Part shown: in pieces, positions 1 to 64,000 of the stretch | Position numbering within the stretch: position 1 is the stretch's first letter | How the letters are laid out: the number at the start of each line of letters is the position of its first letter | Source of the DNA: Rhodoferax potami | Lineage (GTDB): Bacteria > Pseudomonadota > Gammaproteobacteria > Burkholderiales > Burkholderiaceae_C | DNA: 64,000 nt | NCBI RefSeq assembly: GCF_032193805.1 | Contig: NZ_JAVBIK010000001.1 | Coordinates: 2,439,001-2,503,000, forward strand | Direction: 5' to 3' | Notes under the pieces: generated by a model | Database searches by the model: none | The model's input: the letters and a program-made list of their open reading frames with translations, nothing else | What the model was told of the DNA's origin: nothing | Translations under genes and position numbers: made by a program

Positions 1-485
1 CCCATGCAGAGCAAGCCGCAGCGCCCATCGTTTTTGAGCCGGAGTTCATCGAAGGCCTGACCCGCATCTTTGAAGTGAGCATCGTTTTCAACCAGATGCT
101 GGGCTTGAAGATCAGCTCCATCACCCCTGACAAAGTAAAGGCCCGCATTGCCATGCGCCCGGAGCTGGTGGGGCACTATGCCTACAACCGCATACACGGC
201 GGCGTGATCAGCGCAGGGCTGGATGCCATGGGCGGCCTGGCGGTGATGGCGGCCATTGGCGCACGTCACATGGACGAAGCGCCTTCGCAGCGCCTGCACC
301 GCTTTGGCAAGCTGGGCACCATCGATTTGCGAATTGACTACCTGCGCCCCGGCATCGGCGAAACGTTCGAGTTACACGCTGAGGTGATGCGCCTGGGCTC
401 ACGTGTGGCGTCTACCCGCATGGAGTTTCTGGGCGCGGATGGCAAGTTGCTGTCTACTGGGTCCGCGGCTTACATCGTCTCCTGA
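1..485 (+). CDS. PaaI-type hotdog thioesterase, 5' end outside window
   Basis: Likely hydrolyses an acyl-CoA or related thioester in the cytoplasm. The frame beginning at base 3 stays open to the window edge, so the gene starts upstream; the GTG at 75 is probably internal. A HGG motif followed by a long helix (RIHGGVISAGLDAMGG) is the typical hotdog signature of the PaaI/YiiD-C family, and the C-terminal strands (about 120 residues of domain) are complete to the TGA at 483-485. It converges on the minus-strand binding protein with only 8 bases between them. The natural substrate cannot be told from sequence. Confidence 0.8.
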   Translation, partial: HAEQAAAPIVFEPEFIEGLTRIFEVSIVFNQMLGLKISSITPDKVKARIAMRPELVGHYAYNRIHGGVISAGLDAMGGLAVMAAIGARHMDEAPSQRLHRFGKLGTIDLRIDYLRPGIGETFELHAEVMRLGSRVASTRMEFLGADGKLLSTGSAAYIVS

Positions 486-493
486 CAGGCCGC

Positions 494-1228
494 TCAGGCG
501 TTGTTGGCGTATTGCGCCACGATCTTTGCTGCCTGCCCACTCCGGGTGATTTTGCTGGCGGCTTCGGCGAGACGTGTGCGGTCTGCTTGCGCAAATCCGG
601 CGGTGGCCCATAGGTTGAGGTCCAGCCGCCCCAATACAAACGCCGCTCCCAAGTCGGCGGAGCGCATGCCTTCCTCGAGGAGTCCCTGCCGTAAAGAGTG
701 GCGCACGCTTGCAACCGCATCCACCCGGCCGCTGCGAAGCAACTGCAACATGGACGACAGCGAGTTGGTGCGTTGATGCAAGACGCCTTCCAAATCGGCA
801 ATCATTCCGTAGCCTGCGCCACCGCTCAAGCTGGCAATGCGCAAGCCCCGCAGCGAAGCCCTGCTGTCCAGGACCAGACCTTTGCGCGGGAGCACTTCGA
901 CTTCCAATTGGGTCAATCGCGCAATAGATTGGACTTCGGAATCAAAACCCGGGACCGGTAGCAAGATGGTGAGGTCGGACGACCCGCGATTGATGTTTTG
1001 CAACGCACGGGCAATCGGCACCAGCCGCGTTTCTATGGGATGTCCGCAGGCTTTCGAGAGCGCCTGCGCAAAGTCAGCCATGACACCGGTGATGGATCCA
1101 TTGGGCTGAACGAAGCCGTAAGGAATCACATCAATCACGTCAAGCAGCCAAGGAGGCGCTGCCACGGAGGCCGAAGCGATCCCGAGGGGGAGGGTGGTTA
1201 AGGTGGACAGTAGGTGTCGTCGATCCAT
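494..1228 (-). CDS. Periplasmic amino-acid-type binding protein (SBP_bac_3-like), orphan
   Basis: A 244-residue exported protein. I chose the ATG at 1228 because it opens directly into a signal peptide (MDRRHLLSTLTTLPLG, then a SVAAPP cleavage region); the longer frame from 1330 would bury it. The mature part resembles periplasmic solute-binding family 3: an early PYGF segment, a GVMADFAQAL helix, and a late GLRIAS...GGAGYGM region typical of lobe 2. There is no permease or ATPase beside it, so it either works with a distant transporter or is a sensor-type orphan. The ligand is unknown. Confidence 0.72.
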   Translation of the reverse strand: MDRRHLLSTLTTLPLGIASASVAAPPWLLDVIDVIPYGFVQPNGSITGVMADFAQALSKACGHPIETRLVPIARALQNINRGSSDLTILLPVPGFDSEVQSIARLTQLEVEVLPRKGLVLDSRASLRGLRIASLSGGAGYGMIADLEGVLHQRTNSLSSMLQLLRSGRVDAVASVRHSLRQGLLEEGMRSADLGAAFVLGRLDLNLWATAGFAQADRTRLAEAASKITRSGQAAKIVAQYANNA

Positions 1229-1346
1229 GGTGGAAGCACTCAAACCTTGCCCGAAGGCGTTATGGACTCCACAAGAAATACCGCCTGACCATATTAACCC
1301 TCCACCATGGGTTTGGGATAGGGTGCTCACCCGCGGGTGGCCCCAT

Positions 1347-1374
1347 AAAAAAAGGCCACCCGTGGGTGGCCTTT
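1347..1374 (-). terminator. Rho-independent terminator of the liv operon
   Basis: An 11-base inverted repeat (AAAGGCCACCC / GGGTGGCCTTT) with a very tight turn lies 18 bases past the stop of the livK-type gene. Read on the minus strand, the stem is followed by a run of seven T (the A run at 1347-1353 of the plus strand), so it ends minus-strand transcription. Confidence 0.85.
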
Positions 1375-1391
1375 GTGTCGCTTGCGGCAGC

Positions 1392-2570
1392 TTACTTTTT
1401 GGCAGGCGCGTCGCTCACATACTCAGACACGACTTTCCATTTGCCATCGGTGATCTGGGAGAGACGCGAAGCGTTACTACCCAGGCGTTTGGTGGCAGTG
1501 AAAGTCTGCACGGGGGCGCCGAACATGTCTGCCGGAATGGTCATGCTATCCATGACCTTGATGTAGGAATCCGTCGTCAGATTCTTGCCGGCCTTGTTTG
1601 CCGCAGAGGCAAAGGTGTTGACGATCATGTAGCCGTAGACCGAGAAGACGGTGGGATCTTCATTGAACTTGGTTTTGTACTTGTTGGCCCAGAAGCGGAT
1701 GCCGGGGGTTTGCTCATCGGTGTAGGGGTTCTGCACGGTCATGGCGGCGTAGAGGCCGTCCATGGCTTTGCCGCCGATCTTGTGGATCAGATCGGTGTAG
1801 GCCGCACTCGAGCCGATGAAGGTGGGGTTGTAGCCCAGCTTACGAGCAGTGCCGATGGCGCCGATGGTCTCGCGGATGATGGTACCCAGCACCACAAAGT
1901 CGCAACCGCCGGCCTGCATTTTGGAGACTTGGGATGAGAAGTCGGTCGCTCCACGTTTGTAGGAGGTCTTCTCAGCGAATTCCATGCCGATGGTCTTCAA
2001 GCCGTCTTCACCACCCTTGAGCACTTCGAGTCCGAAGTCGTCATCCTGGTACAAAGTGCAGACCTTCTTGGCGCCTTTTTCCTTCACCAGCTTGGGCACG
2101 GCCAGTCGCATCTGGTCGTAGTAGGGGGCTGCAAACGAGTACTTGAGCTTGTTGAAGGGCTCATACATTTCACGGGCGGCGGTGATCGGGAAGAAGTTGA
2201 TCACGTTCTTCTCGAATTGCACCGGCATGGCCGCCATGTTCTGGGCGGTGCCGATGTGGCCGACCATCATGAAAATCTTGTCCTGGTTGACCAGCTTCTG
2301 GGCAGCGAGCACGGCCTTCTTGGGGTCGTAGCCGGAGTCTTCCACCAGCAGTTTGAGCTTGCGGCCGTTGATGCCCCCTTGCTCATTGATTTCGTCCACG
2401 GCCAGCAGCATGCCGGCGCGGGATTGTTTGCCGAAGCCGGCCAAGGGACCGGAGAGGTCCTGGATGGAGCCCAGCAGGATTTCGTCTTTGCTCACGCCTT
2501 GTTGTTGGGCGCTAGCAAAAGTCGCGGTCAGGGCCAGGGTGCCCAGTGCGATGGCGGTACGCAGTTTCAT
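1392..2570 (-). CDS. Branched-chain amino acid-type ABC transporter substrate-binding protein (LivK-like)
   Basis: A 392-residue Peripla_BP_6 family protein. The signal peptide is clear: MKLRTAIALG, a hydrophobic core, and a likely cut after ATFASA. The mature protein starts with the family's ILLGSIQDLSGPLAGFG segment and continues with the two-lobe Leu/Ile/Val-binding fold. A GAGGAGA ribosome site precedes the ATG. It is the last gene of a minus-strand operon livH-livM-livG-livF-acyl-CoA synthetase-livK and is followed by a strong terminator. The acyl-CoA synthetase in the same operon makes a carboxylic acid a plausible ligand rather than an amino acid; that is inference. Confidence 0.92.
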   Translation of the reverse strand: MKLRTAIALGTLALTATFASAQQQGVSKDEILLGSIQDLSGPLAGFGKQSRAGMLLAVDEINEQGGINGRKLKLLVEDSGYDPKKAVLAAQKLVNQDKIFMMVGHIGTAQNMAAMPVQFEKNVINFFPITAAREMYEPFNKLKYSFAAPYYDQMRLAVPKLVKEKGAKKVCTLYQDDDFGLEVLKGGEDGLKTIGMEFAEKTSYKRGATDFSSQVSKMQAGGCDFVVLGTIIRETIGAIGTARKLGYNPTFIGSSAAYTDLIHKIGGKAMDGLYAAMTVQNPYTDEQTPGIRFWANKYKTKFNEDPTVFSVYGYMIVNTFASAANKAGKNLTTDSYIKVMDSMTIPADMFGAPVQTFTATKRLGSNASRLSQITDGKWKVVSEYVSDAPAKK

Positions 2571-2619
2571 GGTTGTGTCTCCTCGTTGGTTCTCTTTGCA
2601 AAGGGGTGCAGCACAGCTG

Positions 2620-4476
2620 CTATCGGTACATGGCCTCTATCCGGGCTTCGTATTTCTTCTCCACCAGCTTGCGTTTGAGCTTCATGGTGGGGGTGAGTTC
2701 CTCATCTTCCGCGGTCAACTGGTTTTCCAGCAAGAAAAATTTCTTGATCTGCTCGACGCGCGCAAACTTTTTGTTCACCCGGTCCAGTTCCGCCTGAATC
2801 AGGGCCTGCACTTCAGGGGCGCGGGTGAGCGACGCGTAGTTACTAAACGGAATATCCGCGTCTTGCGCAAACTTTTCCACGTTCTCCTGGTCGATCATGA
2901 CGATGACGGTCAGGAACGGTCGCTTGTCGCCAATGACCACCGCATCGGTGATGTACGGCGAGAACTTCAGGTCGTTCTCCAGCTCGCTCGGGGTGATGTT
3001 CTTGCCGCCAGCGGTGATGATGATGTCTTTCATCCGGTCGGTAATCCGGAAGTAACCGTCACCATCCACCACGCCCACGTCCCCAGTGTGCAGCCAGCCA
3101 TCGGCGGTGATAGTTTCCGCCGTCTTCTCCGGCAGATTCAGGTAGCCGGCAAACACATTCTTGCCCCGCACCATGATTTCACCGGTCGCGGGGTCCAGCT
3201 TGACCTCGTTGAAGGGGGCTGCCGGGCCGATCGAACCGGGTTTGATTTTGCCGGCCGGTACGCCGGTGGAGGCGCCACAGGTCTCGGTCATGCCCCAGAC
3301 CTCGAGCATGGGGACGCCCAGCGCCAAATACCAACGGACCAGATCCGGTGAAATCGGTGCCGCACCGGTAATCAGGAACCGTGAGCGATGGATCCCGATC
3401 AGCTTGCGCACGTTGTTCAGCGCCAGTACTTGGGCCAGTTTGAATTGCAGCTTGAGGCCTGCGCCCACGGGTTGTCCCGCGAGCACCAGATCGGCGATGC
3501 GGCCACCCACACCGATACCCCAGCCATAGACCATTTGCTGGATCTTGCCGGACTCTTTGAGCGCGATCATGACGCTCGAGTAGAACTTCTCCCACACCCG
3601 TGGCACTGCAGTGAACACCGTGGGGGCGATCTCGCGCACGTTCTCGGGGATGGTCTCGGGGTTTTCTACAAAGTTAAGTTTGGCGCCGGTATAGAGCGAG
3701 AAGTACTCACCACCCAGCCGCTCAGCAATGTGGCACAGAGGCAAAAAGCACATGCGCTCATCGCGCGCGTCTTGTGCGATGAGGGTGTTGTATCCCCTGA
3801 TCGCGTAAACCAGGCCTTCGTGCAAGTGCATGGCGCCTTTGGGCTTGCCCGTGGTCCCTGAGGTGTAGACCAGAATCGCCAGGTCTTCGGGTTTGCAGTT
3901 GGCGCTGCGTTGGGTTACTGCGTTCGGGTTGGCTGCGTTGTAGGTGCGGCCCAGTGCGCGCAGGGCGTCAAGGCTGATGACGTCCGGATCGTCAAGGCCA
4001 CGCAGGCCCTCCATGTCCATCACCACGATTTTGCGCAGGGTGCTGCACTGCGCGCGCACTTCCAGGGCTTTGTCGAGTTGTTCATCGTCTTCGACGAACA
4101 AGATGCTGGTGGTGGAGTCTTCACACAGGTAGTGCACCTGGCTCGGCGCATCGGTGGGGTAGATCCCGTTCGACACGCCACCCGCCGACAGCACAGCCAG
4201 ATCCGCCCACACCCATTCGACGACGGTGTTGGCCAATATGGATGCGGTGTGGCCTTGTTCAAAGCCAAGGCTGATCAATCCGCCTGCAATTTCGCGTACG
4301 GCTTCGGCCGTCTGGTTCCATGTCCAGCTACGCCAGAGCCCTAGGTGCTTTTGGCGCAGCCAGATGTCGGGGCCACGGGCGGCCACGGCGTTCCAGAACA
4401 TGGCCGGTATCGTGTCACCGGTCATGGCAATACCACTTTGTGGCTGGATGTTGCTGGTGTCCCAGAGTCCGTTCAT
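2620..4476 (-). CDS. Long-chain-type acyl-CoA synthetase (AMP-forming)
   Basis: Activates a carboxylic acid with ATP to an acyl-adenylate and then an acyl-CoA. The 618-residue protein has the ANL-family motifs: the P-loop-like YTSGTTGKPKGAMH, the adenine-binding WGMTE region, GWLHTGDVG, and the hinge/C-domain segment TAGGKNITPSELEN. Length and motif spacing fit the FadD15-like long-chain group. I start it at the ATG at 4476, which has GGAGATAG just upstream and lies 4 bases beyond the livF stop; the frame runs further (to 4527) but into livF. Its place inside a liv operon suggests that the transporter's cargo is a substrate for this enzyme. Confidence 0.9.
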   Translation of the reverse strand: MNGLWDTSNIQPQSGIAMTGDTIPAMFWNAVAARGPDIWLRQKHLGLWRSWTWNQTAEAVREIAGGLISLGFEQGHTASILANTVVEWVWADLAVLSAGGVSNGIYPTDAPSQVHYLCEDSTTSILFVEDDEQLDKALEVRAQCSTLRKIVVMDMEGLRGLDDPDVISLDALRALGRTYNAANPNAVTQRSANCKPEDLAILVYTSGTTGKPKGAMHLHEGLVYAIRGYNTLIAQDARDERMCFLPLCHIAERLGGEYFSLYTGAKLNFVENPETIPENVREIAPTVFTAVPRVWEKFYSSVMIALKESGKIQQMVYGWGIGVGGRIADLVLAGQPVGAGLKLQFKLAQVLALNNVRKLIGIHRSRFLITGAAPISPDLVRWYLALGVPMLEVWGMTETCGASTGVPAGKIKPGSIGPAAPFNEVKLDPATGEIMVRGKNVFAGYLNLPEKTAETITADGWLHTGDVGVVDGDGYFRITDRMKDIIITAGGKNITPSELENDLKFSPYITDAVVIGDKRPFLTVIVMIDQENVEKFAQDADIPFSNYASLTRAPEVQALIQAELDRVNKKFARVEQIKKFFLLENQLTAEDEELTPTMKLKRKLVEKKYEARIEAMYR

Positions 4477-4480
4477 GCTG

Positions 4481-5278
4481 CTATCTCCAGGTTTTCTTCT
4501 TTTTCCAACGACGTTCCCCGCGCACACCGTCCTCCTTCATGCCAAGGTAAAACTCTTTGATATCGTCTTTTTCGCGCAGGTTGGCGCAGGTGTCTTCCAT
4601 GACGATACGGCCGTTTTCCAGCACGTAGCCGTAGTCCGAGGCGTTAAGCGCCATGTTGGCGTTTTGTTCGACCAGCAGGATGGTGGTGCCGCGCTCGCGG
4701 TTGATACGCACCACGATCTCGAAAATCTCCTTGGTGAGTTTCGGGCTCAGGCCTAGGCTGGGCTCGTCCAGGAGAATGAGGTCGGGGTCGGCCATGAGCG
4801 CGCGGCTGATCGCCAGCATCTGCTGCTGCCCGCCTGAAAGCAAGCCCGCATCCTGGGTAGCGCGCTCTTTCAGAATCGGGAAATAGCCGTACACCGTGGC
4901 GATATCTTTGGCAACGCCATCGCGGTCAGAGCGGGTAAAGGCCCCCATGAGCAGGTTGTCATGCACGCTGAGCAGGGGGAAAACCTCACGCCCTTCAGGC
5001 ACGTGGCTCAAGCCCTCTTGCACGATGTGGGCTGGATCGCGCGCCGTGATGTCCTGGCCCTTGAATTCGACCGAGCCCTTGCGCGGATCGATGATCCCCG
5101 AGATGGTTTTCAGAATCGTAGTCTTGCCCGCTCCGTTGGAGCCGAGCACCGTGGCTATTTCGCCACGACGCACCTGCAAGCTCACACCACGGATGGCTTT
5201 GATCGGCCCATAGGCACTCTCAACGTTCGAGAGCTTGAGCACCGGCTGGTCGCTGATAGGTGGGGGCAGGGTGCTCAT
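4481..5278 (-). CDS. livF: ABC transporter ATP-binding protein, LivF type
   Basis: One of two ATPases of the liv-type importer, acting on the inner face of the membrane. Visible are Walker A (GSNGAGKTT), the ABC signature (LLSGGQQQML), Walker B (LILLDEPSLGLSP) and the H-loop region, in the order and length (265 residues) of LivF. The last about 20 residues, after the usual end of the family (EFYLGMKEDG), are a basic tail rich in Arg, Lys and Trp. The ATG overlaps the livG stop by 4 bases (ATGA), indicating coupled translation. Confidence 0.93.
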   Translation of the reverse strand: MSTLPPPISDQPVLKLSNVESAYGPIKAIRGVSLQVRRGEIATVLGSNGAGKTTILKTISGIIDPRKGSVEFKGQDITARDPAHIVQEGLSHVPEGREVFPLLSVHDNLLMGAFTRSDRDGVAKDIATVYGYFPILKERATQDAGLLSGGQQQMLAISRALMADPDLILLDEPSLGLSPKLTKEIFEIVVRINRERGTTILLVEQNANMALNASDYGYVLENGRIVMEDTCANLREKDDIKEFYLGMKEDGVRGERRWKKKKTWR

Positions 5279-6102
5279 GCAACCTCCCGCGCGGGTTGGC
5301 GGCGCAAGGACGACACATCGTCGATCGAGCCCAAATAGGCTTCCACGACCGCAGGGTCCGTTTGCACTTCGCGGGGGCTGCCCATGGCCAGCACTTCGCC
5401 CTGGTTCATGGCCAAAACCCGGTCTGACACCTTGGATACCAGGCTCATATCGTGTTCCACCATGAGCACTGTGATACCCAACTCGTTTTTGATGTCCTGG
5501 ATCCAGAATGCCATGTCGTCGGTTTCTTCCACATTCAAGCCGCTGGAGGGCTCATCGAGCAACAGCAGTTTGGGCTCGGTGCACAGGGCGCGGGCCATCT
5601 CCACCACCTTGCGTACGCCGTAAGGCAGGCCGGCAACCAACGAGTCGCGGTAGTGCTGCAGGTCAAGAAACTCAATGACTTCTTCGGCCTTCTCCCGCGC
5701 TTTCAGTTCAGCCTCGCGCACCGCGGAGGTGAACAGCAAGTCCTGCCAGAGGCTGGTTTTGCGGTGGGTGTGACGGCCGATCAGTAGGTTGTGCAGCACG
5801 CTGGCGTGCTCAAACAGCTCGATGTTCTGAAAGGTCCGGGCAATGCCTAGCGACGCCACATCCTGTGGCGCTTGATCGGTCAGTTGCAGCATGCCCTGCG
5901 GCCCGCGGTAGGCAATGCTGCCGGTCGTGGGGGTGTAAATGCGGCTGATCAGGTTGAACACCGTGGTCTTGCCAGCGCCATTCGGGCCGATCAGGGTGAA
6001 AACCTCACCTTGCTTGACGTCGAAGCTGACTTTGTTGACCGCCAGCACGCCGCCGAAGCGCACGCTCAGGTCTTGGGCGGAGAGTAATGTGTCGGTGCTC
6101 AT
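5275..6102 (-). CDS. livG: ABC transporter ATP-binding protein, LivG type
   Basis: The second ATPase of the liv-type importer (275 residues). Walker A is GPNGAGKTT, the signature region reads AGLPYGVRKVVEMARAL (the degenerate LPYG form is normal for LivG), and Walker B is LLLLDEPSSGLN. The C-terminal helix after GSPREV is the LivG-specific BCA_ABC_TP_C segment. It overlaps livM by 4 bases upstream and livF by 4 bases downstream. Confidence 0.94.
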   Translation of the reverse strand: MSTDTLLSAQDLSVRFGGVLAVNKVSFDVKQGEVFTLIGPNGAGKTTVFNLISRIYTPTTGSIAYRGPQGMLQLTDQAPQDVASLGIARTFQNIELFEHASVLHNLLIGRHTHRKTSLWQDLLFTSAVREAELKAREKAEEVIEFLDLQHYRDSLVAGLPYGVRKVVEMARALCTEPKLLLLDEPSSGLNVEETDDMAFWIQDIKNELGITVLMVEHDMSLVSKVSDRVLAMNQGEVLAMGSPREVQTDPAVVEAYLGSIDDVSSLRRQPAREVA

Positions 6103-7175
6103 TTGAGGCGATCAGACTTTTGGAAGGATTTCTGCCGCTTGAACATGCCCTTGCGGTAGAACGGGAACATTTGCAAATAGGTGCGCACCTTGAGCCAGCG
6201 GCCGTACAAGCCCATGGGCTCGAACAGCACAAACGCAATCAGGACGCTGCCGTAAATCACGCTTTTCAGACCGGGAGCCTGACCGATGATTTCCGGTAAG
6301 AACTCTTTGCTCAGCGAAATACCCTGCGGCAGGATGATGAGGAAAATAGCCCCCAGAAACACCCCATGCACCGAGCCCAAGCCGCCGATCACAATCATCA
6401 ACAACAAGTCAATCGATTGCAGCAAGTTGAATTGGTCGGGCGAAATGAAGCGCAGGTTGTGCGCATACAAGGCCCCCGCCATGCCGGCTAAAGCCGCTGA
6501 AATTGAGAACGACAGGGTCTTGTAATACGCGAGATGGATGCCCATGCTCTGGGCTGAAATCTCAGAGTCGCGAATCGCCACAAACGCCCGGCCGGTAGGC
6601 GAGCGAAGCAGGTTCAAAATGCCCAAGGTGCACAGCACAGTGAGCACCAGGCAGACAAAGTAGAAGCCGGTGCCACTACTCAGGTCATAGCCGAACATCC
6701 GGATCGCCGCGACCGACTTGCCCGCGTTGCCCCCGGTGACAGATTCCCAACGCGCAAACACCTCTTCGATGATGAAGCCGAACGACAAAGTCGCCATGCC
6801 CAGGTAAATACCTTTGAGCCGCAATGCAGGGATACCCACCACCATGCCGATCGCTGCAGACAGCGTGCCGGACAAGGCAAGTGCCACCACAAAGGGCACT
6901 CCCATTTGCACCAGATAGGCCTGTGTGTAAGCACCCACGCCAAGGAAGGCGGCGTGGCCCAGAGAGAACTGGCCGGTAAAGCCCGCCAGCAGCATCAGGC
7001 CGAGCCCTGCAATCGCATAAATCAGCACCAGGTTCAGCTGGGCCAGGCTGTATTCGGTCAGCAGCCACGGTGCCGCCAATAGCAGGACGATAAGCGCGCT
7101 GTACCAAAAAACGTGACCGCCGTGTTTGGCAAGCTTGATGTCCTGCGCGTAGTCGGTTTTGAAAATAAAACGCAT
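6099..7175 (-). CDS. livM: ABC transporter permease, LivM type
   Basis: A membrane-spanning permease of 358 residues. About eight to ten hydrophobic segments are visible, with the LivM hallmark GLMLLAGFTGQFSLGHAAFLGVGAY near residue 65 and the conserved EAA-like RDSEISAQSMGI loop near residue 205. The soluble C-terminal tail (after YGRWLKVRTYLQ) is basic. Its ATG overlaps the livH stop by one base (TGATG), so both halves of the channel are translated together. Confidence 0.93.
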   Translation of the reverse strand: MRFIFKTDYAQDIKLAKHGGHVFWYSALIVLLLAAPWLLTEYSLAQLNLVLIYAIAGLGLMLLAGFTGQFSLGHAAFLGVGAYTQAYLVQMGVPFVVALALSGTLSAAIGMVVGIPALRLKGIYLGMATLSFGFIIEEVFARWESVTGGNAGKSVAAIRMFGYDLSSGTGFYFVCLVLTVLCTLGILNLLRSPTGRAFVAIRDSEISAQSMGIHLAYYKTLSFSISAALAGMAGALYAHNLRFISPDQFNLLQSIDLLLMIVIGGLGSVHGVFLGAIFLIILPQGISLSKEFLPEIIGQAPGLKSVIYGSVLIAFVLFEPMGLYGRWLKVRTYLQMFPFYRKGMFKRQKSFQKSDRLK

Positions 7176-8071
7176 CAGACTTTCTTCCGCAGTTTTTCGC
7201 CGAACAGTCCATTCGGCTTGACCATCAACATAACCAACACCACCACATACGGTGCGGTGTCCTTGAATCCGTCGGGCAGGTAGAAGCCGGCAAAAGACTC
7301 CACCAGCCCGATGACAAGCCCACCGACGATGGCGCCCGGCAAGCTACCGAACCCGCCCACCACGGCGGCAGGGAACGCCTTCAGGCCAATGAAGCCCATG
7401 TTGGCGTGCACAAAAGTGATGGGGGCGAGCAGTATTCCGGCAATCGCGGCAACCGCCGCGGCAAGACCCCAAGCCAAGCCGTTCAGGCGTTGCACCGGGA
7501 TCCCCATGTAGTACGCGGCCAACTGATTCTGGGAGGCGGCCTGCATTGCGATGCCCAGCTTGGTGTAGCGGAACAGGGCGAACAACAGCACGCACAACAC
7601 GCCGGTCGCACCGATGATGACGAGGTGTTCCACGTTGAGCACCAGGGCGCCAATGCCCATCTCATTGCCGCCGAACTTCAGGATCTCGTCTTTGTAGGGC
7701 ACAGCCAAGGCGTTGGTGTCGGTACCAATACCGGGGATCATGGTGATCAGCCCGCGCGCCACATAGCCGATGCCGATGGTGAGCATCACGATAGAAAACG
7801 CGGGTTGCCCCAGGATCGGGCGGATGACCATGCGCTCCAGGAAGATACCGAATACGGCCATGCCCAGGATCGCGCTGGGTACAGCGATCCAGTAAGGCAT
7901 GCCCAGCATGGTCATGCCCACCAGTCCGCCGAAGGCGCCCAACATCATCAGCTCGCCTTGGGCGAAGCTTACGGTTTCGGTGGCCTTGTAGATCAATACA
8001 AAGCCGAGTGCAATCAGGCCGTAGATGCACCCTTGTGCTACGCCGCTGATCAGCAATTGAAGGAACTGCAC
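7175..8071 (-). CDS. livH: ABC transporter permease, LivH type
   Basis: The first gene of the liv-type operon; 298 residues with about eight membrane segments. The LivH motif GLIALGFVLIYKATETVSFAQGELMMLGA occupies the first 50 residues and the EAA-like loop (AMQAASQNQLAAYYMGI) lies near residue 175. The start codon is GTG at 8069-8071, chosen because an AGAGGAGA ribosome site sits 4-5 bases before it and the family normally starts at this point. The promoter should lie in 8072-8200; I see no convincing pair of -35 and -10 boxes there. Confidence 0.92.
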   Translation of the reverse strand: MQFLQLLISGVAQGCIYGLIALGFVLIYKATETVSFAQGELMMLGAFGGLVGMTMLGMPYWIAVPSAILGMAVFGIFLERMVIRPILGQPAFSIVMLTIGIGYVARGLITMIPGIGTDTNALAVPYKDEILKFGGNEMGIGALVLNVEHLVIIGATGVLCVLLFALFRYTKLGIAMQAASQNQLAAYYMGIPVQRLNGLAWGLAAAVAAIAGILLAPITFVHANMGFIGLKAFPAAVVGGFGSLPGAIVGGLVIGLVESFAGFYLPDGFKDTAPYVVVLVMLMVKPNGLFGEKLRKKV

Positions 8072-8209
8072 GTTGTCTCCTCTGGAAGTGCAGTTCGGTT
8101 ATAGCGGGGTGCTCTTCAATCGCCGATAGGGTTCCCACTGATCTCGTTGTCCCTTAGAAAGCCCTTTTTTGCGCCGGGGCTTCCTGCTGCGGGTTATCTG
8201 CTAATCGTG

Positions 8210-8256
8210 CCTGTAGCGCCCGCTTTGTATGCGCGGGTAGCTATCAAAAACGTAGC
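8210..8256 (-). repeat. Dispersed repeat copy 1 (intergenic)
   Basis: A near-complete copy of the 43-47 base repeat described in the findings. Reading the minus strand it begins GCTACG at 8256, has the 26-base core ending CCGCGC, a 9-base spacer, then GGGCGCTA-CAGG. It lies between livH and the YciA-type thioesterase, ending one base from the stop of the latter. Confidence 0.75.
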
Positions 8257-8257
8257 G

Positions 8258-8674
8258 TTATTCGCCGGTTTTGTTGATGGGGCGCGGGCGTCCCTGGTCG
8301 TCTATGGCGACATAGGTGAGTGACGCCTCGGTGACTTTGGTGTAGTTTCCTTGCGACCGGTAACGCTCGGCATAGACCTCGACCTTGACCGTGATTGAGG
8401 TGCGTCCGATCCGGCTCACTTTGCTGAAAAAACTCAAGATGTCGCCCACGCGCACCGGCTGCTTGAATATGAATTCATTCACCGCGACGGTAGCCATACG
8501 CCCCTGGGTGTAGCGTGCGGGTAGCACGGAGCCGGCGAGATCGACCTGGGCCATGACCCAGCCGCCGAAGATGTCGCCGTTGGCATTGCAGTCCCCCGGC
8601 ATGGGGATGACTTTGAGCACCAACTCCTGATCGACGGGCAATTGGACATGGGCGGGGCTTGGAACAGTAGACAT
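8258..8674 (-). CDS. Acyl-CoA thioesterase, YciA/BACH hotdog family
   Basis: A cytoplasmic hotdog-fold acyl-CoA hydrolase of 138 residues. The diagnostic segment is DCNANGDIFGGWVMAQVDLAG near residue 30, where the N-x-x-GDIFGGW motif carries the catalytic Asn/Asp of the YciA family; the late VYAERYRSQG strand also fits. I start it at the ATG at 8674 (MSTVPSPAHV), since upstream codons in the frame overlap the divergent ABC exporter gene. It reads away from that exporter with only 40 bases between starts. Confidence 0.88.
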   Translation of the reverse strand: MSTVPSPAHVQLPVDQELVLKVIPMPGDCNANGDIFGGWVMAQVDLAGSVLPARYTQGRMATVAVNEFIFKQPVRVGDILSFFSKVSRIGRTSITVKVEVYAERYRSQGNYTKVTEASLTYVAIDDQGRPRPINKTGE

Positions 8675-8714
8675 GGGCACAATCCTGACTTGAAACTTCT
8701 CTGAATTGTCCCCC

Positions 8715-10574
8715 ATGCGACCCTCTAGTCTTCCTGCAGCCGCGCCTGCCGCTCCCCCGTCGGCGCCCGGCATGCCACCTTCCTCGGATTGGAAGACGTT
8801 GCAACGCTTGTTTCCGTACCTCTGGACCTACAAATGGCGGGTCATCGCAGCCCTGGGCTTCATGGTGGCGGCAAAGTTGGCGAACGTCAGCGTGCCCTTG
8901 CTGCTCAAGCAGCTGGTGGACGCCATGACCCTTAAGCCCGGTGACGCCACGGCAGTGCTGGTGGTACCCGTGGCCCTGCTTGTCGGGTATGGCGCATTGC
9001 GGCTGTGCACGTCCTTGTTCAGCGAACTGCGCGAGCTGGTGTTTGCCAAGGCGACCGAGGGCGCCGCACGGTCCATTAGTCTGCAGGTGTTCCGCCACCT
9101 GCATGCCATGAGCTTGCGCTTCCACCTGGAGCGCCAGACCGGTGGCATGACGCGCGATATCGAGCGGGGCACCCGTGGTGTGCATTCGCTGATCAACTAT
9201 TCGCTCTACAGCATCGTACCCACCCTGATCGAGGTGACGCTGGTGCTCACGCTGCTGGCCGTCAAGTTTGACGTTTGGTTTGCCTGGATCACCGGCATTG
9301 CGCTGGTGGTGTACATCGGCTTTACCGTCACCGTGACCGAGTGGCGCACCCAGTTCCGCAAGAAGATGAACGAGATGGACAGCACGGCGCACAGCCGGGC
9401 CATCGATTCGCTGCTGAATTACGAGACGGTGAAGTACTTCAACAACGAAGACTTCGAGGCCCGCCGCTACGACGAGAACCTGGAGCGCTATCGCCGGGCA
9501 GCCGTCAAAAGCCAGCGCACCCTGAGCCTGCTCAATAGCGGCCAGCAGCTCATCATTGCCAGCGCGCTGGTCACCATGCTGTGGCGTGCCACGCAGGGTG
9601 TGGTGGACGGGCGCATGACGCTGGGCGACCTGGTCATGGTTAACGCCTTCATGATCCAGCTCTACATTCCCCTGAACTTTCTGGGCGTGATTTACCGCGA
9701 GATCAAACAGAGCCTGACCGACCTGGAAAAGATGTTCAGCCTGATGGAGCGTGAGCGCGAGATTGCGGATTCGCCGGATGCGCGCCCCCTGCAACTGGCG
9801 GCCGGCGGGGCCGATGCCAGCGTGCGGTTTGAAGATGTGACCTTCAGCTATGACCCGACAGGCAGCCAAGCCGCTGCGGGCACCGAGGCGCGCACCATCC
9901 TGCACCACATCAGTTTCGAGATACCGGCGGGTAAAACTGTTGCGGTAGTCGGTCCCAGCGGCTCGGGCAAGTCGACTTTGGCGCGGCTGCTATTCAGGTT
10001 TTATGACGTGCAGCAGGGCCGCATCACCATTGCCGGGCAAGACATCCGCAACGTCACCCAAGGCAGCGTGCGCCAGGCGATCGGGATCGTGCCGCAGGAC
10101 ACCGTGCTGTTCAACGATACGGTGGAATACAACATTGCTTATGGCCGCCCCGGTGCCAGTCGTACCGAGGTGGAATCAGCCGCCAAGGCCGCTCACATCC
10201 ACGGCTTTATTGCCGCGGCCCCTCGCGGTTACGACACCATGGTGGGCGAGCGGGGCTTGAAGCTCAGTGGGGGCGAAAAACAGCGCGTGGCCATTGCCCG
10301 CACGCTGCTCAAGAACCCGCCCGTGATGATTTTTGACGAAGCCACCAGCGCGCTGGACAGCGCCAATGAGCGCGCGATCCAGGCTGAGTTGCAAGGCGTT
10401 TCTCGCAACAAAACGACCCTGGTGATTGCGCACCGTTTGTCGACGGTGGTGGATGCGCACGAGATATTGGTGATGGATGCCGGTCGCATCATCGAGCGCG
10501 GCAATCATGCCGAGCTGCTATTGGCCAATGGACGTTACGCGTCCATGTGGGCTTTGCAACAAAGTGGGGAGTAG
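8715..10574 (+). CDS. ABC exporter, HMT1/Atm1-like (fused permease and ATPase)
   Basis: A half-transporter that dimerises in the inner membrane. Residues about 40-330 form the six-helix ABC transmembrane domain and include the Atm1/HMT1-typical NYETVKYFNNEDFE motif; residues about 370-615 form the ATPase with Walker A (GPSGSGKST), signature (LSGGEKQR), Walker B (VMIFDEATSALD) and the H-loop (IAHRLST). Members of this group export glutathione-linked or metal-related compounds. I favour the ATG at 8715; an in-frame TTG at 8706 is the alternative. Followed directly by a small membrane-anchored protein gene. Confidence 0.9.
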   Translation: MRPSSLPAAAPAAPPSAPGMPPSSDWKTLQRLFPYLWTYKWRVIAALGFMVAAKLANVSVPLLLKQLVDAMTLKPGDATAVLVVPVALLVGYGALRLCTSLFSELRELVFAKATEGAARSISLQVFRHLHAMSLRFHLERQTGGMTRDIERGTRGVHSLINYSLYSIVPTLIEVTLVLTLLAVKFDVWFAWITGIALVVYIGFTVTVTEWRTQFRKKMNEMDSTAHSRAIDSLLNYETVKYFNNEDFEARRYDENLERYRRAAVKSQRTLSLLNSGQQLIIASALVTMLWRATQGVVDGRMTLGDLVMVNAFMIQLYIPLNFLGVIYREIKQSLTDLEKMFSLMEREREIADSPDARPLQLAAGGADASVRFEDVTFSYDPTGSQAAAGTEARTILHHISFEIPAGKTVAVVGPSGSGKSTLARLLFRFYDVQQGRITIAGQDIRNVTQGSVRQAIGIVPQDTVLFNDTVEYNIAYGRPGASRTEVESAAKAAHIHGFIAAAPRGYDTMVGERGLKLSGGEKQRVAIARTLLKNPPVMIFDEATSALDSANERAIQAELQGVSRNKTTLVIAHRLSTVVDAHEILVMDAGRIIERGNHAELLLANGRYASMWALQQSGE

Positions 10575-10577
10575 GTG

Positions 10578-11192
10578 ATGGATGTTCTGTTGTTATTGGT
10601 AGCGGCACTCGCTTTCGCGTGGGCCAAAAAGAAGGACCAGAGCGAGCGGATTGCCCTGCTGGGTTCGACGCTGTCGCGCTTTGATATTGAAAAGTTGATG
10701 GAAAGCCTCACCGACGGGTATCTGCGGGCCTTGGGCGAGGAAGATGCCGAGCGCCAGGCACAGGTCTGGAGCTACCTCGAGGTGCAAGAGCAAACCCTGA
10801 GCGAGCAATTCGCGGCGTTTGCGGCCGAGTTCGCCACGCTGGAGGCGTCCGCGACACGCGTGAGCCGTTTGCCCATCGCCATTCCTTACGCGGCCCGCTG
10901 GTGGCCAGCGGCAGGGTTTGATGCGCGGGAAGCGTTTGCAGTGCACGCGCGTGGCATTGCCGCTGTGGTTGAAAACCGTGCGGGCTTGGCGCCCAAGCGC
11001 CGTGCGTTCACCCTGTCGGCAGAACTCTTTTTAATGCAGCACACCTGCCATTGGTATTGCCGCTCCAAGACGGTGGCCTCCGCTCGTTTGCTGGCGCGGC
11101 ACAAGACGGCCTATCAGCAGGTGCTGCAATCGGTGAGCGTTGGCACCCGCGATGCGTATCTGGCATTGACCGGGCAGAACTTGCCAGCCTGA
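10578..11192 (+). CDS. Uncharacterised protein with one N-terminal membrane segment
   Basis: About 204 residues. I do not recognise the family. The N terminus (MDVLLLLVAALAFAW followed by KKKD) looks like a single membrane anchor with a cytoplasmic basic flank; the rest is helical, rich in Ala, Glu and Arg, with a Trp/His/Cys-containing stretch (MQHTCHWYCRS) near residue 155. The start ATG at 10578 is preceded in frame by GTG at 10575; either touches the stop of the ABC exporter, so the two are probably co-transcribed. Confidence 0.65.
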   Translation: MDVLLLLVAALAFAWAKKKDQSERIALLGSTLSRFDIEKLMESLTDGYLRALGEEDAERQAQVWSYLEVQEQTLSEQFAAFAAEFATLEASATRVSRLPIAIPYAARWWPAAGFDAREAFAVHARGIAAVVENRAGLAPKRRAFTLSAELFLMQHTCHWYCRSKTVASARLLARHKTAYQQVLQSVSVGTRDAYLALTGQNLPA

Positions 11193-11200
11193 AAGCGGCA

Positions 11201-11234
11201 AAAAAAGAGGGTCCAGCGATCAAGCCAGACCCTC
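11201..11234 (-). terminator. Terminator facing the porin remnant
   Basis: GAGGGTC and GACCCTC form a 7-base stem with a 14-base loop. Read on the minus strand it is followed by a run of seven T (the A run at 11200-11206), so it ends minus-strand transcription coming from the porin remnant at 11280. It lies just past the plus-strand stop at 11192. Confidence 0.7.
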
Positions 11235-11279
11235 AACCCGTCGCAATTTAACCTTTATCAACCCGGAGTACGTGCGCCC

Positions 11280-11579
11280 TTAAAAGGTCTTGCGCAAAGA
11301 AATTTCAGCGCCTTCGCCCGAGGCATTGCTCTTTTCTGAGCCGTTGGCGTAAAAGCGTTTCTGTGTGTCGCGCACCAGCGAGAAGTGCACGCCGGTCGTT
11401 GCATCCAGCAGCCAGGCGTAACCGATCCCGATGCGGAAGCTGTCTACGTCGGAGCTGGCGTCGGTTGCAGATTTACGCGCTGTTTCGTCGATGTTGCGCA
11501 CAGAAGCCCGGATTTCTCCTGGTCCGTAAGGCACCCGAACACCGACGGTGAACACATTTTGGGAGCCGGTGCCGACTTA
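11280..11579 (-). pseudogene. C-terminal remnant of a Gram-negative porin
   Basis: The frame reads GSQNVFTVGVRVPYG, a strand pattern like the late strands of betaproteobacterial trimeric porins (WTVGVAVPFG-type), then several amphipathic strands and ends EISLRKTF with the C-terminal Phe required for outer membrane insertion. A full porin is about 350 residues, but here an in-frame stop (TAA at 11577-11579, minus strand) leaves about 99 codons, with only a GTG at 11555 as a start. A terminator still follows. The region upstream to 11713 has a hydrophobic stretch in another frame, so a deletion may have joined a leader region to the tail out of frame. Confidence 0.6.
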
Positions 11580-11775
11580 GCAAATGCATCTCTGATCAAT
11601 GCACACAGGGTGAGCGGCAGCAGGATGGATGGAATAGGGTCCACTTCAAATCTTCTCGCTGGTGTGAAATCAGCCAACTCTTCATAAGTCAGACGTCGGA
11701 GGACTGAAGGCAAGTCTAGGAGAAAGTCTGAAATCCAAAATCAGTGAGAGCCCTACCGGGGATGGGGCGGAGGGG
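11580..11775. other. Non-coding stretch between porin remnant and GntR regulator gene
   Basis: I find no convincing gene here. A minus-strand frame (11444-11713) contains PSILLPLTLCALIRDAFA, which resembles a leader peptide core, but it runs out of frame with the porin tail. It could be the decayed 5' part of the porin gene. Confidence 0.4.
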
Positions 11776-12537
11776 TTAGGCAGCTTCGATCTTGCGCCGC
11801 AGTCGCTCGCGACTGTTGCTCAAGTGCATGAACATCGAGGCCTTGGCAGACGCAGCATCCTGGCGCGCGATGGCGTCGAAGATGGCTTCATGCTCGCGTT
11901 GGGCGATCTCTTTTCCGTCCGACAAAATGGGGAGTACCTCGCCGAATTGGACCGCCGCTGCATGGCTTTTGGCGGTCCCTGTGCCTTCGTGGGAGTGAGA
12001 GCGCAAGGTGGTATTGCCCAAGTTGCCCAGCACTTCCAAAAAATACTGGTTGTCGGTAGCGGCAGCTATCTCAGCGTGGAAACGGTAGTCGTCTTCCACC
12101 GTGCTCTTTCCCGCCTGCCAGTTGGTCCGATAGCTCTGCAAGGCGTCGCGCATCACCGCCAAATGAGTCTCCGTGCGGCGTAAGGCCGCGAGGTTTGCGG
12201 CCTCGGATTCCAGGCTGATCCGCAACTCCAGCATGGCAAGGGTTTGCTTGACATGTAGTTCTGGCGGCGGGGATGACAGCAGGCCGCCGTTCACAGGCCG
12301 CTCCAGCACGAATGTGCCTATTCCGTGACGCGTCTTCACAAAGCCACTGGCCTGTAGGCTGGACATCGCCTCGCGGACCACCGTTCGGCTCACGCTGAAC
12401 TCTTGCATCAGCAATGGCTCCGTTGGAATGCGGTCCCCGGGTTTGAGCTCGCCCGCCAGGATGCGCGCCTGAAGACTGTCGACCACCCGCTGTGGTTGGC
12501 TTTTGCTGGTGAGGGGTTTTGGGGAGGGAGTGGTCAT
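11776..12537 (-). CDS. GntR-family transcriptional regulator, FadR (FCD) subfamily
   Basis: A 253-residue repressor-type protein. Residues about 18-80 are the winged helix of GntR (PTEPLLMQEFSVSRTVVREAMSSLQ, then KTRHGIGTFV); the C-terminal part is the helical FCD ligand domain with the metal-binding Asp/His pattern (DYRFHAEIAAATDN, then a late H in EHEAIFDAI). I use the ATG at 12537; a TTG at 12546 extends the frame. Regulators of this kind usually control sugar-acid or short organic acid breakdown and sit divergent to their targets. Here the divergent neighbour is only a fragment of an enolase-superfamily gene. Confidence 0.88.
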   Translation of the reverse strand: MTTPSPKPLTSKSQPQRVVDSLQARILAGELKPGDRIPTEPLLMQEFSVSRTVVREAMSSLQASGFVKTRHGIGTFVLERPVNGGLLSSPPPELHVKQTLAMLELRISLESEAANLAALRRTETHLAVMRDALQSYRTNWQAGKSTVEDDYRFHAEIAAATDNQYFLEVLGNLGNTTLRSHSHEGTGTAKSHAAAVQFGEVLPILSDGKEIAQREHEAIFDAIARQDAASAKASMFMHLSNSRERLRRKIEAA

Positions 12538-12663
12538 ATGAGTCAAGTTTTAATGAGGGCGCGAATGATCTCGATCACCCAATTTACAACGCATAAGGGT
12601 TGGCGCCATCCAAGAGGTCAGATGTCTTGGTCCGTTGACACTGCATCAATTTGCGGACATCCC

Positions 12664-12912
12664 ATGAAGATCGAAAAAATTACAGGGCAGATATTCACCT
12701 ACCCCACCTGGCGGTCGGTCGACAGCGATGGGCACTCTCACCCGGGCGCAGAGAGCCAGCCAAAAATGGCACTGCTGACCCTGCAGGCGGATACCGGCGA
12801 TAGGGTTATGCATGAGCTGATCGATGCGGAAATGTGGTTTGTCAATCTAAGCAACACAAGCTTGTGCTGGGACAAGGAGCATGAGCCTGCGCTCTATCTT
12901 GTAGACCTGTAA
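12664..12912 (+). pseudogene. Truncated enolase-superfamily (mandelate racemase-like) gene
   Basis: The reading frame from the ATG at 12664 gives 82 residues. The first about 45 (MKIEKITGQIFTYPTWR, then DSDGHSHPG and ALLTL) look like the capping-domain start of mandelate racemase/muconate lactonising enzymes. The rest does not continue the family and no barrel domain follows, whereas full members have 370-400 residues. It lies divergent from the FadR-type regulator, the position expected for a regulated sugar-acid dehydratase, so I read it as the leftover of a lost catabolic operon. Confidence 0.55.
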
Positions 12913-12983
12913 ATCCGGCAACTTGTAGGGGCGGTTTGCCGGGCCAATGGTGAATCCATGCGTTTCACGCATAATGCGCGCCC

Positions 12984-13961
12984 ATGGAAACCAAATGGCT
13001 CGAAGACTTCGTGTCTCTGGCTGAAACCCGGAGTTTCAGCCGCTCTGCGCAACTGCGCCACGTCACCCAACCCGCGTTCTCTCGTCGCATCCAGTCTCTA
13101 GAGGCTTGGGCGGGCACCGACCTGGTGGACCGCAGCAGCTACCCGACCCGGCTGACACCGGCGGGTGAAACGCTCTACGACCAGTCCCTGGAGGTGCTGC
13201 AGGCCCTGCAAAGCACCCGCGCCATGCTGCGCGGGCATACGACTGCCGCCCAAGACGTCGTGGAATTTGCGGTGCCGCACACGCTGGCGTTTACGTTTTT
13301 TCCGGCGTGGGTGTCCGAGTTGCGCGAGAAGTTCGGCCCCATGAAGAGCCGGCTGATTGCACTGAATGTGCACGACGCGGTGATGCGCCTGGTGGAAGGC
13401 AGCTGCGACTTGCTGATCGCCTACCACCACCCCTCCCAGCCCTACCAGTTGGATGCAGACCGCTATGAAATGGTCAGCCTGGGGGAAGAGATCGTGGCCC
13501 CGTATTCCAAGCCGGATGCCGATGGCAACCCGATGTTCTGCTTGCCCGGCAAACTGGGCCAGCCTTTGCCTTATCTTGGCTATGCACCCGGCGCCTATCT
13601 GGGCCAGATGGTGGAACTCATCTTGAAGCAGGCAGACGCTCCGATCCATTTCGACCGTGTGTATGAGACCGATATGGCAGAGGGCCTCAAGGCCATGGCT
13701 CTCGAGGGGCATGGTGTCGCCTTTTTGCCGCACAGTGCGGTCAAGAAAGACCTCCGTGCCAAAAAGCTGGTTAGTGCTTTGCCGCCGCACATGAAAGGTC
13801 TGCAAATCACTATGGAGGTGCGCGCCTACCGCGAGCGTTTGGCCTTGCGGGAGACCGGTCGCGGGCTCAGCGCAGCCCAGCGCGCCCACGCGCGCGCGCC
13901 CAAAGGCTCAGCGCAGGCCCTGTGGGACTACCTGCACGCCCAAGGCAGCATGCCGGCCTGA
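12984..13961 (+). CDS. LysR-family transcriptional regulator
   Basis: A 325-residue LysR regulator. The N-terminal winged helix is clear in residues 1-60 (WLEDFVSLAETRSFSRSAQ, then TQPAFSRRIQSLEAW), followed by a linker helix and a periplasmic-binding-like effector domain (about 90-300). The helix-turn-helix starts KWLEDF, a pattern of a subgroup that includes YjiE/HypT-like regulators. No divergent target gene is present; the downstream amino-acid binding protein is the nearest candidate. C-terminal tail is Ala/Arg rich. Confidence 0.9.
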   Translation: METKWLEDFVSLAETRSFSRSAQLRHVTQPAFSRRIQSLEAWAGTDLVDRSSYPTRLTPAGETLYDQSLEVLQALQSTRAMLRGHTTAAQDVVEFAVPHTLAFTFFPAWVSELREKFGPMKSRLIALNVHDAVMRLVEGSCDLLIAYHHPSQPYQLDADRYEMVSLGEEIVAPYSKPDADGNPMFCLPGKLGQPLPYLGYAPGAYLGQMVELILKQADAPIHFDRVYETDMAEGLKAMALEGHGVAFLPHSAVKKDLRAKKLVSALPPHMKGLQITMEVRAYRERLALRETGRGLSAAQRAHARAPKGSAQALWDYLHAQGSMPA

Positions 13962-14068
13962 TAGTTGCTTGCCCCCCGCACTGCCGCTTATCGCTGCCAC
14001 AAGCTGAAAGCGGCACCCCGGGGTAAGGTGCAAGACCTGCCCTCATTCTTTATGTCGTTGGAGTTGAC

Positions 14069-14980
14069 ATGACCTTTCGTTCTGTACGGGATGCCGCCAA
14101 GGCCATCTGTCTATTGAGTTGCCTGGGGGCCGCAGTCTGGGGTGGCGGGGCGCATGCCGCAGGCGTGCTTGATCGGGTGGGTGCTGGTGGCAAGCTGCTG
14201 ATCGGGCACCGCGAATCCTCCATCCCGTTTTCGTATGTCAATGCCGACAAAAAGCCGGTCGGCTATGCCGTCGATTTGTGCCTCAAGCTGGCAGAGGCGG
14301 TGCGCAAGAAGACCGGCGCCAAGAACATGCAGGTCGAAATGGTGCAGGTCACCTCTGCAAACCGGATCGCCATGGTGGCTGAGGGCAAAGTAGACCTCGA
14401 GTGTGGGTCCACCACCAACAATGCCGAGCGGCGCGAGAAAGTGGCCTTTACGGTTCCGCACTTCATTACCGGCGCCCGTTTGCTGGTGCGCGCCAACGCA
14501 CGGATTGACCGGATTGAAGACCTCGAAGGCAAGAAACTGGTCTCCACCAAAGGAACGACGCCGCTCAAGGCCGCTGAACAAGCCAATCGTGAGCGCCTGC
14601 TGGGGGTCACGATTCTGGAGGCGCCTGACCATGCCAAGGCGGTCGAGATGGTCGAAAAAGGCGATGCTGATGCGTTTGTCATGGATGACGTGTTGCTTTA
14701 CGGTTTGGCCGCCAATCGCCCCAAGCCCGATGCCCTGAAGGTGGTGGGCAAGTTTTTGACGACCGAGCCCTTGGCCATCATGCTGTCCAAGAATGATCCG
14801 GAGTTCAAAAAGCTGGTCGACGAAGAAATGCGCCGGCTGATCGTCAGCAAAGAGATTCAGCCGATCTACGACAAATGGTTTTTGAAGCCGATTCCGCCCA
14901 ACGACAAGGCCCTAAACCTGCCGGTGAGCTATTTGCTGCGCGATTTCTGGAAGTACCCCAGCGACTTCGTGCCGTTCTGA
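14069..14980 (+). CDS. Glutamate/aspartate-type ABC transporter substrate-binding protein (GltI-like)
   Basis: A periplasmic family 3 binding protein of 303 residues with a signal peptide ending GGGAHAAG. Typical features are the GHRESSIPFSY segment, YAVDLCLKLAEAV, the ECGSTTNNAERR motif near residue 112 (characteristic of GltI-type proteins), and the C-terminal EIQPIYDKWFLKPIPP. It probably captures an acidic amino acid. No gltJKL permease or ATPase genes lie next to it, so it is an orphan in this window. Confidence 0.85.
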   Translation: MTFRSVRDAAKAICLLSCLGAAVWGGGAHAAGVLDRVGAGGKLLIGHRESSIPFSYVNADKKPVGYAVDLCLKLAEAVRKKTGAKNMQVEMVQVTSANRIAMVAEGKVDLECGSTTNNAERREKVAFTVPHFITGARLLVRANARIDRIEDLEGKKLVSTKGTTPLKAAEQANRERLLGVTILEAPDHAKAVEMVEKGDADAFVMDDVLLYGLAANRPKPDALKVVGKFLTTEPLAIMLSKNDPEFKKLVDEEMRRLIVSKEIQPIYDKWFLKPIPPNDKALNLPVSYLLRDFWKYPSDFVPF

Positions 14981-15032
14981 GCGGTAGTGTGGCCTCTCAA
15001 ACAGGCCGGCGGGTTTTGGGACAATAGCGGTC

Positions 15033-16079
15033 ATGACCTCCACCGCCACTCCCCAATCCCTCACCATTGCCCGCCCTGACGACTGGCACTTGCATGTGCG
15101 CGACGGTGCCGCCCTGAGCACCGTGGTGCCGCATACGGCCGCCCAGTTCGGCCGCGCGATCATCATGCCCAATCTCAAGCCGCCGGTGACCACTGCCGAG
15201 CAGGCGTTGGCTTACAAGGCGCGTATTCAGGCCGCGGTGCCGGCCGGTGTGCAGTTTGAGCCCTTGATGACGCTCTACCTCACCGACAACCTGCCCGCCG
15301 ACGAAATCGCCCGCGCCAAAGACGCTGGTGTCGTGGCCGCCAAGCTCTACCCCGCAGGCGCCACCACCAACAGCGACGCCGGTGTGACCGATTTGCGCAA
15401 AACCTACAAGACGCTGGAGGCCATGCAAAAGGCCGGTCTGTTGCTCTTGGTTCATGGTGAAGTGACCAGCAGCGACATCGACTTGTTCGACCGTGAAGCG
15501 GTGTTCATCGACACCCAGTTGATCCCGCTGCGCCGCGATTTTCCTGAGCTGAAAATTGTGTTTGAGCACATCACCACCCTGGAGGCCGCGCAATACGTGC
15601 AGGCGGCAGACCGCTTCACGGCGGCCACCATCACCGCCCACCACCTGCTCTACAACCGCAACGCCATCTTTACCGGCGGTATCCGTCCGCATTACTACTG
15701 CCTGCCGGTTTTGAAGCGTGAGACCCACCGCCAAGCGCTGGTCAAGGCGGCGACCAGCGGCTCCCCCAAGTTTTTCTTGGGCACAGACAGCGCTCCCCAT
15801 CCGGCACACCTCAAGGAGCACGCCAGTGGCTGCGCCGGTTGCTACACCGCACACGCCGCCATGGAGCTGTACGCGCAGGCGTTTGATGCCGCAGGTGCGC
15901 TCGACCAGCTGGAAGGGTTTGCCAGCTTCCACGGTGCAGACTTTTACAGTCTGCCCCGCAACACCGGCAGTATCACGCTCCAACGCGAAACCTGGACGCC
16001 GCCTGAGAGCTTTGCTTTCGGCGAGACCACCCTCAAGCCGCTGGCCGCAGGCGAAGCATTGCAGTGGCGTTTGGTCTAG
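15033..16079 (+). CDS. pyrC: Dihydroorotase, class II (PyrC)
   Basis: Catalyses cyclisation of carbamoyl aspartate to dihydroorotate in pyrimidine synthesis. The 348-residue protein has the metal-binding [10 protein letters not shown] near residue 15, the carboxylated Lys region ([13 protein letters not shown]), H-containing LVHGEV and FEHITT strands, and the late GTDSAPH motif with the catalytic Asp. Length and motif order match E. coli-type PyrC. The stop overlaps the start of the next gene by 16 bases. Confidence 0.96.
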
Positions 16080-16810
16080 AAGCCATTGACTGGGCTGCGC
16101 CGTGGCTTTCGCCCTGGCGCGGCGCGGGCGAGCGCGTTGCGCAAGGCGTGGACGCCGGGCAAACCGTCGCCCAGGCCCTGAATGCCCAGGGTATGGCCCC
16201 GGTGCGCTTTATTCCGCAAAATGAGCTGCCATCGGGCACGGCTTATGAGCAGCATATTTTTGACACCGGGGGCGTGCCGACCCGGGACGGCCTGCACGAT
16301 TTTTTCAATGGGTTGTGCTGGATGCACTTTCCACTCGCCAAGCAAAAGCTCAACCGGCTGCAGGCTGAGCAGATCGCCCAGACCGGCATCCAGCCGGTAC
16401 GCGGCCCAGCGCGGGACGCACTCACGGTGTTTGATGAAAACGCGGCACTGCTGATCGCGCCCGATGCGTTGTGGGATGCGCTGGCTGCCAAAGATTGGGC
16501 GCGCCTGTTTGGCCCCTTGCGCCCCATGTGGGCCGAGGCGACGTTGATCCTCTTCGGCCACGCGCTGCTGGAAAAGCTGGTTTATCCACGAAAACCGATC
16601 ACAGCCCACGTATTTCGTGCGCAGGCAGCTACTAATTCGATAGCGGATTTGGATGCGTGGTTAGCCGGGGCTTTGAGTGCCCCCATGCTGGCTGCCAAGC
16701 CCTTTGCCCACCTGCCGGTGCTGGGCGTGCCTGGCTGGTGGCCGGACAACACGCTGCCCGGTTTCTATGAAGACACCAGCGTCTTCCGGCCGCTCAGGCC
16801 TTCAGCTTGA
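16064..16810 (+). CDS. DUF3025 family protein
   Basis: A 248-residue protein of a family common in Beta- and Gammaproteobacteria without known function. The segment [18 protein letters not shown] near residue 83 is the family's hallmark. The GTG at 16064 lies inside the pyrC end, giving a 16-base overlap that suggests coupled translation. Codons around residues 183-195 coincide with a copy of the dispersed repeat. The last 17 bases overlap the convergent TctC-type gene. Confidence 0.8.
16602..16644 (-). repeat. Dispersed repeat copy 2 (inside DUF3025 gene)
   Basis: Read on the minus strand: GCTATCGAATTAG-TAGCTGCCTGCGC (26-base core), a 9-base spacer, then GTGGGCTG. It aligns without gaps to the other copies and keeps the host frame open. 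Confidence 0.6.
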
Positions 16811-17804
16811 GCAGGTGCACCATCACCCGTGCGGTGGTGAGGTCGAAGTCAATCTGCGAATAAAAGTCTTTGCCGGCGAGCCAGGAGGCATCCCAGCGGT
16901 TTTGCTTGAGCGTGGCTTTCCACTCTTCGTGCTGGGTCGCCAGGCGGATCGCCTCCACCATGGCGCTTTTCCGTGCGACCGGTACGGCTTGCCCAGTAAA
17001 TACGCCGCGCCAATTTGCCATGTCGAGCTGCAGCCCCTGATCGCGCATGGACGGAATGCCGAACGAGGATTTGCGGGACGAAACGCCGATCGCCCGCAAC
17101 TGGCCGCTGGCAATCTGTGCGCTGAACTCGCTGAAGCCGGAGACGCCGATGGCGGCCTTGCCCGACAACACAGCGGCAGCTACCTCAGTGCCGCCCGCAA
17201 ACGGCAGGTAGACCAAATCCTCAGGGTTGGCACCGGCGGAACGGGCGAAGACGCCCGCAAAAATGTGGTCGACCCCACCAGCCGAGCCGCCCGCCACGGG
17301 TACTGCTTTCAGTGACGCTTTCATGGCGGCTGAGAGGTCGGTCGCGGTTTTGATCGGCGAGTTGGCGGCCACCACCATCACCAGGTAGTCGCTGGTGAGC
17401 CGGGCCAGCGGAGCCAGCACCGCCATGTCAACGGCGGGCTTTTGCAATGCCACGGCGCCCACCATGACGGTACCGCCCATGATCAGGGTGTGGGGGTCTG
17501 CGGCGTATTTCTCTGCGTAGTAGGCCAAGCCGAGCGTACCGCCCTTGCCGCCTTTGTTTTCATATTCAATGTTGTCGACGCTGCCTGTTGCGAGCAGGGC
17601 ACTGCCCAGGGCGCGCCCCGTCTGGTCCCAGCCACCGCCGGCATTGGCCGGAATCACAATCCGCAGCTTTTGCGACAGCTTGCTCACTGGTGCGGTCTTG
17701 GCGCCCACGACTTTGGCCGTTTGTGCAAAGCTTGCAGTGGCGGCCATGAGTGTGCTGCCGGCAGCCCATTGGGCGAGGAGGGTGCGACGGTTGATCAGGT
17801 GCAT
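16794..17804 (-). CDS. TctC/Bug-type substrate-binding protein, orphan
   Basis: A periplasmic binding protein (336 residues) of the tripartite tricarboxylate transporter family. It starts with a signal peptide (RRTLLAQWAAGSTLMAATASFAQ) and shows LRIVIPANAGGGWDQTGRALG, the TctC signature, and later GGSAGGVDHIFAG. No tctA or tctB membrane genes adjoin it, which is usual for the expanded Bug set of Burkholderiales. Its ligand is probably a carboxylate. It converges on the DUF3025 gene with a 17-base overlap. Confidence 0.88.
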   Translation of the reverse strand: MHLINRRTLLAQWAAGSTLMAATASFAQTAKVVGAKTAPVSKLSQKLRIVIPANAGGGWDQTGRALGSALLATGSVDNIEYENKGGKGGTLGLAYYAEKYAADPHTLIMGGTVMVGAVALQKPAVDMAVLAPLARLTSDYLVMVVAANSPIKTATDLSAAMKASLKAVPVAGGSAGGVDHIFAGVFARSAGANPEDLVYLPFAGGTEVAAAVLSGKAAIGVSGFSEFSAQIASGQLRAIGVSSRKSSFGIPSMRDQGLQLDMANWRGVFTGQAVPVARKSAMVEAIRLATQHEEWKATLKQNRWDASWLAGKDFYSQIDFDLTTARVMVHLLKLKA

Positions 17805-17930
17805 AGAAGGGCTTGTGGGGGGAAGAGCAGGCTATTCTCACCGCTTGAGGCGGGTTTGAGACCTGACTGCTTTGTAAAAAAATAGCAGTTCAGAATGCCC
17901 ATAAACTTCATGGGCTCAAGCAGCGGGGTG

Positions 17931-17959
17931 CTTGAATTCACGCCCCGCGCCCCTACTAT
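17931..17959 (+). promoter_or_regulatory. Putative promoter of htpX, sigma-32-like
   Basis: CTTGAA at 17931-17936, 13 bases, then CCCCTACT at 17950-17957 resembles the heat-shock sigma factor pattern (CTTGAAA ... CCCCATNT). The same stretch can be read as a sigma-70 pair, TTGAAT and TACTAT with 16 bases between. The htpX ATG is 44 bases further on. Heat-shock control of htpX is known in E. coli. Confidence 0.5.
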
Positions 17960-18002
17960 CTGCATTAACGGCCCGTGAAGGGCGCTTTTCCGAGAGAAAA
18001 CC

Positions 18003-18881
18003 ATGAAACGCATTTTTTTGTTTATTTTGACCAACGTGCTGGTGGTCGCTGTGCTGGGCGTGGTCGCCAGCCTGCTGGGGGTGAACAAGTTTTTGACCTC
18101 TAACGGCCTGAACCTCGGCGCTTTGCTGGGTTTCGCCCTGATCATGGGTTTTGGTGGCGCCATCATCTCCTTGTTGATCAGCAAGCCTATGGCCAAGTGG
18201 ACCTCGGGTGTGCAAATCATCGAGCAACCCCGCAATGCCGACGAGGCCTGGATTGTGGATACTGTGCGCAAATTTGCTGACAAGGCCGGCATCGGCATGC
18301 CCGAAGTTGGCATCTTCGAAGGCGAACCCAACGCATTCGCCACAGGCGCGTTCAAAAACAGCGCGCTGGTAGCCGTGTCCACCGGTTTGCTGCGGGGCAT
18401 GACCCGCGACGAAATTGAAGCCGTGATCGGTCACGAGGTGGCGCACATCGCCAACGGCGACATGGTCACCATGACCCTTATTCAGGGCGTCATGAACACG
18501 TTTGTGGTGTTTATCAGCCGCATCGTCGGATACGCGGTGGACAGCTTCTTGCGCAAGAACGACGAGCAGAGCAGCGGCCCCGGCATCGGCTACTACGTCA
18601 CGACCATCGTGATGGACATCGTGCTCGGCTTTGCAGCCGCCATGGTGGTTGCCTGGTTCAGCCGTCAGCGCGAGTTCCGTGCCGATGCGGGTGCCGCCCA
18701 GTTGATGGGCCGCAAGCAGCCCATGATGAACGCCTTGGCCCGCTTGGGCGGCATGACCCCTGGCGAGCTGCCCAAGAGCGTTGCTGCCATGGGCATTGCG
18801 GGTGGTATCGGTCAATTGTTCTCCACCCACCCGCCTATCGAGCAGCGCATTGCAGCTCTGCAAGCTAGCAACGGGCAGTAA
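18003..18881 (+). CDS. htpX: Membrane zinc protease HtpX
   Basis: An inner-membrane M48 metalloprotease of 292 residues that degrades misfolded membrane proteins. Two N-terminal membrane helices (residues 4-25 and about 38-58) precede the cytoplasmic [10 protein letters not shown] motif near residue 140, whose two His and the downstream Glu in [11 protein letters not shown] bind zinc. The C-terminal [10 protein letters not shown] is conserved in the family. The ATG follows a GAGAGAA site. A sigma-32-like promoter lies upstream and a terminator downstream, so it is a single-gene unit. Confidence 0.96.
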
Positions 18882-18915
18882 ACCCGGCGGCGCTAGCCGC
18901 TGTACTTCCTAAGCC

Positions 18916-18955
18916 AACCCCTTGCCGCTGCATGCGCCAAGGGGTTTTGTTTTTT
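18916..18955 (+). terminator. Rho-independent terminator of htpX
   Basis: AACCCCTTG and CAAGGGGTT form a 9-base stem with a 13-base loop, followed by TTGTTTTTT. It lies 34 bases past the htpX stop. Confidence 0.85.
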
Positions 18956-18996
18956 GACGTGCTACAAACCTTGTTTGCATTTCACTTCTTCGCCCT

Positions 18997-19626
18997 ATGG
19001 AATTCGCTACCTGGCTCGCCTTCTTTGCTGCTTCCTGGGCTATCAGCATCTCGCCGGGCGCTGGCGCCGTGGCCGCCATGAGTGCTGGGCTGAACCACGG
19101 TTTCCGGCGCGGCTACATCACCACTTTGGGGCTGGTGTTGGGTATCTGGACGCAGATTGTGGTGGTGGGCGTCGGGTTGGGAGCGGTGGTTGCCGCCAGC
19201 AGTACGGCGTTTCTGGTCATCAAATGGGCGGGGGTTGCGTATCTGGTGTGGCTGGGTATCCAGCAGTGGCGAGCGCCCGCGGTGCCCTTGGCCACCCAGG
19301 CTGAAGTGACCCCGCTAGTCGCCGCACGCACCATGATCTTCCGGGCGTGGGTCATCAATGCGCTGAACCCGAAGGGCACGGTTTTTCTGTTGGCTGTGAT
19401 GCCGCAGTTTTTGAATCTAGCCGAGCCGCTACTGCCCCAATACCTGGTCATCGCAGCCACACTGGCCTTCACCGATCTGGTTGTGATGGCCGGCTACACC
19501 GCGCTGGCGGCCCGGGTGCTGCGCGCACTCAAGTCCGAGTCGCACCTCAAAGTCATGAACCGGGTGTTCGGCGGTCTGTTTGTGGCCGCAGGCACCTTGC
19601 TTGCGTTGTTCAAACGAACCGTTTAA
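18997..19626 (+). CDS. LysE/RhtB-family amino acid exporter
   Basis: A 209-residue inner-membrane protein with about six helices. The N-terminal SISPGAGAVAAMSAGLNHGFRRG is the family signature (PGP-type turn followed by a G-x-R-x-G loop). Members export amino acids such as homoserine, threonine or lysine; the substrate cannot be told. It is flanked by the htpX terminator and a convergent FAD oxidoreductase, so it is probably a single-gene unit. Confidence 0.88.
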   Translation: MEFATWLAFFAASWAISISPGAGAVAAMSAGLNHGFRRGYITTLGLVLGIWTQIVVVGVGLGAVVAASSTAFLVIKWAGVAYLVWLGIQQWRAPAVPLATQAEVTPLVAARTMIFRAWVINALNPKGTVFLLAVMPQFLNLAEPLLPQYLVIAATLAFTDLVVMAGYTALAARVLRALKSESHLKVMNRVFGGLFVAAGTLLALFKRTV

Positions 19627-19757
19627 GCCGTGTCGATAGCCCATGTCGCAGCCCGGAGTCGCTGCGTCCATGCTTTTGCATGGCTGGCTGCTGCAAACGC
19701 TTCAGCCCGAGGCCGCCACTGTGTTTCAGGTGTTCCGGTAAGCAGAAGCTGCCCCGG
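19627..19757. other. Intergenic stretch between convergent genes
   Basis: I see no gene or good terminator here; only a small ATGC/GCAT hairpin with a TTTT loop near 19671-19683. Confidence 0.4.
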
Positions 19758-21563
19758 TCAGTGGGCCTTGAGCATATCCAAGGCCAGCGCCTCCGCCACT
19801 TTGATGCCATCTACGCCGGCCGACAGAATGCCACCGGCATACGATGCGCCCTCGCCTGCGGGGTAGAGGCCGCGCACATTGGTGCATTGCAGGTCCTCGC
19901 CGCGCGGAATCTTGATGGGGCTGGAGGTGCGGGTCTCCACACCGGTGAGCACTGCATCGGCCATATCAAAGCCTTTGATCTTGCGGCCGAACACCGGCAA
20001 TGCTTCGCGCATGGCCTCAATGGCGTAGGCGGGCAGGGCAGGAGCCAGGTCGCCCAGCTTCACGCCGGGTTTGTAAGACGGCGTGACGCTGCCGAACTCG
20101 GTGGAGGGCTTGGCCGCAATAAAGTCGCCTACCAGTTGGCCGGGCGCCTCATAGGTGCTGCCGCCCAAGGTGTAGGCGCCGCTTTCCAGCTGGCGTTGCA
20201 GGGCAATGCCCGACATCGGGTGAGCGGCCTTCGGGTCTTTGGCTTTCAGGGCTGCGGCTTCTTCTGCATAGCGTTTGCCTCGCTCGGGGCCGAAGGCGTG
20301 CACAAAAGCGGCCTCGCTGTCCGGATAGTCGGGCGGGTCGATGCCCACCACCATGCCGACGTTGGCATTGCGTTCGGCGCGCGAGTATTGGCTCATGCCG
20401 TTGGTGACCACGCGCTCCGGCTCGCTGGTGGCGGCCACCACCGTGCCGCCCGGGCACATGCAAAAGCTGTACACCGCTCGCCCGTTGGCGGCGTGGTGCA
20501 CCAGTTTGTAGTCGGCAGCACCCAGCAGCGGGTGGCCTGCGTGGCGGCCCCAGCGGGCGCGGTCGATCACGCTTTGAGGGTGCTCGATGCGAAAGCCCAC
20601 AGAAAACGGCTTGGACTGCATGGCGACTCCGCGCTCGTACAGCATGGCAAAGGTGTCGCGTGCACTGTGGCCCAAGGCCATGACCACATGGCTTGTGGGC
20701 AACTCATACACACTGCCGTCTTGAAGGTTTTCGACCTCTAGCCCACGAATTGATTGCGCAGAGTGCTCCTGATTTAGTAGCAAATTATTGACGCGCTGCT
20801 CAAAACGGATTTCGCCGCCTAGGGCAATAATCTGCTCGCGGATGCCTTCTACCACCTTCACCAGCTTGAAGGTGCCGATATGCGGGTGCGCTTCATACAG
20901 GATTTCGGAGGGCGCGCCGTACTGCACAAATTCGTGCATCACCTTGCGGCCCAGAAAGCGGGGGTCTTTGATCTGGCTGTAAAGCTTGCCATCCGAAAAG
21001 GTACCTGCGCCGCCTTCACCGAACTGCACATTGCTCTCGGGCTTGAGCGTTTTTTTGCGCCACAGTCCCCAGGTGTCTTTGGTGCGCTGGCGCACGGTGG
21101 TGCCGCGTTCCAGCACGATCGGTTTGAAACCCATTTGGGCCAGCACCAGCGCCGCGAACATGCCGCAAGGCCCGAAGCCCACCACGACCGGGCGCAGGGG
21201 CATATCTGCGGGAGCCTGGGCGACCATGCGGTAGGCCATATCGGGCGTGGCACTGATGTGCGGATGGTTGGCGTGCCGGATCAGCAAGGCGGCTTCCTGC
21301 GCCGGGTCTGCCAGTGTCAGGTCCACGATGTAGACCGCCAGCAGGTCGACTTTGCGGGCGTCAAAGCTGCGCTTGAAGATGTGCAGGTCGGCGATGTCGG
21401 TGTTCGCAATGCCCAGCGCTTGGGCGGCCAACGCTTGCAGGGCCTCCACTGGGTGGGCTACCGGGGCGCGGTCGGCCTCGGTTTCTGCGGGCGCATCAGC
21501 GGCGCGGCGCGCCTCCACGGGCAGGGCGGAAAGGGGGAGTTTGAGTTCGGTAATTCGGATCAT
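19758..21563 (-). CDS. FAD-dependent oxidoreductase, YtfP/BaiN-like large form
   Basis: A 601-residue flavoprotein. Residues 1-about 120 form the N-terminal domain of this group, with a KRSFDARK segment; then VVVGFGPCGMFAALVLAQMG is the FAD-binding Rossmann motif (a variant of GxGxxG, near residue 128) followed by LERG. Conserved blocks NVQFGEGGAGTFSDGKL, SRDTFAML, FCMCPGG and the C-terminal GLYPAGEGASYAGGI are typical of the family annotated as FAD-dependent dehydrogenase. Its reaction is not established. An in-frame dispersed repeat encodes residues about 262-276 (LLLNQEHSAQSIRGLE). Confidence 0.85.
   Translation of the reverse strand: MIRITELKLPLSALPVEARRAADAPAETEADRAPVAHPVEALQALAAQALGIANTDIADLHIFKRSFDARKVDLLAVYIVDLTLADPAQEAALLIRHANHPHISATPDMAYRMVAQAPADMPLRPVVVGFGPCGMFAALVLAQMGFKPIVLERGTTVRQRTKDTWGLWRKKTLKPESNVQFGEGGAGTFSDGKLYSQIKDPRFLGRKVMHEFVQYGAPSEILYEAHPHIGTFKLVKVVEGIREQIIALGGEIRFEQRVNNLLLNQEHSAQSIRGLEVENLQDGSVYELPTSHVVMALGHSARDTFAMLYERGVAMQSKPFSVGFRIEHPQSVIDRARWGRHAGHPLLGAADYKLVHHAANGRAVYSFCMCPGGTVVAATSEPERVVTNGMSQYSRAERNANVGMVVGIDPPDYPDSEAAFVHAFGPERGKRYAEEAAALKAKDPKAAHPMSGIALQRQLESGAYTLGGSTYEAPGQLVGDFIAAKPSTEFGSVTPSYKPGVKLGDLAPALPAYAIEAMREALPVFGRKIKGFDMADAVLTGVETRTSSPIKIPRGEDLQCTNVRGLYPAGEGASYAGGILSAGVDGIKVAEALALDMLKAH
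20735..20781 (-). repeat. Dispersed repeat copy 3 (inside FAD oxidoreductase gene)
   Basis: Read on the minus strand: GCTACTAAATCAG-GAGCACTCTGCGC, 9-base spacer, GTGGGCTA-GAGG. It is translated as LLNQEHSAQSIRGLE in the host, the same frame as the copies in the MBL and murC genes. Confidence 0.75.
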
Positions 21564-21613
21564 GGCACGGGCTCGTGGTTATCAAGCAAGGCCCTGATTT
21601 TACGCGGGCTGGA

Positions 21614-22561
21614 TCAATGCAGTCCGGTGCGCGGGGTGGCCGAGGGGCTGTAGCCAAAGAGTTTGCGGTAGTCGCTCGCGAACTGGCTGAAGTGCCAGAA
21701 ATTCCAGTCAGCAGCCACGTCGCGCACCGTCGCGCTCGGGTTGCCGCGCAAGTCGCGTCGCGCACCGTTGAGACGCAAGATGCGCAGCGTTTGCACCGGC
21801 GTCATGCCCAGCACGTCTTCAAAACAGTACTGCAGGGTGCGCCGGCTCACATGCAGCTGCTCACACAAGTCGGGCACGGTCACGCTCTGGTCGTGATGGG
21901 CCAGCAGGTAATCCCGCGCTGCGGCCACGATGCGCTGGCGGCGGCTGAAGCTGTCGCGCACCCCGGCATCCACCACGCCGGTGTCCAGCAAGGGCAGCAG
22001 GGCTTCCAGGGCATGAGTTTGCGCGTGCGCCGGATCGGCCGGCACCCCGTGATCGGGTTGCAGTAATGCACTCAATGTGTGCAGGCACTGCTTCAGTGCT
22101 GCCGCAGAGGGGTGCAGTATTTCGGCGGCCTGTAGCCGGCTCCAGTCCACATCAAAGCCCAGCGCTTGGGCGGCGCTGCGCAAGGTGTCTTGCCGTACCA
22201 CCAGGCCGAAGATGGTGTAGTCGGCCGGTGTTACCAGCTCAAACTCTTGGTGGCCCGGGCGCACCAGCACGCTGTGGGGGGCCGCCGTGCGTCCGTTGAT
22301 GCGGGTGATGTCCGCCGAGAACGGCAGCCCAAACCACATGGCATCAGGCCACACGCAGCAGGACTGCCGCATACCCTGGCTGGTGCTCTCGCGAAACACC
22401 TGCATCCCGGGGAGCTGGATTTCCTCCAGCAGCCCGTGGAAGGTGCCGCAGGTGGTCTGGTCGTAGCACTGCTCCCAGTTGGTGAGGTTGGCGGCGTGCT
22501 CGTCCGCATCGCGGGCCTCGACGACGCGCAGACCGGCTGCAGTGTGGGGTATGGGGTTCAT
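21614..22561 (-). CDS. eutR: AraC-family regulator, EutR-like, next to ethanolamine genes
   Basis: A 315-residue activator. The C-terminal third carries two helix-turn-helix units of AraC type (VPDLCEQLHVSRRTLQYCFEDVLGMTPVQ, then VRDVAADWNFWHFSQFASDYRKLFG). The N-terminal part lacks a cupin pattern and resembles EutR-type sensors. I start it at the ATG at 22561, preceded by GGGAGAG, instead of the far-upstream codon at 22708. It is divergent from eat-eutB-eutC, the place expected of a regulator responding to ethanolamine and B12. Confidence 0.8.
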   Translation of the reverse strand: MNPIPHTAAGLRVVEARDADEHAANLTNWEQCYDQTTCGTFHGLLEEIQLPGMQVFRESTSQGMRQSCCVWPDAMWFGLPFSADITRINGRTAAPHSVLVRPGHQEFELVTPADYTIFGLVVRQDTLRSAAQALGFDVDWSRLQAAEILHPSAAALKQCLHTLSALLQPDHGVPADPAHAQTHALEALLPLLDTGVVDAGVRDSFSRRQRIVAAARDYLLAHHDQSVTVPDLCEQLHVSRRTLQYCFEDVLGMTPVQTLRILRLNGARRDLRGNPSATVRDVAADWNFWHFSQFASDYRKLFGYSPSATPRTGLH

Positions 22562-22726
22562 GAAGCTTCTCTCCCGTGATGCAGTCCGGGTTTGCACCGT
22601 CCAGGTGCGCGCCGCAAGTCTGCCGATTTTTGATACCAGCTTATGGCGGGACTGCCTACATTCACAGCTAGCAAACCCTATGCCGAGCTGCATCGGACCT
22701 TGACTCAACCTTGTTGGAGAACCTAC
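22562..22726. promoter_or_regulatory. Divergent control region of the ethanolamine cluster
   Basis: The 165 bases between the AraC regulator and the permease must hold both promoters. A small inverted repeat, GCACC-N5-GGTGC (22594-22608), is the only operator-like element I see; I could not identify convincing promoter boxes. Confidence 0.35.
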
Positions 22727-24121
22727 ATGTCATCTGCGCATTCCACGGGCGTGCACACGCTTAAACCGGTGCTCAGCACCCTGCAACTCTGGGGCATTGC
22801 CGTGGGGTTGGTGATATCCGGCGAATATTTCGGCTGGAGTTTCGGCTGGGCCTCGGCCGGTACCTTGGGCTTCACGGTCACCGCGCTCTTCATCGCGGCG
22901 ATGTACACCACTTTCATCTTCAGCTTCACCGAGCTGACCACGGCCATTCCTCACGCCGGCGGGCCCTTCGCCTACAGCAAGCGGGCTTTCGGCCCCACCG
23001 GTGGCTATCTGGCCGGGGCGGCTACGTTGGTGGAGTTTGTGTTCGCTCCACCCGCGATTGCGCTGGCGATCGGGGCTTACTTGAACGTGCAGTTTCCCTC
23101 GCTGGATCCCAAGCTCGCGGCCCTGGGCGCCTACCTGGTGTTCATGACACTCAACATCGTCGGTGTGCAAATTGCCGCCACCTTCGAGTTGGTGATCACC
23201 GTCATCGCCATCTTTGAATTGCTGGTGTTCATGGGGGTGGTGTCCCCCGGCTTCTCGATGGCCAACTTCACCAAAGGCGGCTGGGCGGGTAGCGATGATT
23301 TTAGCTGGGCCGCGATTCCCGGCATGTTTGCCGCCATTCCGTTTGCTATCTGGTTCTTTTTGGCGATCGAAGGTGTGGCCATGGCCGCCGAAGAAGCCAA
23401 AGACCCCAAGCGCTCGATTCCGATTGCCTACATCACCGGCATCTTGACGCTGGTGTTCCTGGCCGTCGGAGTGATGGTGTTTGCCGGTGGTGCCGGCGAC
23501 TGGACCAAGTTGGCCAACATCAACGACCCGCTGCCCCAAGCGATGAAACTCATCGTCGGCGAGAACAGCGGCTGGCTGCATATGCTGGTGTGGCTGGGCC
23601 TGTTCGGTCTGGTGGCGTCGTTCCACGGCATCATTTTGGGTTACTCGCGCCAGATCTTTGCGCTGGCCCGCGAGGCCTATCTGCCGGCTTACTTTGCCAA
23701 GGTGCATCCGCGCTTCAAGACACCACACCGCGCCATTCTGGCGGGTGGCGTGGTGGGCATAGCTGCCATCTACAGTGACTCCTTCATCACTATCGGCGGC
23801 CAGTCTTTGACGGCCAATATCGTGACCATGTCGGTGTTCGGCGCCATCCTGATGTACATCTTGAGCATGCTCAGTGTGTTCAAGCTGCGCCGGGCAGAGC
23901 CTGCCATGGTGCGCCCTTTCCGTGCACCGCTGTACCCCTTCTTCCCGGCCTTTGCCTTGTTCGGCGCGCTGGTGTGCATGGCCACCATGATCTATTACAA
24001 CCCGCTCATCTTCGGCTTGTTTGTGGGCTTCCTGGTGTTGGGCTATGTCTACTTTAAGATGACCGGACAACAGCGCGCCGACGCCACGTTGGCAGGCATG
24101 AGCGCACCGGTTGCCAAGTAA
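22727..24121 (+). CDS. eat: Ethanolamine permease
   Basis: An inner-membrane APC-superfamily transporter of 464 residues with about twelve helices. Matches to the ethanolamine permease family include LWGIAVGLVISGEYFGWSFGW at residues 20-40, the AIPHAGGPFAYSKRAFGP segment and FFLAIEGVAMAAEEAKDPKRS. The ATG at 22727 has TTGGAGA just upstream; codons before it in the frame belong to the control region. It brings in the substrate for the following eutBC enzyme. Confidence 0.92.
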   Translation: MSSAHSTGVHTLKPVLSTLQLWGIAVGLVISGEYFGWSFGWASAGTLGFTVTALFIAAMYTTFIFSFTELTTAIPHAGGPFAYSKRAFGPTGGYLAGAATLVEFVFAPPAIALAIGAYLNVQFPSLDPKLAALGAYLVFMTLNIVGVQIAATFELVITVIAIFELLVFMGVVSPGFSMANFTKGGWAGSDDFSWAAIPGMFAAIPFAIWFFLAIEGVAMAAEEAKDPKRSIPIAYITGILTLVFLAVGVMVFAGGAGDWTKLANINDPLPQAMKLIVGENSGWLHMLVWLGLFGLVASFHGIILGYSRQIFALAREAYLPAYFAKVHPRFKTPHRAILAGGVVGIAAIYSDSFITIGGQSLTANIVTMSVFGAILMYILSMLSVFKLRRAEPAMVRPFRAPLYPFFPAFALFGALVCMATMIYYNPLIFGLFVGFLVLGYVYFKMTGQQRADATLAGMSAPVAK

Positions 24122-24162
24122 CCGGTCCTGTTCGATTTCAGTTTTTTTGCGGATTCATTGAC

Positions 24163-25563
24163 GTGCCAAGCCACCCTTATCAGCACACCGTTGCAAGCCA
24201 TGTTTATGGCTTTCGGGATCTCAAAGACCTGATGGCCAAAGCCACGCCTTTGCGCTCGGGCGATATGCTGGCCGGGGTGGCCGCGCACACCGCGCAGGAG
24301 CGGGCAGCGGCGCAGATGGCACTGGCAGAGCTGCCATTGCGCACCTTCTTGACTGAAGCCTTGGTGCCGTATGAATCGGACGAGGTCACCCGCTTGATTC
24401 TGGATAGCCACAGCGCAGAGGCGTTTGCGCCGGTGAGCCACTTCACGGTGGGAGACTTCCGCAACTGGCTGCTCAGTGATGCGGCAGACGCTGATGCTCT
24501 TGCGGCACTGGCACCCGGCATTACGCCTGAAATGGCGGCTGCGGTGAGCAAGCTCATGCGCAACCAGGACCTGATTTTGGTGGCCAAGAAGTGCCGGGTG
24601 GTCACGGCGTTTCGCAACACCATCGGCCTGCCCGGCCGCATGGCGACGCGCCTGCAGCCTAACCACCCCACCGACGACGCCACCGGCATCGCCGCTAGCT
24701 TGCTGGATGGTTTGCTTTACGGCAGTGGGGACGCCGTCATCGGCATCAACCCCGCCACTGACAACGTGGCCCAGGTGATGAAGCTGGTACACATGATGGG
24801 CGACGTGATTGCGCACTACGAGATACCAACCCAGAGCTGTGTGCTCACCCATGTGACCAATACCATCCAGGCGATTGAGCGCGGTGCGCCGGTGGACCTA
24901 GTGTTCCAGTCGATTGGTGGCACCGAGGCGACCAACAGCAGCTTTGGCCTGAACCTGGCCTTGCTGGCCGAGGCGCGGAGTGCAGCTCTCTCGCTGAAGC
25001 GTGGCACGGTGGGCGACAACGTGATGTATTTCGAAACCGGGCAGGGCAGTGCGTTGTCGGCCAATGCGCACCACGGCATGGACCAGCAAACCTGCGAAGC
25101 GCGCGCCTATGCGGTGGCGCGTGCGTTCAAGCCGCTGTTGGTCAACACCGTGGTCGGTTTCATCGGTCCTGAGTACTTGTTTGACGGCAAGCAGATCATC
25201 CGCGCCGGTCTGGAAGATCACTTCTGCGCCAAGCTGTTGGGTCTGCCCATGGGCTGCGATGTTTGCTACACCAACCACGCTGAGGCCGACCAGAACGACA
25301 TGGACGTGCTGCTCACCCTGCTGGGGGCGGCGGGCTGCAACTTCGTGATGGGCATTCCGGGCTCGGACGACATCATGTTGAACTACCAGACCACGTCGTT
25401 CCACGACGCCTTGTACGCCCGCAAGGTGCTGGGCTTGCGGCCTGCACCTGAATTCGAGGCTTGGTTGCAGCGTATGAATATTTTTCAGGGGCAGGGCGCC
25501 GACTTGGTGCTGCCGCCTGGGCTGCCCACCGCGTTCGAGCAAGCCTTGTTGCCCTTGGCCTGA
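24163..25563 (+). CDS. eutB: Ethanolamine ammonia-lyase large subunit
   Basis: The catalytic large chain of the adenosylcobalamin-dependent enzyme that splits ethanolamine to acetaldehyde and ammonia. The 466 residues fit the family (about 453-467), with the TIM-barrel landmarks RNTIGLPGRMATRLQPNHPTDD, GLLYGSGDAVIGINPATDN, FQSIGGTEATNSSFG, and the C-terminal GCDVCYTNHAEADQND and NFVMGIPGSDDIML. The start is GTG at 24163 with only a weak ribosome site; the gap to the permease is 41 bases. Confidence 0.97.
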   Translation: MPSHPYQHTVASHVYGFRDLKDLMAKATPLRSGDMLAGVAAHTAQERAAAQMALAELPLRTFLTEALVPYESDEVTRLILDSHSAEAFAPVSHFTVGDFRNWLLSDAADADALAALAPGITPEMAAAVSKLMRNQDLILVAKKCRVVTAFRNTIGLPGRMATRLQPNHPTDDATGIAASLLDGLLYGSGDAVIGINPATDNVAQVMKLVHMMGDVIAHYEIPTQSCVLTHVTNTIQAIERGAPVDLVFQSIGGTEATNSSFGLNLALLAEARSAALSLKRGTVGDNVMYFETGQGSALSANAHHGMDQQTCEARAYAVARAFKPLLVNTVVGFIGPEYLFDGKQIIRAGLEDHFCAKLLGLPMGCDVCYTNHAEADQNDMDVLLTLLGAAGCNFVMGIPGSDDIMLNYQTTSFHDALYARKVLGLRPAPEFEAWLQRMNIFQGQGADLVLPPGLPTAFEQALLPLA

Positions 25564-25571
25564 GGTGATGC

Positions 25572-26393
25572 ATGTCTGATCCACAGTCGCCCGTCACCGC
25601 CAACCCATGGGCGGCATTGCGCCAATTCACCGATGCTCGCATTGCCTTGGGCCGCTCCGGTGTGAGCTTGCCTACGAGCGCTCATCTTGCGTTTCAATTG
25701 GCCCACGCTCAGGCGCGGGATGCGGTGCATCGCAGTTTGGATGGTTCCGCCCTGGCTGAGCAGCTCAGCGCTGCCTGGCCGGGCCTATCGGGCGCTGTAC
25801 TTCAACTCCACAGCGCAGCGACAGACCGCAACCACTACTTGCAGCGCCCCGATCTGGGGCGGCGGCTCGACATAGCGTCGCGCGATTCGTTGGCCCCCTC
25901 CGAGGGGACCTTGGAGGAACGGCCGTTCGATGTGGCGTTTGTGATCGCAGACGGCCTGTCGGCTTGGGCTATCGAGCAAAATGCGGCACCGTTTTTGGCT
26001 GCTTTGCACCAGCGCATGGCGGGTGAAGATTGGAAGGTCGCGCCCCTGTGTGTGGTGCGCCAAGCCCGCGTCGCCATTGGTGATGAAATCGGGCAGGCAA
26101 TGGGTGCGAAGGCGGTGGTGGTGTTGATCGGGGAGCGACCCGGTTTGAGCTCACCGGACAGCATGGGCCTGTACCTGACCTGGATGCCCCGCGTGGGGCT
26201 GACGGACGCGAGCCGCAATTGCATTTCCAATGTGCGGCCCGCAGGGCTGGTGGTTGAGGAGGCCGCCTACAAATTGCACTTCCTGCTCGCCGAGTCCCGT
26301 CAGCGCCAGCTCTCCGGGGTGGAGCTGAAAGACGAAACCGCCACGGCGGCTACTGCCCTAAACGCAGACCACGGCAACTTCCTGCTGAAGTAA
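25572..26393 (+). CDS. eutC: Ethanolamine ammonia-lyase small subunit
   Basis: The small chain (273 residues), which helps bind B12. Typical segments are ARIALGRSGVSLPT near residue 25, FQLAHAQARDAVH, YLQRPDLGRRL, and VIADGLSA with GERPGLSSPDSMG and SRNCISNVRP further on. It begins 8 bases after the eutB stop. No eutA (reactivating factor), eutE or microcompartment shell genes follow. Confidence 0.96.
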   Translation: MSDPQSPVTANPWAALRQFTDARIALGRSGVSLPTSAHLAFQLAHAQARDAVHRSLDGSALAEQLSAAWPGLSGAVLQLHSAATDRNHYLQRPDLGRRLDIASRDSLAPSEGTLEERPFDVAFVIADGLSAWAIEQNAAPFLAALHQRMAGEDWKVAPLCVVRQARVAIGDEIGQAMGAKAVVVLIGERPGLSSPDSMGLYLTWMPRVGLTDASRNCISNVRPAGLVVEEAAYKLHFLLAESRQRQLSGVELKDETATAATALNADHGNFLLK

Positions 26394-26414
26394 GCCGCGG
26401 CCTTTTGCGTCGGG

Positions 26415-27332
26415 TCAGGTGGGCAAGTAGCCTTCGACCGAAAGGTAGCGCTCGCCGGTATCGTAGTTAAAGCCCAACACGGTGCTGCCTGCGGGAATCT
26501 CGGGCAGCTTCTGCGCAATCGCGGCCAAAGTGGCGCCGCTGGAGATGCCCACCAGCAAACCTTCTTCGCGCGCGCTGCGGCGGCCATACTCACGGGCGGC
26601 TTCTGCTTCGACCTGGATCACGCCATCCAGCAGCTCGGTCTTCAAGTTTTTGGGAATGAAGCCCGCGCCAATGCCTTGAATCGGGTGAGGAGCCGGTGCA
26701 CCACCGCTGATCACGGGGGATGCGGAGGGCTCTACCGCAAACACCTTGAGCTGCGGCCACTTGGCTTTGAGTACTTGGGCCACACCGCTCAGATGCCCGC
26801 CGGTGCCCACGCCGGTGATGATGTAGTCCACGCCTTGGGGAAAGTCGTTGGCGATTTCCAGTGCGGTGGTGCGCACATGCACGTCGATGTTGGCGGGATT
26901 CTCAAACTGCTGGGGAATCCAGGCGCCGGGGGTCTGGGCCTTGAGCTCTTCAGCGCGGGCAATGGCGCCTTTCATGCCCTTCTCGCGCGGTGTCAGGTCG
27001 AAACTGGCGCCGTAGGCCAGCATCAGGCGGCGGCGCTCAATCGACATGCTGTCGGGCATGACCAAGATTAATTTGTAGCCTTTGACGGCTGCGACCAACG
27101 CCAAGCCCACGCCGGTGTTGCCGGAGGTGGGCTCAATGATGGTAGCGCCGGGTTGCAGCGCGCCGCTGCGTTCTGCGTCTTCGATCATGGCCAAGGCGAT
27201 GCGGTCCTTGATGGAGCCGCCCGGGTTGGTGCGCTCGCTCTTTACATACACCTTGTGGCTGTTGCCGAACAGTTTGTTGATGCGGATGTGGGGCGTGTTG
27301 CCGATGGTTTGCAGGACGTTGTCGAATGCCAT
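26415..27332 (-). CDS. cysK: Cysteine synthase (O-acetylserine sulfhydrylase)
   Basis: A PLP enzyme of 305 residues joining O-acetylserine and sulfide to cysteine. The PLP lysine lies in NPGGSIKDR near residue 41, the substrate loop is PTSGNTG, the phosphate-binding loop is [10 protein letters not shown], and VGISSG lies near the C terminus. The ATG at 27332 fits the family start ([18 protein letters not shown]); longer frames to 27377 run over a repeat-like stretch. It converges on eutC across 21 bases. Confidence 0.95.
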
Positions 27333-27444
27333 GGGGTGTCTCCGTGATGGGGTGTGCAGCTGATTATTTTGTAGCAAAGCCGTGAATTGCTAGCGACAGT
27401 TTGCACATATCGATATTCCGGCGCCGGCAGGCCCGATAATTAGG

Positions 27445-27793
27445 GGGTGAAGCCCGCCAGACCACCGCTGGTGCAATTTGGGAAACCAAGCACTGGAGGA
27501 ACGTCCGGACTGCATAGGGCAGCGTAGCAGTTAACGACTGTCCACTGACAAGCCGGCCACGCAAGTGGCAGGCCCTAAGGTGAGGATTAGAGCAACAGAG
27601 ACGAGCCGATTTAGTTCGGGTGAAACGGGCAATCTCTACGCGCAGCAATACCAAGTAGGCCAACGTTGACGGGGCCCCCGGAGTTGGCGGGTAGGTAGCA
27701 TCGAGCCGTTTGGGTGACCAGCGGCCCAGAGTAATGGTGGTCACGTGGGGGAAACCCCATGCACAGAATCCGGCTTATCGGTGGGCTTCACAC
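27445..27793 (+). ncRNA. rnpB: RNase P RNA, bacterial class A
   Basis: The catalytic RNA that removes tRNA 5' leaders. The ends pair (GTGAAGCCC near 27447 with GGGCTTCAC at 27783-27791, helix P1). Conserved core blocks are present in order: GGAGGAACGTCCGGACT with CATAGGGCAG, GAGCAACAGAGACGAGCCG, GGGTGAAACGGGCAATC, AAGTAGGCC, and the 3' CACAGAATCCGGCTTATCGG. GGAACGTCC replaces the more usual GGAAAGTCC. A -10-like GATAAT lies at 27435-27440; no clear -35 box is seen. End points are accurate to a few bases. Confidence 0.95.
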
Positions 27794-27842
27794 TTTATTT
27801 GTTGTATGGTCGAGTCTTCACAGTGTTTTTGGCGGAGGCTCT

Positions 27843-28271
27843 ATGCGACCGATTCTGGAACTGTTGGAGAAACACGGGGGCTCTGTCTGGAGTCTGAACC
27901 CGGAAGACAGCGTCTACCAGGCGCTTGAAATGCTGGCGGACTGCAACGTCGGTGCGCTCATGGTGATGGACGGCGACAAGCTGGTCGGCATCTTCTCGGA
28001 GCGGGACTACACCCGCAAAATCGCGCTTGCAGGCCGATCCTCCAAAGACACCCAAGTGAAAGACATCATGACCTCGCAGGTCATGGTGGTCGGCCCCAAG
28101 ACACGCACCCAGGAGTGCATGGCCTTGATGAGTCAGAAAAAAATCCGCCACTTGCCGGTGGTCGACGGTACCAAGGTGCTGGGCATGATCTCTATCCGGG
28201 ACTTGATGGACGACATCATCAAAGACCACGAACAGACGATCAGCCAACTGCAGAGCTACATCGCGAGCTGA
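27843..28271 (+). CDS. Two-CBS-domain protein
   Basis: A 142-residue cytoplasmic protein made of two CBS motifs: residues about 18-70 (SVYQALEMLADCNVGALMVMD, then GIFSERDYTRKI) and about 78-130 (VKDIMTSQVMVVGP, then RHLPVVDGTKVLGMISIRDLM). CBS pairs bind adenine nucleotides and act as sensors of energy state; the partner is unknown. The ATG at 27843 is set by GGAGG 4 bases before it; the longer frame from 27759 lies in rnpB. It probably shares the rnpB transcript or has a promoter within its 3' end. Confidence 0.88.
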   Translation: MRPILELLEKHGGSVWSLNPEDSVYQALEMLADCNVGALMVMDGDKLVGIFSERDYTRKIALAGRSSKDTQVKDIMTSQVMVVGPKTRTQECMALMSQKKIRHLPVVDGTKVLGMISIRDLMDDIIKDHEQTISQLQSYIAS

Positions 28272-28278
28272 TCGACCC

Positions 28279-29476
28279 TTAAAACTTTTCCCAGCCCGCC
28301 AAATACCGCCACTGTCCGGCCGGCAGGTCGGCCAGAGTGACGCGGCCCAAGCGGATGCGCTTCATGGCCAGAATCTGCAGGCCGCTTTTCGCACAAGAAC
28401 GCAATCAGCCCGGGGTGTGAGCCCTTGATGGCAAAGCGCAGGCGGCTGGATTCGGGCGTGGTGCTGTTCACACTCACCTTCACTTGCGGCAAATCCAAGC
28501 GCTCGTCTTTGAGCGCGTAGCCGATCGGCTTGAGTGCATCCGGCTCGATCTCGCCTTGGACTTCCACCAGAAACTCGTGTTCCATGGTGGACATGTCTTC
28601 GGTGAGTTTGCGGGTGGTACGCCAGTCTTGGGTGAACACGACCAAGCCTGTTGCGCCGTTTTCGAGCTCGACATCCGCTTCTAGGTGGTTGAAGTGGCGT
28701 TTGAGGATCCGGGTCTCGCTGGCATCGCCCTCCCAATGCTGGGCGGGGGTGAGCAGCAGGCGGGCATTGGGCGGCGGCACTTTTGCGCCGCGGGCGGGCG
28801 GGCGCATGCGGGCGCCCGCGCGGGTCGGGGGCAGCTCTTCCAGACCGTCGGTGTGCCCGGCAGGCTTGTTGAGCAGGATCGTCACCGGAGTGAGTTCCAT
28901 CAGGCTGGCGTTGGGGTCCAGGGTGATGGTCTCGTGGTCTACCCGGTGTTGGGGCTCTTCAATCACCTTGCCATTCACTTGTACCCAGCCACCTTCAATG
29001 TACTGCTCGGCCTCTTTGCGTGAGCAGTCTTTGAGTTGCATGACCTTTTTGGACAGGCGCTCACCGGTGTCCGGCAGTGGCGCAGGTGCAGGCCGTTGCC
29101 GCGGAGTGGCGCCACTGGCAGGGCGCGCCGCACTGCGAGTGCCTGCAGATTCCACCCGTGGGGGACGCGGAGCGCCCGCACGTTCAGGTGCGCGTGGATG
29201 GCCGTCCGCAGGTCGGCTGCGCAGCGGGCGAGGGGGGGCACCATCGCGCGGTGCGTTGCCGGTCGGGCGCGGGTGTGCCGGGCCGTCATGGCTGCGGGGT
29301 GGGCGGTTGCCTGCCGGGCGTGCGCCGACCGGCCGCGCAGCGCTGGCGCGGGGCGCCGAGGAGGGCGCTGAAGCAGGGCGCGGGGCCGGGGTGGCCTGGC
29401 GTGCAGGGGTCTGACCCGCAGGCAGGCGCTTGGGGGTCTTGGCTGCGGGATTGAGCTTGAGGGTGTTGCGGGTCAT
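28279..29476 (-). pseudogene. 23S rRNA pseudouridine synthase (RsuA/RluB family), frameshifted near the 3' end
   Basis: The frame from the ATG at 29476 gives a Pro/Ala/Arg-rich tail (residues 1-about 135), an S4 domain (RLSKKVMQLKDCSRKEAEQYIEGGWVQVNG), then the synthase domain (ILLNKPAG, a modified catalytic region, GLVVFTQDWR). After HPGLIAFLCEK it leaves the family and reads on to 28256. Shifting by one base at the T4 run at 28386-28389 restores GLQILAMKRIRLGRVTLADLPAGQW and a stop at 28279-28281. A three-base run would give CESGLQ in frame. So this is either a one-base error in the read or a real lesion. ATGA overlap with the MBL gene upstream. Confidence 0.78.
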
Positions 29477-30420
29477 GGCCGGCCTTTTTCGTTATCCAGT
29501 GCGTAAATGCGTTCGACGTGGGCCAGCAAAGAGCGCTTGGCGACCGGCCAGATGCGCGGATCCACGTCGTCATAGGCCAGGGGCAGCCAATCGTCCATGC
29601 TGCCATGGGGGTGCGCTTGCATGACGGCCGCAATCTTTGCTTCGCGCTTGAGCCGGTGGGCTTTAAGGTGGGCAATCGCATCGAGTGCCGCTTCCATCAC
29701 ATGGCCATGGGCTGGCAGGATGAATTGCACCTGGTGTGCCTCGCAGGCGGCGCTCAAGGCGTCCAGTGATTGCAGGTAGTCGTGCATATTGCCGTCTGGC
29801 GGGTCAATCACGGTGGTGCTGCCGTTGAGGATGTGGTCGCCGCTGAAGAGCAGGCCGTCCTCTTCAAGTAACAGGCAGACATGGTTGGCCGCATGACCGG
29901 GGGTGTAGATCACTTGCAGGGTATGCACCGGTTTAAGTGCACTTTCTACATCTGGCCCAGGCAGCATATGCGCGAGAAGCTCCTGATTTAATAGCGGTCG
30001 ATCGGGGGTGAATGCACTGGCCGCGCGCGCAGTGGGCGCAGAAGGCAGACCCAGAATCGGCGGGCCGCCCTGGCACAGCGCCTGCAGCGGGGCGGCGCCG
30101 GGCGAGTGATCCGGGTGCGAGTGGGTGCAAACAATCCGCAAGATGTTGCCGCCTGTGCCGTCTTCAAACGCGGCCGCTTGCCACAGGCGCTGCAAGTGGT
30201 CGGGGTCGGCGGGGCCCGGGTCAATCACCGTGAAGCCGGTGGCGGGTTCTCCCACGAGGTAGCTGTTGGTGCCCGGGCCTGTCATCACCCCGGGGTTGGG
30301 CGCGGTCAGGCGCAAGACATTGCGCAGCAATGGGGTGGGGCGGTCAGTTTGCCAGGCGTCAACGAGCGAGGCGGATGCCGGCGACAGTGCGCCGGGCAAG
30401 AGAGAGGTGGGTCGGGCCAT
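29473..30420 (-). CDS. MBL-fold metallo-hydrolase (LACTB2-like)
   Basis: A 315-residue zinc hydrolase. The metal-binding motif THSHPDH occurs near residue 103, a further His in YTPGHAANH and the Asp in [10 protein letters not shown] complete the site, and PAHGH lies in the C-terminal part, followed by the winged-helix-like tail of the LACTB2 group. I start it at the ATG at 30420 ([10 protein letters not shown]); dapF starts on the other strand 37 bases away. Residues about 140-152 ([14 protein letters not shown]) are encoded by a dispersed repeat copy. Confidence 0.87.
29953..29995 (-). repeat. Dispersed repeat copy 4 (inside MBL hydrolase gene)
   Basis: Read on the minus strand: GCTATTAAATCAG-GAGCTTCTCGCGC, 9-base spacer, CTGGGCCA. 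Translated in frame as [14 protein letters not shown]. Confidence 0.75.
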
Positions 30421-30457
30421 GCGGCGGATTGTGACGCCAAACGGGGATAATGAAACG

Positions 30458-31327
30458 ATGCGAATCCAGTTCACCAAAATGCAGGGCGCGGGCAACGACT
30501 TCGTGGTGCTCGACGAAACCCGTGGCCGCCTCGGCCTGACCCCTGCGCATTACCGCTATCTGGGCGACCGCCATTTCGGCGTGGGTGCCGACCAGATCTT
30601 GACGGTGCGGCCTTCTCCGGCAGAAGGCATCGACTTCGAATACGTGATCCACAACGCGGATGGCAACGAGGTCGAACAGTGTGGAAACGGCTCCCGCTGC
30701 TTTGCCCGTTTTGTGCGCGACCAAGGTTTGACGACCAAAGACCGCATCCGCGTCAAGACCATGAAGGGCGTGATTGAGCCCCTGCTCACCCCCGATGGCC
30801 GTGTCACGGTCGATATGGGGCCCCCGGTGTTTGAGCCGGCCGAGATTCCTTTTGACGCTACGGGCTTGAGCCTCCTGCCCATGGGTTCATGGGGTTATTG
30901 GCCTCTGGCCGGCGTTGATCCAGCGCAGGGTGCTCATCTTTTGATAGCTGCGGTCTCGATGGGCAACCCCCACGCGGTCACCCTGGTGGCCGATGTGGAT
31001 GCGGCACCGGTCGGCGCATGGGGCCCGCACGTGCAGGCCGATGCCCGTTTCCCGCAAGGCGTGAACGTGGGCTTTTTGCAGGTGGTGAGCCGCAGCGAAG
31101 TGCGCTTGCGTGTTTACGAGCGCGGCGTGGGCGAAACCCTGGCCTGTGGCACCGGCGCTTGCGCGGCAGTCGTGGCGGGCATTCGTCTGGGGCTGCTGGA
31201 TGCGCGGGCGGACGTGCAAACCCGGGGCGGTGTGCTCACCATCGCGTGGGCGGGCCTCGGGCAATCGGTGTTCATGACCGGCCCGGCCACGACTGTTTTT
31301 CGCGGCGAAATTGATTTACCCGAATAA
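30458..31327 (+). CDS. dapF: Diaminopimelate epimerase
   Basis: Converts LL- to meso-diaminopimelate for lysine and peptidoglycan. The 289-residue protein carries both catalytic cysteines: [16 protein letters not shown] near residue 70 and [12 protein letters not shown] near residue 228. The ATG at 30458 gives the family start [17 protein letters not shown]; the frame upstream belongs to the opposite MBL gene. First gene of dapF-DUF484-xerC. A repeat copy gives residues about 150-164. Confidence 0.96.
30902..30948 (-). repeat. Dispersed repeat copy 5 (inside dapF)
   Basis: Read on the minus strand: GCTATCAAAAGAT-GAGCACCCTGCGC, 9-base spacer, GCCGGCCA-GAGG. In dapF (plus strand) this gives [16 protein letters not shown]. 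Confidence 0.65.
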
Positions 31328-31343
31328 CCTGACTCTGCTCACG

Positions 31344-32042
31344 ATGACTACACCTATCAACCAAGCCTTGGCAAACCCGATCACCGAAGACGACATTGCC
31401 AACTTTCTGGCGAACAACCCCGATTTCTTCCAGCGCCACGCAGAGCTGTTGGCTACGGTGCAGTTCACCAGCCCGCACAGCCACCGCGCGGTGAGTCTGC
31501 AAGAGCGTCAGGCAGAAATGCTGCGCGAGAAAATCAAATTGCTGGAGCAGCGCATCATGGAAATGATCCGCCACGGCAATGAGAACGTGCTCCTGTCCGA
31601 CAAAATTTTGCGTTGGGCGCGCTCGCTGTTCCTCACCATCAACCCGGCAGAACTGCCCACTGAGATCGTGCGGGAGATCCAGGATCAGTTTGCGGTGCCC
31701 CAAGTGGGTTTGCGCTTGTGGGGCTTGGCAGAGAGTTTTGCCAGTATTCCTGCCGCGCAAGCGGTGAGTGAAGACGCCAAGGTATTTGCCACCTCCTTGA
31801 ATGAGCCCTTTTGCGGGCTCAACACCGGCTTCGAGGCCGTGAGCTGGCTGGACCAGCCGACCGGCATGAGCTCTCTGGCCTTGATCCCGTTGCGCAGCGG
31901 TGTCGCCGGTAGCTCTGCCCCTGCTTTCGGCATGTTGGTGCTGGCGTCGAGCGACTCCCAGCGCTTCAACAGCAGCATGGGAACCGAGTTTTTGGCCCGT
32001 ATCGGCGAGATCGCCAGCGCCGCCCTTTCGCGCTTACGCTGA
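31344..32042 (+). CDS. DUF484 family protein
   Basis: A 232-residue cytoplasmic protein of a family found between dapF and xerC in many Proteobacteria. The N-terminal part has the typical ITEDDIANFLANNPDFFQRH and SLQERQAEMLREKIKLLEQRI (a coiled coil at residues about 50-75); the C-terminal part is GAF-like. I start it at the ATG at 31344 (MTTPINQALA), 17 bases after dapF. Function is not established. Confidence 0.9.
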   Translation: MTTPINQALANPITEDDIANFLANNPDFFQRHAELLATVQFTSPHSHRAVSLQERQAEMLREKIKLLEQRIMEMIRHGNENVLLSDKILRWARSLFLTINPAELPTEIVREIQDQFAVPQVGLRLWGLAESFASIPAAQAVSEDAKVFATSLNEPFCGLNTGFEAVSWLDQPTGMSSLALIPLRSGVAGSSAPAFGMLVLASSDSQRFNSSMGTEFLARIGEIASAALSRLR

Positions 32043-32058
32043 GTCAGTTATTACCGCC

Positions 32059-33018
32059 ATGCCCGCGGACGATCGTGCCCTGATCGACAAGTATCTGGAG
32101 TTCGTGCGGGTTGAAAAGCGCTTGGCGGCGCGCACTGTCGAGCTTTATGCCTTGGACTTGGCCCGCCTGCACGAGCAGGCAGAGCGCGCCGATGTCGGGT
32201 TGCGCGAGGTGCAAAACCATCACATCCGCCGCTGGGTTGCGCAAATGCATGTCGCGGGCCGCAGCGGCCGTGGCATCGCGTTGATTTTGTCGGGGTGGCG
32301 AGGTTTTTTCGCCTGGTTGGGGCGGGATGGGCTGGTGCCCAGCAACCCGGTGCAAGACGTGCGCTCGCCAAAAGCCCCCAAGCCACTACCCAAAGCGCTG
32401 GCGGTCGACGATGCAGTGCAATTCGCAGACTTTGAAAGTGATGACGATGCCTGGTTCGAGGCCCGCGATGCCGCCATGGTGGAGCTGCTCTACGGCAGCG
32501 GCCTGCGGGTCGGGGAGTTGGTGGGTCTGGATGTCGTGGCTGGCAAAGACGCCAAAGGCTGGGTCGATCTGCAGGCGGCAGAAGCCCATGTGCTGGGCAA
32601 AGGCGCCAAGCGCCGGAGTGTGCCGGTCGGCGCCACCGCCCTGAAGGCCTTGCAACGGTGGCTGGACTTGCGTGGCCCATCAGGCACCCGGGGCGCAGCA
32701 CCAGTGCATGCGTCTGGTGCGGATGGCGCGTCTGCCCTGTTCACCGGCCGCAATGGCACCCGGCTCACCGCGCAAGGCATCTGGCAGCGCTTGAAGCGCC
32801 GCAGCCAGCTTGCCGGCCTGAATGTGCCGGTGCATCCGCATATGCTGCGCCACTCGTTCGCCAGCCATGTGCTGCAAAGCAGCGGCGACCTGCGCGGCGT
32901 GCAGGAGCTGCTGGGCCATGCCAACATCACCACCACACAGGTGTACACCCGGCTGGACTTTCAGCACCTGGCCAAGGCTTATGACGCCGCGCATCCCCGC
33001 GCCAAGCTCAAGCGCTGA
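32059..33018 (+). CDS. xerC: Tyrosine recombinase XerC
   Basis: Resolves chromosome dimers at dif together with XerD. The 319-residue protein has an N-terminal SAM-like domain and a catalytic domain with Arg in YGSGLRVGEL, the Lys region (LGKGAKRR), HMLRHSFASH (His and Arg), the second His in GHANITTTQ and the Tyr in VYTRLDF near the C terminus. The start ATG at 32059 lies 16 bases after the DUF484 stop; the frame further upstream overlaps that gene. Conserved context supports a housekeeping role. Confidence 0.94.
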   Translation: MPADDRALIDKYLEFVRVEKRLAARTVELYALDLARLHEQAERADVGLREVQNHHIRRWVAQMHVAGRSGRGIALILSGWRGFFAWLGRDGLVPSNPVQDVRSPKAPKPLPKALAVDDAVQFADFESDDDAWFEARDAAMVELLYGSGLRVGELVGLDVVAGKDAKGWVDLQAAEAHVLGKGAKRRSVPVGATALKALQRWLDLRGPSGTRGAAPVHASGADGASALFTGRNGTRLTAQGIWQRLKRRSQLAGLNVPVHPHMLRHSFASHVLQSSGDLRGVQELLGHANITTTQVYTRLDFQHLAKAYDAAHPRAKLKR

Positions 33019-33058
33019 TCGCCAAATAGCGGTTTTTTGCAAAAAGTTGGTGACTTTC

Positions 33059-33087
33059 TTGCGAAGTCGGAAAATGCGGCATATAAT
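33059..33087 (+). promoter_or_regulatory. Sigma-70 promoter of tRNA-Gly
   Basis: TTGCGA at 33059-33064 and a perfect TATAAT at 33082-33087 are 17 bases apart, ending 14 bases before the tRNA. Confidence 0.88.
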
Positions 33088-33101
33088 CGTGGTCTTGCAA
33101 C

Positions 33102-33177
33102 GCGGGAATAGCTCAGTTGGTAGAGCGCAACCTTGCCAAGGTTGAGGTCGAGAGTTCGAGACTCTTTTCCCGCTCCA
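33102..33177 (+). tRNA. tRNA-Gly (anticodon GCC)
   Basis: A 76-base cloverleaf with GCGGGAA pairing to TTCCCGC, a D loop (GCTCAGTTGGTAGAGC), anticodon arm CAACCTTGCCAAGGTTG with GCC, T arm GAGAGTTCGAGACTC, and an encoded CCA end. A strong promoter lies upstream and a terminator downstream. Confidence 0.98.
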
Positions 33178-33197
33178 AATTCACCCTCAAGGGTTTC

Positions 33198-33228
33198 AAA
33201 AAAGGTCAGCACATTGCTGGCCTTTTTT
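33198..33228 (+). terminator. Rho-independent terminator of tRNA-Gly
   Basis: A 14-base stem (AAAAAAGGTCAGCA with TGCTGGCCTTTTTT, one G-T pair) and a 3-base loop end in six T. It lies 20 bases after the tRNA, and the flanking A run could also make it work on the other strand. Confidence 0.9.
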
Positions 33229-33289
33229 GTTTTCTGCGTCTGCTCTCGCGCTTACGGGCAGCGACGCACCTCAAGCGACAATACACCCC

Positions 33290-34471
33290 ATGAAAATCAT
33301 TCGCCTGCGCGCCGGCAAAGAGCGCTCCTTGTTGCGTCGTCATCCTTGGATCTTCGAGTCCGCCATTGCCAAAGGGGGCGGCGACAGCGGCGAAACCGTG
33401 CGGGTGGAGTCGGCGGAAGGGGCATTTTTGGGTTGGGCAGCTTTCAGCCCGCAATCCAAAATACGTGCACGTGTCTGGAGTTTTGACGAGAAGCAGCGGA
33501 TTGATGCTAGCTTTTTTATAGCTGCTTGCGCAAGCGCTATAAGCGCCAGAGCCCGATTTGATGTTAAAAGCGACGGCGTTCGGCTGATCCATGGCGAGTC
33601 CGACGGCTTGCCGGGCCTGATTGTCGACCGTTATGGCGATACGTTGGTCGCTCAGTTCACCTCAGCGGGTGTTGAGAAATGGAAGTCCGCCATTGCCGAT
33701 GCACTGCTCTCCGCCACGGGTTTGACCAAGTTGTATGAGCGGTCGGATGCCAGCAGCCGTGCGCTCGAGGGGCTGCCCGAGGCCACCGGCTGGTTGCGCG
33801 GTGAGGGGCCCACCGATCTGGTGCTGCGCGAGCACGATTGGACTTTGGCGCTCAGCATTTCCGAGGGCCACAAAACCGGCTTTTACCTGGACCAGCGCGA
33901 CAGCCGCCAACGGTTTGCAGAGGCGACCCGCCGCTTGGGTTTCCAGCGGGTGCTCAATTGCTACTGCTACACCGGCGGATTTACGGTGGCTGCGTTGTCC
34001 GGTGGTGCCGGGCATGTGACATCGATTGACTCCAGTGGTCCTGCCATTGAAAAAGCGCGTGCCAATGTGGCGCTCAACGGTTTTGACGCGAGCCGGACCA
34101 CGTTCATGGATGCCGATGTCAACGCCAGCCTGCGAGCCTTTGCGGCCGAAGGGCGCACGTTTGATGCCATCATTTTGGATCCGCCCAAGTTCGCGCCGAC
34201 AGTGGCTCACGCCGAGCGCGCGGCCCGGGCGTACAAGGACATCAACCGCTTGGCGTTCAAATTGTTGGAGCCTGGTGGCGTGCTGTTTACCTACAGCTGC
34301 TCGGGCGGTATCAGTGCGGACCTTTTCCACAAAATCATTGCCGGAGCCGGCTCGGATGCGGGCGTCGACGGATTTATCACCGACCGCATGGGCGGTGCGC
34401 CGGATCACCCGATGACGATTGCTTTCCCAGAAGGGGAGTACCTTAAAGGCCTGGTGGTGATGCGCCGCTGA
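33290..34471 (+). CDS. rlmI: 23S rRNA m5C methyltransferase, RlmI family
   Basis: A 393-residue SAM-dependent methyltransferase. The N-terminal PUA domain begins MKIIRLRAGKERSLLRRHPWIFESAI; a linker region holds GLPGLIVDRYGD; the Rossmann domain has VLNCYCYTGGFTVAALSGGA for SAM binding and DPPKFAPT with the later YSCSGG for catalysis. The ATG at 33290 starts at the PUA domain. Residues about 73-86 (ASFFIAACASAISA) are encoded by a dispersed repeat and lie at the PUA-linker border, where an insert could be tolerated. Confidence 0.93.
   Translation: MKIIRLRAGKERSLLRRHPWIFESAIAKGGGDSGETVRVESAEGAFLGWAAFSPQSKIRARVWSFDEKQRIDASFFIAACASAISARARFDVKSDGVRLIHGESDGLPGLIVDRYGDTLVAQFTSAGVEKWKSAIADALLSATGLTKLYERSDASSRALEGLPEATGWLRGEGPTDLVLREHDWTLALSISEGHKTGFYLDQRDSRQRFAEATRRLGFQRVLNCYCYTGGFTVAALSGGAGHVTSIDSSGPAIEKARANVALNGFDASRTTFMDADVNASLRAFAAEGRTFDAIILDPPKFAPTVAHAERAARAYKDINRLAFKLLEPGGVLFTYSCSGGISADLFHKIIAGAGSDAGVDGFITDRMGGAPDHPMTIAFPEGEYLKGLVVMRR
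33506..33548 (+). repeat. Dispersed repeat copy 6 (inside rlmI)
   Basis: GCTAGCTTTTTTA-TAGCTGCTTGCGC (26-base core), spacer AAGCGCTAT, then AAGCGCCA. Read in frame as ASFFIAACASAISA. Confidence 0.7.
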
Positions 34472-34555
34472 CCCCACTGGCCCTTGTGCCCTTGAATTGC
34501 TGACTACACTCCCCAGTTGCTTTGTTTGCACTGCACCATTTTTGGAATTTGAATC

Positions 34556-35605
34556 ATGAGCTTGATCCCCGCCACCATCCTGACCGGCTTTCTGGGTTCC
34601 GGTAAAACCACCTTGCTCAAGCGCGTGCTGGCTGAGGCCCATGGCCAAAAGATTGCCGTGATCGAAAATGAGTTCGGTGAAGAGAATATCGACAGCGATA
34701 TTCTGGTCAGCGACACCAACGAGCAGATCATTCAAATGAGCAACGGTTGCGTCTGCTGCACCATTCGCGAAGACTTACGCACTACCTTGAAGGACTTGGC
34801 AGAAAAGAAGCGCAAGGGCGAGCTTGATTTTGAACGGGTGGTGATCGAGACCACCGGCGTGGCCGATCCCGGCCCCGTGGCGCAGACCTTCTTTATGGAC
34901 GATGAAATCGCCGAGACCTATTTGCTGGACTCGATTCTGACCTTGGTCGATGCCAAACACGCAGTGCAGCAGCTCAATGATCGCCAGGAGGCGCGCCGCC
35001 AAATCGGGTTTGCCGACCAGATCTTTATCAGCAAGTCAGATTTGGTATCTAAAAAGGAGCTGGATGCCTTGATGCACCGCATCAAGCACATGAACCCGCG
35101 CGCGCCGCAAAAAGCGGTGCATTTCGGCGAAGTGTCTCTCCAAGAAGTATTTGATCTGCGCGGCTTTAACCTCAACGCCAAGCTCGATATTGATCCGGAC
35201 TTCCTCAAGGACGATGACCACCACCACGACCATGCCCATGGAGAGCATTGCGACCACCCGTCGCACGCCCATGACCATGCGACCCACGGTCACCACCACC
35301 ATCACGAAGATGATGTGAAGAGTTTTGTGTTCAAGTCAGAGCGTCCGTTCGACCCAGCCAAGCTGGAAGACTTCCTGGGTGCCATCGTCAATATCTATGG
35401 CCCGCGCATGCTTCGCTACAAGGGCGTGTTGAATATGAAGGGCACCGACCGCAAGGTGATCTTCCAAGGCGTGCACCAGCTCATGGGCAGCGATTTGGGC
35501 CCCGCGTGGGGTGAGGCAGAAGTGCGCACCAGCAAGATGGTGTTCATTGGTATTGATCTGCCCAAAGACATTTTCTTGCAAGGCATGGAGCAGTCTTTGG
35601 TTTAA
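34556..35605 (+). CDS. CobW-family GTP-dependent metallochaperone, histidine-rich
   Basis: A G3E GTPase of 349 residues that hands metal (zinc or cobalt in known members) to a client. Walker A is GFLGSGKTT at residues 10-18, the metal site is GCVCC near residue 64, IETTG is Walker B-like and SKSD fills the guanine-specificity position. Residues about 218-250 form a very His/Asp-rich loop (HHHDHAHGEH, then HGHHHHHE), a probable metal store, before the CobW C-terminal domain. It stands ahead of dksA and may act on a metal-linked transcription or division partner; that link is inference. Confidence 0.9.
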   Translation: MSLIPATILTGFLGSGKTTLLKRVLAEAHGQKIAVIENEFGEENIDSDILVSDTNEQIIQMSNGCVCCTIREDLRTTLKDLAEKKRKGELDFERVVIETTGVADPGPVAQTFFMDDEIAETYLLDSILTLVDAKHAVQQLNDRQEARRQIGFADQIFISKSDLVSKKELDALMHRIKHMNPRAPQKAVHFGEVSLQEVFDLRGFNLNAKLDIDPDFLKDDDHHHDHAHGEHCDHPSHAHDHATHGHHHHHEDDVKSFVFKSERPFDPAKLEDFLGAIVNIYGPRMLRYKGVLNMKGTDRKVIFQGVHQLMGSDLGPAWGEAEVRTSKMVFIGIDLPKDIFLQGMEQSLV

Positions 35606-35845
35606 CGGTATCGAGGGGAGCTGCGTACGGCTGCTGTCACGGCCGTCGTTGCTCATGATCATTTGGATGGAACGAGGGCAGGGGGTGCTATGTTTGTCTC
35701 GCTTTTGCAACTTATGGGTTTTCCTTCAGGTAAGCCTGTACACTCGCGCGCCGAAGAAACCCGCTCCGAGAGGCCTCGAAAAGCCTCCAGAGTGGCTGCA
35801 GCCACCAGCGACGATGTGCAGGCCGAACCTGCCAGGAGACAAGAA
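35606..35845. other. Leader region of dksA
   Basis: This 240-base stretch is open in the dksA frame from 35663, but its codons give an unlikely peptide and no ribosome site precedes the upstream ATGs. It most likely holds the dksA promoter and leader; I could not fix promoter boxes. Confidence 0.45.
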
Positions 35846-36784
35846 GTGAACGCGAAGTCCGGGAAAGATAGCAAGGCCAAAGAAGCCCCTGCCAAAGTCA
35901 AGCCAGCTGCCGTCAAGGCCGCTGCAAAATCCGCTGCCAAGCCAACTGCGAAAGTCGTTGCCAAAGCACCTGTCGCTACACCACCGAGCAGCAAAGCCGC
36001 TGTCAAAACCACGGTTCCTGCCCCTGTGAAAACAACTACCAAGACTGCTGACAAAGCGCCTGTGAAATCCGCCGCCAAAACAGCTGCTGCAACGCCTGCA
36101 AAAACCAAGCCTGCCGCCGAAAAAGCGGTTGTCAAGCCGGTGGCCGTTGCCGCGCCGGTGGTTGCTCCGGCTCCCACAGTGCCTGCCAAAGCAGGCCGCC
36201 CGTCTTCGCGACTGGCCCAGCTCACGGTGCCCTCTATGGCGCAGTCAGTCGCCTCAACGGCTGCCAAAGCCAGTTATAACCATTCCATGTCTTCCCCTGT
36301 TATTGCTCCCGTAATTCCTGCTATCGTGAAAAAAGACGCGAAACTTGCCAATAATTGGAAAAACAAAACGGTGACCGAAATGACGGATGCTGAACTGTTG
36401 GCGATGCCCGACTCCGAATACATGAACGAGATGCAGCTCGCATATTTCCGCCTGAAGCTCACCGAGCTCAAGCGCGGAATTCTTGCGAGCGCCGGAGAGA
36501 CTACTGAACATTTGCGTGAAGACACCTCGGTGGTGCCCGATCCTGCAGATCGTGCAACCATTGAAGAAGAGCACGCTTTGGAGCTGCGCACCCGCGACCG
36601 CGAACGCAAGTTGCTGAAGAAGATTGAGCAGTCCATCGGGCGTATCGATTCCGGCGACTATGGCTATTGCGATGAAACCGGTGAGCCAATCGGTGTCGGT
36701 CGTTTGCTCGCCCGCCCAACGGCGACGCTCTCTTTGGAAGCGCAGCAACGCCGCGAGCTGAAGCAGAAAATGTTCGGGGATTAA
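35846..36784 (+). CDS. dksA: RNA polymerase-binding factor DksA with long Lys/Ala/Pro tail
   Basis: DksA binds the RNA polymerase secondary channel and, with ppGpp, adjusts rRNA and amino acid gene transcription. The core is residues about 175-312: the coiled coil (AYFRLKLTELKRGIL, then DPADRATIEEEHALELRTRDRERKLLKKI) with the DPADRA tip, and the globular part YGYCDETGEPIG with ARPTATLSLEA, where only one of four zinc cysteines remains, as in many betaproteobacterial DksA proteins. The first about 174 residues are rich in Lys, Ala and Pro (PAKVKPAAVKAAAK-type repeats), like a histone H1 tail. GTG at 35846 follows AGGAG by 7 bases, hence this start. Confidence 0.9.
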   Translation: MNAKSGKDSKAKEAPAKVKPAAVKAAAKSAAKPTAKVVAKAPVATPPSSKAAVKTTVPAPVKTTTKTADKAPVKSAAKTAAATPAKTKPAAEKAVVKPVAVAAPVVAPAPTVPAKAGRPSSRLAQLTVPSMAQSVASTAAKASYNHSMSSPVIAPVIPAIVKKDAKLANNWKNKTVTEMTDAELLAMPDSEYMNEMQLAYFRLKLTELKRGILASAGETTEHLREDTSVVPDPADRATIEEEHALELRTRDRERKLLKKIEQSIGRIDSGDYGYCDETGEPIGVGRLLARPTATLSLEAQQRRELKQKMFGD

Positions 36785-36816
36785 TTCCCGTTTAACGCAG
36801 GCTACCTACCGCTGAT

Positions 36817-38598
36817 ATGGCAACCAAAGACGAACGTCCCGGCCTACTTTCCAAAGTGGCGATGTTCGTCCGCAATCCGACCAAAGACTGGTCGGATATC
36901 TCTCGCACCGAGACGGAGCCGGATAGTGCTTACGACAAGCAGGCTCTCAAGGCCATGATTGAGCGCAAGCGACAAAACGACTTTGTCCGCAAGCGTGAAT
37001 TCGACCAGCTCCGCAAACTGCGCAATAGAGACCCCTCTGCGGTCGCAAATCTTGCACGCCCTTCGTTTTTCCAGAGCAGTATTCCCACCGACCCCGACGG
37101 TCGTGCGGTGACCCTGAAGAAAATCGACGAAATCGAAGCGCAGATGTCCAAGCAGTGGTGGAAAGGCAAGCAAGACGCTGCTGCCGCTGCGAATGCGGGG
37201 AGTGAACAGCGCCTGTCCGCAGTTCCTCCTGCCAGTGACACACAACAGTCTTTGTCGGCGAGTGGAGCCTCCGCTGGTACCGGGTATGGGGGGGGCGCCG
37301 CTGCATCTACATTGCCCATCATGCGCGGAGCACCGGATCAGCCGGGAGCAAGCGCACCGCAAACGGAATATGCGGCTACGCAAATGGGCCAGCCGACTGA
37401 GCCAATGTTTGCTCCACCGGCGTCTAAGGCGCCTGGGAGCAAGCCTTCATTCGCCCGAGCCACAGAGTCCTCTGATCTCTCGTTCACGACTTCCAAGCTG
37501 CTGGCTTTGGAAGTTTCCGACGCGGCTGCTGATCCTGAACTGGAGGAAGCCGCCATCCGCTTTGCCAATGGCGACGATCACGGGGCGGAAAGTAGCCTGA
37601 TCAGCGCGTTGCGACGCGGTGTGGCGGATGCCTCGACGGCGTTTAACTGGGCAGCTGCCCTGATGGACCTCTACCGAGCCACTCAAAATCGTGAACGTTT
37701 TGATTGGGCTATCGTAGAGTTTGCGCACCTGTGGGACGAGCGGGTGCCTCGTTGGGATGTTGTTCAGCTCAACACGGCGTTCGGTGCGGAAACGACCTTG
37801 GCGGCGCCCTTTGTGCCAGAGCCAGTGGCTGGAGAGTACGTCGAAGCGGATCCGATGTGGTCCTGCCCTCAGTTTTTGGACGTCCAAGGAATGGAGGCTT
37901 TGCGCCTCGTGCTGTCGACTCAGCCTATGCCATGGACTTTGGACTGGACTGCGCTTGAGCGTATCGATGCCCCTGCGATGCCTTTGCTTTCTGGATTGTT
38001 TGCCAGTTTGTGCGACGAGCCCGTCTCGTTGCGGTTCGCTGGTGCATCGCAATTGTTGACGGCGCTGCAATTCTTGACGCCTTCCGCCAATCGCAGTGTT
38101 GATTCTGCGTGGTGGATTGTTCGTTTAAACGTTTTACGAGCTTTGCAGTGTCTTGACGATTTTGAGCTGGTGGCGTTGGACTACTGCATCACCTATGAGG
38201 TTTCTCCCCCTGCATGGGCCCCGGCGCGCTGTGACTATTCAGCCGTTCATTTCCGCTCTGCTCATGCAGTTTCCGCTGATTTCGTTTCGACTTCGCCGAT
38301 GGGTGTGGGCTCGGTCACCCTGACCAGTCAAGAGCTGCGCGGGGTCGTGGCCGGCGATACAACGGCACTATTGGCGGGGCTGGACAGCGCACGCGACCAG
38401 TCCAACAACATTGTGATTTCTTGTCGATTTTTGGTCCGGGTCGACTTCTCTGCGGCAGGAACGATCTTGAACTGGGTCGTTTCGCGTCAGGCGGAGGGCT
38501 GTATGGTGCAGTTTCAAGATGTGCATCGTTTGGTTGCCGCTTTTTTCAATGTGATTGGCATCAGCGAACACGCACGCGTTGTGCCACGCGACCTTTAA
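36817..38598 (+). CDS. Protein with two STAS-like domains, function unknown
   Basis: A 593-residue cytoplasmic protein without signal or membrane segments. Residues 1-about 125 are charged and helical ([31 protein letters not shown]), about 130-220 are a low-complexity Gly/Ala/Ser/Pro linker, and the rest is folded. Two stretches look like STAS or MlaB-like domains: about 365-420 ([23 protein letters not shown]) and about 500-590 ([22 protein letters not shown], then [14 protein letters not shown]). It lies between dksA and hslV in the same direction. The STAS call rests on pattern resemblance only. Confidence 0.6.
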
Positions 38599-38630
38599 AT
38601 TTTGTTTCGCGCGGGGAAGGTATTTCTCCG

Positions 38631-38658
38631 CTTGCAAACTTTTGCTTCACCCCCAACT
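38631..38658 (+). promoter_or_regulatory. Possible heat-shock promoter of hslVU
   Basis: CTTGCA (38631-38636), 14 bases, CCCCAACT (38651-38658) resembles the sigma-32 pattern. Transcription would start almost at the hslV ATG (38667), which has no Shine-Dalgarno site before it. Confidence 0.35.
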
Positions 38659-38666
38659 CCCCCTCT

Positions 38667-39212
38667 ATGGAACAATTTCACGGAACGACCATCATCAGTG
38701 TGCGGCGCAAAACTGCTGCGGGTGTTCAGGTCGCGATCGGCGGTGACGGACAAGTCACTTTGGGCAACATCGTGGTTAAGGGCTCTGCCCGGAAAGTACG
38801 CAAGCTCTATCACGGCAAAGTGCTGGCTGGCTTTGCAGGTGCTACGGCGGATGCCTTCACTTTGTTTGAGCGTTTTGAAGCCAAGCTTGAAAAACACCAA
38901 GGTCATTTGGTGCGGGCGGCGATTGAGTTGACCAAGGATTGGCGCACTGATCGCGTATTGCGCAAGCTGGAGGCGATGTTGGCAGTGGCGGACAAAGATG
39001 CGTCGTTGATCATTACAGGAAACGGGGATGTGCTCGAGCCCGAAAACGGGATCGTCACCATCGGATCCGGTGGTGCATATGCCCAAGCCGCTGCGGTTGC
39101 CTTGCTCAATCACTCAGATCTCCCGGCCGCGGATATTGTGAAGCGCTCACTCGAAATTGCAGGTGAGCTGTGCATCTACACCAATATGCACCACACCATC
39201 GAAACCCTGTAA
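38667..39212 (+). CDS. hslV: ATP-dependent protease peptidase subunit HslV
   Basis: A threonine protease of 181 residues that forms a double hexamer capped by HslU. The sequence [15 protein letters not shown] places the catalytic Thr at residue 7 or 8, exposed by processing; GGDGQVTLG, the Lys of [13 protein letters not shown] and [11 protein letters not shown] are conserved. The upstream CCCCAACTCCCCCTCT has no ribosome site, so translation may be leaderless or coupled. hslU follows 24 bases later. Confidence 0.95.
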
Positions 39213-39236
39213 CTCCTGCTTTTCCCGAAGTTTTTT

Positions 39237-40571
39237 ATGCAGACGCTCACTCCCCGCGGCATCGTTGCCGAGTTAGATAAACACATTGTTGGCCAAGCGC
39301 AGGCGAAACGTGCGGTTGCGATCGCCTTGCGCAATCGTTGGCGCCGGCAGATGGTCGAGGGCGATTTGCGTCATGAAATTACGCCCAAGAATATTCTGAT
39401 GATCGGCCCTACTGGCGTCGGTAAAACGGAGATTGCGCGACGCCTGGCAAAGCTGGCCGATGCACCGTTCATCAAGGTCGAGGCGACCAAGTTCACCGAG
39501 GTTGGTTATGTGGGCAAAGACGTGGATGCCATCATTCGCGATCTGGCAGAAATTGCCGTAAAGCAGGTTCGGGAGCAAGAGAAGCGCAAAGTTGCCCGCC
39601 GGGCTGAAGACGCTGCCGAAGAGCGGATTTTGGATATCCTGGTGCCACCTCCGCGGTTCGATGCCAGCGCCACTTCAACAGCCGACGCCCCCGAGAGCTC
39701 CACGCGCCAAGCGTTTCGCAAGAAGCTGCGCGAGGGACAGCTCGATGATCGTGAGATCGAGTTAGACCTCGCCATGCAAGCGCCGAGCTTGGAAGTCATG
39801 GGGCCTGCGGGCATGGAGGAGATGACCGAACAGCTTCGCGGGCTCTTTGGTCAAATGGGCCAAGGCAAGAAGCAAATCCGCAAATTGCGGATTGCAGAGG
39901 CCGCCAAACTGCTGGCCGAGGAAGAGGCTGCCAAGCTGGTCAACGAAGACCACATCAAAACCCAGGCGATCCAAACCCTGGAGCAAAACGGCATTGTTTT
40001 TATTGATGAAATTGACAAGGTGACCTCCCGTGGTGAGGGCAATGGGGGCGAGGTTTCCAGGCAAGGTGTTCAGCGTGATCTGCTCCCCTTGGTCGAAGGA
40101 ACCACGGTCACTACCAAGTACGGCATGGTGAAGACGGACCATATTTTGTTCGTCGCATCGGGCGCCTTCCATTTGAGCAAGCCGAGCGATCTGATTCCTG
40201 AATTGCAAGGACGCTTCCCGATCCGCGTGGAATTGCAGTCTTTGTCGGTTCAAGATTTTGAAGCGATCTTGACCCAAACCCATGCATCTTTGATCAAGCA
40301 ATACCAAGCTTTGCTGGCCACTGAGTCTGTATCGCTGGAGTTCACAGCGGATGGCATTACCCGGCTTGCGCAAATCGCGTTCGATGTGAACGAGCGAACC
40401 GAAAACATCGGTGCTCGCCGCTTGGCGACGGTGATGGAGCGTTTGCTGGATGATGTGAGTTTCGATGCGGGAGACCTGGGTGGCCAAACCATCCAGATCG
40501 ATGCACGCTACGTGGATGAGCGTCTCGGGGCGCTGAGTCAGGACGAAGACTTGTCCCGATTTATTCTGTGA
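39237..40571 (+). CDS. hslU: ATP-dependent protease ATPase subunit HslU
   Basis: The AAA+ unfoldase (444 residues) of the HslVU protease. Walker A is GPTGVGKTE near residue 60, Walker B is [11 protein letters not shown], the pore motif is EVGYVGKDV, and the intermediate domain spans about 110-240. The C terminus ([11 protein letters not shown]) is the segment that docks into HslV. It starts 24 bases after hslV. Confidence 0.97.
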
Positions 40572-40739
40572 TTTGTGAAAAAGCGGATAAACGGTAGTCC
40601 CTTCAAGCATCACTTTCAGAGCATCTGCTAAGTGCTTAATTTAGAACGGTTTTTAAGGCGTCGCCGCCTTTAGAAACGCTTCTAAGTCCTTGATTTCATT
40701 GGAAAAAATTCGCGCAAGGCATCTTGCGATGAGGCCGTT
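40572..40739. other. Intergenic stretch between hslU and mraZ
   Basis: AT-richer than the genes around it. A short hairpin AAGGCG-TCGC-CGCCTT (40655-40670) could be a weak terminator, but no T run follows. Confidence 0.4.
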
Positions 40740-40748
40740 TGCTGATAC
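40740..40748 (+). promoter_or_regulatory. Possible extended -10 promoter of the division cluster
   Basis: TG-C-TGATAC fits an extended -10 box. It ends exactly where the row of AGTG repeats begins, so MraZ bound there would block transcription. No clear -35 box is seen. Confidence 0.4.
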
Positions 40749-40783
40749 AGTGCAAAAAAGTGCAATTTAGTGGTGAAAAGTGC
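40749..40783 (+). promoter_or_regulatory. Putative MraZ operator: four AGTG(C/G) boxes at 10-base steps
   Basis: AGTGC, AGTGC, AGTGG and AGTGC start at 40749, 40759, 40769 and 40779, exactly one helix turn apart, about 50-80 bases before the mraZ start. MraZ is known to bind tandem GTG-containing boxes with 10-base spacing ahead of its own gene. Confidence 0.75.
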
Positions 40784-40830
40784 CATGAAATTGCTGTTTG
40801 AGTGCTGTCACAGTACAAAGGTGGTTTTAC

Positions 40831-41259
40831 GTGTTCCAAGGGGCTTCGTCTCTCAGTCTTGATGCCAAGGGTCGCCTGTCGGTGCCGACACGGCATCGTG
40901 ACGTCTTGAGTGCGACGGCTGCCGGACAACTCACGATCACCAAGCACCCCCACGGTTGCCTGATGGTTTTCCCGCGTCCGGAGTGGGAAAAGTTCAGGGA
41001 GCGTATCGCTGCATTGCCGATGTCGGCGCAGTGGTGGAAACGGATTTTTTTGGGCAATGCCATGGATGTCGAGATGGATGGCACCGGCCGCGTGCTGATC
41101 TCGCCAGAACTCCGGGAGTCCGCAGGTATTGCCAAAGACACCATGCTGCTTGGCATGGGCAATCATTTTGAGTTGTGGGACAAAGCGACCTACGACGAAC
41201 AAGAGGCCAAGGCGATGCAGGGTGACATGCCCGACGTCTTCAAGGACTTTTCTTTTTAA
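40831..41259 (+). CDS. mraZ: Transcriptional regulator MraZ
   Basis: First gene of the dcw cluster; a 142-residue AbrB-like DNA-binding protein that represses the cluster. The two SpoVT/AbrB halves are visible: [17 protein letters not shown] near residue 8 and [19 protein letters not shown] near residue 80. The start GTG at 40831 is preceded by AAGGTGG with 7 bases between; the TTG at 40798 is less likely. Its probable operator lies upstream. Confidence 0.95.
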
Positions 41260-41268
41260 GGCCTGACG

Positions 41269-42204
41269 GTGGAAGCTCCCCGGATCCATACCACCGTGTT
41301 GTTGAACGAAGCGGTTGATGCCTTGTTCAGTGACGGCGGCACTCCATTTGCCGCAGCGGCCCAAGCCACCTATGTCGACGCCACGTTCGGTCGTGGTGGC
41401 CACTCCCGGCTCATTTTGTCGCGCCTGGGCGCTGATGGGCGCTTGATTGCGTTCGATCGCGACCCGGAGGCTGTGGCACAAGCAGCGCTGATCGACGATG
41501 CCCGCTTCTCTATCCGTCACGAAGGATTTTCCAATCTTGGAGTTCTGGCAGGCGGTAGCGTGGGCGGAATTCTGATGGATCTGGGGGTCAGCTCCCCCCA
41601 GATTGACAGCCCGGAGCGGGGCTTCAGCTTCCGCTTCGAAGGTCCTTTGGATATGCGCATGGACACCACGCGCGGAGAGAGTGTTGCCCAGTGGCTGGAG
41701 ACGGCCGAGATCAATCAAATCACGGAGGTGATACGTGAATACGGTGAAGAACGGTTTGCTGGGGCAATTGCAAAGGCGATTGTTGCTCGCCGACAGGAAC
41801 GGGGGGCAATTTCAACCACCTCCGAGCTGGCCCAACTCGTGGCTGACACGGTCAAAACCCGCGAGCCGGGCCAGAACCCTGCAACGCGCACATTTCAGGC
41901 TTTTCGGATTTTCATCAACGCCGAGCTTGAGGAGTTGCAACAAGCGCTAGAGGCCAGTCTCGAGGTGCTGGAGCCCGGTGGGCGGCTGGCGGTGATCAGC
42001 TTTCATTCGCTGGAAGACCGGATCGTCAAGCAATTCATTGCCAAACACTCGAAGGATGAATACGACCGGCGTGCCCCTTTTGCCGCACCCAAGGTCATGA
42101 AGCTCAAGGCGCTTGGGCGTATCAAGCCGTCGGCTGAGGAGGTCGCTGCAAATCCTCGCTCCCGCAGCGCCATTCTGCGTGTGGCGCAGAGGATGCCGGC
42201 ATGA
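41269..42204 (+). CDS. rsmH: 16S rRNA m4C1402 methyltransferase RsmH
   Basis: A 311-residue SAM-dependent methyltransferase. Conserved parts are [13 protein letters not shown] at the start, [15 protein letters not shown] (SAM loop), [21 protein letters not shown] and the C-terminal [15 protein letters not shown]. The start is GTG at 41269, 9 bases after mraZ. The stop overlaps ftsL by 4 bases. Confidence 0.96.
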
Positions 42205-42518
42205 TCCGCATCAATCTCGTGCTGCTGTTGGCGGTCGTGATCAGCGCCCTGTACCTGGTCGGCGTGCAATACGAGTCCCGCCGCCTGTTTACTGAGCTGG
42301 ACAAGGCGCGTGCTGATTCGCGTCGCCTTGAGACGGAGTTCGGGCGTTTGCAAGTGGCCAAGCGTGAGCAGGCCACTTCTGCGCGTGTGCAGCAGCTCGC
42401 GCGCGACAAGCTCCAGATGCGCCAGGTGACACCTGCCATCACCAGCTATGTGACCTACACCGCACCGGCGACCAAAGCCGCTGCCGAAGCCCCTGTGCCA
42501 ACGAAAGGTGCCGAGTGA
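42201..42518 (+). CDS. ftsL: Cell division protein FtsL
   Basis: A 105-residue bitopic protein that joins FtsB and FtsQ in the septal complex and regulates FtsWI. The membrane helix is [19 protein letters not shown] (residues 3-21), followed by a periplasmic coiled coil ([21 protein letters not shown] and on to about residue 75). A typical short betaproteobacterial form. It overlaps rsmH and ftsI by 4 bases each. Confidence 0.92.
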
Positions 42519-44260
42519 CACGCCGGGGCATCCAGTACACCTCCAGCCCCTTGCTGGCAAGCCGCACCCCTGTGTGGCGCAGCAAGTTTGTGGTGGGCGC
42601 CATTGCGTTGGGCTTTACCGGGTTGGTGGCCCGGGCGGCTTACATCCAGGTGTATGCCAATGATTTTTTTATCAAGCAAGGCGAAGTGCGCTTTGCCCGG
42701 ACGATCGATCTGCCCGCGGATCGCGGTCGCATTCTGGACCGCAATGGATTGATCCTGGGGTCCAGCGTACCCGCGCCCAGCATCTGGGCTATCCCTGAGG
42801 ATGTCGATCTCGAAAAAGGCCAGCTCTCGCAGCTGGCCAAGTTGTTGGATATGCCCGTGGCGGAGCTGTCCAAAAAACTGGCTGACGAAGACAAAACGTT
42901 TGTCTGGATCAAGCGGCAGGTCGATGCAGATATCGCCAAAAAAATAGCCGAGCTCAACATCAAGGGTATTTATCAGCGCAAAGAGTACAAGCGCCAGTAC
43001 CCGGAAGGCGAGGCTGCGGCCCACATCGTCGGCTTTACGAACGTGGAAGACAACGGTCAAGAGGGCGTTGAGCTGATGTTCAACAAAGAGCTGCTCGGTC
43101 GTGCCGGTATGCGCCATGTGATCAAGGACCGATTGGGCAGGGCAGTCGAGAATGTGGGCGAGGTTGTGCCGCCGGTGCCCGGGCGAGATTTGCAGCTCAG
43201 CATCGACAGCAAGGTGCAGTTTTTTGCGTACCAGAAGCTGCGGGATGCGGTGACCACCCACAAAGCCAAAGCCGGCAGCGTGGTGGTGTTGGACGCCATC
43301 ACTGGCGAGGTGCTGGCCTTGGCCAACTACCCCAGCTACACGCCCGACAAGCGCAAGAACCTGACCGGTGAACAGCTGCGTAACCGTGCTCTGACCGATA
43401 CCTTTGAGCCTGGCTCGGTCATGAAGCCCTTCACGGTGGGCTTGGCGCTCGAAACCGGGCGGGTGAAGCCGACCACGATGATCGACACGGCCCCCGGCAC
43501 TATCACGATCACGGGCGCGACGATCCGCGACTCTCATCCCCACGGGATGTTGACGGTAGAGCAGGTTCTGCAAGTTTCCAGCAACGTGGGAACGACCAAG
43601 CTGGCCATGCAAATGCCTGCGAGCGAAATGTGGCAAACCTTTTCGCAAGCCGGCTTTGGCCAGAAGCCCCAAGTCGAGTTTCCCGGTGTTGTGTCCGGTC
43701 GCTTGCGCCCTTACAAATCGTGGCGCCCCATTGAGCAAGCCACGGTCTCGTACGGCTACGGCATGTCTGCGTCCTTGTTTCAAATGGTGCGCTCTTACAC
43801 CGTCTTTTCACACGGCGGGCAAATCATCCCGGCCACCTTGCTGAAAACCACTACGCCTGCAGTAGGCGTACAGGTGTTTTCCGAACAAACAGCAGCCCGC
43901 GTCCGACACATGTTGAAAATGGCGGCCGGCCCCGGCGGGACTGCTCCCAAAGCCCAGACGATCGGCTACTCGGTGGGTGGCAAATCCGGTACTGCGTACA
44001 AGCAGATCGGCAAGGGCTATGGCTCTGACGGCAACCGCAAATACAGAAGCTGGTTCGTGGGCATGGCCCCGATTGAAGAGCCCCGGATCATTGTCGGCGT
44101 GATGCTGGATGAACCAAGCGCTGGCAAATACTACGGCGGTGAAGTGGCTGCGCCGGTGTTCAGTGAAACGGTGCAGCAAACGCTGCGCATGTTGGGCGTC
44201 CAGCCCGATATTGCCGTGCAGCCGCATATTCAGGCTTCGGCGGTCGAGGAGAGTTTCTGA
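42515..44260 (+). CDS. ftsI: Septal peptidoglycan transpeptidase FtsI (PBP3)
   Basis: A class B penicillin-binding protein of 581 residues with one N-terminal membrane helix (about residues 22-42). The pedestal domain begins at the RGRILDRNG region. The transpeptidase motifs are GSVMKPF (catalytic Ser), VSSNVG (SxN) and GGKSGTA (KSG/T). Works with FtsW at the septum. The start codon is GTG, overlapping ftsL by 4 bases; the stop overlaps murE by one base. Confidence 0.96.
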   Translation: MTRRGIQYTSSPLLASRTPVWRSKFVVGAIALGFTGLVARAAYIQVYANDFFIKQGEVRFARTIDLPADRGRILDRNGLILGSSVPAPSIWAIPEDVDLEKGQLSQLAKLLDMPVAELSKKLADEDKTFVWIKRQVDADIAKKIAELNIKGIYQRKEYKRQYPEGEAAAHIVGFTNVEDNGQEGVELMFNKELLGRAGMRHVIKDRLGRAVENVGEVVPPVPGRDLQLSIDSKVQFFAYQKLRDAVTTHKAKAGSVVVLDAITGEVLALANYPSYTPDKRKNLTGEQLRNRALTDTFEPGSVMKPFTVGLALETGRVKPTTMIDTAPGTITITGATIRDSHPHGMLTVEQVLQVSSNVGTTKLAMQMPASEMWQTFSQAGFGQKPQVEFPGVVSGRLRPYKSWRPIEQATVSYGYGMSASLFQMVRSYTVFSHGGQIIPATLLKTTTPAVGVQVFSEQTAARVRHMLKMAAGPGGTAPKAQTIGYSVGGKSGTAYKQIGKGYGSDGNRKYRSWFVGMAPIEEPRIIVGVMLDEPSAGKYYGGEVAAPVFSETVQQTLRMLGVQPDIAVQPHIQASAVEESF

Positions 44261-45759
44261 TGACCGCTTTCACCCATCCCGCCGCCGTGGTTGCCTGGTT
44301 GCGCGCACGTGGTGTGCAAGGGCTGACGACTGACAGCCGCACCCTCACTGCAACAGATGCCTTCATTGCCTGGCCCGGCGTGGCGACTGATCCCCGCCGC
44401 TTTGTGTCTGCGGCGCTGAAGCAGGGCGCATTGGCCTGCGTGGTCGACCAAGACGGAGCATATGGTTTTGGCTTTGATGCTGAAAAAGTGGCGCTATATG
44501 CCAACCTGAAAGCTGACTCCGGCCCGATCGCCGCCGAGTTTTATGGTGCGCCATCCCGCGAGTTGGCGCTGTTAGCAGTGACGGGTACCAATGGCAAAAC
44601 CAGCACTGCTTGGTGGCTGGCGCAAGCCTTAGGTCAAGTTCAAGGCGCACAAGCCAAGGCCTGTGGCGTGATCGGCACCTTGGGTGTCGGCCGCCCACCT
44701 GCGCTCACCGCTACCGGTTTCACTACGCCGGATCCAGTGCTGTTGCAAAAGACACTGCGCAGCTTTGTGGATCAAGGGCTCACGGCTTGTGCTATCGAGG
44801 CCTCCTCCATCGGCATTGAAGAAATGCGGATGACAGGCACTGTGATTCATACCGCCATCTTCACCAACTTCACCCAAGACCACTTGGATTACCACGGCAG
44901 CATGGCCGCCTACTGGGCAGCAAAGCGTTCGCTGTTTGCTTGGGAGGGCTTGCGTGCCGCGGTGATCAATGTGGATGACGACAAGGGCCTCGAGCTGGCT
45001 GCCGAGCTGGCAAGCTCGGGCTTGGACCTGTGGACCGTCGGTGTGAACCGGCCAGCCCGATTGCAGGCGCGCGATGTGTCCCACACCGCTAAAGGCCTCG
45101 CGTTTGATGTGGTGGAAGGCGCGCAAGTCATTCGCATGCAGTCGCACGTCATTGGCAGCTACAACGTGTCCAACTTGCTGGGCGTGCTGGCTACTTTGCG
45201 TGCGCAGGGCATTGCATTGCCGGAGGCGGTTGCCGCGTGCTCCACATTGCTGCCTGTTCCGGGTCGCATGGAGTGCGTGGGCGGGGATGCGGCGCCTTTG
45301 GTGGCCGTGGACTACGCCCACACCCCGGACGCTTTAGACCAGGCGCTGCGCGCCTTGCAGCCTGTGGCGCGCAGCCGCGGCGGGCGCTTGTGGTGTGTGT
45401 TTGGCTGCGGTGGCGACCGCGATGCCACCAAGCGCCCCTTGATGGGCGCGGTGGCCGCTGCGCTGTCGGACCGTGTCGTGGTGACGAGCGACAACCCCCG
45501 CAGCGAAAGGCCTGAGTCCATCGTGGCGCAAATTCTTTTGGGCATGGTGGAGTGCCCGCACGTGGACGTGCAAGTGGACCGCGGCGCAGCCATCGCCCAA
45601 GTGATTGCCGAGGCCGCCGCACAAGACGTGGTCCTGCTCGCCGGCAAAGGCCACGAAGAGACCCAAGAAGTGGCCGGCACCAAGACGCCGTTTTCCGACC
45701 TGGCGCACGCCAAAGCGGCGCTGTCACAGCGCCAGCCCACCCACGGAGTTGTTGCATGA
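44260..45759 (+). CDS. murE: UDP-MurNAc-tripeptide synthetase MurE
   Basis: Adds the third residue to the peptidoglycan precursor. The 499 residues include the ATP loop VTGTNGKTS, YTTPDP-like TGFTTPDPV and the specificity motif SDNPRSERP; the DNPR form selects meso-diaminopimelate, in line with dapF in this window. ATG overlaps the ftsI stop by one base (TGATG) and the stop overlaps murF by 4 bases. Confidence 0.96.
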   Translation: MTAFTHPAAVVAWLRARGVQGLTTDSRTLTATDAFIAWPGVATDPRRFVSAALKQGALACVVDQDGAYGFGFDAEKVALYANLKADSGPIAAEFYGAPSRELALLAVTGTNGKTSTAWWLAQALGQVQGAQAKACGVIGTLGVGRPPALTATGFTTPDPVLLQKTLRSFVDQGLTACAIEASSIGIEEMRMTGTVIHTAIFTNFTQDHLDYHGSMAAYWAAKRSLFAWEGLRAAVINVDDDKGLELAAELASSGLDLWTVGVNRPARLQARDVSHTAKGLAFDVVEGAQVIRMQSHVIGSYNVSNLLGVLATLRAQGIALPEAVAACSTLLPVPGRMECVGGDAAPLVAVDYAHTPDALDQALRALQPVARSRGGRLWCVFGCGGDRDATKRPLMGAVAAALSDRVVVTSDNPRSERPESIVAQILLGMVECPHVDVQVDRGAAIAQVIAEAAAQDVVLLAGKGHEETQEVAGTKTPFSDLAHAKAALSQRQPTHGVVA

Positions 45760-47171
45760 GCCTGTTCATGACGCTAGCGGATGCCGCGCGCTTGTTGCCT
45801 GGTGCCCACTTGGTGGGCGACAGCACGGCTGGAATTGCCCGGGTCCATACCGATACCCGCACCATTGAGCCGGGCGATCTGTTCGTCGCGCTCAAGGGTG
45901 AGCGTTTTGACGCCAACGCCATGTTGCACGAGGCGCAGGCCAAAGGTGCAGCCGCCGTGTTGTGCCATGCCGGTCTACCCGCGTCGGCCTACCCCGTAGG
46001 GCTTCCGCGACTCGAAGTGTCTGACACCAAGCAGGCATTGGGCGCACTCGCTGCTGCATGGCGCGCGCAGTTTCAGATTCCCCTGATCGCAGTCACCGGC
46101 AGTAACGGGAAAACCACCGTGACCCAGATGGTCGCGAGCATCTTGCATGCCTATGCGCCGGACGGCGCCGCATTGGCTACGGTGGGCAATTTCAATAACG
46201 ACATCGGAGTTCCACTGACCCTGATGCGCTTGCGCTCAACCCACCGCATTGCCGTGGTCGAGTTGGGCATGAACCATCCCGGCGAGATCGCAGGCCTTGC
46301 GGCCATGGCTCGCCCGACGGTGGCGCTGGTCAACAACGCGCAGCGGGAGCACCTGGAGTTCATGCACACCATCGACGCCGTTGCGCGCGAGAACGGCAGT
46401 GTGCTGTCCGCCTTGCCGGCCGACGGCGTTGCCGTGTTTCCTGCAGATGACGACTTTGCTCCCCTCTGGCGTGAGCTGGCCGCAGGCCGCTCCGTTACCG
46501 GTTTTTCTGCTGCGTCCACCGGCGCTGAGGTGGTGCTGCAACATGCCAATTGGCAGGACGGCTCTTGGCAGGTACAGGCCCACAGCCCGCAGGGCATGCT
46601 GCAGTTCCGCTTGGCGATAGCCGGCCGTCATAACGTCAAAAACGCGCTGGCTGCGGCAGCCTGTGCGCTGTCCGCCGGCGTACCGGTCGCGTCGGTTCAA
46701 CAGGGCTTGGAGGCTTTTTTGCCCGTCAAAGGTCGCTGCCGCGCACTGCAGGTCCGGCATGGTGTCAGCGACTTCACTTTGGTAGACGACACCTACAACG
46801 CCAACCCCGATTCCATGCGGGCCGCCATTGATGTGTTGGCCGATTTGCCCGGCCCCCGTTTGCTGGTGATCGGCGATATGGGCGAGGTCGGTGAACAAGG
46901 CCCGGTTTTTCATGCCGAGGCAGGCCGCTATGCGCGGGCTGCAGGCATAGAGCACGTACTGGCTTTGGGCGAGGCGAGTGCCTTTGCGGTGCAAGAGCTG
47001 CCCACTGCGCGTCATTTCGCGACCGTGGAAGGATTACTCCAGGCTGCGAATGCTTTGGTGCCGGACGTGGCCAGCGTATTGGTCAAAGGCTCGCGCTTTA
47101 TGCGCATGGAGCGTGTGGTGGAGGCTTTGTCGGCCCCATCTGCGCCGGAGGTGGTATCCGATGCCGCTTGA
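45756..47171 (+). CDS. murF: UDP-MurNAc-pentapeptide synthetase MurF
   Basis: Ligates D-Ala-D-Ala to the tripeptide precursor. The 471-residue protein has an N-terminal UDP-binding domain (TDTRTIEPGDLFVALKGERFD), the ATP loop VTGSNGKTT, and VDDTYNANPDSM in the C-terminal domain. I start it at the ATG at 45756, which forms ATGA with the murE stop; the longer frame lies inside murE. Confidence 0.95.
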   Translation: MSLFMTLADAARLLPGAHLVGDSTAGIARVHTDTRTIEPGDLFVALKGERFDANAMLHEAQAKGAAAVLCHAGLPASAYPVGLPRLEVSDTKQALGALAAAWRAQFQIPLIAVTGSNGKTTVTQMVASILHAYAPDGAALATVGNFNNDIGVPLTLMRLRSTHRIAVVELGMNHPGEIAGLAAMARPTVALVNNAQREHLEFMHTIDAVARENGSVLSALPADGVAVFPADDDFAPLWRELAAGRSVTGFSAASTGAEVVLQHANWQDGSWQVQAHSPQGMLQFRLAIAGRHNVKNALAAAACALSAGVPVASVQQGLEAFLPVKGRCRALQVRHGVSDFTLVDDTYNANPDSMRAAIDVLADLPGPRLLVIGDMGEVGEQGPVFHAEAGRYARAAGIEHVLALGEASAFAVQELPTARHFATVEGLLQAANALVPDVASVLVKGSRFMRMERVVEALSAPSAPEVVSDAA

Positions 47172-47189
47172 TTTGTTTGGAGAATTTAC

Positions 47190-48368
47190 ATGTTGCTGAG
47201 CCTGGCCCAATGGCTGCAAGGTTTGTCCCCGGAGCTCGGGTTTTTCCGGGTGTTTCAGTACCTGACGTTCCGGGCCGTCATGGCTGCCCTCACCGCATTG
47301 CTCATCGGCCTGGTGGCCGGGCCTGTAGTGATCCGCCGTCTGCGCGCTTTGAAAATCGGCCAGCCAATTCGTGGCTATGGCATGGAAACCCACCTCGCCA
47401 AAAGCGGAACGCCCACCATGGGCGGGGTGTTGATCTTGCTGTGCATCGCGATTGCGACCTTGCTGTGGGCGGATCTCTCCAACCGTTTTGTCTGGATTGT
47501 GCTGGTCGTCACGCTGGGTTTCGGTGCGATTGGCTGGGTCGATGACTGGCGCAAAGTGGTGCACAAGGATCCGGAAGGCATGCGCTCGCGGGAAAAGTAT
47601 TTCTGGCAGAGCCTGATCGGCTTGTTGGCCGCGCTCTACCTGGTCTTCAGCATCTCTGAAAGCTCCAACCTCCGGGTCTTGGAGCTGTTTTTCAATTGGG
47701 TGGCCTCGGGCTTCGATGTCAACCTTCCGCCGAAAGCGGGCTTGTTTTTGCCCTTCTTCAAAGAGGTGAGCTACCCCTTGGGCGTGCTCGGCTTTGTGGT
47801 CATGACCTATCTGGTCATCGTCGGCTCCAGCAATGCGGTCAATCTGACGGATGGCCTCGACGGCCTAGCCATCATGCCTGTAGTCATGGTGGGTTCGGCT
47901 TTGGGCGTCTTTGCCTATGTGACCGGGAGCTCGGTGTTTTCCAAGTACCTGCTTTTTCCGTACATCCCCGGTTCGGGCGAGCTCTTGATTTTCTGTTCGG
48001 CATTGGCCGGCGCCGGGCTGGCGTTTTTGTGGTTCAACACCCACCCCGCGCAAGTCTTCATGGGCGATGTCGGGGCGCTGGCCCTGGGCGGTGCCTTGGG
48101 CACGATTGCCGTGATTGTTCGCCAGGAAATTGTGCTGGCCATCATGGGCGGCATCTTTGTGGCCGAAGCGGTGTCGGTGATGCTGCAAGTCACCTACTTC
48201 AAATACACCAAGCGCCGTTTCGGCGAGGGCCGTCGCCTGCTCAAGATGGCGCCACTCCACCACCACTTTGAAAAGTCCGGCTGGAAAGAGACCCAGGTCG
48301 TGGTCCGTTTCTGGATCATCACCATGTTGCTCTGCCTGGTCGGCCTCTCCACCCTGAAACTGCGATGA
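47190..48368 (+). CDS. mraY: Phospho-MurNAc-pentapeptide translocase MraY
   Basis: Makes lipid I from the soluble precursor and undecaprenyl phosphate. The 392-residue protein has about ten membrane helices and the conserved loops [29 protein letters not shown] and [15 protein letters not shown] that bind Mg and substrate. It begins 18 bases after murF with a GGAGAATTTAC leader, and its stop overlaps murD by 4 bases. Confidence 0.96.
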
Positions 48369-50239
48369 ACACCCCCGAGCAGCCACATCCTGCAGACAGC
48401 CCCCTCACGCCGGTCGACACGACAGGCGGGCTCGCGCACGACCCGGCCCTGAGCGCCGCGGCCGTAGATTTGCCTGCTGACGAACCGCTGGCAGAGGCAA
48501 TGACGCCAGCCGATGTGCCTGTAGTCTCAGCTCCAGCTCCCATCGCTTTGCCCGTGACACTGACTGCGGCCAAAGATGCCGCCGAGTTTGTGGCCCGCAT
48601 TTTTGCGGATACCCAGGCGGACAGTACCGACGCCAAAGAGGCCGAGGTCGCAGCACTCGCTTCCGAGGCGGTTGCGCAAGAGGTGGTGTCCACCGATGCG
48701 CCCGCTGAGCCTGTGGTGTTTGCGCCCCTCGCCGGCCAGCAAGTGCTGATCCTTGGTTTGGGGGCTTCTGGTCTTGCCATGGCGCGCTGGTGTGTGCGCG
48801 CTGGCGCGACCAACGTGACCGTGGCAGACACCCGTGACGCCCCGCCCCAGCTGGCAGTGTTGCAACACGAACTGCCCCAGGTCCGTTTTGTTGCGGGGCC
48901 TTTTGATGCCAGCCTGGTCGAAGGACAAGGCTTGCATGCGGTATACCGTTCGCCGGGTCTGAGTCCTGCAGACATTGCTCCTGTTTTAGGAGCTGCTCGC
49001 GCAAGCTCTATCGCGGTTGGTGGCGAATTAAGCTTGTATTCGCAGGGTCTGGAGACTTTGCGGGCCCAGCGCGCTTACGCCCCCGCTGTTTTGGCGATTA
49101 CCGGCACCAATGGCAAAACGACGGTCACCTCACTGACCGGTCAACTGATCGCCCATGCGGGCAAAACAGTGGCGGTTGCCGGCAACATCGGCCCGACCTT
49201 GTTGGACACCTTGACCCAACACCTCGTGGCGGACACGCTGCCCGAAGTCTGGGTGCTGGAACTCTCCAGCTTCCAGTTGGATGCCGCAGGCAGTTTTGAG
49301 CCGACTGCTGCGGTCGTGCTCAACATCAGCCAGGATCACCTCGACTGGCACGGCAGCATGCAAGCCTATGCGGGTGCCAAGGCCCGTATCTTTGGCCAGC
49401 ACGGCATGTTGGTGCTGAACCGCGAAGACGCGGTCGTCATGGCCATGCGCCCTGAGCCGGTGCGAGTCCGCCTGCAGCGTCCGCAAGAGCGGGCGTACAT
49501 CACCTTCGGCACCACCATGCCGCAACGCCCCGGTGACTTCGGCATCGAAGAAGTCAACGGTATGGTCTGGCTGGTGCGCGCCCTCGAGGCCGACGAGACC
49601 CGCAAACGCCGCAAGGATGAAGAACAAGAGATCCATATCCAACGCTTGATGCCAGCAGACGCCTTGCGCATCCGCGGCCGCCACAACGCGAGCAATGCGC
49701 TGGCCGCCTTGGCTTTGTGCGCTTCCGCCGGCTGCTCATTGGCCGCGGTGCTGTACGGCCTGAGGGAGTACCGCGGTGAGCCTCACCGTGTCGAGCCGAT
49801 TGGCGTGCTCAACGACGTGGAGTTTTTTGACGACAGCAAAGGCACCAACGTGGGTGCCACCGTGGCCGCACTGCAGGGCCTCGGTGCAGACCGCCGCATC
49901 GTGGTGATTCTGGGTGGCGAAGGCAAGGGACAAGACTTTGCCCCGCTCGCAGGTCCGGTCGAGCGCTATGCGCGCGCGGCGGTGCTGATCGGGCGAGATG
50001 CCCCCTTGATCCGCGCGGCCCTCGAGCACACCGGTGTGCCGGTGTTGGATGCGGAGTCCATGGCCGCAGCCGTAACACTCGCCAATGCCAAGGCCCATGC
50101 AGGCGATGCGGTGCTGATGTCGCCTGCCTGCGCGAGCTTCGATATGTTCAAGAACTACGAGCACCGTGCCCAGGTGTTTTGCGAGGCTGTGAAAGAGCTG
50201 GCCTTGGCCAATGGCACTGAATTGGAGCAGCTCCTATGA
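48365..50239 (+). CDS. murD: UDP-MurNAc-L-Ala:D-Glu ligase MurD with long N-terminal extension
   Basis: Adds D-glutamate to UDP-MurNAc-L-Ala. The catalytic body starts near residue 122 ([19 protein letters not shown]), with the ATP loop ITGTNGKTT near residue 240, LDWHGSM, and [13 protein letters not shown]. The preceding about 120 residues are rich in Ala, Pro, Asp and Glu and are not part of the normal enzyme (about 450-500 residues). The start is fixed by the ATGA overlap with mraY; no other ribosome site is obvious. There is also a charged insert ([14 protein letters not shown]) near residue 410. A repeat copy encodes residues about 206-217. Confidence 0.93.
48977..49019 (+). repeat. Dispersed repeat copy 7 (inside murD)
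   Basis: GCTCCTGTTTTAG-GAGCTGCTCGCGC, spacer AAGCTCTAT, then CGCGGTTG. Read in frame as [15 protein letters not shown], the same frame as the rlmI copy. Confidence 0.7.
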
Positions 50240-51486
50240 AGCTGATGCCCCGCGCGCTCGCAGCCTGGTTTGCACCCAAGGAGGCCGAGGCCGCCGGTGC
50301 ACTGCCAGTGCGCCTGGGCGGGCGTGGGTCTTTCGCTGCCAGTACCACGCCAGCGCAAGTCAAGGGCTTTGACCAACCCCTGGTCTGGGTCACGGTGGCG
50401 CTGCTGCTGTGGGGCTTGGTGATGGTGTATTCCGCATCCATCGCCATGCCGGACAACCCCAAATTCACCTTCTACAGCCACACCCACTTTGCAGTGCGCC
50501 ACGCCATGTCGTTGATGGTGGCTTTCGTCGCGGCGCTAATTGCTTTTCAGATCCCGCTGCAAACCTGGGAGCGCTTAGCCCCTTGGTTGTTTGTGGTGTC
50601 TTTGATCCTGCTGATTCTGGTGCTCGGTGTGGGCCGTGGCGTGAATGGCGCAAAGCGCTGGATCTCGCTAGGTGTGATGAATTTTCAGCCCTCCGAGCTT
50701 GCCAAATTCGCGGTGCTTTTGTACGCCTCGGACTACATGGTCCGCAAAATGGAAGTCAAAGAGCACTTCTTCCGCGCAGTCGCACCGATGGCGGTGGCGG
50801 TGGCGGTGATTGGCTTGCTGCTCCTGGCCGAGCCGGACATGGGTGCCTTCATGGTGATTGCCGTGATTGCGATGGGCATTCTGTTCTTGGGCGGTGTCAA
50901 TGCCCGCATGTTCTTTCTGATTGCCGCGGTGATGGTGTTGTTGTTTGCACTCATGATCGCCACTTCCGAATGGCGGCGCGAACGCATTTTTGCGTATCTC
51001 GACCCGTGGAATGAAAAGCATGCCTTGGGCAAGGGCTACCAGCTCTCGCACTCTTTGATCGCGATCGGTCGTGGCGAGATTTTTGGTGTCGGCTTGGGCG
51101 GCAGTGTGGAAAAGCTGCACTGGCTGCCAGAGGCCCACACCGACTTTTTGTTGGCGGTGATCGGCGAAGAGTTCGGTCTGGTCGGCGTGGTGGTGGTGAT
51201 TGGCCTGTTCTTGTGGCTGACCCGACGCATCATGCACATCGGCCGCCAGGCGATTGCCTTGGACCGCGTGTTCTCAGGACTGGTGGCACAAGGCGTGGGT
51301 GTGTGGATGGGCTTTCAGGCTTTCATCAACATGGGTGTGAACCTAGGCGCCTTGCCCACCAAAGGCCTGACCCTGCCACTGATGAGCTACGGCGGCTCCG
51401 CCATTCTGATCAACCTCGTGGCCATTGCGGTGGTCCTGCGTGTGGACTACGAGAACCGCCAGCTGATGCATGGGGGGCGGGTATGA
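50236..51486 (+). CDS. ftsW: Septal glycosyltransferase FtsW
   Basis: A SEDS-family polymerase that builds septal glycan with FtsI. The 416 residues have about ten membrane helices after a cytoplasmic head of about 50. Typical parts are [34 protein letters not shown], the catalytic-loop region [13 protein letters not shown] and the terminal [22 protein letters not shown]. Overlaps murD and murG by 4 bases each. Confidence 0.96.
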
Positions 51487-52547
51487 AGCAAAAAGTCGCT
51501 CTCATCATGGCCGGCGGCACGGGCGGGCACATCTTCCCGGGCTTGGCAGTGGCGCAAGCGCTGATCGACAAAGGTTGGCGCGTCCACTGGCTGGGGGCCC
51601 CCGGCAGCATGGAAAGCCGTATTGTGCCCAGCCGCGGCATCCCACTGGAGTTGGTGAACTTCGGCGGTGTGCGTGGCAAGGGCTTGAAGGCCCTCGCCTT
51701 TTTGCCCTTCAAATTGTTGCGCGCTTTCTGGGAAAGCCTGCAAGTGGTACGGCGCGTGCGCCCTGATGTGGTGGTGGGCCTCGGCGGCTACATCACCTTC
51801 CCGGGCGGCATGATGGGTGTGCTGTGTGGCAAGCCATTGGTGCTGCACGAGCAGAACTCGGTGGCCGGCTTGGCAAACAAGGTGCTCGCCGGGGTGGCGG
51901 ATCGGGTGTTCTCGGCGTTCCCGGGCGTGATGCCAAAGGCCGAGTGGATCGGCAACCCCTTGCGTGCCGAGTTCTTGAATCTGCCCACTCCTGAGCAGCG
52001 CTTTGCCGGCCGCAGTGGCCCCCTCAAGGTGCTAGTGGTGGGCGGCAGTCTGGGCGCTCGCGCCCTGAACACGGTCGTGCCGCAAGCACTTGCCTTGATT
52101 CCCGAGGGCCAGCGCCCCATCGTGACCCATCAGGCGGGTGAGAAACAAATTGACGAACTGCGCGCCAACTACGCCGCCGCAGGGGTGCAAGCCCATTTGA
52201 CCCCGTTTATCGACAACACCGCCTTGGCATTTGCCGATGCGGACCTGGTGATCTGCCGCGCCGGCGCCAGCACCGTGACCGAACTGGCCGCAGTGGGTGC
52301 GCCAGCGGCTTTCGTGCCTTTCCCGTCCGCAGTGGACGATCACCAGACGTTCAACGCCCGATTCCTGGTCGAGCAAGGGGGCGGCTGGTTGATGCCGCAA
52401 GCCACGCTGACGCCCGAATCCTTGGCAGTAATGCTACAAAAAACAGAGCGGCCTGCGCTGATGCAGCAGGCGCTGGGAGCTAAAAAGATGCAAAAACTAC
52501 ATGCCACCGATGCGGTGGTCGCCGCCTGCGAGGAGCTGGCCACATGA
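51483..52547 (+). CDS. murG: Lipid II synthase MurG
   Basis: Transfers GlcNAc onto lipid I. The 354-residue GT28 enzyme has the N-terminal glycine loop [17 protein letters not shown], the second G loop [10 protein letters not shown], and the donor-binding [16 protein letters not shown] start it at the ATG at 51483 (ATGA with ftsW). Near the C terminus a repeat copy encodes [17 protein letters not shown], where other MurG proteins have a variable helix. Confidence 0.95.
52433..52475 (+). repeat. Dispersed repeat copy 8 (inside murG)
   Basis: GCTACAAAAAACA-GAGCGGCCTGCGC, spacer TGATGCAGC, then AGGCGCTG-GGAG. Same frame as the murC and MBL copies. Confidence 0.65.
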
Positions 52548-53995
52548 AGCACGCCGTTAAACACATCCACTTTGTGGGTATTGGTGGTTCCGGCATGTCC
52601 GGCATTGCTGAAGTGCTCAGCAATCTCGGCTACGAGATTTCCGGCTCCGACCTCGCTGACAACGCTACTACCCGTCGCTTGGCCGCCCTGGGTATCAAGA
52701 CGTATGTGGGCCATGCGGCCGGTCACGTGACTGGTGCCGATGCCGTGGTCACCTCCACGGCGGTGCAGTCCGACAACCCCGAAGTCATTCGCGCCCGCGA
52801 GATGAAGATCCCCATCGTGCCCCGCGCGTTGATGCTGGCCGAGCTGATGCGCCTCAAGCAAGGCATTGCGATTGCTGGTACCCACGGCAAAACCACCACC
52901 ACCAGCCTGGTCGCCAGCGTGTTGGCGGAAGCAGGTCTGGACCCAACCTTTGTGATCGGCGGCCGCCTCAACAGTGCCGGCGCCAATGCGCGCTTGGGCA
53001 GTGGCGACCACATCGTGGTCGAGGCCGATGAGTCGGACGCGTCTTTCCTGAACCTGCTGCCCGTGATGGCAGTGGTGACCAACATCGACGCCGACCACAT
53101 GGAGACCTACGGGCACGATTTCGGCAAGCTCAAGAAAGCCTTTGTCGACTTCCTGCACCGCATGCCTTTTTATGGCACCGCCATTCTCTGCACCGATGAC
53201 GCCGCGGTGCGCGACATCTGCGAGCAGGTTACCTGCCCGATCACCAGCTACGGCTTCAACGAAGACGCTGAAGTCCGCGCCGTGAATGTGCGCGCCATGA
53301 GCGGCCAGATGCACTTCACCGTGCAACGCCGCAACGGCGTGGTGCTGCCCGACATGGAAGTGGTGTTGAACCTGCCCGGTCTGCACAACGTGCTCAACGC
53401 CTTGTCGGCGATTGCAGTGGCCGTGGAATTGAACATTCCGGATGCAGCAGTCATCAAGGCACTGGCCGAGTTCAAGGGCGTGGGCCGCCGCTTCCAGCGC
53501 TATGGTGACCTCACTTTGCCCGCCAAAGAGGGCGAATCCGGTGGAGTCGTCACGGTCATTGACGACTACGGCCATCACCCCGTCGAAATGGCGGCCACCC
53601 TGGCTGCTGCGCGGGGGGCATTCCCCGGCCGTCGTCTGGTGTTGGCTTTTCAGCCGCACCGTTACACCCGGACGCGGGATTGCTTTGAAGACTTTGTGAA
53701 GGTCATTGGCGCCGGTGCCGATGCGGTGCTGCTGGCCGAGGTGTATGCCGCAGGTGAGGCGCCGATTGTGGCCGCCGATGGCCGCTCTCTCGCCCGCGCA
53801 CTGCGGGTGGGAGGCAAGGTGGAGCCCCTGTTTGTGGACGACATCGCTGCTATGCCTCTGGCCGCCATCGACAACGCGCGCGATGGCGATGTGTTGATCT
53901 GCATGGGCGCCGGATCGATTGGCGCCGTGCCCGGAAGAATTGTTGATTTGCTACAAAATAAGGAGCTGCTCGCGCAGCAGGGACGGGCGCTATGA
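52544..53995 (+). CDS. murC: UDP-MurNAc:L-Ala ligase MurC
   Basis: First amino-acid ligase of the peptidoglycan precursor path. The 483-residue protein shows [17 protein letters not shown] at its start, the ATP loop [21 protein letters not shown] and the C-terminal [12 protein letters not shown] and FQPHRYTR. The last 15 codons ([15 protein letters not shown]) come from a dispersed repeat. The stop overlaps ddlB by 4 bases. Confidence 0.96.
53950..53992 (+). repeat. Dispersed repeat copy 9 (murC end, ddlB start)
   Basis: GCTACAAAATAAG-GAGCTGCTCGCGC, spacer AGCAGGGAC, then GGGCGCTA. Its last base is the A of the ddlB start codon in the ATGA junction, so the repeat supplies the murC C terminus and reaches the ddlB start. 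Confidence 0.8.
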
Positions 53996-54945
53996 GCCAA
54001 AATAATCTAAATCTCGGCAAGGTGGCCGTGCTGATGGGCGGCGCCTCGGCGGAGCGCGAGGTGTCGCTGATGTCGGGCACCGGCGTGCTCAAGGCGCTGC
54101 GTTCGCAAGGCGTGGACGCACACGCTTTCGACCCCTCGGAACGTGCGCTGGATGAACTCAAGCGCGAGGGTTTTGATCGCTGCTTTATCTCGCTGCACGG
54201 TCGCTTCGGTGAAGACGGCACGGTGCAGGGCGCACTCGAATTGCTGGGCATCCCTTACACCGGCTCCGGCGTAATGGCCTCCAGCATCTCCATGGACAAG
54301 GTCATGACCAAGCGCATCTGGCGCTTCGAGGACTTGTCGACACCCGCATGGCAACAGGTCAAGAGCGCCGCGGAAACCCATGCTGCGTTTGCAGCGCTCG
54401 GTGCGCCCATGATCGTCAAGCCCGCACGCGAGGGCTCGTCTATCGGCTTCACCAAGGTAATGACGGCGGACCAGTGCGATGCTGCCTACGCGCTCGCGTC
54501 GCAGCACGACAGCCATGTGTTGTGCGAGCAGTTCATTGCCGGCGACGAAGTCACCTGCCCGATCTGGGGCCCGACCTCCGCGCCTGAAGCGCTGCCTGTC
54601 ATCCGCATCGTCGCGCCCGAAGGCAACTACGACTACCAGAACAAGTATTTCACCGACACCACCCAATACTTGGTGCCCGCCGGTTTGCCCGCAGGGGAAG
54701 AGGAAGCCATCCAGACGCTGGTGTGCAAGGCCTACCAAGTGCTGGGCTGCCGTGGCTGGGCCCGGGCGGATGTGATGATTGATGCCAAGACCCGCACGCC
54801 TTACCTGCTGGAAATCAACACCTCGCCGGGCATGACCGGTCACTCTCTGGTGCCCATGTCTGCCCGCGCGGCAGGCATCAGCTACGAAGACTTGTGTGTG
54901 CGCCTGCTGCAAAGCACCGCCACTGATGGGAAGGCCGACGCGTGA
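53992..54945 (+). CDS. ddlB: D-alanine:D-alanine ligase
   Basis: An ATP-grasp ligase of 317 residues. Conserved parts are [17 protein letters not shown] at the start, [38 protein letters not shown] and [17 protein letters not shown] at the metal and ATP site. It overlaps murC and ftsQ by 4 bases each. Confidence 0.96.
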
Positions 54946-55715
54946 ACTCCGCCGCCGACACACCGCTGGACGTCAAGCTCATGAACGGGACCGCTGCGCT
55001 CCTGTTCGTGGGCTTTGTCGTCCTTGCGGTCGTTGCCGGTGGCAAATGGTTGGGGCGGCTGCAGGTGTTTGCGATTCAGGGCATCACCGTGGCAGGGGAT
55101 ATGAGTCACAACAGCCCGTTGACGCTGCGCGCCAATGTGGCGCCCGGCTTGAGCGGGACCTTTTTCTCGGTAGATCTGGCCCGTGTGCGCGCTGCCTTCG
55201 AGGCGGTGCCATGGGTACGGCATGCGGTCGTGCGGCGCGAGTTTCCGAACCGCTTGCGCGTCGAACTGCAAGAGCATGTGGCGGTCGCCTACTGGGGCGA
55301 TGAGCCCGAGCTGCGCTTGCTCAATAGCTTTGGCGAAGTTTTCGAGGCCAACGTGGGCGAGGTCGAGCAAGAAGAGCTGCCCAAGCTGAGCGGCCCTGAC
55401 GGCGAAAGCGACGAGGTATTGCAGATGTACCGCACGCTGGCGCCTTCCTTTGCGGGCATGGAGCTGGCGTTGGAGCAACTGGAGTTGTCCGACCGCGGCA
55501 GTTGGCGCGCGCGCCTGGACGGCGGCGCCGTGATCGAACTGGGCCGTGGTGGGCCGGATGTCGTGGTGGAGCGACTCCAACAATTTTTGAAAACGTTGAC
55601 GCAAGTGACTTCACGCTACGGGCGCGGCCCCGGATCGCTGGAGTCGGCAGACCTGCGTCACGTCAACGGATATGCCGTCAGAGTTGCGTGGCGTCACCAC
55701 GCTGGCAGCGGCTGA
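54942..55715 (+). CDS. ftsQ: Cell division protein FtsQ
   Basis: A bitopic division protein of 257 residues linking FtsL/FtsB to the ring. It has a short cytoplasmic head, a membrane helix ([21 protein letters not shown]), a POTRA domain ([17 protein letters not shown], then [24 protein letters not shown]) and the FtsQ C-terminal domain. It overlaps ddlB by 4 bases; the overlap chain ends here, with 39 bases before ftsA. Confidence 0.94.
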
Positions 55716-55754
55716 TAGCGGCAAGAAATAGCGCAAACGGAGCAGGGCAACACA

Positions 55755-56984
55755 ATGGCAAAAGAATATAAAGATCTCGTCGTCGGCCTCGATATCGGCA
55801 CGGCCAAAGTTATGGCGGTGGTGGCCGAGGTCATGCCTGGAGGCGAGCTCAAACTCGCCGGCTTCGGTGTGGCACCCACCAATGGGCTCAAGCGCGGTGT
55901 TGTGGTCAATATCGATGCGACGGTGGCCAGCATTCAGCAAGCGCTCAAAGAAGCCGAGCTGATGGCCGACTGCAAGATCACCCGTGTGTACACCGGCATC
56001 ACCGGCAGCCATATCCGTGGCATTAACAGCAGCGGCATGGTGGCGGTGAAAGACCGAGAAGTCACCCAAGCCGACGTCGCCCGTGTGGTCGAAACCGCCA
56101 AGGCCATCAACATCTCGACCGACCAGCGCTTGCTGCTGGTGGAGCCGCAAGAGTTCATCATCGATGGCCAGGATGTGCGTGAGCCCATCGGCATGAGCGG
56201 CATCCGCTTGGAGGCCAAAGTGCACATCGTGACCGGTGCGCAGAGCGCGGCAGAAAACATCATCAAATGCGTGCGCCGCTGCGGCCTGGAGGTCGAGCAG
56301 CTGATGCTCAACCCGCTGGCCAGCAGCCTGTCGGTGCTCACCGAAGACGAGCGCGAACTCGGTGTCGCACTGGTAGACATTGGTGCTGGTACCACCGATG
56401 TCGCCATCTTCACCAACGGCGCCATACGCCATACCGCCGTGATCCCGATTGCCGGTGACCTGATCACCAGCGACATTGCCATGGCCCTGCGCACACCCAC
56501 CAAAGATGCTGAAGACATTAAGGTCGAGTCGGGCCACGCCAAGCAGTTGTTGGTGGACCCTGAAACCCAGGTCGAGGTGCCGGGTCTGGGCGATCGCGGC
56601 CCGCGCATGTTGAGCCGTCAGGCACTGGCGGGCGTGATCGAGCCGCGGGTCGAGGAAATTTTTACTCTGGTAAATCAGGTGATGCGCGAGTCCGGCTACG
56701 AGGAAGTGCTCTCCAGTGGCATCGTGCTCACCGGCGGCAGTTGCATCATGCCGGGCATGGTGGAGCTGGGTGAAGACATCTTCCTCAAGCCGGTGCGAAG
56801 GGGCATCCCCAAATACAACAGCGCTTTGGCCGACATGGTGGCGCAGCCCCGTGCGGCCACGGTGATGGGCCTGCTCGAAGAGGCCCGCATTGCCCGCCTT
56901 CGGGGTTACAAGGTTGCCCAGAAGTCCGGCACGATGAAGTCAGCCTTCAGTTCTGTGAAGGACTGGTTTGTGGGGAACTTGTAA
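55755..56984 (+). CDS. ftsA: Cell division protein FtsA
   Basis: An actin-like ATPase (409 residues) that tethers FtsZ to the membrane. Phosphate-1 motif DLVVGLDIGTAKVMAVVAE, phosphate-2 LVDIGAGTTDVAIF, adenosine motif VLTGGSCIMPGMVELG and a C-terminal amphipathic helix (SAFSSVKDWFVGNL) are present. It has its own ribosome site (GGAGCAGG). Unlike the usual arrangement, the next gene is not ftsZ but an FlhD-family gene. Confidence 0.96.
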   Translation: MAKEYKDLVVGLDIGTAKVMAVVAEVMPGGELKLAGFGVAPTNGLKRGVVVNIDATVASIQQALKEAELMADCKITRVYTGITGSHIRGINSSGMVAVKDREVTQADVARVVETAKAINISTDQRLLLVEPQEFIIDGQDVREPIGMSGIRLEAKVHIVTGAQSAAENIIKCVRRCGLEVEQLMLNPLASSLSVLTEDERELGVALVDIGAGTTDVAIFTNGAIRHTAVIPIAGDLITSDIAMALRTPTKDAEDIKVESGHAKQLLVDPETQVEVPGLGDRGPRMLSRQALAGVIEPRVEEIFTLVNQVMRESGYEEVLSSGIVLTGGSCIMPGMVELGEDIFLKPVRRGIPKYNSALADMVAQPRAATVMGLLEEARIARLRGYKVAQKSGTMKSAFSSVKDWFVGNL

Positions 56985-57164
56985 CCATGTCTACACCGGC
57001 CACCAACGTGTTTGTGGTTCACCAACTTCCCCGCCATTGCTGGGGGCTGGTTCGTGTGCTGGTCCATCGAGGGCAGGACCCGCCTTCGTAAAGCGCCACC
57101 GTGTTTGCACTCAGTCGTTGGAAAAAAATCGTCGAAAAATATTGAATCTCAGGAGATGACAAAT
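56985..57164. other. Spacer between ftsA and the flhD-like gene
   Basis: The first half is GC-rich, the second half (from about 57110) is AT-rich like the gene that follows. A weak pair TTGGAA (57118-57123) and TATTGA (57140-57145), 16 bases apart, might be a promoter. A 34-codon frame after ftsA has no supporting features. Confidence 0.35.
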
Positions 57165-57488
57165 ATGAAAGCCCAAATCAAGGCCGAAATTCGCGATGCA
57201 AATATGGCTTATTTGAATATGGCCCAGAGTTTTATCCAGAAGGACCTCCAGTCCGCTGTGAAAATACTGGGTATGTCGCAAGACGCTGCAGAAATTATCA
57301 AAACGTTGTCAGAAAGTCAGAAAACCAGCATTGCCGATAGCGACATTTTGTTGTGCCGCTTCGGTGTCAGCGATGACGTGGTGTGGAAGCTCCTCACCAG
57401 CCATCCGGCTCCCAAGCCGGAGGCCGAGCATGCCAAGCGCCTGCTCGCCGACATCTTGTTGGCAGGCCGTTTGGCCGTCGCTGCTTGA
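57165..57488 (+). CDS. FlhD-family transcriptional regulator, orphan, between ftsA and ftsZ
   Basis: A 107-residue protein with the FlhD pattern from start to end: EIRDANMAYLNMAQSFI at residues 8-24, then D-x-x-SA-x-x-x-LGMS, AEIIKTLSESQ, and SDILLCRFGV with the conserved Cys of FlhD, then LLT and a helical end (ADILLAGRL). E. coli FlhD (119 residues) has the same spacing (INLSYLLLAQ, RLGI, LVCHFRF). FlhD normally acts with FlhC to switch on flagellar genes, but no flhC is in the window. ATG at 57165 follows AGGAG by 9 bases; ATG at 57156 is too close to it. The gene is AT-richer than its neighbours. The family call is firm, the role here is unknown. Confidence 0.85.
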   Translation: MKAQIKAEIRDANMAYLNMAQSFIQKDLQSAVKILGMSQDAAEIIKTLSESQKTSIADSDILLCRFGVSDDVVWKLLTSHPAPKPEAEHAKRLLADILLAGRLAVAA

Positions 57489-57545
57489 GTTCTGCCCGAC
57501 AACCGGTTTCAACCCATTCAATATTGCAATTCAAGGAGTAACAAC

Positions 57546-58787
57546 ATGAGCATCGAAATGATCGAAGAAGAAGCCTTTAACCAAGGCACACAAATCAAAG
57601 TCATTGGCGTAGGCGGTGGCGGTGGCAATGCGGTGGAGCACATGATCTCGACATCGGTGGGAGGTGTGGAATTCATTTGCGCCAATACCGATGCTCAGGC
57701 GCTGAGCCGCAGCTCGGCCCACAAGACCATCCAGCTCGGCGGTACCGGCCTGGGTGCCGGAAGCAAGCCTGACAAAGGCCGTGAAGCGGCGGAACAGGCA
57801 GAGGCCGACATCCGCCAAGCCATCGAAGGCGCGCACATGTTGTTCATCACCGCCGGCATGGGCGGAGGCACCGGTACCGGCGCCGCACCCGTGATTGCCA
57901 AGGTTGCCAAAGAAATGGGCATTTTGACCGTGGGTGTGGTGACCAAGCCCTTCGATTTCGAAGGCGGTCGCCGCATGAGTAACGCCGACACCGGTCTGGC
58001 CGAGCTCGAAGCCAATGTGGATTCCCTGATCGTGGTGCTCAACGAGAAGTTGCTTGAAGTACTCGATGAAGATGTGTCACAGGATGAAGCCTTTGCACAC
58101 GCCAACGACGTGCTGAAGAACGCTGTGGGCGGCATTGCTGAAATCATCAATGTGAAGGGCGAGATCAACGCCGACTTCGAAGACGTGCGCACCGTGATGG
58201 GTGAGCCCGGCAAGGCCATGATGGGAACTGCCACCGCCAGCGGTCCCGATCGCGCCCGGATTGCCGCAGAACAAGCTGTGGCCTGCCCGCTCCTGGAGGG
58301 TGTCGACCTGTCAGGTGCCAAGGGCGTTCTCGTGCTGATTTCCGCCTGCAAGGGTTCATTGAAGCTCAAAGAATCCAAGATGGCGATGGAAACCATCCGC
58401 GCTTGCGCTTCCGCCGATGCTCACGTGATCTACGGCACCGCCAACGACGAAAAGTTGGGCGATGAAATCCGTGTGACCGTTATCGCCACTGGCTTGAGCC
58501 GTCAAGGCGCGCGCCGTACCGCTCCTCCGCTGCAAGTGCTGCGCACTGGTACCGATAACGTGCCTTTCCATGTGCCCACACTGAACACAGTGGCAAGCAC
58601 AGGAAGCGCAAGCCCCGCGATGGGCAGCGTGGGATCGTCGGTGAGCCAGCCTGACTACGGCAGCATGTCCACGCCCAGCGTGTGGCGTACGAACCGCACC
58701 CAAGCAGCGGCCAAGGTCGATGCGCTCTCGAGCGGCGGCATGGACGACTACGAAATCCCCGCGTTCTTGCGCAAGCAGGCGGATTGA
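57546..58787 (+). CDS. ftsZ: Cell division GTPase FtsZ
   Basis: The tubulin-like protein (413 residues) that forms the division ring. GVGGGGGNAVEHMI and the tubulin signature GGGTGTGAAP bind GTP; the T7 loop region NADFEDVRTVMG completes the site. A variable linker of about 60 residues leads to the C-terminal peptide DDYEIPAFLRKQ that binds FtsA and other partners. An AAGGAG site lies 8 bases before the ATG. The flhD-like gene ends 57 bases upstream. Confidence 0.98.
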   Translation: MSIEMIEEEAFNQGTQIKVIGVGGGGGNAVEHMISTSVGGVEFICANTDAQALSRSSAHKTIQLGGTGLGAGSKPDKGREAAEQAEADIRQAIEGAHMLFITAGMGGGTGTGAAPVIAKVAKEMGILTVGVVTKPFDFEGGRRMSNADTGLAELEANVDSLIVVLNEKLLEVLDEDVSQDEAFAHANDVLKNAVGGIAEIINVKGEINADFEDVRTVMGEPGKAMMGTATASGPDRARIAAEQAVACPLLEGVDLSGAKGVLVLISACKGSLKLKESKMAMETIRACASADAHVIYGTANDEKLGDEIRVTVIATGLSRQGARRTAPPLQVLRTGTDNVPFHVPTLNTVASTGSASPAMGSVGSSVSQPDYGSMSTPSVWRTNRTQAAAKVDALSSGGMDDYEIPAFLRKQAD

Positions 58788-58926
58788 CCGAGTACACCCC
58801 CCGGCTTGCCCACTGCGTGTGGCCGCTTTCCCCCTTGCAGGGGGCAACACCATTGGGCCAGGCTGAGCCGGACCCACGGTGTTTCTGGCCAAAGGCATCC
58901 GCTCCGGAGGCGTATTGCGCTACTTT
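58788..58926. other. Spacer between ftsZ and lpxC
   Basis: GC-rich; holds a small CCCCCT-TGC-AGGGGG hairpin (58830-58844) that may be a weak terminator, without a T run. No gene seen. Confidence 0.4.
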
Positions 58927-58932
58927 TACAAT
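58927..58932 (+). promoter_or_regulatory. Likely -10 box of lpxC
   Basis: TACAAT lies 6 bases before the lpxC start codon; no good -35 box is seen. If used, the transcript would begin at or next to the GTG start codon. Confidence 0.4.
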
Positions 58933-58938
58933 AGACCT

Positions 58939-59862
58939 GTGCTGAAACAACGAACTCTCAAATCCCTGACCCGCGCCGTTGGCGTGGGCCTGCATAGCGG
59001 CCAGCGTGTTGAGATCACGTTGCGCCCGGCGGCGCCGGATACAGGGATCGTGTTCCGGCGGGTCGACTTGGCCAATGCTCCGGATATCGTGGTGTCGGCC
59101 GAGTCGGTGACAGACACCCGCTTGGCCTCCACGCTGTCCTGCGGGAATGCCAAGGTCCACACAGTGGAACACTTGATGTCCGCCTGCGCCGGTTTGGGCG
59201 TCGACAACTTGTTTGTGGACATCACGGCTGAAGAGGTGCCAATTCTGGATGGTTCCGCCGCCTCGTTCGTGTTTCTGTTGCAAAGCGCAGGCATTGAGTT
59301 GCAAAACGCGCCGCGTCGGTTTATCCGCCTGATCAAGCCGGTGGAAGTGCGGGAAGGCGAAGGCGCCAACGAAAAATGGGCCCGTCTCGACCCGTACCAC
59401 GGCTACAAACTCAGCTTCGAGATTGATTTCAACCATCCTGCCGTGGACTCCACCGGTCAAAAAGTCGAGTTCGATTTGAGTACCGACAGCTATTCCCGTG
59501 ACATTGCGCGTGCCCGTACATTCGGCTTCACCAAAGACGTCGAGATGATGCGTGCCAATGGCTTGGCCTTGGGTGGCGGGTTGGACAATGCCATTGTGAT
59601 GGACGACTACAAGGTCCTGAATGCCGATGGCTTGCGCTACGACGACGAGTTCGTGAAACACAAGATTCTGGATGCCATCGGCGACTTGTATATCGTCGGC
59701 AAGCCCCTGCTGGCCGCCTACAGTGCCCGCCGGTCAGGTCACGCCATGAACAACAAACTGTTGCGAGAGCTTCAAGCCCACCCCGAGGCCTGGGAAGTGG
59801 TGACCTTTGAAGACGTCAAGCAGGCACCACAGGGCTTCGCCCAGCCAGTTCGGGCCTGGTAA
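58939..59862 (+). CDS. lpxC: UDP-3-O-acyl-GlcNAc deacetylase LpxC
   Basis: The committed zinc deacetylase of lipid A synthesis (307 residues). Start GTG at 58939 gives the typical [20 protein letters not shown]; zinc ligands are the His in [10 protein letters not shown] and the [10 protein letters not shown] region, and LDGSAASF and GHAMNN are conserved. An upstream extension of the frame (from 58879) lacks family similarity. There is no Shine-Dalgarno site before the GTG. Confidence 0.95.
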
Positions 59863-59884
59863 CGGCCGCTTATCCGGCGGGTGC

Positions 59885-59912
59885 TTGTCACGGTGCTGCC
59901 GCTGTTGATAAT
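59885..59912 (+). promoter_or_regulatory. Putative sigma-70 promoter of the rod-like gene
   Basis: TTGTCA (59885-59890) and GATAAT (59907-59912) are 16 bases apart, each one base from consensus, 46 bases before the ATG at 59958. Confidence 0.5.
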
Positions 59913-59957
59913 GGAAGGGTCTGCGATGTGCAGACGGTACCGTAGGGCGCACCTTCC

Positions 59958-60257
59958 ATGAACTCCATTTCCTCAATTGCTGTTTCCGGAATGAACGCGG
60001 CGCAAACCCGCCTAGGAGCCAGCGCCAATAACGTGGCCAATCTGGCGACTGAAGGGTTTAAGCGCCAGGACACGGTGCAAACCGCCCAAGCCGGAGGCGG
60101 GGTCAGCACGTCGGTGCGCGAATCCTCGCAGGTAGGCAATGCCCTGGAGCAAGACGTGGTTAGCCAGTTGCAGGCGAAAAACAGCTTCATCGCCAATTTG
60201 GCGGTTTTCAAAACCGCCGACAAAATGACCGGCGCCTTGTTGGATACCCGGGCCTGA
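59958..60257 (+). CDS. Small flagellar rod/hook-like protein
   Basis: A 99-residue protein that joins the two ends of flagellar axial proteins. Residues 8-35 (AVSGMNAAQTRLGASANNVANLATEGFKR) match the N-terminal D0 signature of FlgB/FlgC/FlgG, and residues about 62-95 (LEQDVVSQLQAKNSFIANLAVFKTADKMTGALLD) resemble the C-terminal helix of FlgC/FlgG. The middle domain of normal rod proteins (130-260 residues) is missing. It stands alone with its own promoter and no other flagellar genes in the window, apart from the FlhD-like gene 2.5 kb away. Confidence 0.75.
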   Translation: MNSISSIAVSGMNAAQTRLGASANNVANLATEGFKRQDTVQTAQAGGGVSTSVRESSQVGNALEQDVVSQLQAKNSFIANLAVFKTADKMTGALLDTRA

Positions 60258-60275
60258 CCAAGCCCAGACCTTGAA

Positions 60276-61013
60276 TCAGGGTTGGGTGTAACGGCGCACC
60301 AAGGCGTCTACCCGACCTTGGCGCTTCAATTTGTCGATGGCAGCCTGCAAACGGCCCACGACGTCGGGATTCGATTTGAGATTGAACGCGTAGAAATATG
60401 CGCCTTCGTCTGCAAGATTGCTGTGCTTGACCACCGTGCTTGCGTCGAGGCTGCTGCTGCGCAGTGCCCAAGCCATCGCGACCTCGGTATCCACCATCGC
60501 ATCGACCATGCCAGACAGCAGCAGCCGCAGGATGCTGGCGTTAGAGCTGTCTTCCAGCATGGAGGCGGGCGCCACCCCGGCATTCAGCAGGTCCTGGTAA
60601 GCCGCCTCGCCTCGCACAACCCCGAAGCGCAGCTTATTCAACTCGCGTGTGCCGGCTGCATCTGCAGGGTGGGGTCGAGCAAACACCCAGGTGCTACGCG
60701 ACAGAATAGGCCCCACCCACAAGAAGTGGTCTTCGCGCTCGGGCTTGCGGGCGGTGGTGAACAGCACCGTGTCCGGTGTATTGCGGACAATTTTGTAGCC
60801 CCGCGCCCACGGCACCATTTCCACTTTGCAGTTCACGCGCGCGGTCTTGCAGGCCTCCCGCAGTAAGTCTGTGGCGATGCCTTTGACATCCCGGCCGTCT
60901 TGAAAGTTGTAGGGCGCCCACTCTTCGGTATAAGCGGTGAGTGTTTGTGCGCCGGCCGTCGTTGCTGCACACAAGGCCAAAAGGATTCCAACGTAAATTT
61001 TGATGGCGTGCAT
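60276..61013 (-). CDS. Periplasmic amino-acid-type binding protein (SBP_bac_3-like), orphan
   Basis: A 245-residue exported protein with a signal peptide (MHAIKIYVGILLALCAATTAGAQ) starting at the ATG at 61013. The mature part has TAYTEEWAPYNFQDG, GIATDLLREAC, VPWARGYKIV and the late AMAWALR segment, all typical of the short family 3 proteins in Betaproteobacteria. It is related in kind to the orphan at 494-1228. No transporter genes adjoin it; it follows ruvC by 13 bases. Confidence 0.82.
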   Translation of the reverse strand: MHAIKIYVGILLALCAATTAGAQTLTAYTEEWAPYNFQDGRDVKGIATDLLREACKTARVNCKVEMVPWARGYKIVRNTPDTVLFTTARKPEREDHFLWVGPILSRSTWVFARPHPADAAGTRELNKLRFGVVRGEAAYQDLLNAGVAPASMLEDSSNASILRLLLSGMVDAMVDTEVAMAWALRSSSLDASTVVKHSNLADEGAYFYAFNLKSNPDVVGRLQAAIDKLKRQGRVDALVRRYTQP

Positions 61014-61026
61014 TTCGAAACCGCAT

Positions 61027-61575
61027 TCATTGGCTACGGCCGTCGCGATAACGGATTTTCCCGTTACCACCCACACCATTGCTCCCGGCCAGCATGGCCA
61101 TGGACTTGCCTGCATGGGCATGGGTGATCGCCAGGCCCAAGGCGTCGGCCGCATCGGGGCCGGGCAAACCGGGCAGGTGCAGCAGGCGTTTCACCATCTC
61201 TTGCACCTGGTCTTTGTGAGCGCGGCCGTGGCCTGCGACTGCCTGTTTCATTTGAAGCGCGGTGTACTCCGCCACCGGCAGGTTGGCGCACACCAGTGCT
61301 GTGACCAGTGCTCCGCGGGCCTGGCCAAGTAGTAGGGTGGACTGCGGGTTCACGTTCACAAACACAATTTCTACCGAGGCGCAGGTGGGCTGATAGCGCG
61401 CCACCACTTCGCCAATGCCGTCAAACAGCACTTTGAGCCGCGCTGGCAAGGCCCGGGTATCGAGGTGCTCGGTGCGGATCGTGCCACTGGCCACATAGCG
61501 CACATCCGCGCCCACGACGTCCACCAAGCCGAAGCCGGTAGTGCGCAAGCCGGGGTCAATACCAAGAATTCGCAT
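61027..61575 (-). CDS. ruvC: Holliday junction endonuclease RuvC
   Basis: Cleaves recombination junctions after branch migration by RuvAB. The 182-residue protein has the catalytic Asp in [13 protein letters not shown], the Glu in [14 protein letters not shown], and the late Asp pair region [16 protein letters not shown]. The C-terminal tail ([13 protein letters not shown]) is longer than usual. The ATG at 61575 is directly next to a dispersed repeat, which supplies its 5' leader. Confidence 0.95.
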
Positions 61576-61622
61576 GCTATAAATTCAGGAGCTGCTCGCG
61601 CAACATCTACGGGCGCTACAGG
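61576..61622 (+). repeat. Dispersed repeat copy 10 (between CdsA-family gene and ruvC)
   Basis: The most complete copy: GCTATAAATTCAG-GAGCTGCTCGCGC, spacer AACATCTAC, then GGGCGCTA-CAGG. It starts at the base next to the ruvC start codon and contains the stop codon (TAG) of the upstream CdsA-family gene. Confidence 0.85.
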
Positions 61623-62605
61623 TCAAAATACCACCGAGCGGAGTGAAAAAACACCGGGGCCGCAAAGCACAGGGCGTCCACCCGGTCCAGCAAGCCGCCG
61701 GCACCGGTGACTGCGCGCATATTGCCCCCCCAGCTCGGGATACCCCGGTCGCGCTTGAGCGCTTTCATGACAAAGTGGCCCATGGTGCCTGCGACGCAGG
61801 CGATAAAGGAAAACGCAAACGCGGTACCCGGCACCCAAGGGGTGATACCGGCGAGCAATGCGCCGAACAGGCTGGCCGAAAACACGCCGATCCACCAGCT
61901 CGGCCAATTGAAGCTCATGCTGATGGCAGGGGCTGCCGGTGGCAACTTGAGTTTGCGGGACACCAAGTGTTGCACTGCCATGCAGAATTGCACCACCAGC
62001 ACCAAGAAGAACACCATGAACGCGTTCCGGTGGTCGTAGCCCGGAAACTTCAGCATCAGGAGCGCGGGTACGTGGCTCATACCGTAGATGCACACCATGA
62101 TGCCCCACTGCAGCTTGGCATTGCGCTCCAGAAAACGCTGCGGGTCATTGGCCAGCGCGCTCGCTATCGGCAGGGCCAGAAAAACATACACCGGGATGAA
62201 CACCGCAAACATGTCGAAGTGCTCGGTCGCAACCAGCCAGTACTGCAAGGGCAGCACCACGAAAAATGCCAACACCAGGCTGCGGTGATCGCCCAGCCGG
62301 GTGGGCGACAGGGTCATGAATTCACGCAACGCAAAGAATGAAAGGCCGCCAAACAAGCTCAGGGCGACCAAGGGGCCGCTCAGCCACCCCACCCAAAACA
62401 CAAACACCATCAGCCAACTGGTGCGGATGATGCCGTCCAGGTTCTTCAGCTCTGCACGCTTGCGGTCGCCGGTTTCATCGTCGCCGTGCTCCCGCAAGGA
62501 CATCAGAAACGCCACGATGCTGGAGAGCAGCAACAGGCCAAACACAATAATGAACAACGCACCCACTTGCTGGGTCGGGCCTAGATTTTTCAGGTAGTGG
62601 TACAT
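61616..62605 (-). CDS. Phosphatidate cytidylyltransferase family protein (CdsA-like)
   Basis: An inner-membrane protein of 329 residues with about eight helices that would make CDP-diacylglycerol. The C-terminal signature GAGGLLDRVDALCFAAPVFF corresponds to the S-x-x-K-R...D-R-x-D-S block of CdsA in slightly altered form; the metal-binding Asp residues are kept. It is paired with a PlsC-type acyltransferase (9 bases apart), an arrangement seen in many Proteobacteria and named YnbB-like; it may be a second cdsA. Confidence 0.82.
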   Translation of the reverse strand: MYHYLKNLGPTQQVGALFIIVFGLLLLSSIVAFLMSLREHGDDETGDRKRAELKNLDGIIRTSWLMVFVFWVGWLSGPLVALSLFGGLSFFALREFMTLSPTRLGDHRSLVLAFFVVLPLQYWLVATEHFDMFAVFIPVYVFLALPIASALANDPQRFLERNAKLQWGIMVCIYGMSHVPALLMLKFPGYDHRNAFMVFFLVLVVQFCMAVQHLVSRKLKLPPAAPAISMSFNWPSWWIGVFSASLFGALLAGITPWVPGTAFAFSFIACVAGTMGHFVMKALKRDRGIPSWGGNMRAVTGAGGLLDRVDALCFAAPVFFHSARWYFDL

Positions 62606-62614
62606 GGACTTGCC

Positions 62615-63226
62615 TTACACGTCCCGCAGGGCCACTACGGCGTTGCGCGCCCGGTCCAGAAACGTCCGGCGCTCTTCGCCATCAGCCACTTGCATGGGGG
62701 CGCCGAAGGTCACAGAGCACAGCACCGGTACCGGCACCACTTCGCCCTTGGGGAGTACGTGCTGCACATTGTTGATCCAGGCGGGCACCAGCACCACGTT
62801 AGGAAAGCGGGTAGCCAGGTTGTAGAGGCCGGCCTTGAACGCCTGTGGCTCACCGGTGTGCCCGCGTGTGCCTTCGGGGAACAGGATGATCGAGTCACCA
62901 TTGGCCAGCGCTTCGATCAGCGGCTCCAGCGGGTCTTCGTCAGAAGTGCGGTCACGCGAAACGTAGATCACATGGAACACCTCGGTCGTGAGCCATTGCC
63001 TGAAGGGCGACTTGGTCCAGTAGTCTTTGGCGGCAATGGCGCGGGTGATGTGCCGCAATTCCTTGGGCAAGGCTGCCCAGATCATCACCAGATCGGCGTG
63101 GCTCTGGTGGTTGGCAAAGTAGATCCGCTGTTCTGCTTTGGGCGGGCAGCCGTGCCAGCGTGCTTGCGCACCGGTGAGAAAGCGGATCAGGCCCAACAGA
63201 AAGTAACTCATCAACTTGGCAAGCAT
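62615..63226 (-). CDS. 1-acyl-glycerol-3-phosphate acyltransferase family protein (PlsC-like)
   Basis: A 203-residue acyltransferase. The catalytic H-x4-D motif is NHQSHADL near residue 39, and the substrate motif is FPEGTRGHTGEP near residue 117. The N-terminal helix is a membrane anchor. I start it at the ATG at 63226 (MLAKLMSYFLLGLIRFL); the frame further upstream runs into repeat-rich DNA. Makes phosphatidate for the next enzyme, encoded 9 bases on. Confidence 0.88.
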   Translation of the reverse strand: MLAKLMSYFLLGLIRFLTGAQARWHGCPPKAEQRIYFANHQSHADLVMIWAALPKELRHITRAIAAKDYWTKSPFRQWLTTEVFHVIYVSRDRTSDEDPLEPLIEALANGDSIILFPEGTRGHTGEPQAFKAGLYNLATRFPNVVLVPAWINNVQHVLPKGEVVPVPVLCSVTFGAPMQVADGEERRTFLDRARNAVVALRDV

Positions 63227-63574
63227 GGCGGGGATGATACAGAGCGGATGTGTCTGCTTTGGGGCTTTGTGTCGCTCTAGTGGCGCTCGCCTTCTTGTGG
63301 GGGCTGGAAGCGGTGGGCGGCGTGTTCTGCACCGTTCGTGTCCCCCGCGCTGCGCGCTCCTCCTTGACCTCACTATGCAGAGCACCCCGCCCACCGCTTC
63401 CGATGGTGTGGTCAAGTCAATGAATGTTGGGAAGCATTTCCTTCCAGCCGCGGAGCAGGCGTGAGTCCCAAAGCGAGGTCAAGGAGGAGGCCGAAGGCCG
63501 GGGGACACGAGCGGCGGGGCTCATGCCTGCTCCGCTGCGGGCAAGTGCAACAGCACCTCAAGCCAAAAACAAAC
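63227..63574. other. Non-coding region with inverted repeats upstream of the PlsC-like gene
   Basis: 348 bases without a credible gene. It holds two long inverted-repeat arms (63333-63374 and 63472-63514) plus further internal palindromes such as CGGAGCAGGCGTGAG with CTCATGCCTGCTCCG. It must also hold the end of mtgA and the promoter of the acyltransferase operon. Confidence 0.6.
63333..63514. repeat. Inverted repeat pair with GTGTCCCCCG arms
   Basis: The left arm (63333-63374) reads CGTTCGTGTCCCCCG, a variable part, then CTCCTCCTTGACCTCACT; the right arm (63472-63514) is its reverse complement with few differences. They are 97 bases apart and could fold into one long hairpin. Confidence 0.7.
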
Positions 63575-64000
63575 TCAGGGCAGCTGCGCGTCCGCCATCC
63601 GCGCCACAATGGTGCCAGCGCGGCTGTTCAGGTAGCCCGAGTTAGGCGTCTTTTCAAAAAACTTGGGCCGCGGCAACATCACTGCCAAACGGGCTGCTTC
63701 GTAGGCGCTGAGCTTGCTGGCGGGTTTGCGGAAATAGTGTTGAGCTGCGGCCTCCGCGCCGAACACACCTTCGCCCCATTCCACGCTATTGAGGTAAATC
63801 TCCAGAATGCGTTGCTTGCTCAGCAGCTGCTCCAGTAGCAAGGTCAGCACAAACTCCTGGCCCTTGCGCAGCAAGGTCCGTTCGCCCGACAAAAACAGGT
63901 TCTTGGCCAATTGCTGCGTAATGGTGGAGCCGCCCACAATCTTCGGGGGCTTGGTGCTGGCCTTGCCTTGGCTGAGGCGCTGCTCGGCGCGCTGCTCTGC
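63575..64000 (-). CDS. mtgA: Monofunctional peptidoglycan glycosyltransferase, 5' part outside window
   Basis: A GT51 enzyme polymerising lipid II. The frame is open from the window edge, so the N terminus is missing. Visible parts are [21 protein letters not shown] (the conserved catalytic-domain motif GGSTITQQ), [44 protein letters not shown] and the C-terminal MLPRPKFF. The absence of a transpeptidase domain after it fits MtgA. Confidence 0.9.

Follow-up and report, generated by a model that had tools for sequence, protein, structure and literature searches.

What is a gene of the FlhD family doing between ftsA and ftsZ? FlhD is one half of the FlhDC flagellar activator, and the question is raised by a 64-kb stretch of DNA, the window of this analysis (G000:C1:2439001-2503000), which belongs to a genome of 4.0 Mb in three contigs. 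An earlier, sequence-only reading, whose placement of the DNA in the Comamonadaceae was right, had proposed that the gene might link cell division with motility or control the supply of FtsZ. We will refer to the gene as flhD2 and to the genomes that harbor it as carriers. That its product belongs to the FlhD family and is under constraint is near certain, and FlhD2 probably has a new job tied to cell division or motility control.

A divergent FlhD paralogue in the division cluster

All of the genes considered here lie on the + strand. Upstream is ftsA (55755..56984), a 409-aa open reading frame with coherent family matches, the product of which is 82-99% identical to the FtsA of other carriers. 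Downstream is ftsZ (57546..58787), a 413-aa frame that starts 57 nt past the flhD2 stop and keeps its own Shine-Dalgarno (SD) sequence, AAGGAG; the SD and start context (TTCAAGGAGTAACAAC ATG) is identical across carriers and nearly matched in several non-carriers. Between the two lies flhD2 (57165..57488), which encodes 107 aa. The ribosome site proposed earlier is present, as AGGAG (57151-57155) precedes the ATG by 9 nt, and since a second in-frame ATG at 57156 is missing from some carriers (ATAACAAATATG), 57165 is the likely start. The leader of the gene (57092..57164) contains a conserved block, GTTGGAA..AATCGTCGAA..AATATT, in an alignment of seven carriers. As had been observed, both flhD2 and its leader are richer in AT than the adjoining genes, with GC contents of 52.5% and 41% against 60% for ftsA and ftsZ; the sister clade shows this less strongly (56% GC).

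Several simple accounts of this region were rejected. Rfam returned nothing at gathering score in the leader or the ftsA-ftsZ spacer, which disposes of a riboswitch or other known RNA, and a simple scan of the leader found no match to a canonical sigma-70 promoter that could drive flhD2. A phage or mobile-element origin was likewise discarded, since nothing matched among phages and no plasmid matched closely. As no + strand terminator was found upstream of flhD2, bar a weak match within ftsA, the gene probably shares a transcript with ftsA and ftsZ, in which case its level would follow division-gene expression.

The product scores 78.1 bits (E 6.6e-22) against the Pfam FlhD family PF05247, for which the cut-off is 27, and 67.4 bits against the stricter NCBIfam FlhD equivalog NF002783, for which the cut-off is 90. 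FlhD2 is therefore a member of the FlhD family, yet a divergent one. In a phmmer search of the PDB the significant matches were all FlhD chains (8j56, 5hxg, 1g8e). A structural model, predicted from eight carrier sequences with a mean pLDDT of 71 and a poor C-terminus, scored well in Foldseek with FlhD entries alone, its top ten PDB matches all containing FlhD (probability 1.00, best E 4.9e-4), and superimposed on several of them with an rmsd of 1.2-1.3 over 64-65 columns. FlhD2 is thus predicted to keep the FlhD fold, and the claim of an FlhD-family gene between ftsA and ftsZ is confirmed.

The same genome also contains a normal flhD (133 bits) with adjoining flhC (G000:C1:1440253-1441133), around one megabase from flhD2, and the two FlhDs are 50% identical. 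The genome has only this one copy of flhC, and none lies within the 64-kb window, as had been stated earlier. With a normal pair elsewhere and a single flhC, FlhD2 is an orphan paralogue of the normal protein, FlhD1, and stands outside the operon with flhC that is a trait of canonical flagellar FlhDs. A smaller contig holds a second FlhA/FHIPEP homologue (752 bits, G000:C3:192854-194839) with no FlhD of its own, which perhaps belongs to another export system, flagellar or type III.

Well-resolved pairs of flhD2 genes within the genus give dN/dS ratios of 0.064-0.078 at dS 0.1-1.1, and the gene is therefore constrained, as had been supposed. A strain-specific or decaying gene can be dismissed, given these ratios and the 11 genomes that have an orthologue in this position. 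Neither of the two grounds on which the earlier reading was to be withdrawn applies, these having been the lack of a significant FlhD match and a single-strain gene with dN/dS near one. FlhD2 sequences are monophyletic (UFBoot 100), with a long stem (0.61) that arises within the Comamonadaceae FlhDs.

The sequence-only reading had also stated that the FlhD pattern is kept, including a conserved cysteine. This holds for the cysteine, Cys64 (equivalent to E. coli Cys65), which is retained in 8/8 FlhD2 proteins, and fails for other key residues. Eight distinct FlhD2 sequences were compared with 69 distinct normal FlhDs, in E. coli numbering. R35, R68, and H91 are each found in 69/69 normal FlhDs and are replaced in all FlhD2 by I/L, G, and L, respectively; position 34 is F/Y in 69/69 and K/E in all FlhD2. 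N61, present in 60/69, becomes D/E throughout, and the position of E. coli N102, which is E in 68/69 normal FlhDs, becomes V/M. The equivalents of D28 and L36 are kept, whereas L19, L51, and V55 correspond to N, E, and T/A. Campos and Matsumura (2001) reportedly assigned D28, F34, R35, and N61 to the surface that binds FlhC and counted H91 with the residues on the DNA side. Because residues that are invariant in normal FlhDs have changed, ordinary activation of the FlhDC type by FlhD2 is unlikely. L19, L51, and V55 belong to the surface that FlhD presents to YdiV, and the helices concerned also form the inner contact between FlhD subunits (D2-D3) in FlhD4C2 (PMC3510510).

Distribution and history of flhD2

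Within the genus, flhD2 is found between ftsA and ftsZ in 7/103 genomes (G000, G104, G001, G101, G060, G044, and G059), at 88-100% identity. It occupies the same position, at 68-71% identity, in four Hylemonella-like genomes: metagenome-assembled genomes (MAGs) from a scan of a genome collection, and a fourth genome (G566) from a search of relatives. Named records with the gene include Comamonadaceae bacterium OS-4 (99% identical) and MAGs such as one of a Rhodoferax sp. (88%). No further FlhD2 was detected in 401 family genomes, where everything else scored at most 116 bits with an FlhD2 profile; the protein encoded in the window scored 230. The gene is kept by a small freshwater Rhodoferax-like clade and one other Comamonadaceae lineage.

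In a tree of ftsA-ftsZ all carriers of the genus fall into a single clade (support 100), within which G007, G034, and G053 are without flhD2, and the Hylemonella-like carriers lie far off, next to a different genus. G007 is the sister of the carrier G059; their flanks are mostly 91-99% identical and their spacers cannot be aligned, and so either flhD2 was lost in G007 by replacement of the spacer, or it moved among relatives by homologous exchange. Consistent with such exchange, G000 and G104 differ in flhD2 by 1 synonymous change, as against around 12 predicted from ftsA (Poisson ~1.5e-4).

FlhD1 accompanies FlhD2 in 7/7 genus carriers and is absent from about half of the genus, although this co-occurrence is confounded by shared ancestry. 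Two Hylemonella-like assemblies with flhD2, G539 and G540, are without flhD1, flhC, and flhA, and both are small and possibly incomplete. Replacement of FlhD1 by FlhD2 was considered for G566, in which the contig stops around 2 kb beyond flhA, short of the expected flhDC site. The flhC of a further Hylemonella-like carrier (L265, G541:C169:1448-1946) is split across two reading frames, by either a frameshift or an assembly error.

The ftsA-ftsZ spacer and its micro-ORF

Spacers with flhD2 are exceptionally long, at 561-564 bp in the genus carriers and 525 bp in those of the Hylemonella-like lineage, compared with 26-404 bp (median 156) for 89 spacers of the family and 117-229 bp for 43 spacers of the genus without the gene. 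The window's spacer also harbors a 34-aa micro-ORF, MSTPATNVFVVHQLPRHCWGLVRVLVHRGQDPPS (56987..57091, +), which begins 2 nt past the ftsA stop. The earlier reading missed it, and we regard it as the more revealing of the two features in this spacer.

This micro-ORF is the carrier version of one found across the family. An ATG lies within around 13 nt of the ftsA stop in 115/128 spacers without flhD2. A set of peptide motifs occurs in the corresponding frame in 93 spacers, against 3 and 4 in the other two frames and a mean of 1.6 (maximum 6) after shuffling, a count that is descriptive, the set having been built from the observed peptides and chosen after viewing them. More persuasive is the use of synonymous codons: the peptide WLARGSP, itself one that was picked post hoc, is encoded at 35 loci by 30 DNA spellings, and so the peptide appears to be conserved in its own right. 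The micro-ORFs (in spacers L063-L092, L138-L186, and L189-L248) often read WLARGSP...RWR.xGPPS or LWLARAGPP.

The core R[AG][SGP]P is present in 73/142 spacers, as RGSP (48), RAGP (17), RASP (7), or RGGP (1), and in 56 of the 73 one of the four preceding residues is a Trp. Of these motifs, RAGP and RGSP have been proven to arrest ribosomes, and RASP belongs to the SecM cluster (PMC10987492). The family-wide micro-ORF, although not the window's own version, thus often has a SecM-type core, a Trp followed by R[AG][SG]P in a short frame upstream of another gene, as in the SecM of E. coli (RAGP) and Mannheimia (RGSP). In contrast to SecM, it is very short (often 14-30 aa), precedes ftsZ rather than secA, and carries no export signal that we could see; any stalling is putative. 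Neither Pfam nor NCBIfam has a family for the peptide. One possibility is that the micro-ORF serves ftsZ as a nascent-peptide leader. A leader that works by occluding the SD was not supported, as the ftsZ SD is unpaired at 0.45 in the natural context and 0.46 with a shuffled leader.

The core is absent from 10/10 flhD2-bearing spacers examined, the micro-ORFs of which share CWG..V..VH.G.DPP-like residues. It follows that flhD2 comes with a replaced or changed spacer cassette. In the carrier G059 (L069) a stop codon has taken the place of the micro-ORF's conserved Trp (CW to C-stop), which suggests that genomes with flhD2 depend less on the peptide. A bolder proposal, to which we would give little weight, is that the Comamonadaceae control ftsZ by a SecM-like leader after ftsA, and that the flhD2 clade has exchanged this leader for a cassette with a repurposed FlhD, which either ties motility to the expression of division genes or governs the output of ftsZ itself.

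Possible roles of FlhD2

The reading that we tentatively favor is that flhD2 arose by duplication of flhD, diverged in function, and became established between ftsA and ftsZ, where it is co-expressed with its neighbors, and that its product acts as an FlhC-independent regulator at the protein level, most likely on FlhD1. With the IR-AN--YL--AQ and LLCRF core and Cys64 retained, FlhD2 would fold as an FlhD dimer, and it shares its Pfam family, helical fold, length, and dimer cysteine with the FlhD of FlhD4C2 (E. coli 1g8e/2avu; Cupriavidus necator 8j56). It differs from that protein in its altered residues, its location in the division cluster, and the lack of an adjoining flhC, and it would not be expected to make the contacts for FlhC or for the dimer-dimer ring of FlhD4C2. 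Given these missing contacts, and as the FlhD of E. coli shows no DNA binding by itself (PMC3510510), a protein-protein mode seems likeliest. FlhD2 may pair into mixed dimers with FlhD1 or bind another partner, and FlhD4C2 activity would then be lowered or tuned under strong division-gene expression. It would most likely be an antagonist or adaptor, the dose of which follows that expression. Anti-FlhD4C2 factors such as YdiV offer an analogy for the proposed outcome, as they lower FlhD4C2 activity through contact with FlhD, although YdiV is an EAL-like protein and no homologue of FlhD.

The main rival, which we consider unlikely, is that FlhD2 has taken over from the ancestral micro-ORF leader, acts on FtsA, FtsZ, or ftsZ expression itself, and is unconnected with flagella. 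It would account for the fixed position of flhD2 in two separate lineages and for a SecM-like core that is frequent in flhD2-less spacers and missing beside flhD2; G007, so close to the carriers, has an RGGP-type micro-ORF in its different spacer. The two small Hylemonella-like assemblies with flhD2 and no flagellar regulator point the same way, but these MAGs may be incomplete. The only link to division, moreover, is the location of the gene, and this applies equally to the division-motility role suggested at the outset. The E. coli precedent that had been invoked for that role does not help: PMC4183435, citing Siegele 2010, describes the claimed effect of FlhD on cell division as directly refuted.

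Less probable still is that FlhD2 joins the single FlhC in a second FlhD4C2 whose choice of promoters is altered. Its family membership, the availability of one flhC in trans, and the retained D28, L36, and Cys65 equivalents would allow this, but the R35, R68, H91, F34, and N61 equivalents are altered in all FlhD2, as are the dimer-dimer contact surfaces, and the NCBIfam score is below the equivalog cut-off. That flhD2 is a passenger, inserted fortuitously into a permissive spacer and tolerated since ftsZ is undisturbed, would suit its patchy distribution (absent from G007, G034, and G053 within the carrier clade) and AT-richness, but is disfavored by the selection test, with dN/dS ~0.07 over dS near 1 between subclades and 68-71% identity retained across genera, and we regard it as very improbable.

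Our literature search found no publication on flhD with ftsZ in the Comamonadaceae, and the papers searched contained no report of nascent-peptide control in a division operon of this family; the main text of two arrest-peptide surveys, including PMC10987492, does not mention ftsA or ftsZ. A constrained FlhD without the FlhC-type signature, lodged between ftsA and ftsZ, provides a natural and genetically clean test of division-motility coupling, the claim for which, via FlhD, failed in E. coli. The conserved micro-ORF is possibly of greater interest than flhD2 itself, as it hints that a large bacterial family may regulate its division operon through a nascent peptide.
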